Source of the DNA: Clostridia bacterium
GTDB taxonomy: Bacteria; Bacillota; Clostridia; Christensenellales; Maliibacteriaceae
Reading direction: 5' to 3'
Length of the DNA: 64,000 nt
NCBI GenBank assembly: GCA_017431145.1
Contig: JAFRLQ010000135.1
Location: 62,001-126,000 of the forward strand
A model generated the notes under the pieces. The model made no database searches, had not been told where the DNA came from, and was given only the letters and a program-made list of their open reading frames with translations. Both the position numbers and the translations under genes were made by a program. Below are positions 1 through 64,000 of this stretch, piece after piece (the stretch's first letter is position 1; the number at the start of each line of letters is the position of its first letter).

Positions 1-441
1 ATGTTCTGTAATATCTGCGGGACGAAAATCGAAGCTGCTGCGCCACAGCCTGCTCAGCCTGTCCCGCCTGTTCAGCCTGCAGCTCCTGTAGTCGATCCTT
101 ATGATCATACTGCTGACTTTGAACAGGATGATATTTCAAAAAACAAAGTTTTTGCCATGGGCGCTTATCTTCTTGACTGGATCGGTGTCATCATCGCAAT
201 GCTTGCAGCACCGAAATCTGAATATGCTGAATTCCACGCGAAACAAGCAATGAAGATTGCTGTATGCGAAACACTTTGCGGATTGGCAGCCGCTGTGCTG
301 TGCTGGACATTTATTGTTCCTGCCGCCGCGATCGTTGCTTTGGGAATCCTCTTTGTACTCCGTATTATCGCTTTCATCTCTGTCTGCTGTGGAAAAGCAA
401 AAGAGCCGGCGATCATCAAAAAGTTTGGTTTCTTCAAATAA
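1..441 (+). CDS. Zinc-ribbon membrane protein, 5'-truncated by window edge
   Basis: The visible 146 residues open with a CxxCG knuckle (C3, C6). In zinc-ribbon proteins this is usually the second half of a CxxC...CxxC pair, so the ATG at base 1 is probably internal and the true start lies before the window. A Pro/Ala/Gln-rich linker (about residues 13-32) leads to two or three hydrophobic segments (about 50-70, 85-108 and 110-130), giving a DUF4870-like layout with a cytoplasmic ribbon and a small membrane domain. No enzymatic motif is visible and the function is unknown. A strong hairpin terminator follows directly. Confidence 0.6.
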   Translation: MFCNICGTKIEAAAPQPAQPVPPVQPAAPVVDPYDHTADFEQDDISKNKVFAMGAYLLDWIGVIIAMLAAPKSEYAEFHAKQAMKIAVCETLCGLAAAVLCWTFIVPAAAIVALGILFVLRIIAFISVCCGKAKEPAIIKKFGFFK

Positions 442-456
442 TTGATTTTCTGCTAT

Positions 457-500
457 GACATTAATGAGTGAGATACTCACTCATTAATGTCTGTCTTTTT
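457..500 (+). terminator. Rho-independent terminator
   Basis: A perfect 16-bp inverted repeat (457-472 with 476-491) with a 3-nt loop is followed by a TGTCTTTTT tract. It ends the zinc-ribbon gene and separates it from the DeoB-like gene. Confidence 0.85.
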
Positions 501-511
501 CGGTAATCTTT

Positions 512-1672
512 ATGGAGAATCTGTTATTCCATCGTGTCTTTCTGTTCTCACTGAGCGGACTGGGTGCAGGCGCTATGCCGGACGCGAAACTGTACCACTG
601 CAGCAATGCAAATACGTTGCGTTCCCTTTTTCAGACCGGAAAACTCAGGATTGCTCAACTGCAGAGGTTGGGGATAGGCCAGATACAAGGCCTGTCTTTT
701 TTGGGTGGAAACAATTATTCTTCTTCCATCATTGCAAAAATTGCTCAGCGTTCCGAGGATAAGGACCGTGTCACCGGCTTAAACGAACTGCTCGGTATTA
801 TTTCAGCAAAGTCGAAACCTGTTTACACTGACGGACTTCCGAGTGAATTGATAGGGAAAATTGAGAATGCCGTTCAATACAAAACCATCGGCAATGTTCA
901 GTGCTCAAAGCTTGATGCTTTGACGGAATATGGTCTTCAGCATTGTGAAACAAAAGCACTCATACTTTTTACGTCTTCCGATGGTACTCTTTCCATCGCG
1001 GGACATATGTCCGTCATAAGTCCTAAACACTTGAATGAAACAGCAGAAATCATTCGCGACATCATGCACGAGAATCATGCCGTAGAGAATATTGTCTCAA
1101 TTCCTTTTGCGGGAAAATGGCCTTATTATACCATCGCTCCCGGAGGAGTGACGCTTTCCTATGACGCATATCAGCCTAATCTTCTTGATATTCTTTCTGC
1201 GCAGGGTTTTGATGTTTTCTCTGCCGATGCTTTTGCATCTGTTAATAACCGCTATGTATATCAGGATAGCCATTGTAGTCTAGACGATGCAATGCATTTT
1301 GCTTCTGATATGTCACTGAAAGCGTTTCACGGACTTTGCTTTGTTGCTTTTTCTGCTTTCGAGGAACGTTACGGACTGCAGCATAATGCAGACGGCTTTA
1401 CGCAGTGTCTGAACCGTTTTGATGATTGGCTTGCAACGTTTATACCGAATCTACAGTCAAACGACCTGATGATCATCACATCCGACGGCGGCTGCGACCC
1501 GAACAATACTTTTCTGAATGAGCGAACACGCGAATACGTTCCCGTTATTCTGTATGGCAAACGCACCGCACCTGCCAATCTCGGTGTACGCATCGGCACA
1601 TGCGATATCGCCGCAACAGTCGCCTCCTGTCTCGGAGCGAAATATGACTTAAATGGAACTTCAATGATTTAA
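512..1672 (+). CDS. Phosphopentomutase (DeoB)-fold protein lacking metal ligands
   Basis: 386 residues, the usual DeoB length, and collinear with phosphopentomutase (alkaline phosphatase superfamily) from end to end. The N-terminus RVFLFSLSGLGAGAMPDA, the cap region and the C-terminal ITSDGGCDP and RTREYVP motifs are recognisable. The catalytic positions are not kept. The first metal Asp is Ser15; the Asp and His of the VDFD...YGH motif are Ser281 and Leu289; SDHG has become SDGG (Asp325 kept, His to Gly326); and the His of TDHTREY is Arg338. The phospho-Thr region DTxTGHWE reads DRVTGLNE. The reading frame is intact, so this is probably a maintained non-catalytic or repurposed paralogue rather than an active mutase. 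The SD before the ATG is weak. It is followed closely by an esterase gene. Confidence 0.75.
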   Translation: MENLLFHRVFLFSLSGLGAGAMPDAKLYHCSNANTLRSLFQTGKLRIAQLQRLGIGQIQGLSFLGGNNYSSSIIAKIAQRSEDKDRVTGLNELLGIISAKSKPVYTDGLPSELIGKIENAVQYKTIGNVQCSKLDALTEYGLQHCETKALILFTSSDGTLSIAGHMSVISPKHLNETAEIIRDIMHENHAVENIVSIPFAGKWPYYTIAPGGVTLSYDAYQPNLLDILSAQGFDVFSADAFASVNNRYVYQDSHCSLDDAMHFASDMSLKAFHGLCFVAFSAFEERYGLQHNADGFTQCLNRFDDWLATFIPNLQSNDLMIITSDGGCDPNNTFLNERTREYVPVILYGKRTAPANLGVRIGTCDIAATVASCLGAKYDLNGTSMI

Positions 1673-1683
1673 AAGGAACAGCT

Positions 1684-2553
1684 ATGAAAGTAGAAAAACA
1701 TCTGATCAACGCATCTGACCGGTCATTCATGGTTTCATATGTAATCGATCGGTATACAGAATTCCAGTCTGAAAAACGAAGACGCGCTGTACTCGTGTGT
1801 CCCGGCGGAGGATACGAGTTCCTGAGCGACCGTGAGGGAGAGCCTGTTGCTTTGAAATTCGTTGCACAGGGATATAATGCTTTTCTGCTTCATTATTCCA
1901 CCGGTTCATCTGAACGCGGCAACGTGTTCCCTTACGCACTTTCAGACATTGCACATGCAATTGATTATCTGAAGACGAATGCAGATTCTTTTTCTATTGA
2001 CCCTGAAAAGATCATTCTGATTGGTTTTTCGGCCGGTGCGCATCTTTGTGCAAGTATGGGGAATATGGCAACGCATCCGGCATTGCAATCACTTGGATCA
2101 TTTCAGAATTCTCTGGATGTAGCTGCCGTTGTCCTTTGTTATCCGTGGATCAGTCTGGAGGCAATGTACCTTCGTCTCGCACAATGCGAATCGGGCTCTG
2201 AAACGCCTGTTTACTTCGAACACGCCAACATCAGTTTTTCCGGAGTGTCAGATCCATTTCATGAAGCACCGGATTACTACGATCCTGTTAAAACCGTTTC
2301 CGCCTCAACGCCTCCGACATTTATCTGGCATACTTCGAACGACGATCTGGTCTTTGTTGACTGTTCTTTAAAATATACATCAGCATTATCGGCCAATCAT
2401 GTTCCGTTTGAACTCCACATTTTTGAAAACGGGCATCACGGTCTTGCTCTGTGTGACAAAACTACAGAAAACAGAACTGTTGATTACAGGCCGGATCTTG
2501 TTTGCTGGCAGGATCTGATGTTCAAGTGGTTGGACGCGCATATCGAATACTAA
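1684..2553 (+). CDS. Alpha/beta hydrolase, acetyl-esterase-like
   Basis: 289 residues of the esterase/lipase group related to acetyl xylan esterases (COG0657). The oxyanion motif PGGGY is at about 40-44, the nucleophile elbow GFSAG carries Ser116, the likely acid is Asp220 or Asp221, and the His is in NGHHG (251/252). There is no signal peptide, so it is probably a cytoplasmic carbohydrate-ester or small-acyl esterase. The SD AAAGGAACAG precedes the ATG and the gene starts 11 bp after the DeoB-like gene, suggesting cotranscription. The substrate cannot be read from the sequence. Confidence 0.85.
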   Translation: MKVEKHLINASDRSFMVSYVIDRYTEFQSEKRRRAVLVCPGGGYEFLSDREGEPVALKFVAQGYNAFLLHYSTGSSERGNVFPYALSDIAHAIDYLKTNADSFSIDPEKIILIGFSAGAHLCASMGNMATHPALQSLGSFQNSLDVAAVVLCYPWISLEAMYLRLAQCESGSETPVYFEHANISFSGVSDPFHEAPDYYDPVKTVSASTPPTFIWHTSNDDLVFVDCSLKYTSALSANHVPFELHIFENGHHGLALCDKTTENRTVDYRPDLVCWQDLMFKWLDAHIEY

Positions 2554-2561
2554 AACAAAAG

Positions 2562-2590
2562 TTGCCATTTATGCTGAATACTGTTATAAT
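2562..2590 (+). promoter_or_regulatory. Sigma-A promoter of pheST
   Basis: TTGCCA (2562-2567), a 17-bp spacer and TATAAT (2585-2590) lie just upstream of the T-box leader. Transcription should start near 2597. Confidence 0.85.
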
Positions 2591-2596
2591 CGTTGA

Positions 2597-2827
2597 TGCT
2601 GTGAAGGAGAGGAAAAACACAGTATCGATCAAAGAGAAACAGTCCCGTGGGCTGAAAGGATTGTTATCGTTAGTGTTTTACGTTCGCTCTGGAGCTCACT
2701 TCTGAACGACTAGTAGGAAGATGCGGTTTGCTTCCGTTACCAAGCAGCTCAAAGTGCTCTTTTCAGAGAATATGGGTGGTACCACGGTCTAGAATCGTCC
2801 CTTTGCATTGCAAAGGGTTTATTTTTT
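2597..2827 (+). promoter_or_regulatory. T-box leader (tRNA-Phe), with its terminator
   Basis: The T-box core TGGGTGGTACCACGG (from 2773) pairs with the ACCA end of uncharged tRNA; the variable base T fits the A discriminator of tRNA-Phe. In stem I, AAAACAC (2614-2620) pairs with GTGTTTT (2673-2679) and GTGA (2601-2604) with TCAC (2696-2699). Between these helices on the 3' side lies the Phe codon TTC (2683-2685), followed by a purine, as expected for a specifier loop. The competing terminator is CCCTTTGC (2799-2806) with GCAAAGGG (2810-2817) and a T-run. Low Phe-tRNA charging should favour readthrough into pheST. Confidence 0.93.
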
Positions 2828-2840
2828 TAAGGGGGAGACT

Positions 2841-3863
2841 ATGAACGATTCAATACTTCAGTCAATCAAGGAACGTGCTTTACATCAGGTTTCAGAAAGC
2901 AATGATTCAAGCACGATCGAAAAAATCCGCGTTTCTTTTTTGGGAAAGAAAGGGGAGCTTACTTCTATACTCAGAAGTATGAAAGACCTTCCAAAAGAAG
3001 AACGTCCCGCATTTGGCCAGAAAGTGAATATGCTGCGTGAAACGATTGAATCCGCACTTTCTGAAAAGTCAAAAACTCTTCATAAAATCGAGCAATCTGC
3101 CCGGCTTCGTTTTGAAAAAATCGATGTTACCGAACCCGCCGCTGCGGTGCCATTCGGTTCAATGCATCCAATTTCACTTGTTCAGGAAGAGCTTGAGGAA
3201 ATCTTCATCTCTCTTGGCTTTAATGTAGCTGACGGTCCGGAGATTGAACTTGATCACTATAACTTTGAACTGCTGAACATTCCGAAGGACCATCCGGCAA
3301 GGGATATGCAGGACTCCTTTTATTTCAACCCGAATGTTCTGCTCAGAACGCATACTTCCCCTGTTCAGGCAAGACATATGACTTCCCACAAACCGCCGAT
3401 CCGAATCGTCTGCCCCGGAAGAGTTTACCGGTGTGATGAAGTCGATGCGACGCATTCTCCGGTATTCCATCAGATGGAAGGACTCGTCGTAGACAAGGGA
3501 ATCAAGATGAGCGATCTGAAAGGGACGCTGGATGTTTTTGCGAAGAAACTCTACGGTCCTGAGACAAAAACACGTTTCAGACCGAGCTATTTTCCTTTCA
3601 CGGAACCGAGCGCAGAAGTTGACCTGACTTGTTCCATGTGCCATGGAAAAGGATGCAGAGTGTGCAAGGGAACCGGTTGGATCGAAGTTCTTGGCTGCGG
3701 AATGGTAAATCCGAATGTATTGACCATGTGCGGTATTGACCCGAATGAGTATTCCGGTTTCGCTTTTGGTCTTGGACTCGACAGGATCGCATGCATCAAG
3801 TACGGTGTAAGTGATCTTCGTCTCCTGTATGAGAATGACACTCGTTTCCTTTCACAGTTTTAA
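2841..3863 (+). CDS. pheS: Phenylalanine-tRNA ligase alpha subunit
   Basis: 340 residues, standard for bacterial PheS. It charges tRNA-Phe as an alpha2-beta2 enzyme with PheT. The N-terminal part is the tRNA-binding coiled coil (about 1-90). The class II catalytic core shows motif 2 (GRVYRCDEVDATHSPVFHQ) and motif 3 (FGLGLDRIA). The start is the ATG 4 bp after GGGGGAG. An in-frame ATG further upstream lies inside the T-box terminator and is rejected. pheT begins 14 bp downstream. Confidence 0.97.
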   Translation: MNDSILQSIKERALHQVSESNDSSTIEKIRVSFLGKKGELTSILRSMKDLPKEERPAFGQKVNMLRETIESALSEKSKTLHKIEQSARLRFEKIDVTEPAAAVPFGSMHPISLVQEELEEIFISLGFNVADGPEIELDHYNFELLNIPKDHPARDMQDSFYFNPNVLLRTHTSPVQARHMTSHKPPIRIVCPGRVYRCDEVDATHSPVFHQMEGLVVDKGIKMSDLKGTLDVFAKKLYGPETKTRFRPSYFPFTEPSAEVDLTCSMCHGKGCRVCKGTGWIEVLGCGMVNPNVLTMCGIDPNEYSGFAFGLGLDRIACIKYGVSDLRLLYENDTRFLSQF

Positions 3864-3877
3864 TGGAGGTCTGAATA

Positions 3878-6271
3878 ATGTTAGTACCGCTGTCTTGGCT
3901 TAAAGAATATGTTGATTGTCCGGATAATGTTTCCGCTCAGGATTTTGTTGACGCTATGATCATGACAGGTTCCGAAGTTGAGGGTTTCAACGAACTCGGA
4001 GCCGATATTCAGAATGTCGTCACCGGACAGATTACGAAAATCGAAAAACACCCTGATTCCGATCATCTGCTTATCTGCGAGGTGAATGTCGGCCAGGAAA
4101 CTCCTCTTCAGATTGTAACCGGAGCCCCGAATGTATTTGAAGGTGCTGTCGTACCTGTCGCGCTCGATAATTCCTGTCTTCCTGGGAATAAAGTCATCAA
4201 AAAAGGAAAACTGCGCGGCGTTACGAGCGAAGGTATGCTCTGTTCCGGTGAAGAATTGAATGTTGATCCTGAGGAATTTCCCGAGAGTGCTGTTTACGGT
4301 ATTTGGATCCTTCCCGAATCAACCCCGATCGGAACTGACATCAAAGAGATCATCGGGAACAACGATATCATTATGGATTTCAAGACTTATGCAAATCGCC
4401 CGGACTGCATGAGTGTAATCGGTATTGCCAGGGAAACTGCCGTTACTTTCAACACCGATCTGCATCTTCCTGATGTTCACGTAAAAGAGTCAGGCGATGA
4501 TATAAAGAACTACATCACTGTCGGTGTTTCGGATTACGATCTTTGTCCGAGATACTGCGCACGCGTCATTAAAAACATCCGTTTGCGTCCGTCGCCGCTC
4601 TGGATGCAGAAACACCTTTCAAGAGCGGGTATCCGGCCGATTAACAATGTTGTTGACATCACGAATTATGTCATGCTTGAATACGGTCAGCCTATGCACG
4701 CGTTTGATTACAGCTGCATTCGCGGCGCCAGAATCCAGGTCGGATTGCCGTCCGGAAATGAGAAATTCACCACACTTGACGGTAAAGAATACACTTTGTC
4801 CTCCAGACCATTATGCATCAATGACGGAGAGGGGATCATCGGCCTTGCCGGTGTGATGGGCGGTCTGAACAGTGAGATTACTGAATCTACAAAAACTGTC
4901 GTCCTTGAATGCGCCGTCTTTAACGGTGCGTATATTCGTGCGACTTCTCGCGCGCTCGGGATCCGTACAGAAGCTTCCGCAAGATATGAAAAAGGCGTCA
5001 GCTATGACAACGCATATTATGCTCTTGAGCGTGCTGCGCAGCTATTTGAAATGCTCGACGCCGGTGATGTTGTGTGCGGATATATTGATATAAACAATGG
5101 TTCGAACAAAGAGCAATGCTTCGATGCAGGCACCGATCAGATCCGGAGCCTTCTGGGCATGGAAATTGAAGACCGCGAAATGGTCACAATTCTCGATAAA
5201 CTTGGTTTTTCACCCGTGTATACTGGCAAAGCGATTCGTGTCACCGTGCCATACTGGCGACTTGATATAAACGGAACTGCTGATATAGCGGAAGAAGTTC
5301 TCCGTATTCACGGATATGACGATATTCCTTCTTCCCTTATGTCCGGAATCGTTCAGGGCGGAAGAACCCATGCGCAGGCGGTCAAGCAGCGGATCAAACA
5401 TCTTCTGTCCGACTTTGGTCTGAATGAAATCAACACTTTTTCATTTGTATCTCCAAAATGGTTCGAAGCATGCAGGCTCGACGTCGATGCGGATCTTCTC
5501 TTGACTTTGCTGAATCCTCTCGGCGAAGAAATGAGCGTTATGCGGACTTCTTTGATCCCGAGCATGCTGAACACAGTGGGATTGAATCAGTCGCACGGCA
5601 ATCATGAACTTTCCCTGTACGAGATCAACAGAGTCTTTCAAAAGAATACCGGTGAAATCGCCAAGGAGTATCCGGCAAAGGAAGATAACAGGATCTGTAT
5701 CGCTTTTACCGAAAAGGATTTCTTCTATGCGAAAGGGATCATTAATACGATGCTCGGCCGACTGAATATCGCCGAACCTGAGTATACTGCCGGCGGTCCT
5801 GAAATGCTTCATCCGGGCAGAAAAGCGGTTATTACACTTGAAAACAAAACCATCGGCTTTATCGGTGAAGTCCATCCCGATGTAGCGGAAGCCTTTGATG
5901 TGACAGGACGTGCAATCGTGGCCGAGTTGGATCTTGACATCATCACGTCTCTTTCGACCAGTGACATTCACGTGAAACTGATCCCGAAGACACCTCCGAT
6001 CACGTTGGATATGGCTGTCATCGTTCCGGAAGATGTTCCTGTTTCCTCGATGCTTCACGCAATTGAAAGGAGCAGTCACTCCATTCTGGAATCCGCGTCT
6101 GTATTTGATATTTATCGCGGTGAACACGTCGAAAACGGTTACAAATCTGTGGCTTTTTCTCTTGTTTATCGTTCACCGGACAGGACCCTCACAGACGAAG
6201 AAGCAAAGAAAGCATTCGCAAAGGCTGTACGCTCACTGGAAGCTCAGTTCGGGGCGAAGCTGCGTGACTGA
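3878..6271 (+). CDS. pheT: Phenylalanine-tRNA ligase beta subunit
   Basis: 797 residues, normal for long bacterial PheT. Domains in order are the EMAP-II-like tRNA-binding domain (about 40-150), the B3/B4 editing domain (about 215-385), the B5 domain (about 405-475), the inactive synthetase-like core, and the C-terminal ferredoxin-fold anticodon-binding domain (about 705-797). It partners PheS and hydrolyses mischarged Tyr-tRNA-Phe. The SD GGAGG precedes the ATG. It is cotranscribed with pheS under the T-box. Confidence 0.97.
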   Translation: MLVPLSWLKEYVDCPDNVSAQDFVDAMIMTGSEVEGFNELGADIQNVVTGQITKIEKHPDSDHLLICEVNVGQETPLQIVTGAPNVFEGAVVPVALDNSCLPGNKVIKKGKLRGVTSEGMLCSGEELNVDPEEFPESAVYGIWILPESTPIGTDIKEIIGNNDIIMDFKTYANRPDCMSVIGIARETAVTFNTDLHLPDVHVKESGDDIKNYITVGVSDYDLCPRYCARVIKNIRLRPSPLWMQKHLSRAGIRPINNVVDITNYVMLEYGQPMHAFDYSCIRGARIQVGLPSGNEKFTTLDGKEYTLSSRPLCINDGEGIIGLAGVMGGLNSEITESTKTVVLECAVFNGAYIRATSRALGIRTEASARYEKGVSYDNAYYALERAAQLFEMLDAGDVVCGYIDINNGSNKEQCFDAGTDQIRSLLGMEIEDREMVTILDKLGFSPVYTGKAIRVTVPYWRLDINGTADIAEEVLRIHGYDDIPSSLMSGIVQGGRTHAQAVKQRIKHLLSDFGLNEINTFSFVSPKWFEACRLDVDADLLLTLLNPLGEEMSVMRTSLIPSMLNTVGLNQSHGNHELSLYEINRVFQKNTGEIAKEYPAKEDNRICIAFTEKDFFYAKGIINTMLGRLNIAEPEYTAGGPEMLHPGRKAVITLENKTIGFIGEVHPDVAEAFDVTGRAIVAELDLDIITSLSTSDIHVKLIPKTPPITLDMAVIVPEDVPVSSMLHAIERSSHSILESASVFDIYRGEHVENGYKSVAFSLVYRSPDRTLTDEEAKKAFAKAVRSLEAQFGAKLRD

Positions 6272-6276
6272 TTGCA

Positions 6277-6819
6277 ATGGCTGAGTATTTTGATGTTATC
6301 GATGCTTCCGGCGTACCCCTCGGTTATACTAAAAGAAGGGGGAGTGAACTGGCTCCCGGAGAATACCATCTGGTTACAGCGGTCTGGGTTGTCAATTCCG
6401 AAGGAAAACTTCTGATCACGAGGCGTTCTCACAGCAAAGACGCTTTTCCCGACATGTGGGAAAACACAAGCGGGTATGTTCAAAGCGGCGAGACGAGCCA
6501 TTCAGCTGCAGTGAGAGAGTTGTCCGAAGAAACCGGAATCGACGCTCCTGTGGAACGATTTCAGTATCTCGGATCTTTTCGGTCAAAGCACACAATCGCG
6601 GATACCTATGTGCTGGAGTGGGATGCCCTTCATACAAAGGAAGATCTGATCCTTCAAGCTGAAGAAGTTCAGAATGCGGATATTGTCTATGCTGATACGA
6701 TCGAAAAAATGATCGACGATGGTTTATTTGCCTATCCTGTCGTTTTACGTTTGCGAGATATCGTAAAACCCCTGAATCAGATTATTAAAAAATACACACA
6801 TAAATTATTCAAGGAATAA
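6277..6819 (+). CDS. Nudix hydrolase, IPP-isomerase-like subgroup
   Basis: 180 residues with a complete Nudix box, GX5EX7REUXEEXGU, seen from GYVQSGE to REL-EETGI (about 66-88). The opening (FDVIDASGVPLG...KRRGSELAPGEYH) resembles the Nudix subgroup annotated as isopentenyl-diphosphate-isomerase-like, but the isomerase active-site Cys/Glu set cannot be confirmed by eye. It probably hydrolyses a nucleoside diphosphate derivative. It starts 5 bp after the pheT stop with no clear SD, so translation is probably coupled to pheT. Confidence 0.85.
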   Translation: MAEYFDVIDASGVPLGYTKRRGSELAPGEYHLVTAVWVVNSEGKLLITRRSHSKDAFPDMWENTSGYVQSGETSHSAAVRELSEETGIDAPVERFQYLGSFRSKHTIADTYVLEWDALHTKEDLILQAEEVQNADIVYADTIEKMIDDGLFAYPVVLRLRDIVKPLNQIIKKYTHKLFKE

Positions 6820-6830
6820 AGGAGTAAAAG

Positions 6831-8561
6831 ATGAGTAGCAAACAATTAATGCTTGGAAATGAAGCTTTCGCACGCGGAGCTTATGAGGCCGGTGCCAAGC
6901 TTGCAGTCGCATATCCTGGTACACCAAGCACAGAGATCACACAGGCGTTTTCAAAATACGAAAACGTAAAAGCTCAATGGGCACCGAACGAGAAAGTAGC
7001 TCTTGAAACCGCTTTCGGGTCGTCACTCGCCGGTAACAGGACCCTTTGTTGTTTCAAGCACGTCGGTTTAAATGTTGCCGCCGATCCTTTGTTCACCATT
7101 TCTTACATTGGGATCAACGCTGGCCTTGTCATCATCGTAGCAGACGATCCCGGTATGTATTCTTCACAGAATGAGCAGGACTCCAGATACTACGCTATGT
7201 CTGCACATATTCCGATGCTTGAACCCTCAGACTGCAACGAGGCTGTCCTTTTTGTAAAACTGGCATTTGAAATAAGTGAACGCTATGATACGCCTGTATT
7301 CATTCGTACAACTACGCGTATGTCTCATTCAAGAGGAAGCGTTGAAATCCACGAACCCGTAAACGTTGAACCAAAAGAATTCGCCCGCAATATCTCAAAG
7401 AACGTCATGCTTCCCGCATTTGCCAGAAAACGGCATATCACAGTGGAAGCACGTGAAAACAAGCTCTCAGCAGATGCAGACCATCTGGATGTAAATGAGA
7501 TCTCCTGGAACGATGACAGATCCCTCGGTATTATTGCTTCGGGAATTGCATATCAGTATGTAAAAGAAGCACTTCCTGACGCGTCTGTTTTAAAACTCGG
7601 CATGGTTTTCCCGTTGCCGTTACAGTTAATCAAACGTTTTTCCGACGGCGTTCAGAAGCTTGTTGTTGCCGAGGAACTAGAACCTTTCTTTGAGATGCAG
7701 ATCAAAGCAGCCGGTATTGACTGTGAAGGCAAAAGCATTTTTTCAAGGCAGGGTGAACTTTCAACACAAACAATTCGAAAGGCACTGTCCGACGGGCAGG
7801 AAACACTTCAGGTTCATGAATCCTTCACGGATCTGCCTGCGCGCCCGCCGGTTCTGTGTCCCGGTTGTCCTCACAGGGCGACTTTCAACGTTCTCTCCAA
7901 ACTGAACCTTTTCGTTTCCGGTGATATCGGTTGTTATACACTCGGCGCGCTCGCACCGTATAACGCCTTGCATACTAATGTTTGCATGGGCGCGAGCATC
8001 ACAGTTTTGAGTGGAATGATAAAAGCAAGACCCGAGTTGAAAAATCAGGCAGTAGCCGTTATCGGCGATTCTACCTTCTTCCATTCCGGTATGACCGGGC
8101 TGACAGATATGGTTTACAATTGCATCCCTGGAACCGTGCTTGTTCTTGACAACCGGACTACGGGTATGACCGGACATCAGGATCATCCCGGTACAGGAAA
8201 AACGCTGCAGGGAGAACTGACATATACAGTCGATATCGGTGAAGTCGCAAAGGCTGTCGGTGTAAAAAACGTACGTTACGTGGATCCCTTTAATCTGAAA
8301 GAGCTGGAGGCAGTGCTCAAAGAAGAATTAAACAACGATTCTCCTTCTGTGATCATCTGCAAACATCCCTGTGCACTTCTGCCGAAACAGAGGACCCTTC
8401 CTGTTCAGGTTGATCCTTCGGTATGCAGAAAATGCAAACAGTGCCTGAGACTTGGATGTCCTGCCATCGAAAATCATGACGGCGCTCCCGTCATCAACAC
8501 ATCCATTTGTTCCGGATGTAAGCTTTGCCAGTCGGTTTGCGTCTTTGGTGCCATTCGTTAA
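6831..8561 (+). CDS. iorA: Indolepyruvate:ferredoxin oxidoreductase alpha subunit
   Basis: 576 residues. The enzyme oxidatively decarboxylates aryl 2-oxoacids to aryl-acetyl-CoA using CoA, thiamine diphosphate and ferredoxin; it belongs to anaerobic aromatic amino-acid catabolism. The N-terminal pyrimidine-type domain (GAYEAGAKLAVAYPGTP) is followed by the TPP/Mg site around GDSTFFHSGMTGLTD. The C-terminus carries two 4Fe-4S clusters: C532, C535, C538, C543 and C560, C563, C566, C570. The SD AAAGGAG precedes the ATG. iorB follows after 11 bp, giving the usual two-subunit operon. Confidence 0.95.
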   Translation: MSSKQLMLGNEAFARGAYEAGAKLAVAYPGTPSTEITQAFSKYENVKAQWAPNEKVALETAFGSSLAGNRTLCCFKHVGLNVAADPLFTISYIGINAGLVIIVADDPGMYSSQNEQDSRYYAMSAHIPMLEPSDCNEAVLFVKLAFEISERYDTPVFIRTTTRMSHSRGSVEIHEPVNVEPKEFARNISKNVMLPAFARKRHITVEARENKLSADADHLDVNEISWNDDRSLGIIASGIAYQYVKEALPDASVLKLGMVFPLPLQLIKRFSDGVQKLVVAEELEPFFEMQIKAAGIDCEGKSIFSRQGELSTQTIRKALSDGQETLQVHESFTDLPARPPVLCPGCPHRATFNVLSKLNLFVSGDIGCYTLGALAPYNALHTNVCMGASITVLSGMIKARPELKNQAVAVIGDSTFFHSGMTGLTDMVYNCIPGTVLVLDNRTTGMTGHQDHPGTGKTLQGELTYTVDIGEVAKAVGVKNVRYVDPFNLKELEAVLKEELNNDSPSVIICKHPCALLPKQRTLPVQVDPSVCRKCKQCLRLGCPAIENHDGAPVINTSICSGCKLCQSVCVFGAIR

Positions 8562-8572
8562 GGAGGAAAAAA

Positions 8573-9163
8573 ATGAAATCTGATTTGAACATGATCATAG
8601 TCGGTGTCGGCGGACAGGGCACATTGCTTTCAAGTAAGATTCTCGGTCAGCTTGCTATTCTGAATGATCTGGATGTAAAACTCTCTGAAGTTCACGGCAT
8701 GGCACAAAGGGGAGGATCTGTAGAGACACATATCCGCATTGCGGATCATGTTTATTCGCCTCTCGTTGAACCCGGTACCGCCGATATTGTCCTTGGGTTT
8801 GAGCCCATGGAAGCGGCTCGCTGGGCCCATTATCTTTCCAGAGACGGCGTAATCATCACTAATTCCAGCCGTATATGGCCGATGCCCGTCGTAACCGGCG
8901 CAGTTGCATATCCGGAGAATCTCTACGAAAAATTCGAGGAAAACAACATCCGTTATAAAACGATCGATGCGCAGCAGCTTGCAGATTCAGTCGGAAGCCC
9001 CCGTTCCACCAACATTGTGCTTTTGGGTTATATCTCATCACTGCTTCCTTTCAGCTATGAGGATTGGCTTAAGGCGATTGAACTCTGCGTGCCTGCAAAA
9101 ACTCTCGAAGCCAATATCAAAGCATTTGATCTTGGAAAAAATGCTTATCTTGTAAAGGAATAG
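8573..9163 (+). CDS. iorB: Indolepyruvate:ferredoxin oxidoreductase beta subunit
   Basis: 196 residues of the 2-oxoacid oxidoreductase gamma/beta family. The N-terminal GVGGQGTLLSSKILG loop and the SEVHGMAQRGGSVETHIR segment are diagnostic for IorB. It forms the heteromeric enzyme with IorA. The start is set by AAGGAGG 5-6 bp before the ATG; an in-frame ATG 48 bp upstream lies inside iorA and is not needed. Confidence 0.95.
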   Translation: MKSDLNMIIVGVGGQGTLLSSKILGQLAILNDLDVKLSEVHGMAQRGGSVETHIRIADHVYSPLVEPGTADIVLGFEPMEAARWAHYLSRDGVIITNSSRIWPMPVVTGAVAYPENLYEKFEENNIRYKTIDAQQLADSVGSPRSTNIVLLGYISSLLPFSYEDWLKAIELCVPAKTLEANIKAFDLGKNAYLVKE

Positions 9164-9175
9164 GGAATACGTGCT

Positions 9176-10279
9176 ATGCGTCAGACATATGCAATCATCA
9201 AACCTTCTGTAATCGCCGATAACCTGAAAAACATCAAGCAGCATCTTAAAAAAGGTGTTCGGCTGATGGCAGTCATCAAAGCAGATGCATACGGTCACGG
9301 TGCCTCCAGTATTGCCCTCGAACTTGTTGCGGCCGGGGCAGATGCATTCGGAGTCGCCTCTATTGATGAGGCAGTTGAATTACGGCAGCTGGGTATCAGC
9401 ATTCCGATCCTGATCCTTGGAGCAACGGGTGCTGATGATGCTGTTGACGCTGTTCGCTATAACGTCTCGATGACAGTATGGTATCCTGCCCAGATAGAAG
9501 CAATCAGAGATGCATGTATCGCGGTAGGTAAAAAAGCCGCTGTACATCTGAAAATCGATACGGGAATGGGAAGATTGGGCGTTCGCACCGATAACGAGCT
9601 GATTGAAATGCTTCGTTCCATAGAGAAGACAAATGAAGTGGAACTTGAGGGTGTTTTTACGCATTTCGCGACTGCGGATGAAGCGGACAGCGCTTATTTC
9701 AGCAAACAGATCGCAAGGTTTCAGCAAGCTGTTTCGATCGTGCACAACCGCGGTTTTAATCCGCTGATTCATGCCGGAAACAGTGCTGTCACCCTGCATT
9801 TTCCCGAGTTGCACTTCGATATGGTGCGCCCCGGTTTTGCCTTGTACGGGTATGATCCCGGTCCTGATTCCGTGGATTACCTGCATCCTGCTATGCAGTG
9901 GGAATCGCGGATCGTCAACCTGAAATGGGTACAGGCGCATGAAGGCGTCAGTTACGGAGCAACTTATCATACTGATAAAGAAACATTGATCGCAACGGTC
10001 CCAGTCGGTTATGCGGATGGTTACAGACGTTCCATCGGCAATTCAGGATATGTACTTGTAAAAGGGAATAGAGCTCCCGTAATCGGAAGAGTTTGCATGG
10101 ATCAGATGATGATTGATGTAACAAACATCCCAGGAATTGAGCTCAATGACAAGGTCGTTCTGCTGGGCGAAATGGACAATGAAAGCATTACCGCCAATGA
10201 GATGGGTTCATGGCAGGATACAATCGGTTACGAAGTATTGTGTGCGGTCGGCAAACGAGTGCCACGATTCTATGAATGA
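9176..10279 (+). CDS. alr: Alanine racemase
   Basis: 367 residues, full length. A PLP enzyme making D-alanine for peptidoglycan. The PLP Lys is in VIKADAYGHG (Lys35), the second catalytic base Tyr is in the GVSYGATY segment of the C-terminal beta domain, and the VCMDQMMIDV motif is present. It starts 12 bp after iorB with only a weak SD, which suggests it rides on the iorAB transcript. A separate promoter follows its stop. Confidence 0.96.
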   Translation: MRQTYAIIKPSVIADNLKNIKQHLKKGVRLMAVIKADAYGHGASSIALELVAAGADAFGVASIDEAVELRQLGISIPILILGATGADDAVDAVRYNVSMTVWYPAQIEAIRDACIAVGKKAAVHLKIDTGMGRLGVRTDNELIEMLRSIEKTNEVELEGVFTHFATADEADSAYFSKQIARFQQAVSIVHNRGFNPLIHAGNSAVTLHFPELHFDMVRPGFALYGYDPGPDSVDYLHPAMQWESRIVNLKWVQAHEGVSYGATYHTDKETLIATVPVGYADGYRRSIGNSGYVLVKGNRAPVIGRVCMDQMMIDVTNIPGIELNDKVVLLGEMDNESITANEMGSWQDTIGYEVLCAVGKRVPRFYE

Positions 10280-10287
10280 TTCGGACA

Positions 10288-10316
10288 TTGTTTGCTTTTT
10301 CGGCACATGTTATAAT
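10288..10316 (+). promoter_or_regulatory. Promoter of the rsmD-coaD-plsX operon
   Basis: TTGTTT (10288-10293), a 17-bp spacer and TATAAT (10311-10316) lie in the short gap after alr. Confidence 0.75.
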
Positions 10317-10350
10317 TCTGACAATAGATTAAGGTTTGGTTTTTGAGCTT

Positions 10351-10896
10351 ATGCGCATCATTTCTGGTATTCTAGGCGGCAGAGTTTTTACTGCACCAAC
10401 CGGATCCGAAACACGTCCGACACATGATCGTGTAAGAGAGGCTGTTTTCTCAATGATCGGTCCATATTTTAATGGAGGGCGTGCATTGGATCTGTTTGCA
10501 GGAAGTGGCGCTATGGGACTGGAAGCAGTTTCACGCGGAATCGACCACTGCGTTTTCTGTGACCACAGCAGAGCAGCAAGCAGAGTCGTTTCCGAGAATC
10601 TCAGAAAACTTGGTATTCTTTCAAAGGCTACTGTTTTGCAATCAGATTGGGAAAAATGCCTGAGTTCTCAAAAAGAAGCCTTCGATATTGTATTTCTAGA
10701 CCCTCCTTATGACCTGCATTTGCTGCCTGCAGTATTAAAAAAGCTATCCGAACTTTGGCTGATTCAGCCCGGCGCCAGGATTGTTTGCGAAATGAAAGCA
10801 GGAGATACTTTGGAATATGATGAAAATGTATACCATCTGGATACATTGAGAAAATACGGACTCGCTCAGATTGCTGTTCTAACTGTGAGGAATTGA
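10351..10896 (+). CDS. rsmD: 16S rRNA (guanine966-N2)-methyltransferase
   Basis: 181 residues, typical for RsmD. The MRIISGxxxG start, the SAM-binding loop DLFAGSGAMGLEAVSRG and the catalytic DPPY motif identify it. It methylates G966 of 16S rRNA in the assembled 30S particle. The family N-terminus MRII supports the ATG chosen; an in-frame TTG 15 bp upstream sits almost on AAGG and is less likely. coaD starts immediately after, the usual Firmicutes pairing. Confidence 0.93.
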   Translation: MRIISGILGGRVFTAPTGSETRPTHDRVREAVFSMIGPYFNGGRALDLFAGSGAMGLEAVSRGIDHCVFCDHSRAASRVVSENLRKLGILSKATVLQSDWEKCLSSQKEAFDIVFLDPPYDLHLLPAVLKKLSELWLIQPGARIVCEMKAGDTLEYDENVYHLDTLRKYGLAQIAVLTVRN

Positions 10897-10897
10897 T

Positions 10898-11383
10898 ATG
10901 TCTTCAAAACGTATATTTGTATTCCCGGGTTCATTTGATCCAGTTACAATCGGACACAGAGATATCATCATGCGGGCAAGCAGAAACTGCGATCTGCTTT
11001 ATATCGCAATACTCAACAACGTCAACAAAAAGGGGCACTTCTTCTCTCTGGAGGATCGTTTGAGTTTTCTGCGGAGCATGACAAAGGACATTGAAAATGT
11101 ACGTGTTGTATCGTTTGACGGCTTGCTTATAGATTTTTGCAGACAGAATGACTGCTGCTGCATCGTTAAAGGCGTCAGAAACGCTTCGGATTTCGAATAT
11201 GAAATCAATATGGCTGACATAAACGCCAACCTTTCAGCTCATTCTGTTGACACAGTTTTTTATCCTGCAAAGCAGGAATTGTCTCATATATCGTCAAGTG
11301 TTGTACGCGAACTGATTCATTACCATGCAGACATCAGCAGTTTCGTGAACGAAGATGTCATCAAGAGATTGAGGAAAATGTAG
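10898..11383 (+). CDS. coaD: Phosphopantetheine adenylyltransferase
   Basis: 161 residues, exactly the family length. It transfers AMP from ATP to 4'-phosphopantetheine, the penultimate step of CoA synthesis. The nucleotidyltransferase signature FPGSFDPVTIGH is at the N-terminus and the ISSSVVREL motif is near the C-terminus. It is separated by 1 bp from rsmD and from plsX, so the three are transcribed together and probably translationally coupled. Confidence 0.97.
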   Translation: MSSKRIFVFPGSFDPVTIGHRDIIMRASRNCDLLYIAILNNVNKKGHFFSLEDRLSFLRSMTKDIENVRVVSFDGLLIDFCRQNDCCCIVKGVRNASDFEYEINMADINANLSAHSVDTVFYPAKQELSHISSSVVRELIHYHADISSFVNEDVIKRLRKM

Positions 11384-11384
11384 T

Positions 11385-12386
11385 ATGAGAATCATAATCG
11401 ACGCTATGGGCGGGGATAACGCCCCTTCGGTAAATGTGTATGGTGCCGTTAAGGCTTTGTCGCACAGAGATGATCTTATGATCACTCTCGTGGGGCAGGA
11501 GGATGCTATCAGGGCTTTACTGAACGAGACAGAGTATGACGAGTCGCGCATCGATATTGTTAATGCGACACAGGTCATCTCAAACGAGGACCATCCTGCC
11601 AAATCCATTCTTGCAAAAAAAGACTCAAGCATCGTTGTCGGTTTAAAAATGCTTCGCGACCATAAAGCCGATGCCTTTATTTCTGCCGGAAGCACAGGAG
11701 CATTGCTTGCCGGTTCATCGATTATTGTGAAACCAATTAAAGGTGTTATGCGTCCTGCTTTGGCCACACTGTTGCCAACCGAAACAGGATCACCGGTTAT
11801 GCTGTTGGACAGCGGCGCAAATGTCGACGCGAAACCGGAGCATTTGCTCCAGTATGCCATAATGGCAAGTGTTTACATGCATTCCGTTCAAAAAAACGAT
11901 TCACCACGTGTCGGTTTGCTGAATGTCGGAACGGAAGAAGGGAAAGGCAATGCGCTGACGAAGGAAACATATCCGTTGCTTTCCGGTTCTTCCTTAAACT
12001 TCATCGGAAATGTTGAAGGCAGAGACGTATTGTCCGGAATCTGTGATATAATCGTTTGCGATGCTTTTGCCGGTAATGTATTATTAAAAACGGTGGAAGG
12101 TTTTGCAAAAGGTATGTTTTCCACTTTGAAGAAAGAACTGACGAGTTCATTCTTCAAAAAAATACTTGCCGGAATGCTTAAAAAGTCTTTTACAAACATC
12201 AAGAAACAATTTGATTATGCCGAATATGGCGGTGCACCTCTGCTTGGAATCAGCGAATGTGTGGTAAAAGCTCACGGAAGTTCAAACAGTCGAGCAATCG
12301 AGTGTGCCATCACCCAGGCAGAGCACCTGATTGATGCGAAAGTTGTTGAGACTTTGGAAAACAATGTTGAACTTTTGTCTATTTAA
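11385..12386 (+). CDS. plsX: Phosphate acyltransferase PlsX
   Basis: 333 residues. It converts acyl-ACP to acyl-phosphate for phospholipid synthesis. The N-terminus IIDAMGGDNAP is the family signature, and the STGALLAGS and DSGANVD motifs follow. The neighbour acpP supplies its acyl carrier. No fapR gene lies upstream, unlike in Bacilli. Confidence 0.97.
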   Translation: MRIIIDAMGGDNAPSVNVYGAVKALSHRDDLMITLVGQEDAIRALLNETEYDESRIDIVNATQVISNEDHPAKSILAKKDSSIVVGLKMLRDHKADAFISAGSTGALLAGSSIIVKPIKGVMRPALATLLPTETGSPVMLLDSGANVDAKPEHLLQYAIMASVYMHSVQKNDSPRVGLLNVGTEEGKGNALTKETYPLLSGSSLNFIGNVEGRDVLSGICDIIVCDAFAGNVLLKTVEGFAKGMFSTLKKELTSSFFKKILAGMLKKSFTNIKKQFDYAEYGGAPLLGISECVVKAHGSSNSRAIECAITQAEHLIDAKVVETLENNVELLSI

Positions 12387-12402
12387 TAGACAATTGTAAT
12401 AT
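12375..12402 (+). promoter_or_regulatory. Candidate acpP promoter with overlapping inverted repeat
   Basis: TTGTCT (12375-12380), a 16-bp spacer and TAATAT (12397-12402). The -35 region forms a perfect inverted repeat, TTGTCTAT-TTA-ATAGACAA (12375-12393), spanning the plsX stop codon. There is no T-tract after it, so an operator is likelier than a terminator. It does not match the FapR consensus. Confidence 0.5.
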
Positions 12403-12443
12403 GCAATCATATTCTTTATTCATTCTGTAGGAGGAGACTAATC

Positions 12444-12686
12444 ATGGTTTTCGAAAAAGTACGCGATGCAATTGTTGATCAGCTTGGATGCGATCCTGAG
12501 CAGATTACAATGGACACTCTTCTTGTTGATGATCTTCAGGCTGATTCTCTGGACATTGTTGAGATGATCTTCAATCTTGAAGAAGCGTTCGATATTAGTA
12601 TCGTAGACGGTGATGAAGAAAACATGGAACAGCTGAAAACTGTCGGCGATATTGTGAAATATATCGAAGAACAGCAGAACGCTTAA
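12444..12686 (+). CDS. acpP: Acyl carrier protein
   Basis: 80 residues, acidic. The phosphopantetheine attachment Ser is in [14 protein letters not shown]. It carries acyl chains for fatty acid synthesis and for PlsX. A strong SD, AGGAGGAGA, precedes the ATG. It lies between plsX and rnc, a conserved Firmicutes order. Confidence 0.97.
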
Positions 12687-12699
12687 TCTGAATCCATTG

Positions 12700-12745
12700 A
12701 AGTGCGGACTGGAATAGATCGTTTCTATTTCGTCCGCTTTCTTTT
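12700..12745 (+). terminator. Hairpin after acpP, partial terminator
   Basis: GCGGAC (12704-12709) pairs with GTCCGC (12732-12737), with an inner stem ATAGA/TCTAT, followed by TTTCTTTT. It probably lowers transcription from the highly expressed acpP into rnc, which starts just downstream. Confidence 0.6.
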
Positions 12746-12755
12746 GAGGGAAATA

Positions 12756-13445
12756 TTGGAACTAGACGTTTTACAAAACAAACTGAATTATTCTTTTAAC
12801 GATCCGGAGTTGCTGCAGGTCGCTTTGACCCACAGTTCTTTTTTGAATCGCGAATTATCTGAGAACACACACAATCAAAGGCTTGAGTTCCTTGGTGACG
12901 CTGTGCTCCAGTTATATTCAAGCAGCATGCTGTTTTCACATTTTCCAGAAGCAAACGAGAGTTCTCTGTCGCAGGCAAGGGCATATCTTGTATGTGAAGA
13001 ATCTCTTGCCAAACATGCCAGACAGCTTGGACTCGGGCAGTATTTGTTACTCGGCAAAGGGGAGCTTCTTACTAAGGGCAACGAGCGTGATTCGATTCTT
13101 GCAGATGCGATGGAGGCTGTCATAGGCGCTGTTTTCCTGGATGGCGGCGAATCAGCTGCCAAACAGTTGATTTATGCACTTCTTCAAGAGAACATCGACG
13201 ACTCTATCGTTCCGGAGCACCGTCTTGACGCAAAAACGACACTACAAATGACCTGCAGCAGTATTGGAACTGTTGAATACCAGATTCTTTCCGAATCGGG
13301 TCCCGATCATGCAAAACAGTTTACGGCCGCCGCGATTCTGAATGGAGAAACCATCGGAACAGGTTCAGGGTCAACAAAAAAAATGGCGCAGAAGAATGCC
13401 GCAATCGATGCATTGGAGCACATCAAATCAGAAAGGACAAAGTAA
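12756..13445 (+). CDS. rnc: Ribonuclease III
   Basis: 229 residues from a TTG start, matching the family length. It cleaves double-stranded RNA in rRNA and mRNA processing. The signature NQRLEFLGDAVLQL and the second acidic cluster (DAMEAVIGAVFLDGG) form the catalytic domain, and a C-terminal dsRNA-binding domain ends in GSTKKMAQKNAAIDAL. TTG was chosen because GAGGG stands 5 bp before it and MELDVLQNKL is a normal N-terminus. An upstream in-frame GTG lies within the acpP hairpin. Confidence 0.94.
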   Translation: MELDVLQNKLNYSFNDPELLQVALTHSSFLNRELSENTHNQRLEFLGDAVLQLYSSSMLFSHFPEANESSLSQARAYLVCEESLAKHARQLGLGQYLLLGKGELLTKGNERDSILADAMEAVIGAVFLDGGESAAKQLIYALLQENIDDSIVPEHRLDAKTTLQMTCSSIGTVEYQILSESGPDHAKQFTAAAILNGETIGTGSGSTKKMAQKNAAIDALEHIKSERTK

Positions 13446-13447
13446 CT

Positions 13448-16400
13448 ATGCGTTTAAAAAGAATGGATCTGCACGGTTTTAAGTCCTTTCCTGATAAGGT
13501 TTCAATCGTGTTTGATGAAGGGATCACTGCGATCGTCGGTCCAAACGGCAGCGGTAAGAGTAACATTGCCGATGCGATTCGATGGGTACTTGGAGAGCAG
13601 AGTGCACGTCAGCTTCGCGGTTCAAAAATGGAAGATGTTATCTTCGCAGGAACACAGAAGCGTCGTCGCGTATCCTTTTGTGAGGTCGCGTTAATTTTTG
13701 AGAATGAGGACCACGGTCTGAATATCGATTTCTCCGAAGTGTCCGTTTCCAGGCGTATGTACCGGGACGGCAAAAGCGAATACTACCTTAACGGTATTCT
13801 CTGCCGTCTGAAAGATGTCGTGGATTTGTTCCGTGATACCGGAATCGGAAAGGAAGGATACTCGATTATCGGGCAGGGGAAAATCGACGAGTTGCTTTCA
13901 AACAAGCCTGAAGAACGACGGGCGGTATTTGAAGAAGCAAGCGGTGTATCAAAATTCAAAGCCGATCGTACGGATGCGTTGAGAAAACTGGAACGCACCG
14001 AAGGCAATCTGATAAGAATTGATGATATTATCGGTGAATTATCTGCACAGATCGAGCCGCTTTCCGAGCAGCGGCAGACCGCGATCAAATACTTGGCTTT
14101 ACGTGATGAGTTGAAATACAACGAGGTCAATCTGTTTGTTCACCAAGCCATCAAGTATCAGGAACGGATTAAAGCACAAACCGAACTGATCACCGATCTG
14201 GATGCCCTTCTTAAACAGGATGAAACTGCCCGAGATGAAATCGACGAAAGCATTCAGAAACTTTATGAAGAGTCGGAAGCCCATGAGCGCGAATCTCTCG
14301 GGATAAGGGAAGAGAATATCCTTTACACCTCGTCCCAGCAGGAATTAAAAGGCAAGCTCTCTCTGGCCGGTGAAAAGAAAAACAATTATGAAAGAGAAAT
14401 TGAACGTCTTTTAACTGAGAATCACTCCAGAGAGGAACGTATTCTTTCCTTAAATGAACAAATTCATGCGCTTTTATCAGACACTTCTGCCAGCAAGACA
14501 CTGTTCGCTGACAAAGAGTCGGAAATTTCGGCGTATGAGGATGAATTGAGTCAACTTGAACAAGTTATCCTCTCAGATGAAAAAGCGCTGGAAAACGCAA
14601 AAAACGCGGTAATAGAGCGATTAAACAAGCAATCAGATATTAACGCTAGAAAAGCACGTTTGTCTGCAATGCGAGTATCCGTTGAGGAGAGAATCCTTGC
14701 ACAGGAAAAACTCTTAAGCGAGATGAAAGCTTCGCTCGATTCAGAAACAAATGAGATCCGTCACGAAGAAGAGACGGTCTCTGCTCTGAAAGAAAAATCC
14801 GAGCAATTCAAGGCGGACAAGAGGAAGATAGAAGAGAACCAGTCTGCCATAACTGTTTCTATCCAGAATAAGAATCACGAGATTCAGCAGAATCAGGAGA
14901 AAACCGCACAAGTCAACACCAGAATCAAACTGTTGAATCAGATGAAACACGATTATGAAGGTTTCCAGGGTTCTGTCCGGAAACTACTGTCTGATGCTGA
15001 CAAAAATGCTAAATTGAAAAACTGCATCAGCTGTGTGGTAGCAGACATAATCCAGGCAGACTCCCGGTACGAAAGGGCAATTGAAGTTGCGCTAGGTTCG
15101 TCATTACAGAACATCATCACTGAAACCGAAGAAGACGCACAGGTCTTAATCAGACATCTGCGCGAAAACAATTACGGCCGCGCGACTTTTCTGCCTTTGA
15201 GCAGCATTTCGCCGCGTCTTTTGAATGAAGAAGAAAGACAAGTCATTCGAATGCCCGGTTGTATTGGAATTGCCTCGGAACTGGTTGCAGACAAGCCAAA
15301 GTACAATTCTATTATTCAGTATCTTCTTGGCAGAACCGTAATCGTTTCATCGTTCAATGCAGGTGTATCTATAGCAAGAAAAAGCAATTCTGCTTTTCGC
15401 ATCGTAACACTGGATGGCGACCTCCTGAATACCGGCGGTTCTATAACCGGCGGTTCACTGCAGCATCGTTCTACCAGTATTCTTGCTCGCGATCGAATTC
15501 TGGAAGAAGAAACAAACAATCTCAAGGCACTGATTAAGCATAACGATGAACTTGAGTCCGGATTACATGCGTTACAAAAAGAACTGCAGCAGATTCTTTT
15601 TGAGCTTGCCGACATCAACGATCGTATTTATGCTTCAAGCATTGATGAAAGCCAGCATCTGGAACGTCTTTCCATTATGAATGAAACCCTTTCCATGAAT
15701 ACGGAAAAGTACAATTCTGCATCTACCGAACTCTCTTCACTTCAAGAAACGCTTTCGGATATTGATGCTGAGAGTCAGGGTATTGAGCAGCTCTCCGGTC
15801 CTACTAACCAGGATACTATGTCCGACGAGGATATCGCTGCGATGCAGTCTATGCTCTTTTCCCGCCGCGAACAGGCTTCATCACTTAGAAGCACGATCGA
15901 TTCCTTGAGATCCGGTCTTACAACCGAAAGAGCCCGGCATCTAAGCAATGAAAGCAAGAAGGACTTATTGTCTTCTGAGGTTTCGCGCCTTCAGAGCGAG
16001 ATCGATGCAAATCTTAAGCTGATTCAGAACACCGAAACACTGCGCGATGACGTGATCAGCAGCACGGATGCATTGACCCGCGAACTCGAATCGCTCAACG
16101 CAAAGACAGTTGAATCCACAGCTTTGCTGCATAAAACTGATGAGATCCGTGCAAGAATCAGTTCAAGCATTCAAGAAAGCGTAAAACAAAAAGGAGACAT
16201 TCAGAACACAATTGATCAGCATACCGCTCAGCTTCATAAAGCCGAGATGACCAAGGCAAGGCTCGAAAACGAGATGACTTCGCTTCATGACCGGATTTGG
16301 AATGATTATGAGCTGACTTACGCTTCTGCTGTTCCGTTGTCTGATGAAAATTTCCAGGTAAACGGTGCTGTTTCTCGCATTTCAGGATTAAAATATGAAA

Positions 16401-17014
16401 TGCACAATCTCGGCGAAGTAAATATCGGTTCCATTGATCAGTTCAAGAGCATATCCGAACGGCTTGAGAGCATGACGAGTGAACGGGATGACCTGAACAG
16501 GGCGAAGGAAGAGCTGGAGGAAGTGATCAGACGTTTTGAGGATGAGATCACACGCAGATTCAAATCACAGTTTGAACTCATCAATCAAAACTTTAAGATC
16601 GTATTTGCAGAACTCTTTAATGGGGGAACAGCCGATCTGATTCTTACAGATCCTTCTAATCTTCTTGAAACCGGTATTGATATCGTTGCACAGCCGCCGG
16701 GAAAGAAGCTTCAGTCACTTACACTTCTTTCAGGAGGCGAACGCACACTTACAGCGATTGCAATCCTGTTCGCGATGCTTCGAACGAAGAAGACACCTTT
16801 CTGCGTTCTTGACGAAATCGAAGCAGCACTGGATGAGGCAAATTCCGATATGTATGCCGAATACTTAAAATCCTATTCCTCGCATACCCAGTTTGTGATC
16901 ATCACGCACAAAAAAGAAAGTATGGAAGTGGCCGATTCCATGTATGGCATTACAATGCAGGAGAAAGGCATTTCCACGGTTGTTTCCGTAAAACTTACCG
17001 ACAGTATTGGATAA
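13448..17014 (+). CDS. smc: Chromosome segregation ATPase SMC
   Basis: 1188 residues, full length. It is the ATPase of the SMC-ScpAB condensin. The N-terminal Walker A is GPNGSGKSN (31-39). Two long coiled coils flank the hinge (about 500-660), which shows the glycine-rich TGGSITGG segment. The C-terminal signature LLSGGERTLTAIA and Walker B VLDEIEAALD complete the head. It sits 2 bp after rnc and just before ftsY, the conserved Firmicutes arrangement. Confidence 0.98.
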   Translation: MRLKRMDLHGFKSFPDKVSIVFDEGITAIVGPNGSGKSNIADAIRWVLGEQSARQLRGSKMEDVIFAGTQKRRRVSFCEVALIFENEDHGLNIDFSEVSVSRRMYRDGKSEYYLNGILCRLKDVVDLFRDTGIGKEGYSIIGQGKIDELLSNKPEERRAVFEEASGVSKFKADRTDALRKLERTEGNLIRIDDIIGELSAQIEPLSEQRQTAIKYLALRDELKYNEVNLFVHQAIKYQERIKAQTELITDLDALLKQDETARDEIDESIQKLYEESEAHERESLGIREENILYTSSQQELKGKLSLAGEKKNNYEREIERLLTENHSREERILSLNEQIHALLSDTSASKTLFADKESEISAYEDELSQLEQVILSDEKALENAKNAVIERLNKQSDINARKARLSAMRVSVEERILAQEKLLSEMKASLDSETNEIRHEEETVSALKEKSEQFKADKRKIEENQSAITVSIQNKNHEIQQNQEKTAQVNTRIKLLNQMKHDYEGFQGSVRKLLSDADKNAKLKNCISCVVADIIQADSRYERAIEVALGSSLQNIITETEEDAQVLIRHLRENNYGRATFLPLSSISPRLLNEEERQVIRMPGCIGIASELVADKPKYNSIIQYLLGRTVIVSSFNAGVSIARKSNSAFRIVTLDGDLLNTGGSITGGSLQHRSTSILARDRILEEETNNLKALIKHNDELESGLHALQKELQQILFELADINDRIYASSIDESQHLERLSIMNETLSMNTEKYNSASTELSSLQETLSDIDAESQGIEQLSGPTNQDTMSDEDIAAMQSMLFSRREQASSLRSTIDSLRSGLTTERARHLSNESKKDLLSSEVSRLQSEIDANLKLIQNTETLRDDVISSTDALTRELESLNAKTVESTALLHKTDEIRARISSSIQESVKQKGDIQNTIDQHTAQLHKAEMTKARLENEMTSLHDRIWNDYELTYASAVPLSDENFQVNGAVSRISGLKYEMHNLGEVNIGSIDQFKSISERLESMTSERDDLNRAKEELEEVIRRFEDEITRRFKSQFELINQNFKIVFAELFNGGTADLILTDPSNLLETGIDIVAQPPGKKLQSLTLLSGGERTLTAIAILFAMLRTKKTPFCVLDEIEAALDEANSDMYAEYLKSYSSHTQFVIITHKKESMEVADSMYGITMQEKGISTVVSVKLTDSIG

Positions 17015-17024
17015 GGAGCAGAAT

Positions 17025-17933
17025 ATGAATCAAAACGTTTTTACCCGCATCAGGAACGGTCTTGCCAAAACACGCGATAACCTGAAACGAAACATTGATA
17101 ATCTGATCCAGTATTATAAAGAGATTGACGATGAGTTTTTTGAAGACCTGGAGGCCGTACTGATTCAGTCTGACATCAGTGCGTCTACCGCTGCACAGAT
17201 CATTCACGATTTGGAAATAAAGGTGCGCAGCGAGAAGATCGGTAATCCGCAAAAGATACACGCATTGCTCAAAGAACAGATCATGGATCTTCTGAATGAT
17301 AATTCATCTTTTGAAATCAAAACTCCGTCTGTGATCATGATTATCGGCGTAAACGGTGTCGGGAAAACAACAACAATCGGAAAACTGGCACATCAGTATA
17401 CACAGCAGGGACTGAAAGTAATGATTGCTGCCGCTGATACTTTCAGAGCCGCCGCAATAGATCAGCTTCGCATCTGGGCTGATCGGTCAGATATTACGAT
17501 GATCGCACAGGATACAAACTCCGATCCCGCAGCAGTTGTTTATGATGCGATCACAAGTGCAAAAGCAAGAAAGGCTGATGTTCTTTTGGTTGATACAGCC
17601 GGCCGTCTTCATAACAAGAAGAATCTGATGAACGAACTTGAGAAACTCAATCGGATCATACAACGCGAATGGCCGGAAGCGAATAAGGAAACATTTATCG
17701 TTTTAGACGCAACGACGGGACAAAACGCACTGACCCAGGTCAAGCAGTTCAACGAGGCCGCTGATATTACCGGGATCATACTTACAAAACTCGACGGCAC
17801 CGCAAAGGGCGGAATCGTTGTATCGATTCATACCGAATCAAGCATACCGATCCGCTATATCGGTGTGGGCGAACACATCGAAGATCTTCAGGTCTTTGAT
17901 GCCGAGGCTTTTGTCAACAGTTTGTTTGATTGA
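17025..17933 (+). CDS. ftsY: Signal recognition particle receptor FtsY
   Basis: 302 residues with almost no acidic A domain, as in many Firmicutes. It is the SRP-receptor GTPase targeting ribosomes to the membrane. The NG domain shows G1 GVNGVGKTT (108-116), ADTFRAAAIDQL, DTAGR and TKLDGTAKGG. The ATG at 17025 follows AAGGAG; an in-frame TTG 18 bp upstream overlaps smc and lies before the SD. ffh does not follow here. Confidence 0.96.
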   Translation: MNQNVFTRIRNGLAKTRDNLKRNIDNLIQYYKEIDDEFFEDLEAVLIQSDISASTAAQIIHDLEIKVRSEKIGNPQKIHALLKEQIMDLLNDNSSFEIKTPSVIMIIGVNGVGKTTTIGKLAHQYTQQGLKVMIAAADTFRAAAIDQLRIWADRSDITMIAQDTNSDPAAVVYDAITSAKARKADVLLVDTAGRLHNKKNLMNELEKLNRIIQREWPEANKETFIVLDATTGQNALTQVKQFNEAADITGIILTKLDGTAKGGIVVSIHTESSIPIRYIGVGEHIEDLQVFDAEAFVNSLFD

Positions 17934-17956
17934 TGATCGTAGTTCTTTCACATTTC

Positions 17957-17985
17957 TTGACAAAACAGGGGGTTGGATTTATCCT
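17957..17985 (+). promoter_or_regulatory. Promoter of the leader ORF-mgtE unit
   Basis: TTGACA (17957-17962), a 17-bp spacer and TATCCT (17980-17985). Transcription would start near 17992, just upstream of the leader reading frame. Confidence 0.75.
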
Positions 17986-18017
17986 ATTTGAGAAGAAATG
18001 CAGGAGGTGATTCTGTA

Positions 18018-18110
18018 GTGGACGCTGATGGAGGCGAACGATGGTATAGCTATTATTCTCTTACAGCTGCAGACTGTAGATCATTAACTGCAGAATTACG
18101 TTTGTTGTAA
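18018..18110 (+). CDS. Candidate leader peptide upstream of mgtE (30 aa)
   Basis: A GTG-initiated frame of 30 codons. It is preceded 6 bp upstream by AGGAGGTGAT (18002-18011), a 10-nt full complement of the 16S rRNA anti-SD and among the strongest sites in this window. The peptide starts MDADGGERWYSYYS and ends ELRLL. Acidic residues cluster in the first seven positions. A promoter lies directly upstream and mgtE starts 75 bp downstream. I do not recognise a family. The position and SD suggest a regulatory leader for magnesium transport. No M-box riboswitch is evident in this gap. A hairpin TTTCAAG-TTTT-CTTGAAA (18149-18166) sits just before the mgtE SD. Confidence 0.55.
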   Translation: MDADGGERWYSYYSLTAADCRSLTAELRLL

Positions 18111-18185
18111 GTCTTTTTAGTATATATATCATTTTCGCTTCTTTACTCTTTCAAGTTTTCTTGAAATAGAAAAGGAGTGTTTTTT

Positions 18186-19541
18186 ATGGATTTTAATCTT
18201 TCCTTGGATGAAATCAATCGCCTGATCGATGAGAATGCATGGGGAAAGCTTCGACAGTATCTGGCCGAAGCAAATGAAGTAGATATTGCAACAGTTCTTG
18301 AGGAACTCGATAACGATAAACTCATTCTTGTATTCCGGATTCTGCCGAAAGACATTTCAGCAGACGTCTTTTCGTACATGGATCCAGATCAGCAGGAGCA
18401 AATAGTCCAGTCAATTTCCAATACCGAAATTCGTTCCCTGCTGGACAACATGATGCTTGACGATACGGTCGATTTCCTTGAAGAAATGCCGGCAAATGTT
18501 GTTACCAAGGTCTTACAGAACACGAACGAGTCGACAAGAAAACTCATTAACCAGTTTTTGAATTATCCAGATAATTCTGCCGGTTCGATCATGACGATCG
18601 AATTTGTACAGTTCCGGTCAGGCTGGACGATTCAGCAGGCGATGAACTATCTTCGCGCAAACGCAACCGACAGCGAAATGATTTCCATTTGCTACGTCGT
18701 TAATGCGAAAAGACAGCTTATCGGTATGGTCGAACTGCGCGATCTGATCCTTGCCGACGATAATGCTTTAATCGATTCCATCACAGATGATCCGCCGCTG
18801 GTCGTGCATACTCTTGATGACCAGGAATATGTTGCGACACAGGCGCAGAAGTATGACCTTATCGCTGTGCCTGTTACGGATAAAGAGGGCAGACTAGTCG
18901 GAATCATCACCATCGATGATATCGTCGATGTTGTTCAGGAAGAGAACACCGAGGACTTTGAAAAAATGGCTGCAATGCAGCCTTCCGATGAAGAATACCT
19001 GAAGACAGGTGTTTTCTCAATGGCAAAGCACAGAATCCTGTGGCTTCTTATCCTGATGATTTCCGCGACATTTACGGGCAGAATCATTCGGCATTATAAC
19101 GATCTGCTTCAGGACTGCATCATTCTTGCGTCCTTCTACCCGATGCTTATGGATACAGGTGGAAACTGCGGCGCTCAGGCGTCGACTCTGATCATTCGTG
19201 GTATGGCTTTGAATGAAATCCAGTGGAAAGATATCTTTAGAGTGCAGTGGAAAGAGTTTCGCGTTGGTATGATCGTCGGTATCATTCTTGCGATTGTCAA
19301 CTTCATTCGTGTTATACTGTTGGAGAGGGCATCTGTTCCCGTTGCCGCTGTTGTATCCGTCAGTTTGCTTTGCACCGTTATTCTCGCTAAGTTTATCGGC
19401 TGCACGCTTCCCATGCTTGCGAAAAAAGTAAAACTGGATCCGGCATTAATGGCAAGTCCTATTATTACGACAATGGTGGATGCATGTTCACTTGCGTTGT
19501 ATTTCTTCTTTGCTTCAAGGTTCTTAGACATTGTCGCCTGA
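18186..19541 (+). CDS. mgtE: Magnesium transporter MgtE
   Basis: 451 residues, the standard length. A Mg2+ channel of the inner membrane gated by cytoplasmic Mg2+. The N-terminal helical MgtE domain (about 1-130), two CBS domains (about 135-255) and five C-terminal membrane helices are recognisable. The pore region TGGNCGAQAST is conserved. The ATG follows AAAAGGAG by 8 bp; a GTG three codons earlier overlaps that SD and is rejected. It is probably controlled by the preceding leader. Confidence 0.95.
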   Translation: MDFNLSLDEINRLIDENAWGKLRQYLAEANEVDIATVLEELDNDKLILVFRILPKDISADVFSYMDPDQQEQIVQSISNTEIRSLLDNMMLDDTVDFLEEMPANVVTKVLQNTNESTRKLINQFLNYPDNSAGSIMTIEFVQFRSGWTIQQAMNYLRANATDSEMISICYVVNAKRQLIGMVELRDLILADDNALIDSITDDPPLVVHTLDDQEYVATQAQKYDLIAVPVTDKEGRLVGIITIDDIVDVVQEENTEDFEKMAAMQPSDEEYLKTGVFSMAKHRILWLLILMISATFTGRIIRHYNDLLQDCIILASFYPMLMDTGGNCGAQASTLIIRGMALNEIQWKDIFRVQWKEFRVGMIVGIILAIVNFIRVILLERASVPVAAVVSVSLLCTVILAKFIGCTLPMLAKKVKLDPALMASPIITTMVDACSLALYFFFASRFLDIVA

Positions 19542-19559
19542 TACGAAAAGAGGTAGTTT

Positions 19560-20024
19560 ATGAAGTGCTTTTACTGTGGGTGTAAGGACAGCAGAGTCGT
19601 AGACTCAAGAATGACTGAGGATGGAATTGTGATCCGCCGTCGCAGAGAATGCGAACAATGCAAAAAACGGTTTACCACTTACGAGAAGATTGAATTTGCG
19701 CCTATGTATGTCATTAAAAACGACAACAGACGCGAAGAATTCAGCGCTGAAAAAGTTCGTAACAGTATTATGAAAGCATGTGCCAAGCGTCCTGTTCCGA
19801 TTGCCAAGGTCGATCAGCTTGTTTTATCCGTGGAACAGGAAGTGAATAACAGTTATTCGCAGGAGGTTCCGTCCAAAAAGATCGGCGAACTGGTAATGAA
19901 TGGTCTGAAATCGATCGATGAAGTCGCATATGTCAGATATGCATCTGTTTACAGGCAGTTCCGTGATATCAATTCCTTTATGGATGAATTGAGAAGCCTT
20001 CTCGATGAGGATAGTATTCAATGA
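19560..20024 (+). CDS. nrdR: Transcriptional repressor NrdR
   Basis: 154 residues, the family length. It represses ribonucleotide reductase genes in response to ATP/dATP. The zinc ribbon has C3, C6, C31 and C34, followed by the RRRRECEQCKKRFTTYE segment and an ATP-cone domain (about 49-139). Its stop overlaps the start of pgeF by 4 bp (ATGA), so they are coupled. No nrd gene lies in the window. Confidence 0.97.
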   Translation: MKCFYCGCKDSRVVDSRMTEDGIVIRRRRECEQCKKRFTTYEKIEFAPMYVIKNDNRREEFSAEKVRNSIMKACAKRPVPIAKVDQLVLSVEQEVNNSYSQEVPSKKIGELVMNGLKSIDEVAYVRYASVYRQFRDINSFMDELRSLLDEDSIQ

Positions 20025-20845
20025 GCTACAGAATCACACACACGTGCATCCAGAAGCAAATAGGGGATCTGGTTTTCTACCGGATCCCTTTATTTGAGAA
20101 TACAGGAAACGTAGTTGCTTTTTTTACCACACGTCTGGGCGGTTCGAGCACCATACCGGAATTGCAGTCCATGAATCTTGGTTTCAGCAAAGACGGGGAA
20201 AAAGTTGAAAATGTGAGGACAAATTATGAGAAACTCTGCCGTGCATTTTCATTGATCCCTGAAAATCTTGTTTTAACAAAACAGGAACACACAGATATTA
20301 TTCTGACAGATGCTCACATGCATAGAGGGATGGGCTGGAATGAACCCGTCAGTATAATCGCCGATTCGATGATTACAAATGCTGAAGATTGCATCCTCGT
20401 AAAGTTCACCGCCGATTGCGTCCCCGTTTTACTTTTTGATCCGGTAAAACGGGTAATCGCAGATGTTCATGACGGATGGCGTGGAACGGTAAAACGCCTT
20501 GCCGAAAAAACAGTTCAGAGAATGTGTTTTGATTACGGGTGTGATCCCAGGGACATCCTTGCCGCAATCGGTCCCTCCATCGGTCCATGCTGTTTTGAAA
20601 TCGGTTCTGATGTCGCAAGCGTCTTTACAGAGGGATTCGATCCTTTCTATACGTTTCCGACAAACCCGAATAAATACCATTCAAATCTTTGGTCATGCAA
20701 TGTTCAGCAACTGATGGAATCCGGTATAACGGCAGATCATATCGCAGTCGCGAATATTTGCACCTATTGCAACAATCAGTTGTTTTATTCTTACCGCCGG
20801 GAGGGAAAAAACACCGGCAGTCTTGGTGCATTTATCAGTCTTTGA
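20021..20845 (+). CDS. pgeF: Purine nucleoside phosphorylase / peptidoglycan editing factor (YfiH family)
   Basis: 274 residues of the multi-copper polyphenol oxidase (laccase-domain) family, YlmD in B. subtilis. The metal site is built from FTADCVPVLLFD and DVHDGWRGT plus IGPSIGPCCFEIG. Family members act as zinc purine nucleoside phosphorylases and affect peptidoglycan composition; the substrate here is inferred from the family. It overlaps nrdR by 4 bp. Confidence 0.9.
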   Translation: MSYRITHTCIQKQIGDLVFYRIPLFENTGNVVAFFTTRLGGSSTIPELQSMNLGFSKDGEKVENVRTNYEKLCRAFSLIPENLVLTKQEHTDIILTDAHMHRGMGWNEPVSIIADSMITNAEDCILVKFTADCVPVLLFDPVKRVIADVHDGWRGTVKRLAEKTVQRMCFDYGCDPRDILAAIGPSIGPCCFEIGSDVASVFTEGFDPFYTFPTNPNKYHSNLWSCNVQQLMESGITADHIAVANICTYCNNQLFYSYRREGKNTGSLGAFISL

Positions 20846-20882
20846 ACCGGTTTATTGTTCTATTCCTGCTGTTTATGTTGGT

Positions 20883-20911
20883 TTGTCTTTTCTAATAACA
20901 AAAGTTATAAT
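20883..20911 (+). promoter_or_regulatory. Promoter of the miaB-mutS-mutL-miaA operon
   Basis: TTGTCT (20883-20888), a 17-bp spacer and TATAAT (20906-20911), 24 bp before the miaB start. Confidence 0.8.
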
Positions 20912-20934
20912 ACTTTACTGTGATGGAGCAAACA

Positions 20935-22251
20935 ATGAAAGACACCGATTTTACTTACAATATCGTTACATATGGTTGCCAAATGAACGAAAAGGACTCA
21001 TCCACGATGGCGGCAATGCTGGACCAGATTGGCGGAAGAGAATCCTCTCGTGATGATGCGCAGCTTCTGATTTTCAACACCTGTTGTGTGCGTGAGCATG
21101 CTGAAGATAAGGTGTTCGGCAACGTTGGCGCTTTGAAAAAACAGCTCTCCGAACGTCCGAATCTGATCATAGGCGTCTGCGGATGCATGATGCAGCAGAA
21201 AGGCGTTGCTGAAAAATTCATGAAAAAGTTCCCCTTTGTAAATTTTGTTATGGGAACACACAACATGCATCAGTTACCGCAGATCGTACTTCAGGTTGTA
21301 AAGTACGGAGAAAGAGTCTGTGCCGTCTGGGATTCCGAGGGTGAAATCATCGAAGAGCTGCCATTAAGAACCGGTAAAATCTCATCCTACGTAAACATTA
21401 TGTTTGGTTGCGATAATTACTGCACTTATTGTATTGTTCCATATGTTCGCGGACACGAGCGTAGTCGCAGCAAGGATGCAATAATCCGCGAAGTTCAGGC
21501 CTTATCAGAGAGCGGAACAAAAGAGATCATTCTTCTCGGTCAAAATGTAAACTCTTATCAAGGGGGAGATGACCGCTTCGCCGATTTGCTTTACAGTTTG
21601 AATGAGATTCCCGGTATCGATCGCATCCGTTTTATGACATCACACCCGAAAGACATTTCATTAGCATTGATGAATGCCATGAAAGACTGTGATCATGTCT
21701 GTAAACAGTTGCATTTACCGGTACAGTCAGGCAGCAACGAAATACTTCGGCGGATGAACAGACGTTATACAGCTGAGATTTATCGAGAAAAGGTAATGGA
21801 ACTGCGGCAATTGATTCCCGACATTGCACTGACAACAGATATTATTGTCGGTTTTCCTGGAGAAACTTCCGACGATTTTCAACAAACACTTGACCTCGTG
21901 AATGATATTCGTTTTGTAACCGGATACTTCTTCAAGTATTCACCTCGTCCAGGAACTCCCGCTGCCAAATTTGAAAACCAAATCGATGAGGATATAAAAC
22001 AGGAACGTCTCGCGACTCTTTTGAAACTTCAGGACGGAATCACAAATGAATACAACAGGAGCCTGATCGGAAAGACGCTTCATGTAATGCCGGAAAAAAC
22101 GGCTGATAGACACGCAGGGCAGATTATTGGACGAAGTGACGGAGGCCGTACAGTTCATTTCCTCGGCTCTTCCGATTTGCTCGGCAGCACAGTTCCTGTC
22201 ACGATCACCGATGTTACAGGAAACACACTTTTAGGTGTAATACGCAATTGA
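20935..22251 (+). CDS. miaB: tRNA-2-methylthio-N6-dimethylallyladenosine synthase
   Basis: 438 residues. A radical-SAM methylthiotransferase modifying i6A37 in tRNA. The N-terminal UPF0004 domain contributes C15, C50 and C84 for one cluster. The SAM cluster is C159-x3-C163-x2-C166 in GCDNYCTYC, followed by a C-terminal TRAM domain. The ATG at 20935 has GGAG 6 bp upstream; upstream ATG/GTG codons precede that SD. miaA, which makes its substrate, is in the same operon. Confidence 0.96.
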   Translation: MKDTDFTYNIVTYGCQMNEKDSSTMAAMLDQIGGRESSRDDAQLLIFNTCCVREHAEDKVFGNVGALKKQLSERPNLIIGVCGCMMQQKGVAEKFMKKFPFVNFVMGTHNMHQLPQIVLQVVKYGERVCAVWDSEGEIIEELPLRTGKISSYVNIMFGCDNYCTYCIVPYVRGHERSRSKDAIIREVQALSESGTKEIILLGQNVNSYQGGDDRFADLLYSLNEIPGIDRIRFMTSHPKDISLALMNAMKDCDHVCKQLHLPVQSGSNEILRRMNRRYTAEIYREKVMELRQLIPDIALTTDIIVGFPGETSDDFQQTLDLVNDIRFVTGYFFKYSPRPGTPAAKFENQIDEDIKQERLATLLKLQDGITNEYNRSLIGKTLHVMPEKTADRHAGQIIGRSDGGRTVHFLGSSDLLGSTVPVTITDVTGNTLLGVIRN

Positions 22252-22272
22252 ATTGCCTTTAGCGGAGTTGTA

Positions 22273-24903
22273 ATGATGGAATCTCAAACGCCAATGATGA
22301 AACAATATTTTGAATTAAAAGAGCAGAACCCTGACTGCCTTTTATTCTTTCGTTTGGGCGATTTCTATGAATTGTTTTACGATGATGCGGAACTGGTTTC
22401 TCGTGAATTGGATCTTACTCTAACAGGCAGAGCAAGCGGAAACAATATGCGTGCACCGATGTGCGGTGTTCCACATCACGCAGTGAATACTTACATCGGG
22501 AGACTGATTGAAAAAGGTTACAAAGTTGCCATTGCCGAGCAGATGGAGGATCCGGCTCTTGCCAAGGGACTTGTTTCAAGAGACATAATCCGTATTGTAA
22601 CTCCCGGCACACTGCTCGAAGACAATCTGCTTATTGATGACCGCAATAATTACATCGCGTGTCTGCTTTTCAGCGAGTCAAAACTCGGTCTTGCCTTTTC
22701 AGACATTTCGACGGGGGAATTCTCGGTATGTGTATACTCTGAAAACACGCCGAACCGGCGGATCATTGATGAGCTTATTCACCTGAATGCATCGGAACTC
22801 ATTACAACTGCAGAAACCTTTGAGTTTCTTCAGAAACAAAGCAATTACAACAGGATCCTTTGTTCGATAACAATGCAGGAACTGTCTGATTCCGATTTTC
22901 TCACACAGCATTTTTCGCGAGAGAGGGATCTGACATGCATCTCATCTTTGAATCCGTTATGCAGACTTGCGGCAAACCAGCTTCTTTCGTATTTATTCAC
23001 CACGCAAAAAGGGGCAATCAGACAGGTCACACGAATCGAAACAAGAGAATTAAACGAGTATATCAATCTTGATCCTGCAACAATCAACAGTTTGGAAGTC
23101 GTCTCCAGCCTTCATGGGAATGATAAGAAAAGATCTCTTCTGGGTGTTTTGGATCGGACTAACACTGCGATGGGTGCAAGACTGCTTCGGTCTTGGATCG
23201 AACATCCGCTTTCTCACATCGCAACTATTGAGTCCCGATTGGATTCTGTTGAGTTCTTTTATAATAATCAAGTATTGTGCGACACGCTTGCCGCTTATCT
23301 GAGCCAGATTCGCGATTTGGAACGTCTGTGTACCCGAATCATCGGGGCCAACACTTCACCGCGGGATCTCTTGTCTTTGTCTTCTTCGCTGGCAGTAATA
23401 CCGCAGATTATTAAACTGTTTGAACAAAAGGATTCCGTCAGTTTGTCTCCCTTGATCAACACGCTCGATCCTTTAACTGCCCTGGCACGTTTAATCGAGT
23501 CTGCCATTTCCGAAGACGCACCATTGAATGCCCATGACCCGGATGTCATACGTAAAGGTTACAACGAAGAACTCGATAATCTGAAGGATATCCAGAAAAA
23601 CGGTCATTCCTGGATCGCATCGCTTGAAGCTCGCGAACGCGAACGTACTGGAATCAAGAATCTGCGGATTAATTATAACCGTGTGTTCGGATACTATATC
23701 GAGGTTACAAAGTCTTATTATGATCTGGTTCCGATCAACTATGTCCGAAAACAGACCCTTAGCAATAGTGAGCGTTTTACTACTGAAGAACTGCATGATA
23801 TTGAGACGAAAATACTAACGGCACAGGAACAGATCAGTCAGAAGGAATTCTCTCTCTTCAGTGAAATCAAATTGGCTGCATGTGAATGCATCGAAACAAT
23901 TCAAAAGAACGCGCAGTGTCTTGCCTGTCTTGATGTATATTCATCACTTGCCATTACGTCAAGGCTGAATCATTATACGCGTCCGAGAATAAATGAGAGC
24001 AGCAACATCATCATCAAAGGCGGCAGACATCCTGTTGTTGAGGTTTTGAAACGAGATGTTCCGTTCGTTCCGAATGATACTATTCTGGACAATTCCGACA
24101 ACAGATTCCTGATTATAACAGGACCGAATATGGCAGGGAAATCAACTTACCTCCGGCAGGTCGCACTGATTGCTTTGATGGCACAGATCGGTTGCTTTGT
24201 TCCCGCTGAATCAGCAGAAATTGGCTTGATTGATGGTATTTATACAAGAATCGGTGCTTCAGATGATCTTTCAAGCGGACAGAGTACTTTTATGCTTGAA
24301 ATGAACGAAGTTGCGCACATTCTGCAGAACGCCACTCCAAGCAGCCTGATTATCCTTGATGAAGTGGGACGCGGAACGTCAACATTTGACGGTCTCTCGA
24401 TTGCATGGGCAATAACCGAATACATATCTCAATCTCCTGCGATGATGTCTAAAACCCTATTTGCCACTCATTATCATGAACTGACGGTTTTAGAGGGAAA
24501 TCTTCCTGGCGTGAAGAATTACTGTATTGCTGTTCGGGAACGGGGAGATAAGGTATATTTTCTTCGTCAGATCCGCAGGGGAACAACCGACAAGAGTTTT
24601 GGTATTCATGTTGCAAGGCTTGCAAATCTTCCTGAGTCCGTTTTAAAACGCGCCAACAAAATACTAAAACAACTTGAAAAGACCGGGCTTTCAAAGCAAA
24701 CATCGAAAATCATGTCAAACAGCGATGCTACAAGCGATGTGAACTACGGAAAACAGATCGGTATGTTTGCTGATGACACCAGCAGTATTCAGGTTCTTTC
24801 CGAGTTACGGGATTTAGTCGTTGATAGACTTACACCGATCGACGCTTTGAATATTCTGAATAATCTGCAAAAGAAACTAAGAAATGGAAATGATTCCAAA
24901 TGA
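22273..24903 (+). CDS. mutS: DNA mismatch repair protein MutS
   Basis: 876 residues, full length. It recognises mismatches; the N-terminal domain keeps the mismatch-probing Phe-x-Glu (GDFYELFYDDA). The C-terminal ATPase shows Walker A GPNMAGKST, the STFMLEMNE segment and Walker B LIILDEVGRGTSTFDG, plus the THYHEL motif. The start may be this ATG or the next codon (also ATG); GGAG is 5 or 8 bp upstream. It is followed by mutL with a 4-bp overlap. Confidence 0.98.
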   Translation: MMESQTPMMKQYFELKEQNPDCLLFFRLGDFYELFYDDAELVSRELDLTLTGRASGNNMRAPMCGVPHHAVNTYIGRLIEKGYKVAIAEQMEDPALAKGLVSRDIIRIVTPGTLLEDNLLIDDRNNYIACLLFSESKLGLAFSDISTGEFSVCVYSENTPNRRIIDELIHLNASELITTAETFEFLQKQSNYNRILCSITMQELSDSDFLTQHFSRERDLTCISSLNPLCRLAANQLLSYLFTTQKGAIRQVTRIETRELNEYINLDPATINSLEVVSSLHGNDKKRSLLGVLDRTNTAMGARLLRSWIEHPLSHIATIESRLDSVEFFYNNQVLCDTLAAYLSQIRDLERLCTRIIGANTSPRDLLSLSSSLAVIPQIIKLFEQKDSVSLSPLINTLDPLTALARLIESAISEDAPLNAHDPDVIRKGYNEELDNLKDIQKNGHSWIASLEARERERTGIKNLRINYNRVFGYYIEVTKSYYDLVPINYVRKQTLSNSERFTTEELHDIETKILTAQEQISQKEFSLFSEIKLAACECIETIQKNAQCLACLDVYSSLAITSRLNHYTRPRINESSNIIIKGGRHPVVEVLKRDVPFVPNDTILDNSDNRFLIITGPNMAGKSTYLRQVALIALMAQIGCFVPAESAEIGLIDGIYTRIGASDDLSSGQSTFMLEMNEVAHILQNATPSSLIILDEVGRGTSTFDGLSIAWAITEYISQSPAMMSKTLFATHYHELTVLEGNLPGVKNYCIAVRERGDKVYFLRQIRRGTTDKSFGIHVARLANLPESVLKRANKILKQLEKTGLSKQTSKIMSNSDATSDVNYGKQIGMFADDTSSIQVLSELRDLVVDRLTPIDALNILNNLQKKLRNGNDSK

Positions 24904-26816
24904 GTATCATTAATGTATTAGATCCATATGTTTCAAATCAAATCGCAGCAGGCGAAGTAGTTGAGCGCCCTGCTTCTGCTGTAAAAGAGCTCATCGAGAA
25001 TTCACTCGATGCCGGTGCAACTTCTATTACGGTTGAAATCATTGACGGTGGAACGACAATGATCCGTGTCACCGATAATGGGATCGGTATGGACGCATCC
25101 GATGCCGAAACTGCTTTTCTCAGACACGCAACCAGCAAGATTCACGATTCAGAGGATCTCAACTCTATCCACACATTAGGATTCAGAGGAGAAGCGCTTG
25201 CGGCAATTGCTTCAGTTTCAAAAGTCAGTATGTGGACCAGGATCGCTACCGGTTCATTCGGAACAAAAGTTGAACTTGAGGCAGGAGAGTTGTTGTCATC
25301 TGAACCGTTCGGCGCGCCGAATGGAACATCGATCACTGTGAATGATCTGTTCTACAACACTCCAGCCAGAAAGAAATTCCTTAAAAAACCTTTTGTAGAA
25401 TCCGGTTACGTACAGGAAGTCGTCCTTCGAAGCATTTTGTCTCGGCCTGACGTTTCTTTCCGCTTTGTTTCTGATAAAAAACAAGTTTTTTTCTCTTCCG
25501 GAGACGGTTCCCTCGAAAACGCCATCTATGCTGTATACGGGAAAACTGTCCGTGAAAACCTGATGCACATCAGCGGAAGTTTCAGCAACGGCTCTTTTAA
25601 CGGTTTTATCGGCGATGTAAGCCTTGTAAGATCAAATAGGAAACGCGAGCATATCAACATCAACAACCGTTGTGTAAACTGCCCTGCAATTTCTTATGCC
25701 ATCGAAGAATCCTATAACACTCTTCTGATGCTCCATAAGTTTCCTTTTTTCGTGATCAGTATTGATATGGATTATCGTTCCATTGATGTTAATGTCCATC
25801 CATCCAAACTGGAAGTAAGAATTCAGAATGAAACAGAAATTGCTCAGGTAATTACCGCTTCCTGTGTTCGTGTTTTATCAAAACAGGAGAATCCTTTTTC
25901 GCGCATCTATAAGAATGATTCAGAATTGTTCGCTCCGGTTGTTTCAGGGATTTCTTCTAAAAACAGCGATAAACCGGCCGATTCCGAACCGGGGTATAGG
26001 CCTGCGTCGATCATGTTCAAGCCAGATGCAACTCTCAGCTCAAAACCGGCGCCTGCTTCAGCTGCTTCACTTTCAAAGGATTCAGCTCGCATAAAATCGA
26101 GTTTTCGGAGTGAGGAACTTCACACGCCAAAACAGGTCAAATTTGACACTTCTATACCGTATACCAGCGATCAAACTCCATCAGCAACGGCTCTTCATCA
26201 GGATTCCAATGATAATACTGTTCTCGCCGATGAATCCGCTGATTTTCGTTATATTGGCGTGTTTTTAAACACATATCTTTTGATAGAAATGAAGAACAGC
26301 CTCTATGTAATTGATCAGCATGCTGCGCATGAACGTCTGTTGTTTGATGCTTTTTCTGCACAAATAGAAAAAGCAACCGTTCTGTCACAGCCTCTTCTTA
26401 TACCAAGCGTTGAAACCGTATCGATTGAAGAAATGAGTTGTTTTCTTGAAAACAAAGATGTATTACACTCTATCGGTTTTGATGCTGAAGCCTTTGGTCC
26501 AACCGCAATCAGCATACGTGCTGTGCCGATGATTCTCGGTGAGACGCGAACCGGAGCCTTTCTGCATGATTCGCTCGAATATCTGATGCACAACAAGACC
26601 AACACTTCAAAAACTGACGTCATCAAGTTGGATATAGCAACAAAAGCCTGTAAGGCAGCCGTCAAAGCTGGCGACCCACTATCCGACAGTGAAATCATGA
26701 GTCTTTTGCGAATGATCGAATCGTATGATGGTCCATTGACATGTCCGCATGGTCGTCCGATCTATTACAGAATTACTTCCTATCAAATGGAAAAATGGTT
26801 TAAACGAAGCGTATGA
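24900..26816 (+). CDS. mutL: DNA mismatch repair protein MutL
   Basis: 638 residues. The N-terminal GHKL ATPase has ELIENSLDAGA, DNGIGM and TLGFRGEAL. A variable linker (about 340-455) leads to the C-terminal endonuclease/dimer domain. The metal-binding motif reads DQHAAHERLLFD; the usual form is DQHA-X2-E-X4-E, so the last Glu is Asp here. The zinc-site motifs CKAAVKAGDPLS and CPHGRP are intact. It nicks the daughter strand after MutS recruitment. It overlaps mutS and miaA by 4 bp each. Confidence 0.97.
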   Translation: MSIINVLDPYVSNQIAAGEVVERPASAVKELIENSLDAGATSITVEIIDGGTTMIRVTDNGIGMDASDAETAFLRHATSKIHDSEDLNSIHTLGFRGEALAAIASVSKVSMWTRIATGSFGTKVELEAGELLSSEPFGAPNGTSITVNDLFYNTPARKKFLKKPFVESGYVQEVVLRSILSRPDVSFRFVSDKKQVFFSSGDGSLENAIYAVYGKTVRENLMHISGSFSNGSFNGFIGDVSLVRSNRKREHININNRCVNCPAISYAIEESYNTLLMLHKFPFFVISIDMDYRSIDVNVHPSKLEVRIQNETEIAQVITASCVRVLSKQENPFSRIYKNDSELFAPVVSGISSKNSDKPADSEPGYRPASIMFKPDATLSSKPAPASAASLSKDSARIKSSFRSEELHTPKQVKFDTSIPYTSDQTPSATALHQDSNDNTVLADESADFRYIGVFLNTYLLIEMKNSLYVIDQHAAHERLLFDAFSAQIEKATVLSQPLLIPSVETVSIEEMSCFLENKDVLHSIGFDAEAFGPTAISIRAVPMILGETRTGAFLHDSLEYLMHNKTNTSKTDVIKLDIATKACKAAVKAGDPLSDSEIMSLLRMIESYDGPLTCPHGRPIYYRITSYQMEKWFKRSV

Positions 26817-27712
26817 ACACAATCCCTTTATTAGTGATCTGCGGACCAACCGCAAGCGGAAAAACCAGTCTGTCAATCAAGCTCGCTCAGATGCTGGACG
26901 GCGAAATCATTTCAGCAGATTCTGTACAGATTTACAGAGGAATGGATATCGGCAGCGCTAAACCCACCAAGCAGGAAATGTCCCAGATTACTCATCATAT
27001 GATCGATATCGTCGATCCATGGGTGGACTATTCAGTATCGGACTTTGTCAGCGATTCCATAATCAGAATCAATGATATTATTGCAAGAGGAAAGCTTCCC
27101 ATAATCTGCGGCGGCACAGGTTTTTACCTTCATAGTCTGCTATACGATCTTGATTTCTCAGGTATCGCGCCGAACCAGGAATTGAGAAATGAGCTTTCTA
27201 AAATGGATACAGATGATTTATACCAAAGACTTTTATCTTTGGATCCCGCGACAACCCTTCACCGGAATGATAGAAAACGTGTTATTCGTTCTATTGAGGT
27301 TTTATCGCAAGGCGGCCAAATCAACCGGTTTCGGCAGGAGCACCCGCGCTTTCACTTTCATCAGTTCTGTTTATCATGGGAACGCGCAACACTGTATAAG
27401 CGTATCAATTCACGCTGTGAAGAAATGATTCTTGACGGGTTTATTGATGAAGTCAATTCTCTTTTGCAGAATCCGCTGATAAACATTTCTTTACAGTCAA
27501 TGCAATCAATTGGCTATTCGCAAATCTGCAGATACCTGAATGGAGAGATCTCACTTGATACAAGTATAGAGGACATGAAGCAGACAACACGTCGCTTTGC
27601 CAAAAGACAACTGACCTGGTTCCGCCATGAAAGCAACTGTAATGTTATTTCATGTGAATCTTACAATTCCATTGACGAAATCTGTGTTTACATCAAAAAG
27701 GCGATCGAATAA
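26813..27712 (+). CDS. miaA: tRNA dimethylallyltransferase
   Basis: 299 residues. It adds dimethylallyl to A37 of tRNAs reading UNN codons, the step before MiaB. P-loop GPTASGKTS at the N-terminus, then SADSVQIYRGMDIGSAKP and the ICGGTGFYLHSL motif. It overlaps mutL by 4 bp and is the end of the miaB-mutS-mutL-miaA run. Confidence 0.96.
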   Translation: MNTIPLLVICGPTASGKTSLSIKLAQMLDGEIISADSVQIYRGMDIGSAKPTKQEMSQITHHMIDIVDPWVDYSVSDFVSDSIIRINDIIARGKLPIICGGTGFYLHSLLYDLDFSGIAPNQELRNELSKMDTDDLYQRLLSLDPATTLHRNDRKRVIRSIEVLSQGGQINRFRQEHPRFHFHQFCLSWERATLYKRINSRCEEMILDGFIDEVNSLLQNPLINISLQSMQSIGYSQICRYLNGEISLDTSIEDMKQTTRRFAKRQLTWFRHESNCNVISCESYNSIDEICVYIKKAIE

Positions 27713-27740
27713 GAACAAGAGGGTAGAGGTTTACAATTAA

Positions 27741-29012
27741 ATGAGTTTTCCAGATAGCATTCACCCAAAAGTTGCAGATTTTTTCAGAAAAACGGAATCG
27801 GAACTTTCCGATGCCTATTCTGAAATCGATGCAGTTTCTGTTTCCGTAACCGAACGTGTGCTGAACAGTTTTCGCAAGAACCGTGTAAGTGCCATGCATT
27901 TTTATCCGTCAACCGGTTACGGATATGATGACGCTGCACGCGACAAGCTTGATTTGGTATATGCAGATGCTTTGCAAACTGAAAAAGCAATCGTCAGCCC
28001 ACAGATTGCTTCAGGAACACATGCATTGTCCCTGATGCTTTATGGGATTTCGAAACCGGGCGATAGAATTCTCATTGCATCCGGCACACCGTACGATACG
28101 ATTCATGATGTATTCGGAATCGGAAATACAATCCTTCCACACAGTTTAGCTTCGTTGTCTATTGCAACAACAGTTCTTTCTTTAAAAGACGACCGAATTG
28201 ATCTTGAAGGTCTGGAAGAAAAACTGAAAACATGTGATCCCAGCATTATTTATCTCCAGAGATCACGTGGGTATTCATGGAGAAACGCACTTTCTCTTGA
28301 TGAGATCGAAGAAACTGTTAAAACGATCAGAAAGCATCTGCCAAATGTTATCATAGCGCTTGATAACTGTTATGGAGAGTTCACACAAAAAATCGAACCA
28401 AGCGCACTTGGCATTGATATCATGGCAGGTTCTTTGATTAAGAATCCCGGCGGAGGGCTGGCTCCAACAGGCGGGTATATTGCAGGTAAAGCGGATCTCG
28501 TGCGTCTTGTCGCAGATCGAATGACCGTTCCCGGGATCGGTCGTGAAATAGGTTCCTATGCCGGTTCTTATATACCTTTTTATCAGGGTTTATTCCTGGC
28601 TCCTCATGTTGTCGCACAAAGCAAAAAAACCGCTGTACTGATTGCTGCGGTTTTTGAAAAGCTTGGCTTTGAGACGCTTCCCTCAAAATCCGCTTTACGA
28701 AATGATATCGTTCAATCAGTTCGTTTTAATACAGCAGAACAAATGATTTCATTCTGTAAAAGTGTCCAGAGTTTTTCGCCGGTAGACAGTTATGTCACTC
28801 CGGAACCATCAGATATGCCTGGGTATTCCGATAAGGTCATTATGGCCGCTGGAACGTTTATCCAGGGATCGTCGATAGAATGGAGCGCTGACGGACCGAT
28901 TCGTCCGCCGTATACATGTTATATACAGGGCGGATTGACCTACGAACATGGAAAAATCGCTTTTTCACATGCTGTCGATGATCTTTATCGAAACGGCTTG
29001 ATAACTCTGTGA
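27741..29012 (+). CDS. Methionine gamma-lyase family PLP protein
   Basis: 423 residues of the family annotated as aluminium resistance protein or methionine gamma-lyase family (YnbB in B. subtilis, next to miaA/hfq there too). A type I PLP fold with SGTHALSLML near 91-100, the LDNCYGEF Asp-containing strand (about 208-214), and the PLP Lys234 in GSLIKNPGGG. The activity is not established; family membership alone suggests Cys/Met metabolism. It follows miaA by 28 bp and is closed by a terminator. Confidence 0.88.
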   Translation: MSFPDSIHPKVADFFRKTESELSDAYSEIDAVSVSVTERVLNSFRKNRVSAMHFYPSTGYGYDDAARDKLDLVYADALQTEKAIVSPQIASGTHALSLMLYGISKPGDRILIASGTPYDTIHDVFGIGNTILPHSLASLSIATTVLSLKDDRIDLEGLEEKLKTCDPSIIYLQRSRGYSWRNALSLDEIEETVKTIRKHLPNVIIALDNCYGEFTQKIEPSALGIDIMAGSLIKNPGGGLAPTGGYIAGKADLVRLVADRMTVPGIGREIGSYAGSYIPFYQGLFLAPHVVAQSKKTAVLIAAVFEKLGFETLPSKSALRNDIVQSVRFNTAEQMISFCKSVQSFSPVDSYVTPEPSDMPGYSDKVIMAAGTFIQGSSIEWSADGPIRPPYTCYIQGGLTYEHGKIAFSHAVDDLYRNGLITL

Positions 29013-29030
29013 AAGTTGAACTCCAGAATC

Positions 29031-29066
29031 AAACGGCACCGGATAAACCGGTGCCGTTTGTTATAT
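29031..29066 (+). terminator. Terminator closing the plus-strand arm
   Basis: A perfect 12-bp stem (29031-29042 with 29048-29059) with loop ATAAA, then GTTATATT. It lies between the PLP enzyme and the convergent lexA. Confidence 0.85.
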
Positions 29067-29119
29067 TATGATTCTCAAGGTTTACAATAATAGACAGCAG
29101 GAATCTTCCGATTATCACA

Positions 29120-29800
29120 TTAGAACTGTCTGAGCAAGGCAACAACTTTGCCGAGTATCTGAACATCACGAACAAGAATCGGAGAATACATATCGTTTTC
29201 GGGTTGAAGTCTTATATAATCCGCCTCTTTGAAGAAGCGTTTAACCGTCACTTCATCATCTATCATCGCAACAACAATCTCACCGTTTCTCGCTGTGATC
29301 TGGCTGTGTACCACAACATAATCACCGTCAAGAATACCGGCCTGAATCATACTGTCTCCATGAACATTCAGAATAAACGTATCTGTTGAATCCCCTCTTA
29401 TAAACGAAAGGGGAAGAGGGATCATATCTTCAATATTCTGCTCAGCGAGAATGGGAACACCCGCAGCCACATTTCCTACGATCGGAATTCCTTCAATTGC
29501 GTGATGAAGCATAAACTCATCATCTGAAGTCGGGACATACTGATAAGGATCAAAACTCTTTCTGGTGTTCTGTTTTTCTCTGGAGCTTCTTACTACCTTC
29601 ATAACACGTGATTTTTTCTCATCACGAATCAAATATCCCTTAACTTCGAGGCTCTTTAAATGCTGATGTACAGAGGATGTCGAACTTAAACCAACAGCTG
29701 CACAGATTTCTCTAACAGAAGGAGAATATCCGTTCTCTTCCTGAAAATCCTCAATAAAATCAAGGATCTCCATTTGTTTTTGTGAACCTGCTCTAGACAT
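29120..29800 (-). CDS. lexA: SOS repressor LexA
   Basis: 226 residues. The N-terminal winged helix (about 1-65) has SVREICAAVGLSSTSSVHQHL. The self-cleavage site is Ala113-Gly114 in VAAGVP, and the catalytic dyad is Ser150 (HGDSM) and Lys187 (EVTVKRF). The linker is longish (about 70-100). The start is the ATG 12 bp after GAAAGG; an in-frame TTG four codons upstream almost touches the SD. It diverges from a small membrane-protein gene, and both promoters carry LexA boxes, so it is autoregulated. Confidence 0.97.
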   Translation of the reverse strand: MSRAGSQKQMEILDFIEDFQEENGYSPSVREICAAVGLSSTSSVHQHLKSLEVKGYLIRDEKKSRVMKVVRSSREKQNTRKSFDPYQYVPTSDDEFMLHHAIEGIPIVGNVAAGVPILAEQNIEDMIPLPLSFIRGDSTDTFILNVHGDSMIQAGILDGDYVVVHSQITARNGEIVVAMIDDEVTVKRFFKEADYIRLQPENDMYSPILVRDVQILGKVVALLRQF

Positions 29801-29833
29801 GGCATCAGACAACCTTTCTTGCTTTATAGTCCG

Positions 29834-29873
29834 ATTATAAACGCAAAATAATAATTTGTCAAACGATTGTTCG
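29834..29873 (-). promoter_or_regulatory. lexA promoter with LexA box
   Basis: On the minus strand there is a perfect TTGACA (29862-29857), a 17-bp spacer and TATAAT (29839-29834). CGAACAATCGTTTG (29873-29860, minus) fits the Firmicutes LexA consensus CGAAC-N4-GTTYG and overlaps the -35, consistent with autorepression. Confidence 0.88.
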
Positions 29874-29892
29874 CAATTTGTTCATTTTTCTG

Positions 29893-29948
29893 TTGACACC
29901 AAACAAACGTTTGTTTATAATTGAAACATGAAAACGAACATTTGTTGT
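29893..29948 (+). promoter_or_regulatory. SOS promoter of the small membrane protein, two or three LexA boxes
   Basis: Perfect consensus TTGACA (29893-29898), a 17-bp spacer and TATAAT (29916-29921). The spacer holds the palindrome AAACAAACGTTTGTTT (29901-29916). This contains two overlapping AAC-N4-GTT boxes, the best being CAAACAAACGTTTG (29900-29913). A weaker box, CGAACATTTGTTGT (29935-29948), lies downstream of the start point. Bound LexA would occlude RNA polymerase fully. Confidence 0.85.
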
Positions 29949-29960
29949 GGGGGCTTCAAG

Positions 29961-30146
29961 ATGAAAAGGAACGTTTTGGTGATTGGGAACATGAAACGCT
30001 TTGTTACTTTTATGATCATCTATACACTGATGATCGCAGCAATCGTAGCCGGATTGTTTTTCATGATTACTTTTTTGCGTCTTTCTGTTTCCGCCCAGCC
30101 AGTCGAAACTCTGATTTCTCTTTCTGACAGCACATTATTGATCTGA
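29961..30146 (+). CDS. Small SOS-controlled membrane protein
   Basis: 61 residues: a short basic N-terminus (MKRNVLVIGNMKRF), one hydrophobic helix (about 14-38), then a polar tail of about 23 residues. The ATG is preceded by GGGGG (29949-29953) with a 7-bp gap, an SD form used elsewhere in this window. An in-frame ATG at 29928 coincides with the predicted transcription start and would make a leaderless 72-residue form. The position matches yneA of Bacilli (divergent from lexA, SOS cell-division inhibitor), but no LysM domain is present. The function as division inhibitor or toxin-like peptide is inference. Its 3' end overlaps the convergent recombinase gene by 12 bp. Confidence 0.65.
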   Translation: MKRNVLVIGNMKRFVTFMIIYTLMIAAIVAGLFFMITFLRLSVSAQPVETLISLSDSTLLI

Positions 30147-31205
30147 ATCAAACGCTTCTGTTGCATCATCTTCGCGAAGCGTTACTGCTTTTGCAGCCAT
30201 ACGTCTACGATCTTCGCTCATTGCTGCATAATGCTTTCTGGTCGTGTTTACATCTGAATGTCCTAATACATCAGCAACAAGATAGATATCACCGGTTTCT
30301 TTGTAAAGATTCGTTCCAAATGTGCTCCGGAGTTTATGCGGCGTTATTTTCTTTAAAGGCGTGCTGATCTGGGCATATTTTTTTACCAGATTCTGTACAG
30401 CTCTCACTGAAATCCTTTTCTTCTGCATCGAAAGAAACAACGCATTTTCGTGCCCGGGAACCGCCTCGATTTTTTCTCGTTCTGATAAATAACTCTTCAG
30501 CGCTTCTTCGACTTCAGTCCAGAAATAAAGCGTGGATACTTTTCCGCCTTTTCGCGTCACGCGGAAAGCATCGCTGTTGAAATCAATATCTTCTATATTC
30601 AGACCACATAATTCACTAATACGTATTCCTGTGCCCAAAAAGAGCGTTAGAATCGCAGTATCACGTGTTTTCGTATATTGATGGAATGCTTTCTGACGCG
30701 GTGAGAGTTGTTCCGGATCTTCAACTTCATCCAGCAGTTTTGCAACTTCATCCGGTTCAAGCCTGATGATATCCTTTTGATGAAGTTTAGGCGCATCAAC
30801 GATAGCAGTAATGTTCTTTTCAACAAGATTATGCTTGAAAAGGTATTTGTAAAGCGTACGAAGGCTCGCAAGCTTTCTGGATTTGCCTGATTCATGATTT
30901 TCGATTTCTTTGCCTGATTGGGTATAATAAAGATTCAGGTATTCCAGATATCGTTCGATTTCAGTCGAAGTAACTTTATTCATATCTTCAACGGTAATTT
31001 CATCGATTTCTTTTGCCTGGCACCAGGATAGTTCACTGATCATATATCGAAAGAACTGTTTAAAATCGTATGCGTAGTTGATCCTTGTGAGAATAGAAGT
31101 CTGAGGCTCAATCGCTACAAAAAAAGAATATAAAAATTCAGGAAGCTCTTTCATGAGGCCTCGAAGTTTTTCAATATTGTGTTTTTCTTTCAATTTATCA
31201 GCCAT
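30135..31205 (-). CDS. Tyrosine recombinase, XerS-like
   Basis: 356 residues. An N-terminal SAM-like core-binding domain (about 25-130) and a C-terminal catalytic domain with all signature residues: Arg195 (TGIRISE), Lys222 (RKGGK), His290 and Arg293 (HKLR), His316 (LGHSD), nucleophile Tyr326. Length and the segment LSPRQKAFHQYTKTRDTAIL resemble the single-recombinase XerS of streptococci, suggesting chromosome-dimer resolution rather than phage integration. No phage genes flank it. The start is the ATG 9 bp after GAGGT; an ATG seven codons upstream precedes that SD. It is tail-to-tail with the SOS small gene. Confidence 0.85.
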   Translation of the reverse strand: MADKLKEKHNIEKLRGLMKELPEFLYSFFVAIEPQTSILTRINYAYDFKQFFRYMISELSWCQAKEIDEITVEDMNKVTSTEIERYLEYLNLYYTQSGKEIENHESGKSRKLASLRTLYKYLFKHNLVEKNITAIVDAPKLHQKDIIRLEPDEVAKLLDEVEDPEQLSPRQKAFHQYTKTRDTAILTLFLGTGIRISELCGLNIEDIDFNSDAFRVTRKGGKVSTLYFWTEVEEALKSYLSEREKIEAVPGHENALFLSMQKKRISVRAVQNLVKKYAQISTPLKKITPHKLRSTFGTNLYKETGDIYLVADVLGHSDVNTTRKHYAAMSEDRRRMAAKAVTLREDDATEAFDSDQ

Positions 31206-31260
31206 AAAGCTTTTACCTCGAAACAAAGGACTTTTCTTCGTTAATTATAGCATTTCGACC

Positions 31261-31318
31261 TAAAAAGCGTCAATCTCTGCGTAAAACTTTTCTTTTACGC
31301 ATAGATTGACGCCTTTTT
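31261..31318 (-). terminator. Bidirectional terminator after rnhA
   Basis: 20-bp arms with one mismatch (31267-31286 and 31293-31312) with loop CTTTTC. Reading on the minus strand, the hairpin runs into TTTTT, closing proC-rnhA. On the plus strand it is also followed by TTTTT. Confidence 0.85.
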
Positions 31319-31331
31319 GCCTCTCTTACAC

Positions 31332-31805
31332 TTAGTCCGTTTTGCTGCTCTCAGCCTCTTCTTTTAATGATTTGTGAGTCGTGATTTCTTTTCTTGCTAA
31401 TTCATCGCAGCGATTGTTTTCCGGATTATCACTATGTCCTTTAACTTTAATCCATTGAACCGAATGGATTTTGATCAAATCAAGAATCTCTTTCCAAAGA
31501 TCGATATTCTCAACACTCTTTTTTGATGCGTTTTTCCACCCGTTTCCAACCCATTTATCGATCCACTTCTTCTCAAATGCATTAACCAGATATGCACTGT
31601 CAGAATACAAATCCACCTGACACGGATATTTCAGTTTTTTCAATGCATTTATCGGTCCAAGAAGCTCCATGCGGTTATTTGTTGTGTCTGCTTCAAAACC
31701 TGACAATTCAAGCCGATGCTCATCATAAATCAACACCGCGGCCCAACCGCCAGGCCCGGGATTTCCTGAACAAGCTCCATCCGTATAAATCGTTACTTTC
31801 TTCAT
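31332..31805 (-). CDS. rnhA: Ribonuclease HI
   Basis: 157 residues. It degrades the RNA strand of RNA:DNA hybrids. The catalytic set is complete: Asp9 (IYTDGACSGNPGPGG), Glu47 (NNRMELLG), Asp69 (YSDSAY), His124 and Asp134 (VKGHSDNPENNRCDELAR). Downstream of proC by 22 bp and followed by a strong terminator. Confidence 0.96.
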   Translation of the reverse strand: MKKVTIYTDGACSGNPGPGGWAAVLIYDEHRLELSGFEADTTNNRMELLGPINALKKLKYPCQVDLYSDSAYLVNAFEKKWIDKWVGNGWKNASKKSVENIDLWKEILDLIKIHSVQWIKVKGHSDNPENNRCDELARKEITTHKSLKEEAESSKTD

Positions 31806-31827
31806 GCAACCACCATGAGGTTTACAA

Positions 31828-32631
31828 TTATTCGTTAGCCATATCTAACATTTTCTTTGTTGCCGTAATCACGGCATTCATCACCGTTCCGCGGAAAGCG
31901 CCTTTTTCAAGCTCGTGAACGCCAAGAATTGTCGATCCTTTTGGCGAGCAAACAGCATCTTTCAGCGCGCCGGGATGCTGCTGGGTTTCGAGCACCATCT
32001 TTCCGGCCCCCACTGCAGCCTGCGCAGCAAGCTGTAAAGCCAGATTTCTCGGAAGCCCCATCGCAACTCCCCCATCTGCCATTGCTTCGATCATCATATA
32101 ATAATACGCAGGACCGCAGCCGCAAACGCCAGACAGTGCTTCGATCTGATTCTCGTGAATGTAAACCACTTCCCCCAGGCCTTCGATCAATGACACAACG
32201 GTTTCACGTTCTGCCGCAGTCAATTCTGCCTCTGCATTAATAGCAAATACCCCTGCCCCCACATTGCAAGGTGTATTCGGCATGGTGTTCACAACTGTAA
32301 CCTCTTCAGGTATCAAAGTATAAAGTCTTTTCAGATTCCAGCCGGTCACAACTGAAACTACGATCTGTCCGCTTTTTCTCCAGTCGTCCTTGATTTCAGC
32401 CAAAACTGCCTCCGTATAGTATGGTTTCACCGCCAGAAATACGATATCACACGTATTCGCAATCTCATTATTCGATGATGGCTGCACACCATACTCTTCA
32501 GCTCTTTTCGTTGTACGTTCCTGATTCGAAGCTGAAACAAGAATCTCTTTATTCGAAACTTTGCCCGATTTCAGAATTCCCTTGAGTATTGCACCGCCCA
32601 TATTACCGCAGCCGATAAAACCGATAGTCAT
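31828..32631 (-). CDS. proC: Pyrroline-5-carboxylate reductase
   Basis: 267 residues, full length. It makes proline from P5C using NAD(P)H. The N-terminal Rossmann motif is IGFIGCGNMGGAILKG; VNTMPNTPCNVGAG and the C-terminal signature around SGVCGCGPAYYYMMIEAMADGGVAMGL are present. It is the first gene of a proC-rnhA pair. proA/proB are not in the window. Confidence 0.96.
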   Translation of the reverse strand: MTIGFIGCGNMGGAILKGILKSGKVSNKEILVSASNQERTTKRAEEYGVQPSSNNEIANTCDIVFLAVKPYYTEAVLAEIKDDWRKSGQIVVSVVTGWNLKRLYTLIPEEVTVVNTMPNTPCNVGAGVFAINAEAELTAAERETVVSLIEGLGEVVYIHENQIEALSGVCGCGPAYYYMMIEAMADGGVAMGLPRNLALQLAAQAAVGAGKMVLETQQHPGALKDAVCSPKGSTILGVHELEKGAFRGTVMNAVITATKKMLDMANE

Positions 32632-32687
32632 TTTTATTTCAACGCTTCCTTTCCTTTTGTTCTTAATTAATCATACAATAAAAAGCC

Positions 32688-32721
32688 ATAAAAAAAGAGA
32701 CCCATTTTTCAATGGGTCTCT
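32688..32721 (-). terminator. Terminator of the class II aldolase gene
   Basis: On the minus strand AGAGACCCATT, a GAAA loop and AATGGGTCTCT form an 11-bp stem followed by TTTTTT. Confidence 0.92.
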
Positions 32722-32732
32722 GGTGCAATTGC

Positions 32733-33635
32733 TTATTCAGCCATAGTTGCCTGATTGAAGCTGGAAACACCAATCGGTTTGGTCTCCCAAGCCTGTCCAG
32801 CAGAACCGAAGTTCTCGATCTGGAATTTCAGGCGATCTTTCCAAGCGTTAACAAGGATATCCCAGATTGCATATGCGCCGTTTCCGGTAAGATCTGCAGC
32901 CTGCACAGCTTTGCCAGCGTAGAACAGCAGCTCGTTGCAGATATTGACCTTGTTGATTCCTTCATGGCATGCACGATGCAGGTTTTCATCACCGGTGCCG
33001 GAACCGCCGTGCATAACAAGCGGGAACTCATTGGTAACCTTCTTGATTTCAGCAAGACGCTCAAAATCAATATGAGGAATGATATTCTTTGCATATGCGC
33101 CATGTGCGCTACCGATAGAAACTGCCAGGCAATCAATTCCAGTCTGCTGGATATAATCAACTGCCTCTGCAGGATCAGTCAGGATAGAAGTACCCGTGAC
33201 GTCTTCACCGGAACCGACATGTCCCAGCTCAGCTTCAACGGAAACACCGACAGCATGTGCGATCGGAACGATCTCTTTTACCATTGCAAGGTTCTGCTCA
33301 TAAGGGAACATGGAACGGTCAACCATGATAGAAGTAAATCCAGCACGAAGAGCCGTAATGGGATCCCTGAGAAGAGCAACACTTGCATGTCCGCCATGAT
33401 CAAGGTTGATTGCAACGGGAACAGTTGACTGATTCGCCAGCACGGTCAGATATTTGCCAAAGAAGACAAGATCCGGATGTGCAGAATAGCCGACATCGAT
33501 AATAATGGGAGAATTCAGTTCTTCCGCTGCTTCGATTGCAGCACGCGCTTCCCTTTCGCCGCCAACGTTAGGTGCAGGAACACCATAGTATCCCTTATTG
33601 GCGTGATCGAGGATTTCTTTCATGGTTACGAGCAT
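32733..33635 (-). CDS. Class II fructose-bisphosphate / ketose-bisphosphate aldolase
   Basis: 300 residues. Zinc-dependent aldol cleavage of ketose 1,6-bisphosphates. Zinc-site and phosphate-loop motifs are seen: INLDHGGH, the VEAELGHVGS region, VSIGSAHGAY and LVMHGGSGTG. Members cleave fructose- or tagatose-bisphosphate, which cannot be told apart here; the short, plain version without the extra loops of FbaA suggests the general ketose-bisphosphate group. AAGGAG is 9-10 bp before the ATG. A promoter with an operator-like inverted repeat lies upstream, hinting at dedicated sugar control. Confidence 0.9.
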   Translation of the reverse strand: MLVTMKEILDHANKGYYGVPAPNVGGEREARAAIEAAEELNSPIIIDVGYSAHPDLVFFGKYLTVLANQSTVPVAINLDHGGHASVALLRDPITALRAGFTSIMVDRSMFPYEQNLAMVKEIVPIAHAVGVSVEAELGHVGSGEDVTGTSILTDPAEAVDYIQQTGIDCLAVSIGSAHGAYAKNIIPHIDFERLAEIKKVTNEFPLVMHGGSGTGDENLHRACHEGINKVNICNELLFYAGKAVQAADLTGNGAYAIWDILVNAWKDRLKFQIENFGSAGQAWETKPIGVSSFNQATMAE

Positions 33636-33688
33636 GATAACAAATCTCCTTAGAATTTTTTTCGGGTTTTCCCCAAATTGCCGCAGTA

Positions 33689-33718
33689 ATTATATCACTT
33701 TGAAAACCATGTTTTCAA
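33689..33718 (-). promoter_or_regulatory. Aldolase promoter with overlapping inverted repeat
   Basis: Minus strand: TTGAAA (33718-33713), an 18-bp spacer and TATAAT (33694-33689). The -35 and spacer form a perfect inverted repeat, TTGAAAAC-ATG-GTTTTCAA (8-bp arms, 33700-33718), a probable repressor site. Confidence 0.65.
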
Positions 33719-33779
33719 CATATGATAGTTCGTTTAAGCTTCCTTTGATCGATCATTAGAAAGAAATAAACTGTTTTGA

Positions 33780-34319
33780 TTAATAGTTCTCAGCTTTGAT
33801 ACGGAAATAGCTCTTCGGATGGTTGCATACAGGACATACTTCCGGTGCTTCTTTTCCGATATGGATATGTCCGCAGTTACCGCACTGCCAGATCATATCA
33901 CCGTCACGCGAGAAAACAATGCCGCCCTCTACGTTTGCGAGGAGTTTACGATATCTTTCTTCATGTTCCTTTTCAATCGCACCCACTCCTTCAAACAGTA
34001 CTGCGATTTCTTCAAAACCTTCTTCTCTGGCAACCTTCGCAAATTCGGCATACATCTCAGTCCATTCAAAGTTCTCTCCATTTGCTGCATCAAGCAGATT
34101 TTCCTCTGTTTTCGGTACTGCTCCGTCATGCAGCAGTTTGAACCAGAGCTTTGCATGCTCTTTCTCGTTTGCAGCGGTTTCCTCGAAGATCTCCGCAATC
34201 TGGACATAACCATCCTTTTTCGCCTGCGATGCATAATACGAATACTTGTTACGCGCCTGAGACTCTCCTGCAAATGCCGTCTGCAGGTTTTGTTCTGTTT
34301 TTGAACCTTTTAAATCCAT
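33780..34319 (-). CDS. rbr: Rubrerythrin
   Basis: 179 residues. A peroxide-reducing non-haem iron protein of anaerobes. The N-terminal four-helix ferritin-like domain carries the di-iron ligands ([38 protein letters not shown]). The C-terminal rubredoxin-type domain has C-x2-C pairs (CGNCGHIH and CPVCNHP). A strong SD, GGAGGAGC, precedes the ATG. It stands alone between the aldolase gene and the divergent dehydrogenase. Confidence 0.97.
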
Positions 34320-34439
34320 TTTGCTCCTCCATTCTTCTGTTCTGCAAGAACCTTGTAATTTCTATACAGATACTCAAGTCGCAGAACGATCATTTTTATA
34401 TCATTCTATTCTTAATAATTGCAAATATCAATGTCACAA

Positions 34440-34457
34440 AAAATTGTATACAATTTT
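34440..34457. promoter_or_regulatory. 18-bp perfect palindrome, candidate operator
   Basis: AAAATTGTATACAATTTT ends 11 bp before the -35 of the dehydrogenase promoter, in the rbr/dehydrogenase divergent region. The TTGTATACAA core resembles operators of GntR-type regulators; which regulator binds is unknown. Confidence 0.5.
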
Positions 34458-34468
34458 AAGCTATTATC

Positions 34469-34497
34469 TTGACTCTGTTAATTATTCTTTATATACT
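34469..34497 (+). promoter_or_regulatory. Promoter of the semialdehyde dehydrogenase gene
   Basis: TTGACT (34469-34474), a 17-bp spacer and TATACT (34492-34497). Transcription would start about 29 bp before the ATG. Confidence 0.8.
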
Positions 34498-34532
34498 TGT
34501 TTAAGAATCTTAATTAAGGAGTGACAAACAAC

Positions 34533-36056
34533 ATGAGTGATCCGATCCGCAAAAAGTATTGCGTCAATGGTGAATGGAAGGAATCCAAAACAGACAAATA
34601 CATGCCTGTAACTGATTCCAGCACCGGTGAAGTCATTGCCGAGGTGCCCTGCTGCACTTACGAGGAAGTCGAAGAAGCGATTACTGCTGCTCATGAAGCA
34701 TTTCAGACATGGAGCATGGAATCCCTCAGCCGCAGAACACAGATGATGTTCCGTTGGCGTAATATCCTGATCGACCATCTTGATGAATTGACAGTTCTTT
34801 GCGCAAAAGAACTGGGAAAAAACCTCAACGAAGCAAAAGGCGATGTGCTTAAAGCGATCGAGCCGACTGAGCTTGCTTGCGGCCTTCCTGCAATTTCTCA
34901 GGGTGTCGCCTCTCTTCAGGTCACTCGTGGTTTCGATACCGCATCCTATCGGATGCCTCTGGGTGTTGTTGCCGGTATTGTCCCGTTCAATTTCCCTGCA
35001 ATGATTCCCTGGGGATGGATGGTTCCGCTTGCTATTGCAACCGGTAACACAGTAGTTCTGAAAGCATCAAGTGCTACTCCTCTGACTGCTATGAGAATCC
35101 TCGAACTCTTCTATGAGGAAGGCGGTTTCCCGAAGGGCGTCGTTAACCTCGTAACTTGCAGCAGAAAAGAAGCTGAACTGCTTCTGACCGATCCTCGCGT
35201 TAAAGCAGTCACATTTGTCGGTACGACCGCTGTTGGCAAGCACATTTACTCTACTGCTGCTGCACACGGAAAACGCGTTCAGGCTCAGTGCGAAGCGAAG
35301 AACCATGCGCTTGTGCTGGAAGATGCCGACCTTGAAAACTCCACGAACGCAATTATCAACTCCACTTACGGCTGCGGTGGAATGCGCTGCATGGCACTTC
35401 CTGTCGTTGTTGTTCAGGAGAGCATTGCCGATGAGTTCGTCGCTATGCTGAAGAAAAAAGCAGAAGCTCTGGTCGTCGGATGCGCATATGATCCCAAGAC
35501 CAACCTCGGCGCACTTGTTTCCGCTGCTCACAGAGATTCTGTTTGCAACTGGATTCAGAAAGGTATTGACGAGGGTGCTGAACTTGTTCTTGACGGACGC
35601 GGTGTTGTTGTTCCCGGATTTGAAAACGGATTCTTCGTTGGACCGACCATTCTCGATCACGTAAAGCCCGGCATGACCGTCGGTGACCGTGAGATTTTCG
35701 GACCCGTTACTCTCATCAAACGTGTCAAGGATTTCGAAGAGGGTCTTGCTCTCATGAATGCGAATCCATTTGCAAACGGTTCTGTCATTTTCACTCAAAG
35801 CGGCTACTATGCACGCCAGTTCGAACTACGTACTGACGGCGGTATGGTTGGCATTAACGTTGGTATTCCCGTTCCGACTGCATACTTCCCCTTCTCCGGA
35901 AACAAAGACAGTTTCTTCGGTGATCAGCATGTACTCGGTCTTGATGGTGTTCGTTTCTATACACGTGCAAAGACTGTTACCAAACACTGGTATGAAGAAC
36001 ATGCCAAGAAGGTCAAAAAGGTTGATACCTGGGAAGGTACTGTGGAACGCATCTAA
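34533..36056 (+). CDS. mmsA: CoA-acylating methylmalonate-semialdehyde dehydrogenase
   Basis: 507 residues. It oxidises methylmalonate or malonate semialdehyde to propionyl- or acetyl-CoA with NAD+ and CoA. Family features include PFNFPAMIPWGWMVPLAIATGNT, FVGTTAVGKHIY, AQCEAKNHALVLEDAD and catalytic Cys286 in GGMRCMALP, close to Cys287 of IolA. The ATG follows AAGGAG; a GTG four codons earlier overlaps the SD and is rejected. It is monocistronic, with its own promoter and terminator. No inositol or valine catabolic genes are adjacent, so the in vivo substrate is open. Confidence 0.92.
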   Translation: MSDPIRKKYCVNGEWKESKTDKYMPVTDSSTGEVIAEVPCCTYEEVEEAITAAHEAFQTWSMESLSRRTQMMFRWRNILIDHLDELTVLCAKELGKNLNEAKGDVLKAIEPTELACGLPAISQGVASLQVTRGFDTASYRMPLGVVAGIVPFNFPAMIPWGWMVPLAIATGNTVVLKASSATPLTAMRILELFYEEGGFPKGVVNLVTCSRKEAELLLTDPRVKAVTFVGTTAVGKHIYSTAAAHGKRVQAQCEAKNHALVLEDADLENSTNAIINSTYGCGGMRCMALPVVVVQESIADEFVAMLKKKAEALVVGCAYDPKTNLGALVSAAHRDSVCNWIQKGIDEGAELVLDGRGVVVPGFENGFFVGPTILDHVKPGMTVGDREIFGPVTLIKRVKDFEEGLALMNANPFANGSVIFTQSGYYARQFELRTDGGMVGINVGIPVPTAYFPFSGNKDSFFGDQHVLGLDGVRFYTRAKTVTKHWYEEHAKKVKKVDTWEGTVERI

Positions 36057-36085
36057 TCTCACTTCTTTAATAACTGCTTAAGTGT

Positions 36086-36135
36086 TTGACCCCTGAAAGC
36101 GAATGAATCCTGCTTTCAGGGGTCAACTTTTTGTC
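36086..36135 (+). terminator. Terminator of the dehydrogenase gene
   Basis: A perfect 15-bp stem (36086-36100 with 36112-36126) and an 11-nt loop, followed by CTTTTTGT. Confidence 0.9.
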
Positions 36136-36144
36136 AACCGTTTC

Positions 36145-37743
36145 TTACTCTTTCGTTATTTCGTAAATAATGCTCTCAGCTGTTTTTATGCCGTCAACGG
36201 CTGATGACGTAATCCCTCCTGCATATCCTGCTCCTTCTCCGCACGGATAGATTCCTTTCACTTTCGTTGATTCGCCGTTTTTCTCTCTTTTGATTCGCAC
36301 CGGTGAAGAAGATCTTGTTTCCGGAGCAGTCAGCAGTGCGTCCGGATTTGCGAATCCGGGCATTTTTTTATCAAACTGTTTAATGGCGTCTTTTAATGCT
36401 TCAACAATAAACTCTGGGAAAACTTCACATAGATCGACGCATTTAGAGCCGGGTAAATACGTCCCTTTAATCCGTTCATTATCACTATGATCTTTTAAAC
36501 CCAAAAAACTCGCTACTCTCTGTGACGGTGCAATATAGCCGCCGCCGCCTGCTACATAAGCTTTCCTCTCAATGCTTTTCTGCAGTTCAAATCCAGCCAT
36601 TGGATTATCACCCGGGAAATCATCGGGTGTCACTGATACCAGAATTGCAGCATTACAATTATCTCCGCTTCGGTCTGAATAGCTCATCCCGTTTGTCACA
36701 ATCGTTTCTTTTTCACTTGATGACGCAACTACATACCCGCCGGGACACATGCAGAAAGAATAGACACCTCTCCCCTTTTCCGTAATACAGTTGATTTTGT
36801 AATCTGCCGGCGGAAGATAAGAAGCAAACCTGCCGTACTGAAGTTCATTCAGCCATGACTGTTTATGTTCAATCCGTACTCCAATTGAGAACGCCTTTTG
36901 GTCAATCTCCAGTTTTTCCAGCAGCATTTGAACCGTGTCTCGGGCGCTATGACCGATAGCCAACACAAGATAATCCGTATTGATCGTCTGAATGAGACCA
37001 TCACTGTCGCGGATCGTAATCGATTTAACGCGTCCATTGTCCGAATCAAACGAAAGAAAGAGTGTATCAAATAACACTTCTCCGCCGAGAGATATGATCT
37101 CATTTCTTATTCTCTTCACAACAAGAGATAGTATGTCTGTCCCAATATGCGGTTTTGCGTCAGTCAGAATACTTTCCTGAGCGCCAAACCTGTAAAATGT
37201 TTCCAGAACGTAATTGATTCTTTTATCTTTTATACCAGTATTCAGTTTTCCATCGGAAAACGTCCCCGCTCCGCCTTCACCGAACTGTACATTTGATTCT
37301 TCGTTCAGTATCCCTTTTGAGCGGAACAGTTCGACATCTTCTTTTCTTTTTTCTACGTTCGATCCTCTTTCAATAACAATCGGTTTTAAGCCCGCTTTTG
37401 CCAAGACATATGCACAAAACATCCCTGCCGGACCAAATCCGATCACTACAGGACGGGTATTGATCGCTGCGCCAATCTTGGGAATTTCATACTTAAAATC
37501 CGAAGCTTCCTGGACATCTGAATTCTGCTTTACCAGTTTCCGCTCTAGAGATTTGTTTTCCACTTCGATCAGAAACGAGTAGCAGAAACGTACATCCCTC
37601 TTTTTCCTTGCATCGATTGACTTTCTGGCTAATTTTAAAGAACAGATCTGTGCAGTCGATATACCGAGTTTTTCAGCCACCATGTGCTTGAAATCGCAAG
37701 AAATATCATCAACGCGTCCGAAAACATTATTCACTCTCAGCAT
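36145..37743 (-). CDS. FAD-dependent dehydrogenase (COG2509 family)
   Basis: 532 residues. An N-terminal domain (about 1-90) of the kind found in this uncharacterised family precedes a Rossmann FAD site (RPVVIGFGPAGMFCAYVLAKAG, about 95-117). The GGAGTFSDGKLNTG segment and the C-terminal GIYPCGEGAGYAGGITSSAVDG motif, typical of these flavoproteins, are present. Redox substrate unknown. It overlaps the upstream flavoprotein gene by 17 bp, so the pair is translationally coupled. A GGGGG SD precedes the ATG. Confidence 0.88.
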   Translation of the reverse strand: MLRVNNVFGRVDDISCDFKHMVAEKLGISTAQICSLKLARKSIDARKKRDVRFCYSFLIEVENKSLERKLVKQNSDVQEASDFKYEIPKIGAAINTRPVVIGFGPAGMFCAYVLAKAGLKPIVIERGSNVEKRKEDVELFRSKGILNEESNVQFGEGGAGTFSDGKLNTGIKDKRINYVLETFYRFGAQESILTDAKPHIGTDILSLVVKRIRNEIISLGGEVLFDTLFLSFDSDNGRVKSITIRDSDGLIQTINTDYLVLAIGHSARDTVQMLLEKLEIDQKAFSIGVRIEHKQSWLNELQYGRFASYLPPADYKINCITEKGRGVYSFCMCPGGYVVASSSEKETIVTNGMSYSDRSGDNCNAAILVSVTPDDFPGDNPMAGFELQKSIERKAYVAGGGGYIAPSQRVASFLGLKDHSDNERIKGTYLPGSKCVDLCEVFPEFIVEALKDAIKQFDKKMPGFANPDALLTAPETRSSSPVRIKREKNGESTKVKGIYPCGEGAGYAGGITSSAVDGIKTAESIIYEITKE

Positions 37744-38983
37744 TTTCGATTTCCCCCGCTAAATTACCGGCAACATATCCCGAAGACCATGCCCATTGCA
37801 GATTGTATCCTCCGCAATCGCCGTCTATATCAATCAATTCGCCGGTAACATAGAGTCCGTCTACGTAAACGCTTTCCAAAGTGTCTTTTATTTCAGAAGC
37901 ATCCACACCGCCGGTAGTGACCTGCGCATCCGCAACTTTCGAAACCGCAGAAACCACAAACTGGAATCCTTTCGAATAGAACACCAATCTTTTGATGTCT
38001 CCATCATTCAAATCTCCAAGTTTTCGACCATCCTGTATGCCTGCTTTTTTCAGAACAGCATTGCCCAGCATTCTGTGAAGGCATCCGGTAAACATTGATG
38101 CGGCATTTTCATCAGGATACAGTTCGATCTTTTTTCTGAAGTATAGTTCCAGCTTCTCAGAACTGAAAAACGGGCAGAAATCAATGATCAGACTCTTTCC
38201 TTTCCAGTTCCTTTCTCCCCAATCAGAACCGACATATCTTGAAACATCAAAAGCGGCGGGCCCGCTGATCCCCTCTTTTGTAAACTGTATCTCGCCTTTT
38301 GATTCTGCAACCTTATTCATCCGGGAATCTACAAGTGTTAATTCCGCATCTGTGCGTATTCCCTGAAGCTGCCTTAAAGATGCATCGTTTGAATAGATTT
38401 TTGTCAATGCAGCTCCAAGCGGAACAATACGATGCCCAAATCCCTTCAACAACTCATATCCGCGTTCTGTTCCGCCGATCGCTTTGGATGCCAAACCGCC
38501 GCATGCCAGGATGACCCGATCAAAAACAGCATCTTTGATTACTCCGTTTTGTGCAAAAAGAATAAACCCATGCTCGTTTTTCTCGACCGCTACGATCTCT
38601 GTTTCCATTACAACAGATATGTTTATTCTGTTTAGATTCATCCTTAAAACATCAAGTACCGAACCTGCTCTGTCACTATAAGGATATAGACGGCCAAAGC
38701 GATCCTCGCGGATGATCATTCCCTTATCTTCGAACCACTTTTGAACCGATACATTATCAAACCGCTCGAAAACCTTCTCGACCAGTTTTGCACCCGAACC
38801 ATGATAGTGGGAAGCATCACAGAAACGATTCGTAAAATTGCATCTCCCATTACCTGAAGAAAGGATCTTTTTCCCTACTCTATTGCTCTTCTCGAAGACA
38901 GTAACAGTATTATCATCTTTCTTAGACGCCTCGATCGCCGCTATCATACCTGATGCGCCGGCACCTATTACCGCAATTCTCAT
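37727..38983 (-). CDS. HI0933-family flavoprotein
   Basis: 418 residues of the BaiN/HI0933 family (NAD(P)/FAD-dependent oxidoreductase, sometimes called aminoacetone oxidase). N-terminal MRIAVIGAGASGMIAAIEASK, the SGNGRCNFTN motif, LACGGLASKAIGGTERGYELL and C-terminal GLYVTGELIDIDGDCGGYNLQWAWSSGYVAG are all diagnostic. The reaction in vivo is uncertain; related BaiN enzymes act on bile-acid intermediates. The start has GGGGG 5 bp upstream; an ATG nine codons earlier precedes that SD. First gene of a two-flavoprotein operon. Confidence 0.93.
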   Translation of the reverse strand: MRIAVIGAGASGMIAAIEASKKDDNTVTVFEKSNRVGKKILSSGNGRCNFTNRFCDASHYHGSGAKLVEKVFERFDNVSVQKWFEDKGMIIREDRFGRLYPYSDRAGSVLDVLRMNLNRINISVVMETEIVAVEKNEHGFILFAQNGVIKDAVFDRVILACGGLASKAIGGTERGYELLKGFGHRIVPLGAALTKIYSNDASLRQLQGIRTDAELTLVDSRMNKVAESKGEIQFTKEGISGPAAFDVSRYVGSDWGERNWKGKSLIIDFCPFFSSEKLELYFRKKIELYPDENAASMFTGCLHRMLGNAVLKKAGIQDGRKLGDLNDGDIKRLVFYSKGFQFVVSAVSKVADAQVTTGGVDASEIKDTLESVYVDGLYVTGELIDIDGDCGGYNLQWAWSSGYVAGNLAGEIENAESE

Positions 38984-39074
38984 AGTTTCCCCCAAAAGTT
39001 CCTTATACAAATGATTCTATCATGATTCTGAGTATTCCCGCTATTCTTTCCATATAGGCATACATTTTCTAAAT

Positions 39075-39121
39075 CAACCAAACATTATGCGCCAGTCCGA
39101 TAATGGCCTGGCGCATAATGT
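39075..39121 (-). terminator. Hairpin downstream of htpG
   Basis: Perfect 14-bp arms, ACATTATGCGCCAG (39082-39095) and CTGGCGCATAATGT (39108-39121), with a 12-nt loop. On the minus strand only a broken T-tract (TTTGGTTGATTT) follows, so termination may be partial. Confidence 0.7.
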
Positions 39122-39137
39122 ATACAGTTCATCAGTT

Positions 39138-41045
39138 TTATTTCATCAGCGAACAGATCAGATCTGAATAGGCAGACGGATCCTCCAGCGGGAGTTCTGC
39201 AATCAGAAGAGCCTGCCCATAGAGAAGTTCAATGTATTTATCAAGCAGGTCGTATTCTTCGTTCGCGAATCTTTCACTCAACGCGCTAAACACATCTGAA
39301 TCAGGATTAATTTCAAGAACTTTTTCTGTGGAAAAGCCCGGCACACCGCTGTTTCTTTTTGCCATATACTTTTCCATCTCAATCGACACAGGACCTTCAC
39401 TGGTAAGACATACAGAATGCGAGCGCAGAATCTTCGATACCCGAACATCTGAAACCTTTCCTTCCAGCTTATTCTTAATATACTTCATCAGGTCTTCGCT
39501 CTCAGATACTGTCTTTTCGAACTTCTCCTTTTCATCTTCGGTCGTTTCAATCGCATCTTCATCATCGACTGATTTGAAAGAATGCTCGTTAAACTGGTCA
39601 AGCATCTTGATTACAAACTCATCAACTTCGTCAGTAAGCACAAGGATCTCATATTCCTTGTCCATAATCCGCTCAACCTGAGGAAGCTTCGTGATACGAT
39701 CGAAATTTTCACCGGCCGCATAATAGATGTACTTCTGATCATCCTTCATCCGATCAGTGTATTCTTTCAGCGTTGCAAAACCGCTTTCATGCGTGGTCGC
39801 AAACATCAAAAGATCCGCAAGTTTATCCTTATTCGCTCCATAATTATCGACAATGCTGTATTTTATCTGTGTTGCAAAAGCGTCCCAGAATTTTTTATAT
39901 GTTTCTCTGTCTTCTTCCTGAATCCTTTGCAGCTCATTGGTAATTCTTTTCTCGATATTGTTTCTGATCGTAGTCAGCTGACGAGTATGCTGCAGCATTT
40001 CTCTTGAAATGTTCAGGGAAACATCGGGTGTGTCCACCACGCCTTTCACAAAACTGTAATAATCCGGAATAAGATCAGCGCATTTTTCCATGATCATGAC
40101 ACCGTTGGAATAGAGCTGAAGACCCTTTTCATATTCTCGCGTATAGTAATCATAAGGTGCTCTTCCCGGGATAAACAGTAATGCTTTATAGGAAATCAGG
40201 CCTTCCGCATTCACAGTGACCGTTGCAATCGGCTTTTCAAAATCAAAGAATTTGTTTTTATAGAACTCATCATATTCTTCCTGGTCCACATCCTTTTTGT
40301 TTCTCTGCCAGATCGGAACCATAGAATTGACGGTCTCCTCTTCAAGATATGTCTCCCACTCATCGCCGCCATCTTCTTTATTCTCGTTCTTTCTGGAATG
40401 CTCCATCATCATTTTGATCGGATAACGGATGTAATCGGAATACTTGCGGATCAAAGACGAAATTGTGTAATCTTCAAGATACTTATCAAATTCATCCCCT
40501 TCTTCACTGTTGGAACGAATGTGAAGAATCACATCTGTACCAACGGAATCTCTCTCCGCTTCCTTAATCGTATATCCGTCATTTCCGAAGCTTTCCCACT
40601 GATTCGCATGTTCTTCATTGTATTTTTTGGAGATGACAATTACGTGATCAGAAACCATGAATGCCGAATAGAAACCGACACCAAACTGTCCGATTACATC
40701 AAGCAGTTTCTGATCGTCGTCCTTTTCAAGTTCATCTTTGAATTGTTTTGTTCCGGATTTTGCGATCGTTCCAAGATTCGATTCCAGTTCGGATCTGTCC
40801 ATGCCGATTCCATTATCTGAAATGGTAAGAATGCGGTTCTCTTTATCAATATCAACCCTTATTTCAAAATCACTTCTTGAAAGGCCAAGGGAATCGTCTG
40901 TTAAAGAGATGAAAGCAAGTTTATCAATTGCGTCACTTGCATTGGAGATCAGCTCTCTGAGAAAAATATCTTTGTTCGTATAGATCGAGTTGATCATCAA
41001 ATCAAGAATACGTTTCGATTCCGTCTTGAACTGTTTTTTCGCCAT
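39138..41045 (-). CDS. htpG: Chaperone protein HtpG (Hsp90)
   Basis: 635 residues, full length. An ATP-dependent cytosolic chaperone. The N-terminal GHKL ATPase contains LRELISNASDAIDKL, DNGIGM, GTIAKSGTKQF and GQFGVGFYSAFMV. The middle domain with SLNISREMLQ and the C-terminal dimerisation domain follow. The ATG has AAGGGGG upstream. Its promoter carries a CIRCE operator, so it should be in the HrcA regulon. Confidence 0.98.
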   Translation of the reverse strand: MAKKQFKTESKRILDLMINSIYTNKDIFLRELISNASDAIDKLAFISLTDDSLGLSRSDFEIRVDIDKENRILTISDNGIGMDRSELESNLGTIAKSGTKQFKDELEKDDDQKLLDVIGQFGVGFYSAFMVSDHVIVISKKYNEEHANQWESFGNDGYTIKEAERDSVGTDVILHIRSNSEEGDEFDKYLEDYTISSLIRKYSDYIRYPIKMMMEHSRKNENKEDGGDEWETYLEEETVNSMVPIWQRNKKDVDQEEYDEFYKNKFFDFEKPIATVTVNAEGLISYKALLFIPGRAPYDYYTREYEKGLQLYSNGVMIMEKCADLIPDYYSFVKGVVDTPDVSLNISREMLQHTRQLTTIRNNIEKRITNELQRIQEEDRETYKKFWDAFATQIKYSIVDNYGANKDKLADLLMFATTHESGFATLKEYTDRMKDDQKYIYYAAGENFDRITKLPQVERIMDKEYEILVLTDEVDEFVIKMLDQFNEHSFKSVDDEDAIETTEDEKEKFEKTVSESEDLMKYIKNKLEGKVSDVRVSKILRSHSVCLTSEGPVSIEMEKYMAKRNSGVPGFSTEKVLEINPDSDVFSALSERFANEEYDLLDKYIELLYGQALLIAELPLEDPSAYSDLICSLMK

Positions 41046-41059
41046 TTTAAGGCCCCCTT

Positions 41060-41100
41060 AATGGTATTAGCACTCGTCGTTCACGAGTGCTAATACCATT
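41060..41100. promoter_or_regulatory. CIRCE operator (HrcA site) of htpG
   Basis: TTAGCACTC-N9-GAGTGCTAA (41067-41093) matches CIRCE exactly. The symmetry extends to perfect 18-bp arms (41060-41077 and 41083-41100). It lies at the start point of the htpG transcript. Confidence 0.97.
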
Positions 41101-41125
41101 CTACTATAAAATGCCAATAATGCAA
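41098..41125 (-). promoter_or_regulatory. htpG promoter
   Basis: Minus strand: TTGCAT (41125-41120), a 16-bp spacer and TAGAAT (41103-41098), with the -10 touching the CIRCE arm. Confidence 0.7.
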
Positions 41126-41131
41126 GCGTTT

Positions 41132-41713
41132 TTATGCACCGGCAAACTTAAAGATAATTCCAACAACAGCTGAAAACAGCAGGAAAAACGCCGGATGCCA
41201 TTTCACTTTATTGGATACCACAAATACAACTGCAGCAAGAATCAGTGCTTTGAAATTCACAACAAGATCGATCCCGTCTGCAAACGACACTTTTCCAACT
41301 GTAACGATCGACATCGTAACGATCGAAACAAGGGCTGCGGTGATCAGACCAACGGACGCCGGACGGAGCCCAAAGAAAATATCCTGTACAAGTCTGCTGT
41401 CTTTGAACCGGTTCAGTATCGCCGCAACGATGATAATGATGATGATAGAAGGCGTAATCAGTCCAAGAGTTGCAATCAGGCTGCCAGGGATGCCCGCTGT
41501 CGTATATCCTACATATGTCGCCATATTGATCCCTATCGGACCCGGCGTCGATTCTGAAATAGCGACCATATCCGCAAGCTGCTGCTGTGTAAACCAGCCT
41601 GTAGATGTAGACATTGCGCTTAAGAACGGCAAAGTAGCTAATCCACCGCCAACAGCAAACAGACCGGCTTTAAAAAACTCATAATACAGTCTGAGGCACG
41701 TCATAAGATACAT
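41132..41713 (-). CDS. Chromate transporter-family protein, second half-size subunit
   Basis: 193 residues, one CHR domain. The N-terminal YYEFFKAGLFAVGGGLATLPFL and the ESTPGPIGINMATYVGY motif define the family, and five or six hydrophobic stretches follow. Half-size CHR proteins work as pairs. Its ATG overlaps the stop of the upstream subunit (TAATG), so they are coupled. Chromate efflux is the family name, but the natural substrate (chromate, sulfate or other) is not determined here. A longer in-frame start lies inside the upstream gene and is rejected. Confidence 0.9.
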   Translation of the reverse strand: MYLMTCLRLYYEFFKAGLFAVGGGLATLPFLSAMSTSTGWFTQQQLADMVAISESTPGPIGINMATYVGYTTAGIPGSLIATLGLITPSIIIIIIVAAILNRFKDSRLVQDIFFGLRPASVGLITAALVSIVTMSIVTVGKVSFADGIDLVVNFKALILAAVVFVVSNKVKWHPAFFLLFSAVVGIIFKFAGA

Positions 41714-42261
41714 TATTTCTTCACCGCCCTTCTTACTGCACAATATACAACGCTCAAAACGCCAGCACCCAACACGATCCAAATCGGAGAAATATCAAAA
41801 ATAATCGATACCAATACAGCTGCAAGAAAAATAATCAGGCAGAAGGTGTCCATGATCGACTTTTTCCACAGTTTTCTGATCGCATTCAGTACCAGCACGC
41901 AGACACAAACACGAACACCAGCAAACGCATTCTTCACAACGGCATAATCTGCGAAGTTCTGAAGGAACGCAGCAATGATGGTTATAATCACCAGAGAGGG
42001 TGCTACAACTCCTAGCGTCGCGATGATTCCGCCGAGGATCCCCTTCTGTTTGTGGCCGATAAACGTTGCTGTGTTTACCGCGATTATACCGGGAGTGCAT
42101 TGACCGATCGCATAATAATCCGCAAGTTCATCTTCCGTTGCCCATCCGCGTTTCTCAACTACTTCAGACTGCAGCATCGGCAGCATTGCGTAACCTCCGC
42201 CGAAGGTCAGCCCTCCGATCCTTGCAAACGTCAAAAACAGATCCAGATAAATGTTTTTCAA
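41713..42261 (-). CDS. Chromate transporter-family protein, first half-size subunit
   Basis: 182 residues with one CHR domain: LFLTFARIGGLTFGGGYAMLPML and QCTPGIIAVNTATFIGHK. It starts with TTG behind AGGAGGTGG. It pairs with the following CHR gene, with antiparallel topology expected for the two halves. It diverges from a LysR regulator gene, which probably controls it. Confidence 0.9.
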   Translation of the reverse strand: MKNIYLDLFLTFARIGGLTFGGGYAMLPMLQSEVVEKRGWATEDELADYYAIGQCTPGIIAVNTATFIGHKQKGILGGIIATLGVVAPSLVIITIIAAFLQNFADYAVVKNAFAGVRVCVCVLVLNAIRKLWKKSIMDTFCLIIFLAAVLVSIIFDISPIWIVLGAGVLSVVYCAVRRAVKK

Positions 42262-42290
42262 CGTTCCACCTCCTACATAATTCTAAAACA

Positions 42291-42315
42291 TGTTCAAATA
42301 AATTATAATGGAACA
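42291..42315. promoter_or_regulatory. Inverted repeat in the CHR/lysR divergent region
   Basis: TGTTC (42291-42295) and GAACA (42311-42315) lie 15 bp apart around a TATAAT (42304-42309). The layout fits a LysR-type binding site, but the arms are short and chance is possible. Confidence 0.35.
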
Positions 42316-42367
42316 AAATCGTTTCAACAATATAAACCCGTCTTTCGGGCTTCAAACGGAGCAGGTC

Positions 42368-43261
42368 ATGTCACTGAAAAAATATAAAGCTTTCGCAGCT
42401 GTTGTTGAAAAGCAAAGCATTACAAAAGCAGCAGAATCTCTCGGTTGTTCTCAGTCCGCTGTGAGTCATATGATTCGTGATCTGGAGGAAGAGCTTGGCA
42501 CCAAGCTTCTTCTGCGCAACAGCAGACAGATCGTGCCGACAAACGAAGGTTCTGCGATCCTTCCATACATTCGGGACATGCTTACTCTCGACTCTAAAAT
42601 CAATCAGGAAATTGCTGAATTAAAGGGACTGCGAAAAGGCAAGATTCGTATCGGTGCATTCACAAGCGTCGCTGTTCACTGGCTGCCTGACATCATCAAA
42701 GAATTCCAACAGGAGCATCCCAACATTGAAATCACTCTCAAAAACGGTGATTATCATGACATTGAGGAATGGATGAACCACAACGAAATCGATGTCGGCT
42801 TCATCACTCTTCCCAGTGCGTTGAAATGCAAGCAGATCACCCTTGCTGATGATCCTCTGCTCGCTGTTCTCTCCTTGAATCATCCTTATGCAAAAGAAAA
42901 GATGTACCCCGTTTCGCGTGTATCTGAAGAAAACTTTATTGGTCTTCTCGAAACATCCAGTCATGATACAAAAAGAATCTTTGCACAGAACCATGTCACA
43001 CCCAATATCAGATTCACGACGAAAGACGATTATGCCATTATTGCAATGGTCGAAAAAGGTCTCGGAATAAGCATACTGCCTGCATTATTGCTTGATGGGA
43101 GATCACAGAATGTCATCACCAAGGAACTCTTCCCTAAGTGCAAACGCATAATAGGCGTTGCAATTTCCAATACTGCAGAATCCAGCAACCTGATTAACGC
43201 TTTCTGTACCTATCTTCAGTACTGGGTTAAAAAGAACCATGCCGCTGATTCAGGTGATTGA
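42368..43261 (+). CDS. LysR-family transcriptional regulator
   Basis: 297 residues, the usual length. The N-terminal winged helix has the characteristic AVVEKQSITKAAESLGCSQSAVSHMIRDLEEELG. The C-terminal periplasmic-binding-like effector domain (about 90-290) opens with KIRIGAFTSVAVHWLPDII. The start has GGAGCAGG upstream and begins MSLKKYKAF; an in-frame start 20 codons earlier lacks an SD. Divergence from the CHR pair suggests that operon as target; the effector is unknown. Confidence 0.92.
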   Translation: MSLKKYKAFAAVVEKQSITKAAESLGCSQSAVSHMIRDLEEELGTKLLLRNSRQIVPTNEGSAILPYIRDMLTLDSKINQEIAELKGLRKGKIRIGAFTSVAVHWLPDIIKEFQQEHPNIEITLKNGDYHDIEEWMNHNEIDVGFITLPSALKCKQITLADDPLLAVLSLNHPYAKEKMYPVSRVSEENFIGLLETSSHDTKRIFAQNHVTPNIRFTTKDDYAIIAMVEKGLGISILPALLLDGRSQNVITKELFPKCKRIIGVAISNTAESSNLINAFCTYLQYWVKKNHAADSGD

Positions 43262-43292
43262 TTCAGCCGTGTTTTATACGTGCGTCCTGCAA

Positions 43293-43321
43293 TTGACATC
43301 TTGTATTTGATATGAAATAAT
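43293..43321 (+). promoter_or_regulatory. Promoter of tRNA-Arg
   Basis: TTGACA (43293-43298), a 17-bp spacer and AATAAT (43316-43321), 30 bp before the tRNA. Confidence 0.65.
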
Positions 43322-43351
43322 ACATTCGTTTGAAAACCATATTCATTTCAT

Positions 43352-43425
43352 GTCCCTGTAGCTCAGCAGGATAGAGCGCACGCCTCCTAAGCGTGAAGTC
43401 GGAGGTTCGAATCCTCTCAGGGACG
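43352..43425 (+). tRNA. tRNA-Arg (CCT)
   Basis: A 74-nt cloverleaf: acceptor GTCCCTG/CAGGGAC with G discriminator, D arm GCTC/GAGC, anticodon stem CACGC/GCGTG with loop CTCCTAA (anticodon CCT, reading AGG), T arm GAGG-TTCGAAT-CCTC. The 3' CCA is not encoded. Confidence 0.96.
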
Positions 43426-43432
43426 TTCAGGC

Positions 43433-43462
43433 GGAGACGTCATACGTTCTCCCCTTTTTTTA
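43433..43462 (+). terminator. Terminator after tRNA-Arg
   Basis: GGAGACGT pairs imperfectly with ACGTTCTCC around a short CAT loop, followed by CCTTTTTTTATT. The rest of the gap up to the next gene (43463-43578) shows only an SD and weak promoter-like elements. Confidence 0.7.
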
Positions 43463-43578
43463 TTCATCAAATCACATTCTTTTCTGAACACTTTTTCTTC
43501 AAGGCCGTGGTTTCCGCTTGAAATAAATGTGAGTTTCTAGATATATTTAAATCAAAGTTGAAATTGAGGTAAATAATT

Positions 43579-44061
43579 ATGAAAAAGCAAACCACGCCAA
43601 TACAGGATTCTACTTCTCAGGAGCTGCGAAAGGCAAATGAGATGCGCGGATTGTGGTACTACCAGCTTGTTCAAAGCGCAGCAGCATACGGTCTCGACAA
43701 GGAAACATTTGCCCGAGGCGCAATAAGAAAACTCGGTAATCTCTACCGGAATAATTATCCTGATACAGACAGCGTACCTGAATTCATGGGATCTTTTTTA
43801 ACGGATCATAATTTAAAGCAGTTTCGGATGGAGCTGGTTGATTTGACAGATGAAGAAGCTGTCGTCCATTTCCACTATTGTCCTATGTTCGGCGCGTGGT
43901 GCCAGCTGACAGAAGATCAGGATGAGATCTATCTGATCTGTGACTGTGCAATGGATGTGGATCGCGGAGTTTTTGATCTCTATGAACACATCGGTTTCAG
44001 GCTTGAAAAGGCAATCGCTTGCGGCGACGAAGTATGTGAACTCCATTTTATTAAAAAATAA
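43579..44061 (+). CDS. ATC-hydrolase-like protein, copy 1
   Basis: 160 residues resembling the L-2-amino-thiazoline-4-carboxylic acid hydrolase family. The layout EMRGLWYYQLVQSA...GLDKETFARGAIRKLG, then VVHFHYCPMFGAWCQL, then LICDCAMDVDRGVFD and the C-terminal IACGDEVCELHF fits that family. Some members of this family open a thiazoline ring in cysteine formation, but most are uncharacterised. It is followed by a diverged second copy. Confidence 0.7.
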   Translation: MKKQTTPIQDSTSQELRKANEMRGLWYYQLVQSAAAYGLDKETFARGAIRKLGNLYRNNYPDTDSVPEFMGSFLTDHNLKQFRMELVDLTDEEAVVHFHYCPMFGAWCQLTEDQDEIYLICDCAMDVDRGVFDLYEHIGFRLEKAIACGDEVCELHFIKK

Positions 44062-44082
44062 AAAGAAAAGACGGTGGAAAAA

Positions 44083-44574
44083 ATGATTAAGAATTCACCC
44101 CAAAAATACATTGATGAATATAATGTGGATTCCGTCAGAGGCGCATACGAAAATGCCGCCAGATGGTATTACTATCTTGCTAAAGAGGGACTCGCTTCCG
44201 GTCTTCCAATTGAATTCGCTTATGATGCAATGCGTAAATCCGGAGACTTTTACTATGAAAAGTTTTATCAGGATGTTGAATCTGTCGATGGCTTCATCAA
44301 TCGGTATTTTGACTTCGGAATCGAAAAAGTGCATGAGGGGACAATCAAAGAATCTGACGCTGACCATGCGGAACTGGAACTCGGTTACTGCCCGTTCGTC
44401 GATGCCTGGCAGAAACTGACAGATGATGAAGAGTTAATCAAAAAACTCTGCGCCGGCTGTCTTGAAATGAAACGTTCCATGGTCAAAAAGCTCGGATTTG
44501 CTGTTGAGCAAAGCGAAGCAATTTCCAGCGGTGATGATAAATGTGTCTTCACGTTCAAAAAACAAGCCGAGTAA
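44083..44574 (+). CDS. ATC-hydrolase-like protein, copy 2
   Basis: 163 residues, a diverged tandem paralogue of the preceding gene. Matching blocks are AARWYYYLAKEGLASGLPIEFAYDAMRKSG, ELGYCPFVDAWQKL, KLCAGCLEMKRSM and SSGDDKCVFTF. The paired Cys motifs are kept (YCP and LCAGC against YCP and LICDC). The ATG has GGTGG 5 bp upstream; a GTG three codons earlier overlaps that SD. It ends 47 bp before a two-component system and may share its transcript. Confidence 0.68.
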   Translation: MIKNSPQKYIDEYNVDSVRGAYENAARWYYYLAKEGLASGLPIEFAYDAMRKSGDFYYEKFYQDVESVDGFINRYFDFGIEKVHEGTIKESDADHAELELGYCPFVDAWQKLTDDEELIKKLCAGCLEMKRSMVKKLGFAVEQSEAISSGDDKCVFTFKKQAE

Positions 44575-44621
44575 GTGGTTTCTACTGCTTCCAGAACAAA
44601 TGAAAACACCGGAGAGAATAG

Positions 44622-45299
44622 ATGCGGATCCTTTTAGCCGAAGATGAAAAATCCTTATCACGCGCTCTAGTCGTTATATTGCAGAAAAGCAATTATTCAG
44701 TCGATGCTGTTGACAACGGCCTTGATGCTTTGGATTATGCCTCTGTTGGAAACTATGACTGCATCGTGCTTGATATCATGATGCCGAAACTTGACGGGAT
44801 CTCTGTCCTCAAAGAAATCAGAAACCGCAGGTTAAGTGTTCCGGTTCTCATGTTGACAGCAAAAAGCGAAATCGACGATAAGGTTCTTGGGCTCGATTCC
44901 GGTGCCAATGATTATTTAACAAAGCCTTTTGATACGAAGGAACTGCTCGCACGTATCCGCGTATTAACCAGAGCCGGTTCATCGCAGACCGGTTCTCTTC
45001 TGACGTTCGGAAATACGCTGCTGAATCAATCCACTTATCAGCTTTCAACAGAAACCGGTTCAGTCGAGTTATCAAACAAAGAATACCAAATGCTTGAAAT
45101 GCTGTTTATGAATCCAGGCAATATTCTCTCATCAGAATTGTTTATAGAACACATATGGGGGCTTGAAAGCGACACCGAAACAAACACAATATGGGTGTAT
45201 ATCTCAAATTTAAGGAAAAAAATGCAGTCGATCAAATCTAACGTAGCGATTAAAGCTGTACGCAATATGGGATATAAGGTTGAGGTAAACAATGATTAA
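44622..45299 (+). CDS. OmpR-family response regulator
   Basis: 225 residues. The receiver domain has the acidic pocket (EDE at 7-9) and phospho-acceptor Asp51 (VLDIMMPKLDG); Lys of MLTAKSE is conserved. The C-terminal winged-helix domain (about 125-222) ends in the typical VYISNLRKKM...IKAVRNMGYKVE. The SD GGAGAG precedes the ATG. It overlaps the histidine kinase gene by 8 bp. Confidence 0.95.
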   Translation: MRILLAEDEKSLSRALVVILQKSNYSVDAVDNGLDALDYASVGNYDCIVLDIMMPKLDGISVLKEIRNRRLSVPVLMLTAKSEIDDKVLGLDSGANDYLTKPFDTKELLARIRVLTRAGSSQTGSLLTFGNTLLNQSTYQLSTETGSVELSNKEYQMLEMLFMNPGNILSSELFIEHIWGLESDTETNTIWVYISNLRKKMQSIKSNVAIKAVRNMGYKVEVNND

Positions 45300-46548
45300 C
45301 AAAATAAGGCTCCGTTTTATTCTGATTTCTTTTCTTGCCGTTTTTATCGTATTATCTCTCATTATTTCCGCAATTAACATTTCAAACTATTCAAACATCG
45401 TCAGAAACAAAGACAATCTTATTCATATGCTCGCTGATAACGGCGGTCAATTCCCCGCAAGTATTCCTAAGTCCGAGAGTCCGTTTCAGCCCGGATCGGA
45501 ATCCGAATCCATGAGAAGAAGAAATGAATCAGAATTGCCCTTTGAAACACGTTATTTCAGTATACAGTATGACAATGCAGGAACCATCCTATCCTGTGAT
45601 CTCGAAAACATCGCTGCGATCAGTTCGGCTGACGCTGAGGGCCTTGCCGATACTGCTTTAAACAAAACTTCTTCATCCGGGTTTATTAAGGATTATCGCT
45701 ACATAAAGCACAAAACAAATGAAGGTTTACTGATCGTTTTTCTGGACTGTTCAAGAGACCTGTCCATCTTTAGATCATCTCTTTTGTCAAGTGTTCTTGT
45801 GTCCGCAGGCGGTTTACTGGCGGTTGCTGTGCTGATACTCCTGCTCTCAAAAAGAGCAGTTCGCCCAATCAGCGAAAGCTATAATCGTCAAAAACAGTTT
45901 ATTACGGATGCCGGTCATGAGATCAAAACACCTCTGACCATTATCAACGCTGACATTGATGTGCTGGAACTTGAAAACGACCTTACCGGAAACGAGTGGA
46001 TCAATGATATCCGAAATCAGACAAGGCGCATGACTGAACTGACAAACGAATTGATCTTTCTTTCAAAAACAGAGGAGTTTTCCAGTACCGGTGCTTTCTC
46101 CGCGAATGACATTTCCGTGATCTTTGAAAAAGCCATTGACTCTTTTCATTCTCGTGCATTACTGAAAGATCAAGAGTTTAAAACAAACATTGCTTCTGGA
46201 ATCACTTTTATATGCGATTATAACGAAATGGAAAGACTGTTCGAAATCCTTTTGGATAACGCCATAAAATACGCACCAGTAAAATCAACGATCGAATGCT
46301 CTCTTGCAGTTTCCGGGAAACAGGTCGTCATTGCAGTTAACAACGAGTTGCCTGTCGGCGTTTCCTGCGATCCTTTGAAACTCTTTGACCGTTTTTACCG
46401 TGCGGATTCTTCAAGGAACTCAGAAAATGGCGGTTTTGGCCTTGGGCTTTCGATTGCACAAGCTATCGTTCAACATCATAAAGGAAGCATTCGTGCTGGA
46501 TTGCCCGACGAGAATATGCTCTCCATTATGATTCACTTTCCGAAATGA
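45292..46548 (+). CDS. Sensor histidine kinase
   Basis: 418 residues. Membrane helices at about 8-29 and 164-186 enclose an extracellular sensor of about 130 residues. No clear HAMP domain is seen. The H box has His209 (FITDAGHEIKTPLT), followed by N box DNAIKYAP, DRFYR and G box GGFGLGLSIAQAIVQHH. It phosphorylates the regulator encoded just upstream. Its signal is unknown; the nearby MATE exporter and ATC-hydrolase-like genes are possible targets. Confidence 0.94.
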   Translation: MINKIRLRFILISFLAVFIVLSLIISAINISNYSNIVRNKDNLIHMLADNGGQFPASIPKSESPFQPGSESESMRRRNESELPFETRYFSIQYDNAGTILSCDLENIAAISSADAEGLADTALNKTSSSGFIKDYRYIKHKTNEGLLIVFLDCSRDLSIFRSSLLSSVLVSAGGLLAVAVLILLLSKRAVRPISESYNRQKQFITDAGHEIKTPLTIINADIDVLELENDLTGNEWINDIRNQTRRMTELTNELIFLSKTEEFSSTGAFSANDISVIFEKAIDSFHSRALLKDQEFKTNIASGITFICDYNEMERLFEILLDNAIKYAPVKSTIECSLAVSGKQVVIAVNNELPVGVSCDPLKLFDRFYRADSSRNSENGGFGLGLSIAQAIVQHHKGSIRAGLPDENMLSIMIHFPK

Positions 46549-46575
46549 CATTGTTAATACTTGCCAACGATAATC

Positions 46576-46604
46576 ATCCGTTCGCTTTATGAACGGATTT
46601 TTTA
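46576..46604 (+). terminator. Terminator of the two-component operon
   Basis: ATCCGTTC (46576-46583) and GAACGGAT (46591-46598) with a 7-nt loop, then TTTTTT. It abuts the stop codon of the convergent MATE gene. Confidence 0.88.
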
Positions 46605-48011
46605 TACTCTGATAAATAGCCAGTGTCGCGCATTGATTCTGTGAATGAGCAATGAATCCCTGATCACTGCATCAATGAGAAACGCAAGCCACGGACCAGT
46701 TGCAGAAAGATGCAGCCCCGGAAGCAGTCCATTCAGCGGATAGCAGAAAAGAAATGTACAAAGCGGACGTATAATCGCGACACTTATCAGAGAAATAAAT
46801 GCGACAAAACGAACATCCCCCGCTCCTCTGAGACATCCCGAGTATACGACGCGTCCGTTTTGTGAATAAATTGCAAATGCAACAACAATGAATGCAATCG
46901 AAGCCTCTCTGATCACCGCGGCATTTGAAGTGAATAACATCGCAAATGTCTGTCGGAATACGATTATCAAAAGAATGATCAAAACAGAAAAAACCGTCGA
47001 TACCTTGCGCGATGCCCGAGCGTAAGCCATAGCAACATCTTTTCTCTGTTCTCCCAGGCTCTGACCCACAAGAGCCGCGCCTGCTGCCGCAACACCGTCT
47101 CCCAATGTAAAAGTCAGCATTGTTACCTGAGATACAATCTGGAACGTTGCAAATGCATCTGTGCTGAGTCTTGCAATCAGAAAGGAATTAAGCAAAAAAC
47201 CGACACGGAGACATAGTGATTCCAAAACAAATGAGCTTCCGATTTTACTGACCCGGCCGATTATATCCTTGTGAAAAGCAAAGACATTTTTGAGGCTCAA
47301 ACGGATATAGTTCTTTTTTCGAAACGCCACAACAAATGCAATAACAGAACCTGTTATCAAACCAATTGCCGTTGCAATAGCTGCACCTCTTACTCCAAGT
47401 GCCGGAAAACCAAAGTGTCCTTCTATAAGCAGATAATTCAATACTACATTGACAAGGTTCGCGACAAGATTTGTCAACAGGGTGATCTTCGTCAATCCGA
47501 TTGCCCTCATCGCGGCACAGATACACAGAGACCAGGCATTAAACAGCATTGCTAATGAGATGATTCTGAAATACTGCGTGCTAAGTAAAAGCGTATCTTG
47601 ATTCGCACCTGCAAGTTTCATAAACGGCTCTGCGCAGAAAAAACCGACCAGAGTCATGAAAATCCCGAGTACCGTTACGATCATCATCGACTGACCAAAG
47701 CATTGCTTCGCTCCCTGCTGATCGCCTTCCCCTTTTCTTCTGGCGATCACGGCTGTCGTTCCGACGCAAAGAGCCTGAGCCAGAATCAAAAGAATCATTC
47801 TGGGTTGATTCGTCAATCCCACTGCAGCAATCTCTTTTGTTCCTAAACGTCCGACCATCATCGTATCAATTGATCCGATAATGCTCATCAACGCCCCTTC
47901 AAGCGCGGCAGGCCATGCTATTCGAATCAGTCTTTTATAAAGGCTTCCCAGCGAAGGATCACCGTTTGCAATATTCACATCATTAATTGCAAATAACTTT
48001 TGAAGCAACAA
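46602..48011 (-). CDS. MATE-family efflux transporter
   Basis: 469 residues with about 12 hydrophobic segments. The two-fold MatE repeat is visible: PAALEGALMSIIGSIDTMMVGRLG in the first half and VLESLCLRVGFLLNSFLIARLSTDAFATFQI in the second. It exports cationic drugs or metabolites with Na+ or H+. No in-frame ATG exists near the N-terminus; TTG with GGGGG 7 bp upstream is taken as start. The first 20 residues are soluble. Confidence 0.9.
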   Translation of the reverse strand: MLLQKLFAINDVNIANGDPSLGSLYKRLIRIAWPAALEGALMSIIGSIDTMMVGRLGTKEIAAVGLTNQPRMILLILAQALCVGTTAVIARRKGEGDQQGAKQCFGQSMMIVTVLGIFMTLVGFFCAEPFMKLAGANQDTLLLSTQYFRIISLAMLFNAWSLCICAAMRAIGLTKITLLTNLVANLVNVVLNYLLIEGHFGFPALGVRGAAIATAIGLITGSVIAFVVAFRKKNYIRLSLKNVFAFHKDIIGRVSKIGSSFVLESLCLRVGFLLNSFLIARLSTDAFATFQIVSQVTMLTFTLGDGVAAAGAALVGQSLGEQRKDVAMAYARASRKVSTVFSVLIILLIIVFRQTFAMLFTSNAAVIREASIAFIVVAFAIYSQNGRVVYSGCLRGAGDVRFVAFISLISVAIIRPLCTFLFCYPLNGLLPGLHLSATGPWLAFLIDAVIRDSLLIHRINARHWLFIRV

Positions 48012-48030
48012 CTTTCATCCCCCAAAACAA

Positions 48031-48062
48031 AAGCAAAGACATATAGTTCCATGTCTTTGCTT
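48031..48062 (-). terminator. Terminator of the LOG-PP2C operon
   Basis: A perfect 12-bp stem (48031-48042 with 48051-48062), 8-nt loop. On the minus strand it is followed by TTGTTTTG. It lies between PP2C and MATE. Confidence 0.75.
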
Positions 48063-48077
48063 ATAACAAAACACCAT

Positions 48078-49748
48078 TTACCGTGTAAGCATCTGCTCGA
48101 TAACCAAGCTGCCTTCATCAGCCACAACCGTAGCGATTCCATTACCGATCAAGCTGTCACCTTCCATGAATTCATAATCAACAACATATGTATTCTTCTC
48201 TTTATCATACACAAAACTGCTGCTGGAAACTGTGTATTGATGAGAAACATGCGCTGAACTCGGCGCTATAAAATATGTTCCGTCCTTATAAACCGCGACC
48301 GCATGACTGTTTGATGGTTCCAGAACAACATTAAAGAAATGCATCAAGATTTCATCTACTTCCTGCTGTGTGATTCTGTAACACCCATCGTTCTCAATCT
48401 CATCAAGCAACGCCAGATTTGCTTCTGTTGCCTCCAGATCTCCCGGTATGCTTACCGGTGCGCGTGAAAACTGTGAATGCTCTTCTGCGTGGCTACAGGC
48501 ATATGCAACCGCAAACATGAGCAAATCATCCGAACTGGCCTGATTGATATCAAAATGAGTAAGGCCGCAACTGACTGCTTCAGATACAAGTTCCATTACC
48601 TGATCGCTTTCGGTCAATTCCGTTTCGGGTTCATCGGCAATGATATCATCCGGGGTCAGAATCTCTGTATCGCCAACAACATCCACACTGTTCTCAACTT
48701 TTATCTGACCGCGGAAAAGCTGCTTGATGGATTCGATTCCGTCTCCGAAATTCAAAGCGATCATAACAGCGGCGCCAAGAACAAGCAGGAAGATGATTGC
48801 AAGAGCAATCGGGCGTATGATCTTCTTTCTCCCGGCAGTAAACAATCCTTCGCCTTTACGGTCCAGTTCATCCTGATTGTACCAGTTGATATCCGGTGTC
48901 TGTCTTCTCGCCCCTCTTTTTCTTTTCTTTTTCTTCGATGTTTTACCTTTTTCATTGATCGAACATCTTCTGAGAATCAGAACCATTGCGGTAATGTTGT
49001 CTTTGCCACCGTTCTTCAGTGCTTTGTTTACCAGGTTCTTTGTTGCAGTAGAAGCAGACCTGGAATCCATTACAGTCTGATAGATCTCGCTGTCCGACAG
49101 CATATCCGAAATACCGTCACTGCAAAGAAGCAGCCTGTCACCCTGTTTCGGATCGTAATCGACATATTCCGGTCTGATAATCAGATCCGTATACTGCATG
49201 CCGAGATACTTATTCAGCATATTTCTGTCGGGATGGTTCTGTGCTTCATCTTCATTGATCAATCCCATCATTTTCAAGCGGTTTACTTCGGAATGATCAT
49301 TCGTTAAGCACTTGATTCCTTTGTTGCGGATAAGATAAATTCTGCTGTCTCCGAGATATGATAATTCACACCCCTGTTCATGAAAGCATGCCATTACCAG
49401 CGTTGTGCCCATATGACCGCCCTGACCATATGTCAGAATGCCTCTGTTCGTGTCATCACAGAAAGCGTCAATATTCTGCTTCGGTTTTCCTCCGTTATCC
49501 AGTACATACTTCAGACGCTCAAGATTCTGAACCGCCAGCAAAGATGCCTCTTCGCCGTCTTTTTCGCCCCCCATACCATCGCAGACAGCATATATCTGTC
49601 TGTCATCGGTAGAAGTCTCGGAAACATAACCGCCATCCAGCAGATGATTGCGATGCAAATAAAGCCCGTTACAGAAGAAATTATCTTCATTATTCTTCCG
49701 GACTTTGCCAATATGATTCCTTACAGCAGCTTCAATCGTAAATTGCAT
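48078..49748 (-). CDS. Membrane-anchored PP2C phosphatase with outer domain
   Basis: 556 residues. A full PP2C domain (about 1-260) keeps the metal-site motifs: Asp22 (NNEDNFF), CDGMGG (56-61), GTT (114-116), LGDSRIYL, LCSDGISD (209-215) and Asp250-Asn251 (GKDNITAM). A Lys/Arg-rich segment (268-282) and one membrane helix (about 311-333) follow, then about 220 residues, predicted outside the cell, that I do not recognise. It removes phosphate from Ser/Thr proteins, probably opposing a PrkC-like kinase that is not in the window. Free bacterial PP2C enzymes are about 250 residues, so the anchored form is unusual. Confidence 0.88.
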   Translation of the reverse strand: MQFTIEAAVRNHIGKVRKNNEDNFFCNGLYLHRNHLLDGGYVSETSTDDRQIYAVCDGMGGEKDGEEASLLAVQNLERLKYVLDNGGKPKQNIDAFCDDTNRGILTYGQGGHMGTTLVMACFHEQGCELSYLGDSRIYLIRNKGIKCLTNDHSEVNRLKMMGLINEDEAQNHPDRNMLNKYLGMQYTDLIIRPEYVDYDPKQGDRLLLCSDGISDMLSDSEIYQTVMDSRSASTATKNLVNKALKNGGKDNITAMVLILRRCSINEKGKTSKKKKRKRGARRQTPDINWYNQDELDRKGEGLFTAGRKKIIRPIALAIIFLLVLGAAVMIALNFGDGIESIKQLFRGQIKVENSVDVVGDTEILTPDDIIADEPETELTESDQVMELVSEAVSCGLTHFDINQASSDDLLMFAVAYACSHAEEHSQFSRAPVSIPGDLEATEANLALLDEIENDGCYRITQQEVDEILMHFFNVVLEPSNSHAVAVYKDGTYFIAPSSAHVSHQYTVSSSSFVYDKEKNTYVVDYEFMEGDSLIGNGIATVVADEGSLVIEQMLTR

Positions 49749-49759
49749 AGCGTATTTAT

Positions 49760-50305
49760 TCAGTACCCCAGTTTTTTCGCGAGAGCATCAACCAATGCAG
49801 AAGGATCATCATGTATATAAAAAAGATCTCTTATGCTATCATGCGCAAATGATTCGTCAATGATTCCCTGAAGCATTGAAATCATTTTATCATAAAAACC
49901 GTTTGTATTGAGGACCATTATCGGTTTGTTCAGTCTTTTCAACTGCTTTAATGTCAGTACCTCAAAAAACTCATCCAACGTCCCGATTCCGCCGGGCAAA
50001 ACGATAACAGCATCAGATTTCTCATCCATTATCTGTTTTCTCTGACGCATCGACTCTGTTGTGATGATCTCGATCTCCGAATCGGAAAACAGAACTTCTC
50101 CTTTAAAAAAGCCGGGCACAATACCGATAGCAGCCCCCTTTGCGGACAATACACCACGGCAGACGGCTCCCATCATTCCTGTATTTCCGGCTCCAAAGAC
50201 CAATGTAAAACCTTTGCATGCCATTGCGGTCCCAACTTCAAATGCCGCCGCTTTGTAAACCTCTTCAACTTCTTCACTAGCCCCTGCAAAAACGCAAACA
50301 TTCAC
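49760..50305 (-). CDS. LOG-family protein (cytokinin riboside 5'-monophosphate phosphoribohydrolase type)
   Basis: 181 residues. The family motif PGGIGTLDE and the Arg/Lys cluster SMRQRKQIMDE define LOG proteins, once misnamed lysine decarboxylases. They hydrolyse N6-modified AMP, or AMP itself, to the base and ribose 5-phosphate. The start is GTG, 8 bp after GAGGA. The gene is 11 bp upstream of the PP2C gene and probably cotranscribed. Confidence 0.9.
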   Translation of the reverse strand: MNVCVFAGASEEVEEVYKAAAFEVGTAMACKGFTLVFGAGNTGMMGAVCRGVLSAKGAAIGIVPGFFKGEVLFSDSEIEIITTESMRQRKQIMDEKSDAVIVLPGGIGTLDEFFEVLTLKQLKRLNKPIMVLNTNGFYDKMISMLQGIIDESFAHDSIRDLFYIHDDPSALVDALAKKLGY

Positions 50306-50442
50306 ATTTTATATCCTCACATAATAAACATCTACTGGATTATAAATCAATCAGATATCAATATGCAACACAGCGGCCTTTGTAAACCTTGTCTTCCCGC
50401 CTGCTGTGTCTCTTAGCCCCATGACGTTGTGCTACTTTTCTG

Positions 50443-50470
50443 TTGCAAAATGTCTTTTATTTGTTATAAT
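50443..50470 (+). promoter_or_regulatory. Promoter of tRNA-Val
   Basis: TTGCAA (50443-50448), a 16-bp spacer and TATAAT (50465-50470), 11 bp before the tRNA. The remainder of the gap 50306-50442 shows no gene. Confidence 0.8.
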
Positions 50471-50481
50471 AGAGTTTGTTT

Positions 50482-50554
50482 GGGAGCATAGCTCAGTTGG
50501 GAGAGCACTTGCCTTACAAGCAAGGGGTCACAGGTTCGAGCCCTGTTGTTCCCA
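50482..50554 (+). tRNA. tRNA-Val (TAC)
   Basis: A 73-nt cloverleaf: acceptor GGGAGCA/TGTTCCC with A discriminator, D arm GCTC/GAGC, anticodon stem CTTGC/GCAAG with loop CTTACAA (anticodon TAC), T arm ACAGG-TTCGAGC-CCTGT. CCA is not encoded. Confidence 0.96.
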
Positions 50555-50558
50555 TTTT

Positions 50559-50582
50559 AACTGCCATATGGCAGTTTTTTTA
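50559..50582 (+). terminator. Terminator after tRNA-Val
   Basis: AACTGCCAT-ATGGCAGTT, a perfect 9-bp inverted repeat, runs into a run of T. Confidence 0.88.
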
Positions 50583-50613
50583 TACCAAAAAACAGTAGGT
50601 AGCGAGGTCTATG

Positions 50614-51411
50614 ATGAAAGAAAGGCGAGTCGTTGTCATATCCGGCGGTTCTTCAGGGATCGGCAAATCTATCGCTTCAGTTTTTTCTGAGGCAGGAGAT
50701 ATTGTTTATTCTCTAAGCAGAACAGGAAAATCCTCGCCCGGTATTACATCTCTTTCAACCGATGTCACTTCTGCCCAATCAGTTGACCATGCAGTAGATA
50801 TGATTATCCGTCAGGAAAAACGTATTGACATTCTGATAAACTGCGCGGGGTATGGCATCTCGGGTGCGATTGAATTTACGGATATAGAGGACTCAAAGCA
50901 ACTGTTTGAAACTGATTTCTGGGGAATGGTGCGCTTAAATGCTGCAGTCATTCCATATATGCGAACAAACAACTCCGGTCTGATCATCAACATCAGTTCC
51001 GTTGCGGCCATACTGCCCATTCCTTTCCAAGCTTACTATTCCGCAGCGAAAGCAGCTGTTACAAACTACACGCTTTCCCTCGCAAATGAATTGAAACCGT
51101 TTTCGATCCATGTTTGTGCCGTACAGCCGGGCGACGTCTCAACGGGCTTCACTTCCGCACGTAAAAAGAGCACAAAAGGCGATGATGTTTATAACGGTCG
51201 TATACACAAATCCGTTGGGAGAATGGAAAACGATGAACAGAACGGAATGGATCCGGATGTCATTGCGCGCTCTGTCATGCATATTGCAGAAAAGACACGA
51301 ATCCACCCCGTTTATACGGCAGGTGTGAAATACCGTTTTTTCATACTACTTGCCAGAGTCCTTCCATTTCGGTTCGTGAATTGGGTGCTTTACCAACTTT
51401 ACGCAAAATAA
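50614..51411 (+). CDS. Short-chain dehydrogenase/reductase
   Basis: 265 residues, classical SDR. The NAD(P) motif is ISGGSSGIGKSIA (9-21), then INCAGYG, the Ser of INISSVAA and the catalytic YSAAK. The C-terminal region is basic and hydrophobic, like the membrane-associated group of fatty-acid or acyl-ketone reductases. The start is the second of two adjacent ATGs because GAGGT is 5 bp before it (2 bp before the first). Substrate unknown. Confidence 0.9.
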   Translation: MKERRVVVISGGSSGIGKSIASVFSEAGDIVYSLSRTGKSSPGITSLSTDVTSAQSVDHAVDMIIRQEKRIDILINCAGYGISGAIEFTDIEDSKQLFETDFWGMVRLNAAVIPYMRTNNSGLIINISSVAAILPIPFQAYYSAAKAAVTNYTLSLANELKPFSIHVCAVQPGDVSTGFTSARKKSTKGDDVYNGRIHKSVGRMENDEQNGMDPDVIARSVMHIAEKTRIHPVYTAGVKYRFFILLARVLPFRFVNWVLYQLYAK

Positions 51412-51426
51412 GCAGCAGATTATAAT
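51398..51426 (+). promoter_or_regulatory. Promoter of the 615-residue protein gene
   Basis: TTTACG (51398-51403), a 17-bp spacer and TATAAT (51421-51426). The predicted start point falls on or next to the ATG at 51433, suggesting a leaderless message. Confidence 0.5.
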
Positions 51427-51432
51427 TGTGTC

Positions 51433-53280
51433 ATGAAAAAGAATACATCTAAAAAAAGCAATAAAACGTTCTTATCAAAGCATTATCCTCTGTTGATAAT
51501 ACTTGCTTTGCTGGTGCTTTTGGTTGCGAGTGTTTCGATCTTGCTGAATCTTCGGAACAACGCCCCCATAGAATCAGATGATGATTATGTAACCGTTCCA
51601 GGAGGTCCCGATGGTTTTTACGCCTCCGATCAAGTCGCTTTCGGCGGTGACAGTGTCAGCAACGTTTCCATCAACAGTGTTCAGATGACGGCTGAGGAAG
51701 ATGCTTTATGTATAACTCTTGATTTTAAAGAAGAGAATTCAAGTTCTCAGGCTTCAACTGTTCTCAGTACTGTGGTACCTTTGTATTCTGTACAGGTGCT
51801 TCCCCAGCCATACAGACTGATGATTTTGATGGAAAGCGTATCGGACTGGACCTTTACAGCAAAAAAATCATGGCTTGACTTTGATTTAATCCAAGGCGCT
51901 TTTGTTGCTCCGCCCACAAACAGCACAAACGATAATCCTGCTGTAGTTTTTCAGCTTTCTAAAAATGTCATTTACAGAACAACTGAAGAAAACGGTGTTC
52001 TCCGCATTTATCTAAAGGAAGCACCTACCAATGATACAGCTCAGTATTATGCTTTGTTGAACGGTCTTACAAATTACACCTCAGCCAAACTCATTAATGC
52101 CACACCCTGCCTTTGTTCTGATGCTGTCCATGTTTTGCTGATCAGCAAAGGCTTCTCTTCCGCGGAAGCAGCGCAGTCATACTGTGAAGAAATAGCAGAG
52201 ACAGTTTCAAATGAGTTTCCTGGAAAGAGCCCTTTTATTCAAAGACTCGAGCCTGGACAGATGCCTGATTATCCAGACGGTCTGGACGAGGATGAGATGG
52301 CTTCTCTCCCTATCATCAGCCGCGACGGTGAATCCTATACCCTTCCAGTTTTCATGATTAACGGTATAATACTGTCTGCGGATCAGACATCAGCTCTTTG
52401 CGCTGTGCCATATTATGATGTTGCGGCATCGTCTGTACAATATGCCGAACAGCTGTATGAGTATCAAATAGAATCAGAAACCTACACTCCGATCAAAAAT
52501 GTCCTTTTCCATACTATTCTGATTGCCGCATATTCACCTGACGGCAATTACATTGCAATCCTTGACTTCATCAGCGAAGACAACCGCACGGACCTTTATC
52601 TCTATGATCTGCGCAACAGAGAATGCAGAATCATAAGCGAGTTTTCCGATTGTTTCATTTATGATTTCATTTGGGATGACGATTCACAGCTCTATGCCAT
52701 AATTGAAGACAATGACGGTGTTTCATCGCTGAACAGAATCGTTACATCCGGGCCAAAACTTGAAATAACACAAATCAATCAGTTGTCCTCTTCCGAAGGT
52801 ATGCTGGCATACCAGCAAGGTCTCCTTTATTTTTCCGATAAACAGGATGACGACGTTTCCCGTATCTTCGCACTCGATGTATCCGATCCGGAAAGCAAAC
52901 CAGTGCCAGTAACAGAAGGATCCCGTTTTTACATCACATCTGATTATTTGGTCATTGAAAGCCGGGACCGCATAAGGGTCTTTGATCAGGAAAAGGAAAA
53001 AAATGTGGAAGTGCTTCCCTGCGAATCACTTGTCTCTGTTGCATGTTTAAACAATTCAGACAATCTGATTCTGTCCGTCTCATCCGACGATAAAGCTGAG
53101 TTGTATGATTTGTATCTGTTTGATGCGCACACAGCATCATTCACATATCTGTGCTCAAGTTTCTGTAACGACTATCACGCTTTATCTGATAAGGAAATCA
53201 TTATCAACAGTTTTTATTCCACACAGAACGATACCGTTCCTGTAGCGTATTTATTTGAGATAAATCTATTTGATTCCTGA
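51433..53280 (+). CDS. Membrane-anchored beta-rich extracellular protein
   Basis: 615 residues. A Lys-rich cytoplasmic start (MKKNTSKKSNK), one membrane helix (about 18-40) and a long outer part. About 60-205 looks like an AMIN-type beta domain (VSDWTFTAKKSWLDFDLIQGAF). About 225-255 (VHVLLISKGFSSAEAAQSYCEEIAE) resembles a SPOR repeat. About 345-615 has WD/TolB-like beta-propeller strands (YSPDGNYIAILDF, DLYLYDLRNRECRI). AMIN and SPOR units bind cell wall, so an envelope role is possible; all three assignments are tentative. No SD is visible before the ATG, which lies at the predicted transcription start. Confidence 0.75.
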   Translation: MKKNTSKKSNKTFLSKHYPLLIILALLVLLVASVSILLNLRNNAPIESDDDYVTVPGGPDGFYASDQVAFGGDSVSNVSINSVQMTAEEDALCITLDFKEENSSSQASTVLSTVVPLYSVQVLPQPYRLMILMESVSDWTFTAKKSWLDFDLIQGAFVAPPTNSTNDNPAVVFQLSKNVIYRTTEENGVLRIYLKEAPTNDTAQYYALLNGLTNYTSAKLINATPCLCSDAVHVLLISKGFSSAEAAQSYCEEIAETVSNEFPGKSPFIQRLEPGQMPDYPDGLDEDEMASLPIISRDGESYTLPVFMINGIILSADQTSALCAVPYYDVAASSVQYAEQLYEYQIESETYTPIKNVLFHTILIAAYSPDGNYIAILDFISEDNRTDLYLYDLRNRECRIISEFSDCFIYDFIWDDDSQLYAIIEDNDGVSSLNRIVTSGPKLEITQINQLSSSEGMLAYQQGLLYFSDKQDDDVSRIFALDVSDPESKPVPVTEGSRFYITSDYLVIESRDRIRVFDQEKEKNVEVLPCESLVSVACLNNSDNLILSVSSDDKAELYDLYLFDAHTASFTYLCSSFCNDYHALSDKEIIINSFYSTQNDTVPVAYLFEINLFDS

Positions 53281-53298
53281 TTCGAAAATGGTTATAAT
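53270..53298 (+). promoter_or_regulatory. ctsR promoter
   Basis: TTGATT (53270-53275), a 17-bp spacer and TATAAT (53293-53298). Confidence 0.8.
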
Positions 53299-53304
53299 AT
53301 GAAT

Positions 53305-53321
53305 AGTCAAAGTAAGTCAAA
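53305..53321 (+). promoter_or_regulatory. CtsR operator
   Basis: AGTCAAA-GTA-AGTCAAA matches the tandem heptad (A/G)GTCAAA-N3-(A/G)GTCAAA exactly. It covers the transcription start, so CtsR should repress its own gene. Confidence 0.92.
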
Positions 53322-53335
53322 CGGAGGTGATTACA

Positions 53336-53815
53336 TTGGCTGTTCTGAGTGATAGTATCGAGCAGTTTTTGATTTCTCTGCTCAGTGACGAGGATTCACC
53401 CGTAGTCCTTGTTCAGCGCAATGAGCTTGCGAACTATTTTCGCTGTGCTCCTTCTCAGATCAATTACGTCCTTGCTACGCGTTTTACCGTTGAACGCGGT
53501 TACACCGTTGAGTCCAGACGCGGCGGCGGCGGATACATCCGTATTGTCAAGATCAATCTCGATCGCAACTCGTATCTGAAGGATCTGATTGAAAACAGCA
53601 TCGGAACGGAAATGTCTCAGGATGCGGCAAATACAATCCTGCTTAGACTGTTTGAAACAAAATGCATTTCTCAGGACGAGTACAGATTTTCTCAATCACT
53701 CCTGTCTGATAAAGCGATTGGGGTTCCTTCCCCGATCAAGGAGCGAGTCCGAGCCAATCTTATCCGGCAAATGGCGATTAATTGGCTGCAGTCAAAATCG
53801 ATGCCGCAGACATAA
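53336..53815 (+). CDS. ctsR: Class III stress-gene repressor CtsR
   Basis: 159 residues. It represses clp and other stress genes until heat inactivates it. The winged helix with ELANYFRCAPSQINYVLATRFT and the thermosensing RGGGGYIRI glycine loop are conserved, followed by the C-terminal dimer domain. The start is TTG behind GGAGGTGAT; a GTG three codons upstream is inside that SD. In most Firmicutes it leads mcsA-mcsB-clpC; here it is followed by a terminator and a MATE gene. Confidence 0.96.
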   Translation: MAVLSDSIEQFLISLLSDEDSPVVLVQRNELANYFRCAPSQINYVLATRFTVERGYTVESRRGGGGYIRIVKINLDRNSYLKDLIENSIGTEMSQDAANTILLRLFETKCISQDEYRFSQSLLSDKAIGVPSPIKERVRANLIRQMAINWLQSKSMPQT

Positions 53816-53831
53816 AGCAAGTTCAAGAACG

Positions 53832-53868
53832 AAAGCCTGGTTCCGCTATAATAATGAACCGGGCTTTT
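53832..53868 (+). terminator. Terminator of ctsR
   Basis: AAAGCCTGGTTC (53832-53843) pairs with GAACCGGGCTTT (53856-53867) with one mismatch, then a short T-tract. Confidence 0.75.
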
Positions 53869-53871
53869 GTA

Positions 53872-53900
53872 TTGCACTGAAACCTGTTCATCTTTATAAT
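53872..53900 (+). promoter_or_regulatory. Promoter of the second MATE gene
   Basis: TTGCAC (53872-53877), a 17-bp spacer and TATAAT (53895-53900). Confidence 0.7.
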
Positions 53901-53934
53901 TCAAACGAGACTAATACATTGATTTGGAGTCATC

Positions 53935-55332
53935 ATGGAACGAACTGCCGAAAACAAAATGGGTGTAATGCCCGTAAACAAACTTCTGATTACGATGAGT
54001 CTGCCGATGATCATTTCCATGATTATTCAGGCCCTTTATAACATTGTTGACAGCATTTACGTTTCACAGATCAATGAAGCCGCACTGACTGCCGTTTCAC
54101 TGAGCTTTCCCATACAGAACCTCATGATCGCCTTTGCCACCGGAACATGTGTCGGTGTCAATGCTCTGTTGTCGCGTAGTCTTGGTGAAAAGAATTTCAC
54201 GCTCGTCAACAAAACCTTTTCTTCGGGAGTTCTTTTGACGCTGATCAATATCTCTGTTTTTATGTGTTTCGGTTTTTTGTTTACCAGACACTTTTTCCGT
54301 GCGCAGACAGACATCACAGAAATCGTTGATAAAGGAAGCGATTATCTTTTTATTGTTACCACTTTATGCTTTGGCATTTTCGGTGAGATCCTTTTTGAAC
54401 GTTTGCTTCAATCGACCGGAAAAACTCTTTTTTCCATGATCACACAGGCAACCGGCGCGATCACCAATATTATCCTCGATCCGGTTTTGATCTTTGGCCG
54501 CTGGGGTTTCAAGCCAATGGGCGTCCGTGGTGCGGCACTGGCTACGGTTACCGGCCAGATTATCGCAATGATTCTCGCGGTTCTTTTTCATTTCCTCTTT
54601 AACCATGAAGTAAAACTTGATCTGAAGCATGCAGGTATCGACGGCCGCGTTATCGGTTTGATTATGAAAGTCGGGATCCCGTCTATTGCTATGGTATCCA
54701 TCGGTTCCATTATGAATTTCGCAATGAACCAGATTCTTCTTTCTTTTGTATCAACCGCTGCGGCTGTATTTGGCGTATATTTCAAACTGCAAAGTTTCGT
54801 CTTCATGCCTGTTTTTGGATTGAACAACGGACTGATACCGATCATCGCATACAACTACGGTGCAAGATCATTTGAAAGAATTAAAAAAGCAATCCTATTT
54901 GCAGTAATTTACGCGGTATCCATTATGATTCTCGGATTCCTCGTATTTCAGATTTTTCCTGACTGGCTGCTTGGATTGTTTGATGCATCAAAAGAAATGC
55001 TTGCGCTCGGCAGGCCTGCATTGCGCATTATCAGTTTCAGTTTCCTGCTCGCAGGTTTCTGCATTGTCGTCGGCTCTGTTTTTCAGTCGCTTGGCAACGG
55101 CTTATACTCTCTGATCGTTTCAATTGCGCGCCAGCTTCTGGTATTAATACCCGTCGCATATCTGTTATCCCTTACCAATCAGGTACGTTTCGTCTGGCTT
55201 GCATTTCCGATAGCAGAAACTGTATCATTTGCAGTATCAGCTTATTTGTTTAAGAGGATCTATTCGGAAAAGATTCTTCCATTGAAGTATTTGAGCAGAC
55301 ACGACCTGACCGAAGATACAACACAAGCATAA
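53935..55332 (+). CDS. MATE-family efflux transporter
   Basis: 465 residues, about 12 membrane helices. The N-terminal MSLPMIISMIIQALYNIVDSIYVS and AVSLSFPIQNLMIAFATGTCVGVNALLSR segments are typical of the DinF/MepA-like group of MATE proteins. It exports drugs or metabolites using an ion gradient. It is clearly different from the MATE protein encoded at 46602-48011. GGAG precedes the ATG. cdsA follows 11 bp later. Confidence 0.92.
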   Translation: MERTAENKMGVMPVNKLLITMSLPMIISMIIQALYNIVDSIYVSQINEAALTAVSLSFPIQNLMIAFATGTCVGVNALLSRSLGEKNFTLVNKTFSSGVLLTLINISVFMCFGFLFTRHFFRAQTDITEIVDKGSDYLFIVTTLCFGIFGEILFERLLQSTGKTLFSMITQATGAITNIILDPVLIFGRWGFKPMGVRGAALATVTGQIIAMILAVLFHFLFNHEVKLDLKHAGIDGRVIGLIMKVGIPSIAMVSIGSIMNFAMNQILLSFVSTAAAVFGVYFKLQSFVFMPVFGLNNGLIPIIAYNYGARSFERIKKAILFAVIYAVSIMILGFLVFQIFPDWLLGLFDASKEMLALGRPALRIISFSFLLAGFCIVVGSVFQSLGNGLYSLIVSIARQLLVLIPVAYLLSLTNQVRFVWLAFPIAETVSFAVSAYLFKRIYSEKILPLKYLSRHDLTEDTTQA

Positions 55333-55343
55333 ATGGTGATCAT

Positions 55344-56150
55344 ATGAAAACTAGAATCCTTGCCGTAACCGTTTTCCTTGCTGTACTGCTGGTTTTTCTT
55401 CTTTTAGGCGTATACACGCGCGTTGCCTTTGGCATTATCTGCGGTTTGATTTGTTCGTTTGAAATAACGCGAGCTGTTAAGTCAAAGCATCCGACGGTCC
55501 AGCCATGGGTATGCTATGTTTTTACTGTTGTATCAGGATTGCTTGTTCTATTCGGACTCTATCAGTGGATTCTTTATGCACTGTTTTTTTTGATTCTTAT
55601 CTCCTTTTCAGTATCTGTCATATCACCGAAGCATCATCCAAGTGATGTACTCATCACGCTGGGCATGCTGTTTTATCCTTTGTCACTGATCCTCATGATG
55701 ATTTTTATTCTGACGTTACCGAAACCCGTTTGGTATACAGTAATCATTTTAGGATCGGGGTCGGCAGCTTTTTGCGATGCGTTTGCGTTGTTCGGCGGAA
55801 TGGCTTTCGGGAAGCACAAACTCGCTCCGTTAATCAGTCCGAACAAAACGATCGAAGGCTCTGTCTCCGGCTCTGCTTCGACAATACTGTTGGGTGTTCT
55901 TCTCTATTTCCTTTTTAATAAACTCAACATCATTGAGATTGCCTTGTGGAAAACAATTCTTATTTGTTTCCTCAATTCCATCGTCGGACAGTTTGGAGAC
56001 CTGATCGCATCCGCCATTAAAAGAGAGTTCGCCATTAAAGATTACTCTAAGCTTATTCCCGGTCATGGTGGTCTAATGGACCGTCTCGACAGTCACTTTT
56101 TCACAATACCTCTATCTTATCTGCTTTTAACGCTGTTATCTGTAATATAA
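55344..56150 (+). CDS. cdsA: Phosphatidate cytidylyltransferase
   Basis: 268 residues with about seven membrane helices. It makes CDP-diacylglycerol from phosphatidate and CTP. The family signature is spread over SPNKTIEGSVSG (about 168-179) and GQFGDLIASAIKRE...IPGHGGLMDRLDS near the C-terminus, including the two catalytic Asp residues. In most Firmicutes it sits with uppS and dxr; here it follows a MATE gene. It is closed by a bidirectional terminator. Confidence 0.93.
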   Translation: MKTRILAVTVFLAVLLVFLLLGVYTRVAFGIICGLICSFEITRAVKSKHPTVQPWVCYVFTVVSGLLVLFGLYQWILYALFFLILISFSVSVISPKHHPSDVLITLGMLFYPLSLILMMIFILTLPKPVWYTVIILGSGSAAFCDAFALFGGMAFGKHKLAPLISPNKTIEGSVSGSASTILLGVLLYFLFNKLNIIEIALWKTILICFLNSIVGQFGDLIASAIKREFAIKDYSKLIPGHGGLMDRLDSHFFTIPLSYLLLTLLSVI

Positions 56151-56162
56151 AAACACTGCCAC

Positions 56163-56209
56163 AAAAAAAGTACCCCCGTTTCTTAACAAGTTAACGGAGG
56201 TACATTTTT
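56163..56209. terminator. Bidirectional terminator between cdsA and the sugar operon
   Basis: GTACCCCCGTT (56170-56180) pairs with AACGGAGGTAC (56193-56203) with one mismatch. It has an A-run on the left and a T-run on the right, so it works for both converging genes. Confidence 0.88.
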
Positions 56210-56236
56210 GTTGTCGAGCAGCGCATTCACTGCTCA

Positions 56237-57802
56237 TCAAAGTGATGCGATCGCTTCCTTCTCAACCGGGAGTGCACGTTTGTACCTTGACAGGTACACA
56301 GAGAACCCGGCAATGTCCGCATCTGTGGCCATAATGGTAGATTCATTACAATCCGCAAAAACCTTTTCCTCAAGGAATTGTTCCAGTGTAACGGTTTTGT
56401 CGTCTCTCATTTCAAACGCAGCCAGGACAGCCATTCCATACGGTCCGCCTTCAGCTGCTGTTTCCATAACCGATACCGGCGTACCAACTGCTGCGGAAAG
56501 CATTCTCTGCCCTACTATCGGTGTCTTGAAATATCCGCCGTGTCCGTATATCTTCCGGATCTGAACTCCTTCTTTCTGAAGGATGTCAAGACCGATCTTC
56601 AGTGTAGCAAGCGCTGACAGCAGATGATTTCTCATAAAATTCTGGATCGTCAGTTTGCTGCTTGCTGTCCGGAGGAAAATAGGTCTTCCCTCGTCCAAAT
56701 CCGTCACACCTTCACCGGAGTAGTAGTTAAAGCTCAGAAGTCCTCCGCAGTCGACATCTCCCTCTAAGGCACATTCAAACAATTTGGTATACAAATCATT
56801 CTTCGACACTTCATACCCGAACACGGATATTGCCTGTCCTATCATCTCTACCCATGCATTGATATCCGATGTACAGTTATTGCAGTGAACCATTGCAACA
56901 GGCTTTCCGTCCGGTGTCGTAACCATATCGATTTCGCGATGGACGTTCAGTTTCTTATCAACAACAATCATTGCAAAATCCGACGTTCCTGCAGATACAT
57001 TTCCCGTCTGTACGGTTATCGAATTTGTCGCCACCATGCCTGTTCCGGCATCACCTTCGCACGGTGCAAACGGAACACCCGCTTCAAGATCACCTGAGAT
57101 ATCGAGGAACGCAGCGCCTTCATCTGTTAACTGCCCTGCATCTTCTCCGGCAACCGCGACACTCGGAAGCACCTGTTTCAGATCCCACGCAAATCCCCTT
57201 CCTGAAATCAAGAGGTCAAATTTACGCACCATCTCTTCATCATACTGCATTGTGTCAGAATTGATCGGGAACATACCGGATGCTTCGCCAACACCAACAA
57301 CAAACTTACCGGTAAGTTTCCAGTGAATGTATGCCGCCAGCGTGCACAGTCTGTAAATACGCGGAACATGTTCTTCTCCGTTCAGGACAGCCTGATAAAG
57401 ATGAGCAATGCTCCACCTCTGCGGAATATTAAAACCAAACAGATCGGTCAATTCAGCAGCCGCCTCACCGGTGATTGTATTTCTCCACGTACGGAACGGA
57501 CAAAGCAGTTCTCCTGTTTCATCAAAGGGCATATATCCGTGCATCATTGCGGAGACGCCAATGGCACCAACTGTTGTCAGTTTACAGGGAAAACGTGCTT
57601 CAAAATCCTTTTTCAGGTCTGCATAGCACTTCTGCAGTCCTTCATGGATCTCATCAAGCGAATAGGTCCAAATACCATTCAGCAGCTTATTCTCCCATTC
57701 GAAACTACCTTGCGCTATTTGGGCGAAATTTTCATCGATAAGAACCGCTTTGATCCTGGTAGACCCAAGTTCAATTCCAAGTGATAATGCCTTTAAATCC
57801 AC
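56237..57802 (-). CDS. FGGY-family carbohydrate kinase
   Basis: 521 residues. ATP-dependent sugar kinase with the two-domain actin-like fold. N-terminal LGIELGSTRIKAVLID is the first phosphate loop; the second, CEGDAGTGMVATNSI, and GNVSAGTSDFAM are in the middle; GHGGYFKTPIVGQ is near the C-terminus. It is distinct from the xylulokinase encoded at the head of this operon and probably acts on a ketopentose or 6-deoxyketose formed by the neighbouring isomerase. The start is GTG behind AAGGAGG, 11 bp after the isomerase gene. Confidence 0.88.
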   Translation of the reverse strand: MDLKALSLGIELGSTRIKAVLIDENFAQIAQGSFEWENKLLNGIWTYSLDEIHEGLQKCYADLKKDFEARFPCKLTTVGAIGVSAMMHGYMPFDETGELLCPFRTWRNTITGEAAAELTDLFGFNIPQRWSIAHLYQAVLNGEEHVPRIYRLCTLAAYIHWKLTGKFVVGVGEASGMFPINSDTMQYDEEMVRKFDLLISGRGFAWDLKQVLPSVAVAGEDAGQLTDEGAAFLDISGDLEAGVPFAPCEGDAGTGMVATNSITVQTGNVSAGTSDFAMIVVDKKLNVHREIDMVTTPDGKPVAMVHCNNCTSDINAWVEMIGQAISVFGYEVSKNDLYTKLFECALEGDVDCGGLLSFNYYSGEGVTDLDEGRPIFLRTASSKLTIQNFMRNHLLSALATLKIGLDILQKEGVQIRKIYGHGGYFKTPIVGQRMLSAAVGTPVSVMETAAEGGPYGMAVLAAFEMRDDKTVTLEQFLEEKVFADCNESTIMATDADIAGFSVYLSRYKRALPVEKEAIASL

Positions 57803-57813
57803 AGTTTTCCTCC

Positions 57814-59283
57814 TTAAAACGGGTTCTCCGTATCATAGCGCATTCCGGCAGGTTGATTGAACGCAATGTCTTTGATTCCGAAATACTTGAACACTTCAAA
57901 CAGTTCGCTTCCGCAGTGTCTGAATGCCACGGCCCCATGATGCGGATAGTGTTTTTCAATAAGCACATGGCGGTAGAACCTGCCCATTTCATGGATGGCA
58001 AAAATACCGATTCCACCGAAAGAAGTGGTTGCTACAGGCAGAACTTCCCCTTCCGCGATATAAGCCCGGAGAGTGCCGTGACTGTCACATTGAAGCCTGA
58101 AGAAAGTGATCTCTCCGTCTTTGATATCACCCTCAAGTGTTCCTCTCGTAAAATCAGGTGCGGAACCTTTGGGCTCCAGCAGTCTATGCTGGATCAACTG
58201 ATACTTCAACGCTCTGTCGTCGCACATTTTGCATACAGGCGTATTCCCGCAATGGAACCCCATAAACGTATCGGTGAGTTTGTAATCATAGGTATTCCGG
58301 ATTTCCGCATCATAGATGCTCTTTGGAACAGTATTGTTGATGTCCAGGATCGTGACGGCATCCTCAGTTACGGCAGCCCCGATAAATTCGCTCAATGCAC
58401 CGTAGATATCAACCTCACAGGAAACGGGTATTCCTTTTGCCGCCAGTCTGGAATTAACATAACATGGCTCAAACCCAAACTGCTGCGGAAATGCCGGCCA
58501 GCATTTATTCGCAAAGGCAACATATTTCCTCGCGCCTTTATGCGCTTCCGCCCAGTCAAGAAGCGTCAGTTCATACTGTGCCAGCCTGTCAAGCATCTCA
58601 GGATAATTGTTTCCTGTGGCACCGAGTTCCGCTGCCATATCCTCAACGACACCCGCAATCCGCGGATCGTCCGCATGTTCCTTGTAAGACACCAGAAGAT
58701 CAAGTTCAGAATTCTCTTCGATCTCAACTCCGAGCTCATAAAGCCCCATGATCGGTGCGTTGCACGCATAGAAGTCCTGAGGGCGAGGTCCGAAAGTGAT
58801 GATTTTCAGATTCTTCACGGCAAGAATTGCCGCTGCAATCCGTTTGAACTTCTGAATCATCTCTGCGATTTCTTCAGCATCGCCAACAGGCTGCTCCGGA
58901 ATATATGCTTTGATCCCGCGCATATCAAGATTATAGGAACAGTTCAGCATACCGCAGTACGCATCTCCTCTTCCATTGATCAGGTCTCCATCCCCTTCGG
59001 CTGCTGCAACAAACATACATGGGCCGTCAAAGCGCTGTGCAATAATCGTTTCTGGCGTCTCAGGGCCGAAATTGCCAAGGAAAATGACCAGAGCATTGCA
59101 TCCGGCTGCCTTGACATCTTCAAGCGCCTTAAGAGCGTCGGTTTCATTCTCAACAGTTATTTCACACTCATAGACACCATCTGTTTTGGCAACAATATTC
59201 TTTCTTCTCTTGGTTGACAGTTCTATCGGAAAACAATCACGCGAAACTGCAATGATACCGGTTTTTACGTTTGGAAGGTTCAT
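57814..59283 (-). CDS. L-fucose/L-arabinose isomerase-family protein
   Basis: 489 residues of COG2407, Mn2+-dependent aldose-ketose isomerases. The N-terminal KTGIIAVSRDCFPIEL and the NALVIFLGNFGPETPETIIAQ segment are family-like, and the C-terminal part carries EGDIKDGEITFFRLQCD and the final RHCGSELFEVFKYFGI. Family members convert L-fucose, D-arabinose or L-arabinose; the substrate is not readable here. It lies between a DUF4867 gene and an FGGY kinase gene in one operon, so its ketose product is probably phosphorylated by that kinase. Confidence 0.85.
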   Translation of the reverse strand: MNLPNVKTGIIAVSRDCFPIELSTKRRKNIVAKTDGVYECEITVENETDALKALEDVKAAGCNALVIFLGNFGPETPETIIAQRFDGPCMFVAAAEGDGDLINGRGDAYCGMLNCSYNLDMRGIKAYIPEQPVGDAEEIAEMIQKFKRIAAAILAVKNLKIITFGPRPQDFYACNAPIMGLYELGVEIEENSELDLLVSYKEHADDPRIAGVVEDMAAELGATGNNYPEMLDRLAQYELTLLDWAEAHKGARKYVAFANKCWPAFPQQFGFEPCYVNSRLAAKGIPVSCEVDIYGALSEFIGAAVTEDAVTILDINNTVPKSIYDAEIRNTYDYKLTDTFMGFHCGNTPVCKMCDDRALKYQLIQHRLLEPKGSAPDFTRGTLEGDIKDGEITFFRLQCDSHGTLRAYIAEGEVLPVATTSFGGIGIFAIHEMGRFYRHVLIEKHYPHHGAVAFRHCGSELFEVFKYFGIKDIAFNQPAGMRYDTENPF

Positions 59284-59307
59284 TCTCTCATACCTCAGAT
59301 CTTTTTT

Positions 59308-59946
59308 TTATGCAATATCCTGTGCAATATCAATGTTCTCACCGATCAGGCCGACATATGCACCGTTCTTCGCCTCGAATGTATCCGGGTGCGCGATAAG
59401 CCATTTGTTGCATGCGGCAAGCCATCTGTCTTCATAATTGAACTCGCTGATATCCGGTTTGTCGGTATTCGTACCATAAGGAAGTACCACAGCAACACGG
59501 AAACCTCTTCCGATATCTGTGCTGCAGGGAGCATAATGCAGAGTCGTAGCATACACTTCGATCATCACACCCGCCGGCACACGGAATGCTTTGATCTTGG
59601 ATGTTTCAAGTTTTCCGTCAATGATCTCATCCTGTTTCCCGAGAAGAAGGATAAAATCTTCAGTTCCCAGATTGACCTCACTGTCTCTGTGATATTCGAC
59701 ACAATTGAGCTTTGTGTTGTATCCCCAGCACATTCCCAGCTCAACAGGCATTCCTCCATACACGTTTTTCTTCAGAAGTTCAAAAATCGCGCAGTTTTCA
59801 AGCACATCGATTCCCGGTCGATATTGAACGCCTGCATCCGGCATCGGAACAGACTTCATTGCCGCAAGCAGTTCCGAAACGTCATAGCCTTCGATGACCT
59901 TCCCATAAGGTCTGAATTCCTCATCGTAAACACTGTAAATCTTCAT
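59308..59946 (-). CDS. DUF4867 family protein
   Basis: 212 residues beginning MKIYSVYDEEFRPYGKVIEGYD, the pattern of DUF4867. The middle part (FRVPAGVMIEVYATTLHYAPC) looks like a cupin-type beta barrel with a possible metal-binding His/Glu set (ELGMCWGYNTKLNCVEYH). Members occur in sugar operons with isomerases and kinases; a sugar epimerase or isomerase role is inference. AAGGAG precedes the ATG. Confidence 0.78.
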   Translation of the reverse strand: MKIYSVYDEEFRPYGKVIEGYDVSELLAAMKSVPMPDAGVQYRPGIDVLENCAIFELLKKNVYGGMPVELGMCWGYNTKLNCVEYHRDSEVNLGTEDFILLLGKQDEIIDGKLETSKIKAFRVPAGVMIEVYATTLHYAPCSTDIGRGFRVAVVLPYGTNTDKPDISEFNYEDRWLAACNKWLIAHPDTFEAKNGAYVGLIGENIDIAQDIA

Positions 59947-59959
59947 TTAGTTTCTCCTT

Positions 59960-61438
59960 TCAGTTTCTTAAATCTTTGAATAGTTGTTTCATCGCAGGGT
60001 AGATCTTGCAGAATTTCTGATATCTTTCCTCATAAGCTGCCATAAGCTCCGCATCGGGTTCGATTCTTGAAACTACTTCAACAAGATCATCCACTGCGTC
60101 TTTCACTGTTTCATACTTTCCGCTGCCTACCATGGCAAGGATCACCGCTCCATATCCGGGGCCCTGTTCCGTTTTGACCATTTCAAGCGGTATTCCGACT
60201 ACGTTGGCAAAAATCTTTGCCCAAAGCTTACTCTTCGCGCCGCCTCCGCACATTTTACTGGTCTCAATCTTGATTCCGAGTTTCTTCGCCACTTCGAAAG
60301 AATCCCTGATTGCAAAAGCAACACCTTCAAGCACGGCGAGCACCATATCTTCTCTCGACGTGTCCAGTGAAAGCCCTGTAAACGTTCCTCTGGCGTTCAC
60401 GTCGTTGATCGGACTGCGTTCACCCATAAGATACGGAAGGAAGAATACGTTGTTTTTCCCGAGCAGGTCAGCCTGTATCTTCTCCTGAACAGCCGCATAG
60501 TCGCCGGTATCAAGTATTCCCTCACAGAACCACTTGTTGCAGCTTGCAGCTGAAAGCATGCATCCCATCAGATGATAACCGCCGTCAGCATGTGCAAAAG
60601 CATGCAGTGCATTATTCTCATCAACACCAAACTGCGTCGATGAAATGAAAACTGTTCCTGACGTGCCGATTGAAATATTGCATCCGCCTTCTCCGATCGT
60701 CCCTGTACCGATTGCAGCAGCGGCATTATCTCCCGCGCCTGCTACTACCACGACTCCGGACGGCAGTCCCAGACTTTGTGCGACATCATCTTTCACTTCA
60801 CCGATCTTCTCATAACTCTCAAACAGTTTCGGAAGCTGCTCCTCTTTGACGCCGCAGATATCCATCATTTCCTTTGACCATTTTTTGTGCTCCACATCCA
60901 GCAGAAGCATTCCTGATGCGTCCGAATAGTCGCAGCTGTGCACACCTGTCAGCTTGTAGTTCACATAGTCCTTGGGAAGCATGATCTTACAGATCTTTTC
61001 AAAATTCTCAGGCTCGTTGTTGCGCATCCAAAGAATCTTCGGTGCTGTAAAACCTGCAAAGGCGATATTCGCCGTATAAGAAGAAATCACTTCTTTACCG
61101 ATCGTTTCGTTCAGATATTCGACTTCTTTCTCCGTTCTTCCGTCATTCCAGAGAATCGCAGGTCTAATCACGTTATCGTTGTCATCAAGGACCACAAGTC
61201 CATGCATCTGTCCGCCGGCGCCGATCGCAACGACCTGATCAGCGTCAAATCCCTCAAGCAGTTCGGGAACTCCGTTCAGGCATGCTTCCCACCAGTCCTG
61301 CGGCTTCTGCTCACTCCAGCCAGGTTTGGGAAAATCCAGCGGATAATCCTTCGTGACAGTGTTTACAATGTTTCCCTTATCATCAACAAGAAGGAGTTTT
61401 GTTGACGAGGTACCCAAGTCGATCCCAATGTAATACAT
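59960..61438 (-). CDS. xylB: Xylulokinase
   Basis: 492 residues. It phosphorylates D-xylulose to D-xylulose 5-phosphate. N-terminal IGIDLGTSSTKLLLVD, the GWSEQKPQDWWEA motif of XylB, the substrate segment AIGAGGQMHGLVVLD and GAGDNAAAAIGTG are conserved. GGAGG stands 5 bp before the ATG; a longer frame reaching 28 codons upstream passes through this SD and is rejected. First gene of the four-gene sugar operon. No xylose isomerase (xylA) is adjacent. Confidence 0.92.
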   Translation of the reverse strand: MYYIGIDLGTSSTKLLLVDDKGNIVNTVTKDYPLDFPKPGWSEQKPQDWWEACLNGVPELLEGFDADQVVAIGAGGQMHGLVVLDDNDNVIRPAILWNDGRTEKEVEYLNETIGKEVISSYTANIAFAGFTAPKILWMRNNEPENFEKICKIMLPKDYVNYKLTGVHSCDYSDASGMLLLDVEHKKWSKEMMDICGVKEEQLPKLFESYEKIGEVKDDVAQSLGLPSGVVVVAGAGDNAAAAIGTGTIGEGGCNISIGTSGTVFISSTQFGVDENNALHAFAHADGGYHLMGCMLSAASCNKWFCEGILDTGDYAAVQEKIQADLLGKNNVFFLPYLMGERSPINDVNARGTFTGLSLDTSREDMVLAVLEGVAFAIRDSFEVAKKLGIKIETSKMCGGGAKSKLWAKIFANVVGIPLEMVKTEQGPGYGAVILAMVGSGKYETVKDAVDDLVEVVSRIEPDAELMAAYEERYQKFCKIYPAMKQLFKDLRN

Positions 61439-61519
61439 GTCTTCCTCCATATTAACGGCTATTATTCGCCCCAATAGCCTATTTATTGTTTTCAGTATAC
61501 CTTTATTTCCATATTCAAA

Positions 61520-61558
61520 CAAGGCACCTCTTTCCGCGAAAGAAGTGCCTTGTTGTTT
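61520..61558. terminator. Hairpin between the cysteine desulfurase gene and xylB
   Basis: CAAGGCACCTCTTTC (61520-61534) pairs with GAAAGAAGTGCCTTG (61538-61552), one G-T-compatible mismatch. The T-run is on the plus side; on the minus strand, the direction of the adjacent genes, only TTGTTTG follows. It may act as a partial terminator ahead of xylB. Confidence 0.6.
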
Positions 61559-61570
61559 TTATCCTTATGT

Positions 61571-62716
61571 TTATTTCAATTCAGTTATGATTTCTCTGAG
61601 AAGTTCAAGCACATGATCGATCTCGTCCAATTCCGTCAAAAGACCGATCGTGAATCTGACCGTCTGTGACGCTTCCTTTTCTGTGCGTCCGATTGCGGTC
61701 AGAACATGTGACGGATCAAGTGAGCCCGCCGTGCACGCCGAACCGCTGGAAGCGAAAACGCCTTTCTGATCAAGCTTCATGAGCATCGTGCTTCCGTCTA
61801 TTCCCTCAAACGTTACACTGACATTCCCGGGAAGCCTGCTGCTGAGAGAACCGTTGATCCTTGCACACGGGATTTCAGAACAAATACGGGAGATGAAATA
61901 ATCCCGGTAACGCGTTACCCTGTCTTCAAAAACACCGAGTCTCCCACACGCTATTTCCGCTGCCTTTCCAAGACCTACAATTCCCGGAACGTTTTCCGTT
62001 CCCGCACGTTTCCCTCTTTCCTGTGCTCCTCCATCGATAAAACTGTCTATAAGCGTTCCTTTCCTGACATATAAAGCACCTACTCCTTTCGGGCCGTATA
62101 TCTTATGCCCGGAAATGGACAGCAGGTCAACGCCCAGCTTATTTACATCAACCGGTATGCTTCCGAACGTCTGCACCGCATCTGTATGAAAGAGCGCACC
62201 GTTTTGATGTGCGATCTGCGAATACTCTGCAATATGCTCAACTGTACCGATTTCATTGTTCGCGTGCATGATCGATACAAGCGCAGTTTTTTCCCTTAAA
62301 CAGTTCACCAGTGCATCATATTGCACAAACCCCTCTTCATCAACGGGAAGATAGACAACATCAATCCCCTGTTTTTCCAGACGGGCGGCTGTGTGAAGGA
62401 TCGCATGATGCTCTATCTGAGACGTAATGAATCTCTTGTCCTGATTCTCTTCCCGAAGCATGACCCCCTTAACAGCCCAGTTATCGCTTTCACTTCCGCC
62501 GGATGTAAAGAAAACCTCACCGGCTTCCGCACCGATCGCCGTTGCAACTCTCCTGCGCGCATCATCCACGGCGCGTCTTGCCTCGCGTCCATACGAATAA
62601 ATACTCGACGGGTTCCCGTAAACCACGTTGAAGTAAGGAAGCATGGCCTCCAGTACTGCTGCGTCGAGAGGCGTTGTCGCTGCGTAATCCAGATAAACAT
62701 TCTTTGCTGTTAACAC
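61571..62716 (-). CDS. Cysteine desulfurase
   Basis: 381 residues of the NifS/IscS group. It takes sulfur from cysteine for Fe-S clusters or tRNA thiolation. N-terminal YLDYAATTPLD, EHHAILHTA, PLP Lys205 in SISGHKIYGPKG and the persulfide Cys328 in SSGSACTAGS are all present. The start appears to be GTG with GGAG 11 bp upstream; no in-frame ATG occurs near the N-terminus. Neither iscU nor thiI/mnmA is next to it, so the sulfur acceptor is unclear. Confidence 0.94.
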   Translation of the reverse strand: MLTAKNVYLDYAATTPLDAAVLEAMLPYFNVVYGNPSSIYSYGREARRAVDDARRRVATAIGAEAGEVFFTSGGSESDNWAVKGVMLREENQDKRFITSQIEHHAILHTAARLEKQGIDVVYLPVDEEGFVQYDALVNCLREKTALVSIMHANNEIGTVEHIAEYSQIAHQNGALFHTDAVQTFGSIPVDVNKLGVDLLSISGHKIYGPKGVGALYVRKGTLIDSFIDGGAQERGKRAGTENVPGIVGLGKAAEIACGRLGVFEDRVTRYRDYFISRICSEIPCARINGSLSSRLPGNVSVTFEGIDGSTMLMKLDQKGVFASSGSACTAGSLDPSHVLTAIGRTEKEASQTVRFTIGLLTELDEIDHVLELLREIITELK

Positions 62717-62759
62717 GTCAGGTCCATCTCCATTGAACGGATGAATTCAACCAATTAAA

Positions 62760-62788
62760 TTGGTTTTGTCTTTTTTATTTGTTATTAT
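62760..62788 (+). promoter_or_regulatory. Candidate promoter of the solute-binding lipoprotein gene
   Basis: TTGGTT (62760-62765), a 17-bp spacer and TATTAT (62783-62788). The -35 overlaps the short inverted repeat AACCAATT-A-AATTGGTT (62749-62765). Confidence 0.5.
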
Positions 62789-62828
62789 ATCTTCAATACC
62801 CGAATTAATCCAAATCATTGGTGAATTT

Positions 62829-64000
62829 ATGCGACTTAAGAAACTGTTAATAATTCTGTTGATCCTGATACTTACTGCAACCGGCTGCGGCAAGGGATCC
62901 GCACAAAACGAAGAAGACGATGACGAAACCACGCCTGTATTGACCGTGGTTTCACTGGAACCCTTTTCATCTTTCGTTCCTTCCTGCGCATCGACAAAAA
63001 CAGATCTTTTTATTGTGCATCATCTGTTTGAAGGATTGTTCCGGTATGATCAGTCCGGTCAGGTCGTAAACGGGCTTTCCGTATCTGAAAAATCAAATGA
63101 AACAAACACCGTTTGGACTTTTGAAATCGATCCGGAATCCCTGTGGTCTGACGGCATCCATGTCTGTGCGGATGACTTTGTCTATTCCATAGAATATGCT
63201 TTGACTACTGACCAGATCAGTGAAGACTCACTGACTCTTCTGCTTAGCATCGAAAACGCCGGGAGTTATCTTAACGGAAGCTGCGCGATTGAAGAAGTCG
63301 GTATTAAAGCGGTGTCTGACAACACCCTGGAGGTCCGCTTCAACACGCCGGTTTCACACATTTCCACCGTTATGTCCCAGCCGCTGTTCTTTCCCATGCG
63401 CAGAGACAAGGCGGCAGTCTACTCATCCGGCACTGATACTCTCGCTTCCGGTTCCCTGCCGTGCAACGGCTCTTATACGGTCTCGGAACAGACTGATGAT
63501 CAGATCGTGTTCGCTGAGAACACCAAACGCAGCAGTACCGTTCCGCTGAAGAACTCCTGTTTTGTTCTGGATATCCGAAAAACGATGGCAGATGTTTCCT
63601 TTGCGGAGCATAAAGACTATTTGGTGCTTCTTCAGGAACCTCTCGTGTTTCAATCCGAGGATTTCCGTCTTGAAAGCACCGCAGGTTTCGGAACCACGTT
63701 CCTCCGGTTCAACCTTACGACGCCTGAATACATCAATCAGGATCTGCGAAGCGTTCTGCAGTTGTCGATAAGAAACCAGGATGTCGTATCACAATTAGGC
63801 CTTCCCTATTATCCTGCTGAAGGTTTTCTTTCGACAGCCTTTACCTCTGACAACAATGTTACAGGTTTCAGAAAAAACTATTCACCCTGCAACGTTTCAG
63901 AAACAGCCCACGCAAACAATGTCCTTGTCGCGCAGACGATGCTGAATGATTCCACAGTTTCTTCCCTGCCTTTGACTCTTGTCTATAACAGGGAAAACGC
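62829..64000 (+). CDS. Solute-binding lipoprotein, oligopeptide/SBP family 5, 3'-truncated
   Basis: The frame is open from the ATG to the window end (390 codons seen). The lipoprotein signal MRLKKLLIILLILILTATGC has its lipobox Cys at 20, followed by an acidic linker (EEDDDE). The mature part shows SBP family 5 features: VVSLEPFSSFVPSCAST, HHLFEGLFRYDQSGQVVNGL, WTFEIDPESLWSDG and DDFVYSIEYALT. It is the surface receptor of a peptide or nickel ABC importer; the permease genes presumably lie beyond the window. Only a weak SD (GGTGA) is visible. Confidence 0.85.
   Translation, partial: MRLKKLLIILLILILTATGCGKGSAQNEEDDDETTPVLTVVSLEPFSSFVPSCASTKTDLFIVHHLFEGLFRYDQSGQVVNGLSVSEKSNETNTVWTFEIDPESLWSDGIHVCADDFVYSIEYALTTDQISEDSLTLLLSIENAGSYLNGSCAIEEVGIKAVSDNTLEVRFNTPVSHISTVMSQPLFFPMRRDKAAVYSSGTDTLASGSLPCNGSYTVSEQTDDQIVFAENTKRSSTVPLKNSCFVLDIRKTMADVSFAEHKDYLVLLQEPLVFQSEDFRLESTAGFGTTFLRFNLTTPEYINQDLRSVLQLSIRNQDVVSQLGLPYYPAEGFLSTAFTSDNNVTGFRKNYSPCNVSETAHANNVLVAQTMLNDSTVSSLPLTLVYNREN

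Follow-up and report, generated by a model that had tools for sequence, protein, structure and literature searches.

Does a gene that resembles phosphopentomutase (DeoB) along its whole length, and has lost most of the residues of the active site, still encode a maintained protein, and if so, of what kind? Phosphopentomutase, which acts in nucleoside salvage, is a housekeeping enzyme known from textbooks; annotation pipelines assign names to its homologues on the basis of similarity. The gene considered here lies in a 64,000-nucleotide stretch of a Clostridia bacterium contig (JAFRLQ010000135.1, positions 62,001 to 126,000; hereafter, the window). A first-pass annotation, made from the sequence alone, had described it as a full-length DeoB homologue without most of its metal ligands, and had judged a maintained pseudoenzyme likelier than a decaying gene. 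We find that a long-maintained pseudoenzyme is the best-supported reading, given the intact frame, the codon usage, and the predicted fold.

The open reading frame is real, intact, and homologous to DeoB from end to end. Residues 5–385 of its product align with residues 8–393 of the phosphopentomutase of B. cereus (PDB 3M8W, 3UN2, and 3UN5), an enzyme of the same length from the alkaline-phosphatase superfamily (PF01676). This bears out the earlier description of a full-length homologue with an unbroken frame; the product has 386 residues. The sole Pfam match of the protein is the Metalloenzyme superfamily. Its best NCBIfam families are the phosphopentomutase models, matched end to end, although both scores fall below the curated cut-offs (PRK05362, 233.9 bits against 256; TIGR01696, 196.8 bits against 341.2).

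The active site, in contrast to that of the DeoB enzyme, is largely gone. Ligand positions were read by comparison with the B. cereus structures and with 47 DeoBs from the order; the roles of ligands and pocket residues were assigned from PDB entry titles and background knowledge. The six dimetal ligands of DeoB (D13, D286, H291, D327, H328, and H339 in B. cereus numbering) align with S, E, L, D, G, and R, respectively. Four are lost outright, one is conservatively changed from Asp to Glu (Glu284), and one is kept (Asp325). The first-pass annotation had counted five of the six as replaced. Its Ser15, Leu289, Gly326, and Arg338 stand, as does its retained Asp325; Ser281, however, was misaligned, as it pairs with V283, while Glu284 pairs with D286 without a gap. 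It had also correctly read TGLNE for TGHWE, but had overlooked the phospho-acceptor itself. This residue is T85 of KD-T-MTGHWE, as indicated by T85Q and T85E variants and phosphorylated forms in the PDB, and it is Arg86 here (KD-R-VTGLNE). Further substitutions are H89L, W90N, R193N, R208I, and K240A, the last three at positions that are presumably substrate binding.

Across the order and class, more than 50 homologues keep the ligand, T85, and pocket positions almost without exception. Thus, the pattern of loss is neither chance nor alignment noise. We also considered whether an alternative alignment could rescue the ligands. The motif alignments are ungapped except for one residue inserted before Arg338, where the TREY motif anchors the register, and they leave no alternative ligands; we therefore rejected this possibility. 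Judged from the sequence, these losses make phosphopentomutase activity very unlikely.

The protein is nonetheless compatible with the DeoB fold. An AlphaFold2 model, built from an alignment with 47 DeoBs (pLDDT 89.1, pTM 0.84), is predicted to contain the DeoB fold with its cap domain, and Foldseek matches it to B. cereus phosphopentomutase over the entire chain (TM 0.89). Because the confidence of the model derives in part from the intact relatives in the alignment, this agreement speaks for compatibility and is not proof.

Table 1. Coordinates of the DeoB-like gene, its active-site codons, neighbouring features, and comparison genes. Positions without a locus prefix are those of the window.
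Feature	Position	Strand	Remarks
Zinc-ribbon/DUF4870-like membrane protein gene, 3' part	1..441	+	Neighbour conserved in sister species
Hairpin with T-rich tail, terminator of upstream gene	457..491	+	Perfect 16-bp stem, -23.2 kcal/mol, z -5.8
DeoB-like gene	512..1672	+	386 aa; intact; lacks the catalytic Thr and four of six metal ligands
Ser15 codon at ligand D13 position	554..556	+	Alignment
Arg86 codon at phospho-acceptor T85 position (KDRVTGLNE)	767..769	+	Alignment
Glu284 (ligand D286) to Leu289 (ligand H291)	1361..1378	+	Ungapped alignment
Asp325 (ligand D327, kept) and Gly326 (ligand H328)	1484..1489	+	Alignment
Arg338 codon at ligand H339 position	1523..1525	+	Alignment
Alpha/beta hydrolase esterase (BD-FAE / lp_1002-like)	1684..2553	+	11 bp downstream of DeoB-like gene
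Three-species pseudo-DeoB	L136:4001-5056, L135:4001-4969, L137:4001-4918; also L113:5306-6391, L114:6097-7032		L136 = G212, L137 = G142

Neutral decay is a poor match for what the gene has retained. We simulated such decay by mutating real deoB genes of relatives until their loss of invariant residues equalled that of the window protein. This required about 0.35 substitutions per site and produced a mean of 8.3–8.6 stops, frameshifts not counted. Not one of 2,015 runs (0/840 and 0/1,175) stayed free of stops, and the window gene has none. The hydrophobic core is 86% kept, against a neutral expectation of 74% and a simulated maximum of 88%. Conserved Gly and Pro residues are kept at 14 of 18 positions, whereas the remaining invariant residues are kept at 26 of 69; 0.4% of the neutral runs did as well. 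Codon usage is host-like and undegraded, with a synonymous codon use of 0.070 compared with 0.074 ± 0.026 for the other genes of the window and -0.079 ± 0.023 for random choice. Together, the absence of stops, the kept core, Gly, and Pro residues, and the host-like codons argue for selection on the frame during most of its divergence. Selection may have been relaxed recently; scaling of the simulation numbers would allow about 0.1 substitutions per site at most for such a phase.

Present function is called into question mainly by the upstream terminator and a weak ribosome-binding site. The terminator hairpin is an A+T-rich palindrome with a 3-base loop that ends 20 bp before the start codon; it is possibly an operator instead. 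No promoter-like site was found on the forward strand between it and the esterase gene. At -3.1 kcal/mol against a window median of -7.0, the ribosome-binding site is one of the weakest of the window genes. On this crude scale, 5 of 47 intact DeoBs are weaker still, which rules out the weak site as decisive proof of silence.

The esterase gene is probably co-transcribed with the DeoB-like gene here. It had been proposed as a pointer to the pathway of the protein, and in this respect it is weak. At the same locus in the sister species, the zinc-ribbon/DUF4870 gene is followed by the esterase, which has its own ribosome site, with no DeoB-like gene between them. Thus, the esterase is independent of the DeoB-like protein. 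We compared 20 neighbourhoods of the closest DeoBs: a clearly related esterase lies near deoB in one of them and a weak match in another, which rules out deoB and the esterase as a general conserved pair. In the clear case, from another member of the class (L115, G688:C83), the related esterase (9354-10184) adjoins deoC and an intact deoB. Also noted were a six-hairpin glycosidase resembling alpha-L-rhamnosidase, encoded upstream of the zinc-ribbon gene (L068:4987-6936), and, at 2592-2805 of the window, a pheST T-box leader with a terminator behind it (88.8 bits, slightly short of the Rfam gathering score of 93; E 3e-20).

The window protein stands apart from all DeoBs that we compared. A peptide-pattern scan of 84,980 genome species returned no orthologue, and about 790 genomes from the order and class yielded no homologue above 35% identity. 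The best matches, at 32–35% identity, are mostly DeoBs in operons of the deoC-deoD-deoB-cdd-pdp type. The DeoB of its own family, which lies beside dacF (G002), is only 27% identical. The branch leading to the window protein is extreme, at 5 changes per column against a median end branch of 0.42. We also considered a mobile origin and rejected it: phages and plasmids yield only ordinary DeoBs at 26–30% identity, and a pattern scan of viral contigs found none of the window type. Elsewhere, an otherwise normal DeoB (L027; G049:C51:9-1043) carries two ligand changes, D13 to Ala and H339 to Pro, which may stem from faulty sequencing or mark the onset of functional loss.

A separate intact deoB, searched for with the protein and with TIGR01696, was found neither in the same genome (90.8% complete, with about 9% missing) nor in that of the sister species (83% complete). 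Genes for purine nucleoside phosphorylase (C85) and deoC (C48) each stand alone, with no deoB after either. The ancestral deoB locus lies between a SpoIIM-like gene and dacF. In the sister species, these two genes follow each other directly, about 36 bp apart and with no deoB (L150/L146, G001:C203). This closed junction indicates that the loss of deoB from its ancestral place is real there.

A second pseudo-DeoB occurs in another genus. Among the weakest DeoB matches in the order are two proteins without catalytic residues, and a scan of named genomes added a third species; all three are uncultured Clostridia of one genus, different from that of the window. These genes (L135–L137) lie at the SpoIIM-like/dacF locus, between genes for a SpoIIM-like membrane protein, a weak assignment, and a DacF-like carboxypeptidase. 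The proteins have NGLG at D13, F, L, or Y at T85, GN(H/F)G at D327-H328, and I or L at H339. H291 is also lost, as is D327, which the window protein instead keeps as Asp325. The best-matching NCBIfam model for them remains phosphopentomutase, at a score well short of the cut-off, and the AlphaFold2 model is of moderate confidence (pLDDT 75). Two of the species share 53% identity with a dN of 0.39 and saturated dS, and hence are under purifying selection.

The two kinds of protein are alike in their derivation from DeoB, in keeping TREY, and in keeping largely the same structural positions. The sets of invariant positions that they keep match (15/19 versus 9/30, Fisher p = 0.0012), which suggests that DeoB scaffolds without an active site are also kept elsewhere. 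They have 14 derived residues in common, against 5.0 ± 2.1 expected. One member of L135–L137 shares Leu at H89 and Asn at W90 with the window protein; another shares Ser at V283 and Glu at D286. A tree groups the two kinds with support of 94/88, although this grouping unites long branches, so a common origin is no more than possible. Unlike the window protein, L135–L137 have a reduced cap domain and a lysine-rich C-terminal tail, occupy the SpoIIM-like/dacF locus, and are conserved in three species.

The main rival to a maintained protein is a recently silenced relic, which we consider rather unlikely. Under this explanation, the genus lost its need for phosphopentomutase. The gene first escaped the constraint of catalysis while selection was weak; the loss of its promoter and ribosome site would be recent, and it has yet to acquire a stop. 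The terminator and weak ribosome site directly upstream fit such a history, as do the absence of the DeoB-like gene from the sister species, the failure to find a canonical deoB in either genome of the genus, and the closed SpoIIM-like/dacF junction. However, about 8 stops would be expected at the observed loss, neutral evolution could account for only a small part of the divergence, and codon usage is not degraded at all. Any relaxation must therefore be recent. The earlier preference for a maintained pseudoenzyme over decay thus holds on stops, codon usage, and fold, and is tempered by this relic.

Other explanations fare worse. The first-pass annotation had also suggested an enzyme with a new mechanism. 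Such a protein would be an active member of the alkaline-phosphatase superfamily whose new, perhaps metal-free chemistry is carried out by other residues. The fold appears to be kept in the model, and the motif region still contains Glu284, Asp325, Cys328, and Asp329, but no replacement ligand set or nucleophile is recognisable, conserved pocket residues are lost, and without orthologues no new conserved site is demonstrable, so we regard this as improbable. It is harder still to believe in an ordinary active phosphopentomutase that draws its metal ligands from other residues. The protein is the only DeoB homologue found in a genome with deoC and purine nucleoside phosphorylase, yet the motif alignments leave no alternative ligands, T85 is Arg, and R193, R208, and K240 are lost. 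Least credible is an assembly or binning artefact of foreign or chimeric DNA; the draft genome comprises 148 contigs and shows 3.5% contamination, but the contig spans 281 kb, pheS (76%), pheT (62%), and the flanking genes follow the same order as in the sister species, and codon usage is that of the host.

The window gene is probably a lineage-specific pseudoenzyme derived from DeoB. Its ancestor was most probably a catalytic DeoB of the nucleoside-catabolism (deoC-deoD-deoB-cdd-pdp) kind. Catalysis would have been lost and the protein then kept for a non-catalytic role, retaining the DeoB fold without binding two Mn ions, without phosphorylation of Thr85, and without the residues that hold the sugar phosphate. 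Arg86 and Arg338 may occupy the places of the metals, where salt bridges to Glu284 and Asp325 could stabilise a metal-free site. The role might be scaffolding or regulation by protein contact; our confidence in any partner is low, and the esterase is only a candidate. The sugar-phosphate sensor of the first-pass annotation is not supported, as the putative sugar-phosphate-holding residues R193, R208, and K240 are gone, which makes a ribose-phosphate sensor unlikely. In keeping fold and gene after the loss of catalytic residues, the window protein resembles pseudoenzymes in general, such as pseudokinases and pseudophosphatases. A partial literature search found no description of a DeoB pseudoenzyme. 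We suggest, much more tentatively, that clostridial DeoB may have given rise to a non-catalytic family, with at least one branch (the three species at the SpoIIM-like/dacF locus) under purifying selection. The window protein would then be a full-length member with the cap kept and arginines in place of the two metals.

If true, the retention of a DeoB scaffold without its active site would represent a new class of pseudoenzyme. It would also be a warning against inferring nucleoside catabolism from DeoB-like genes. The window protein would gain in interest should a relationship to the three-species branch be borne out. Furthermore, that conserved branch at the SpoIIM-like/dacF locus raises the testable question of whether DeoB ever had another role, a structural one, next to the sporulation genes that are its classical neighbours.
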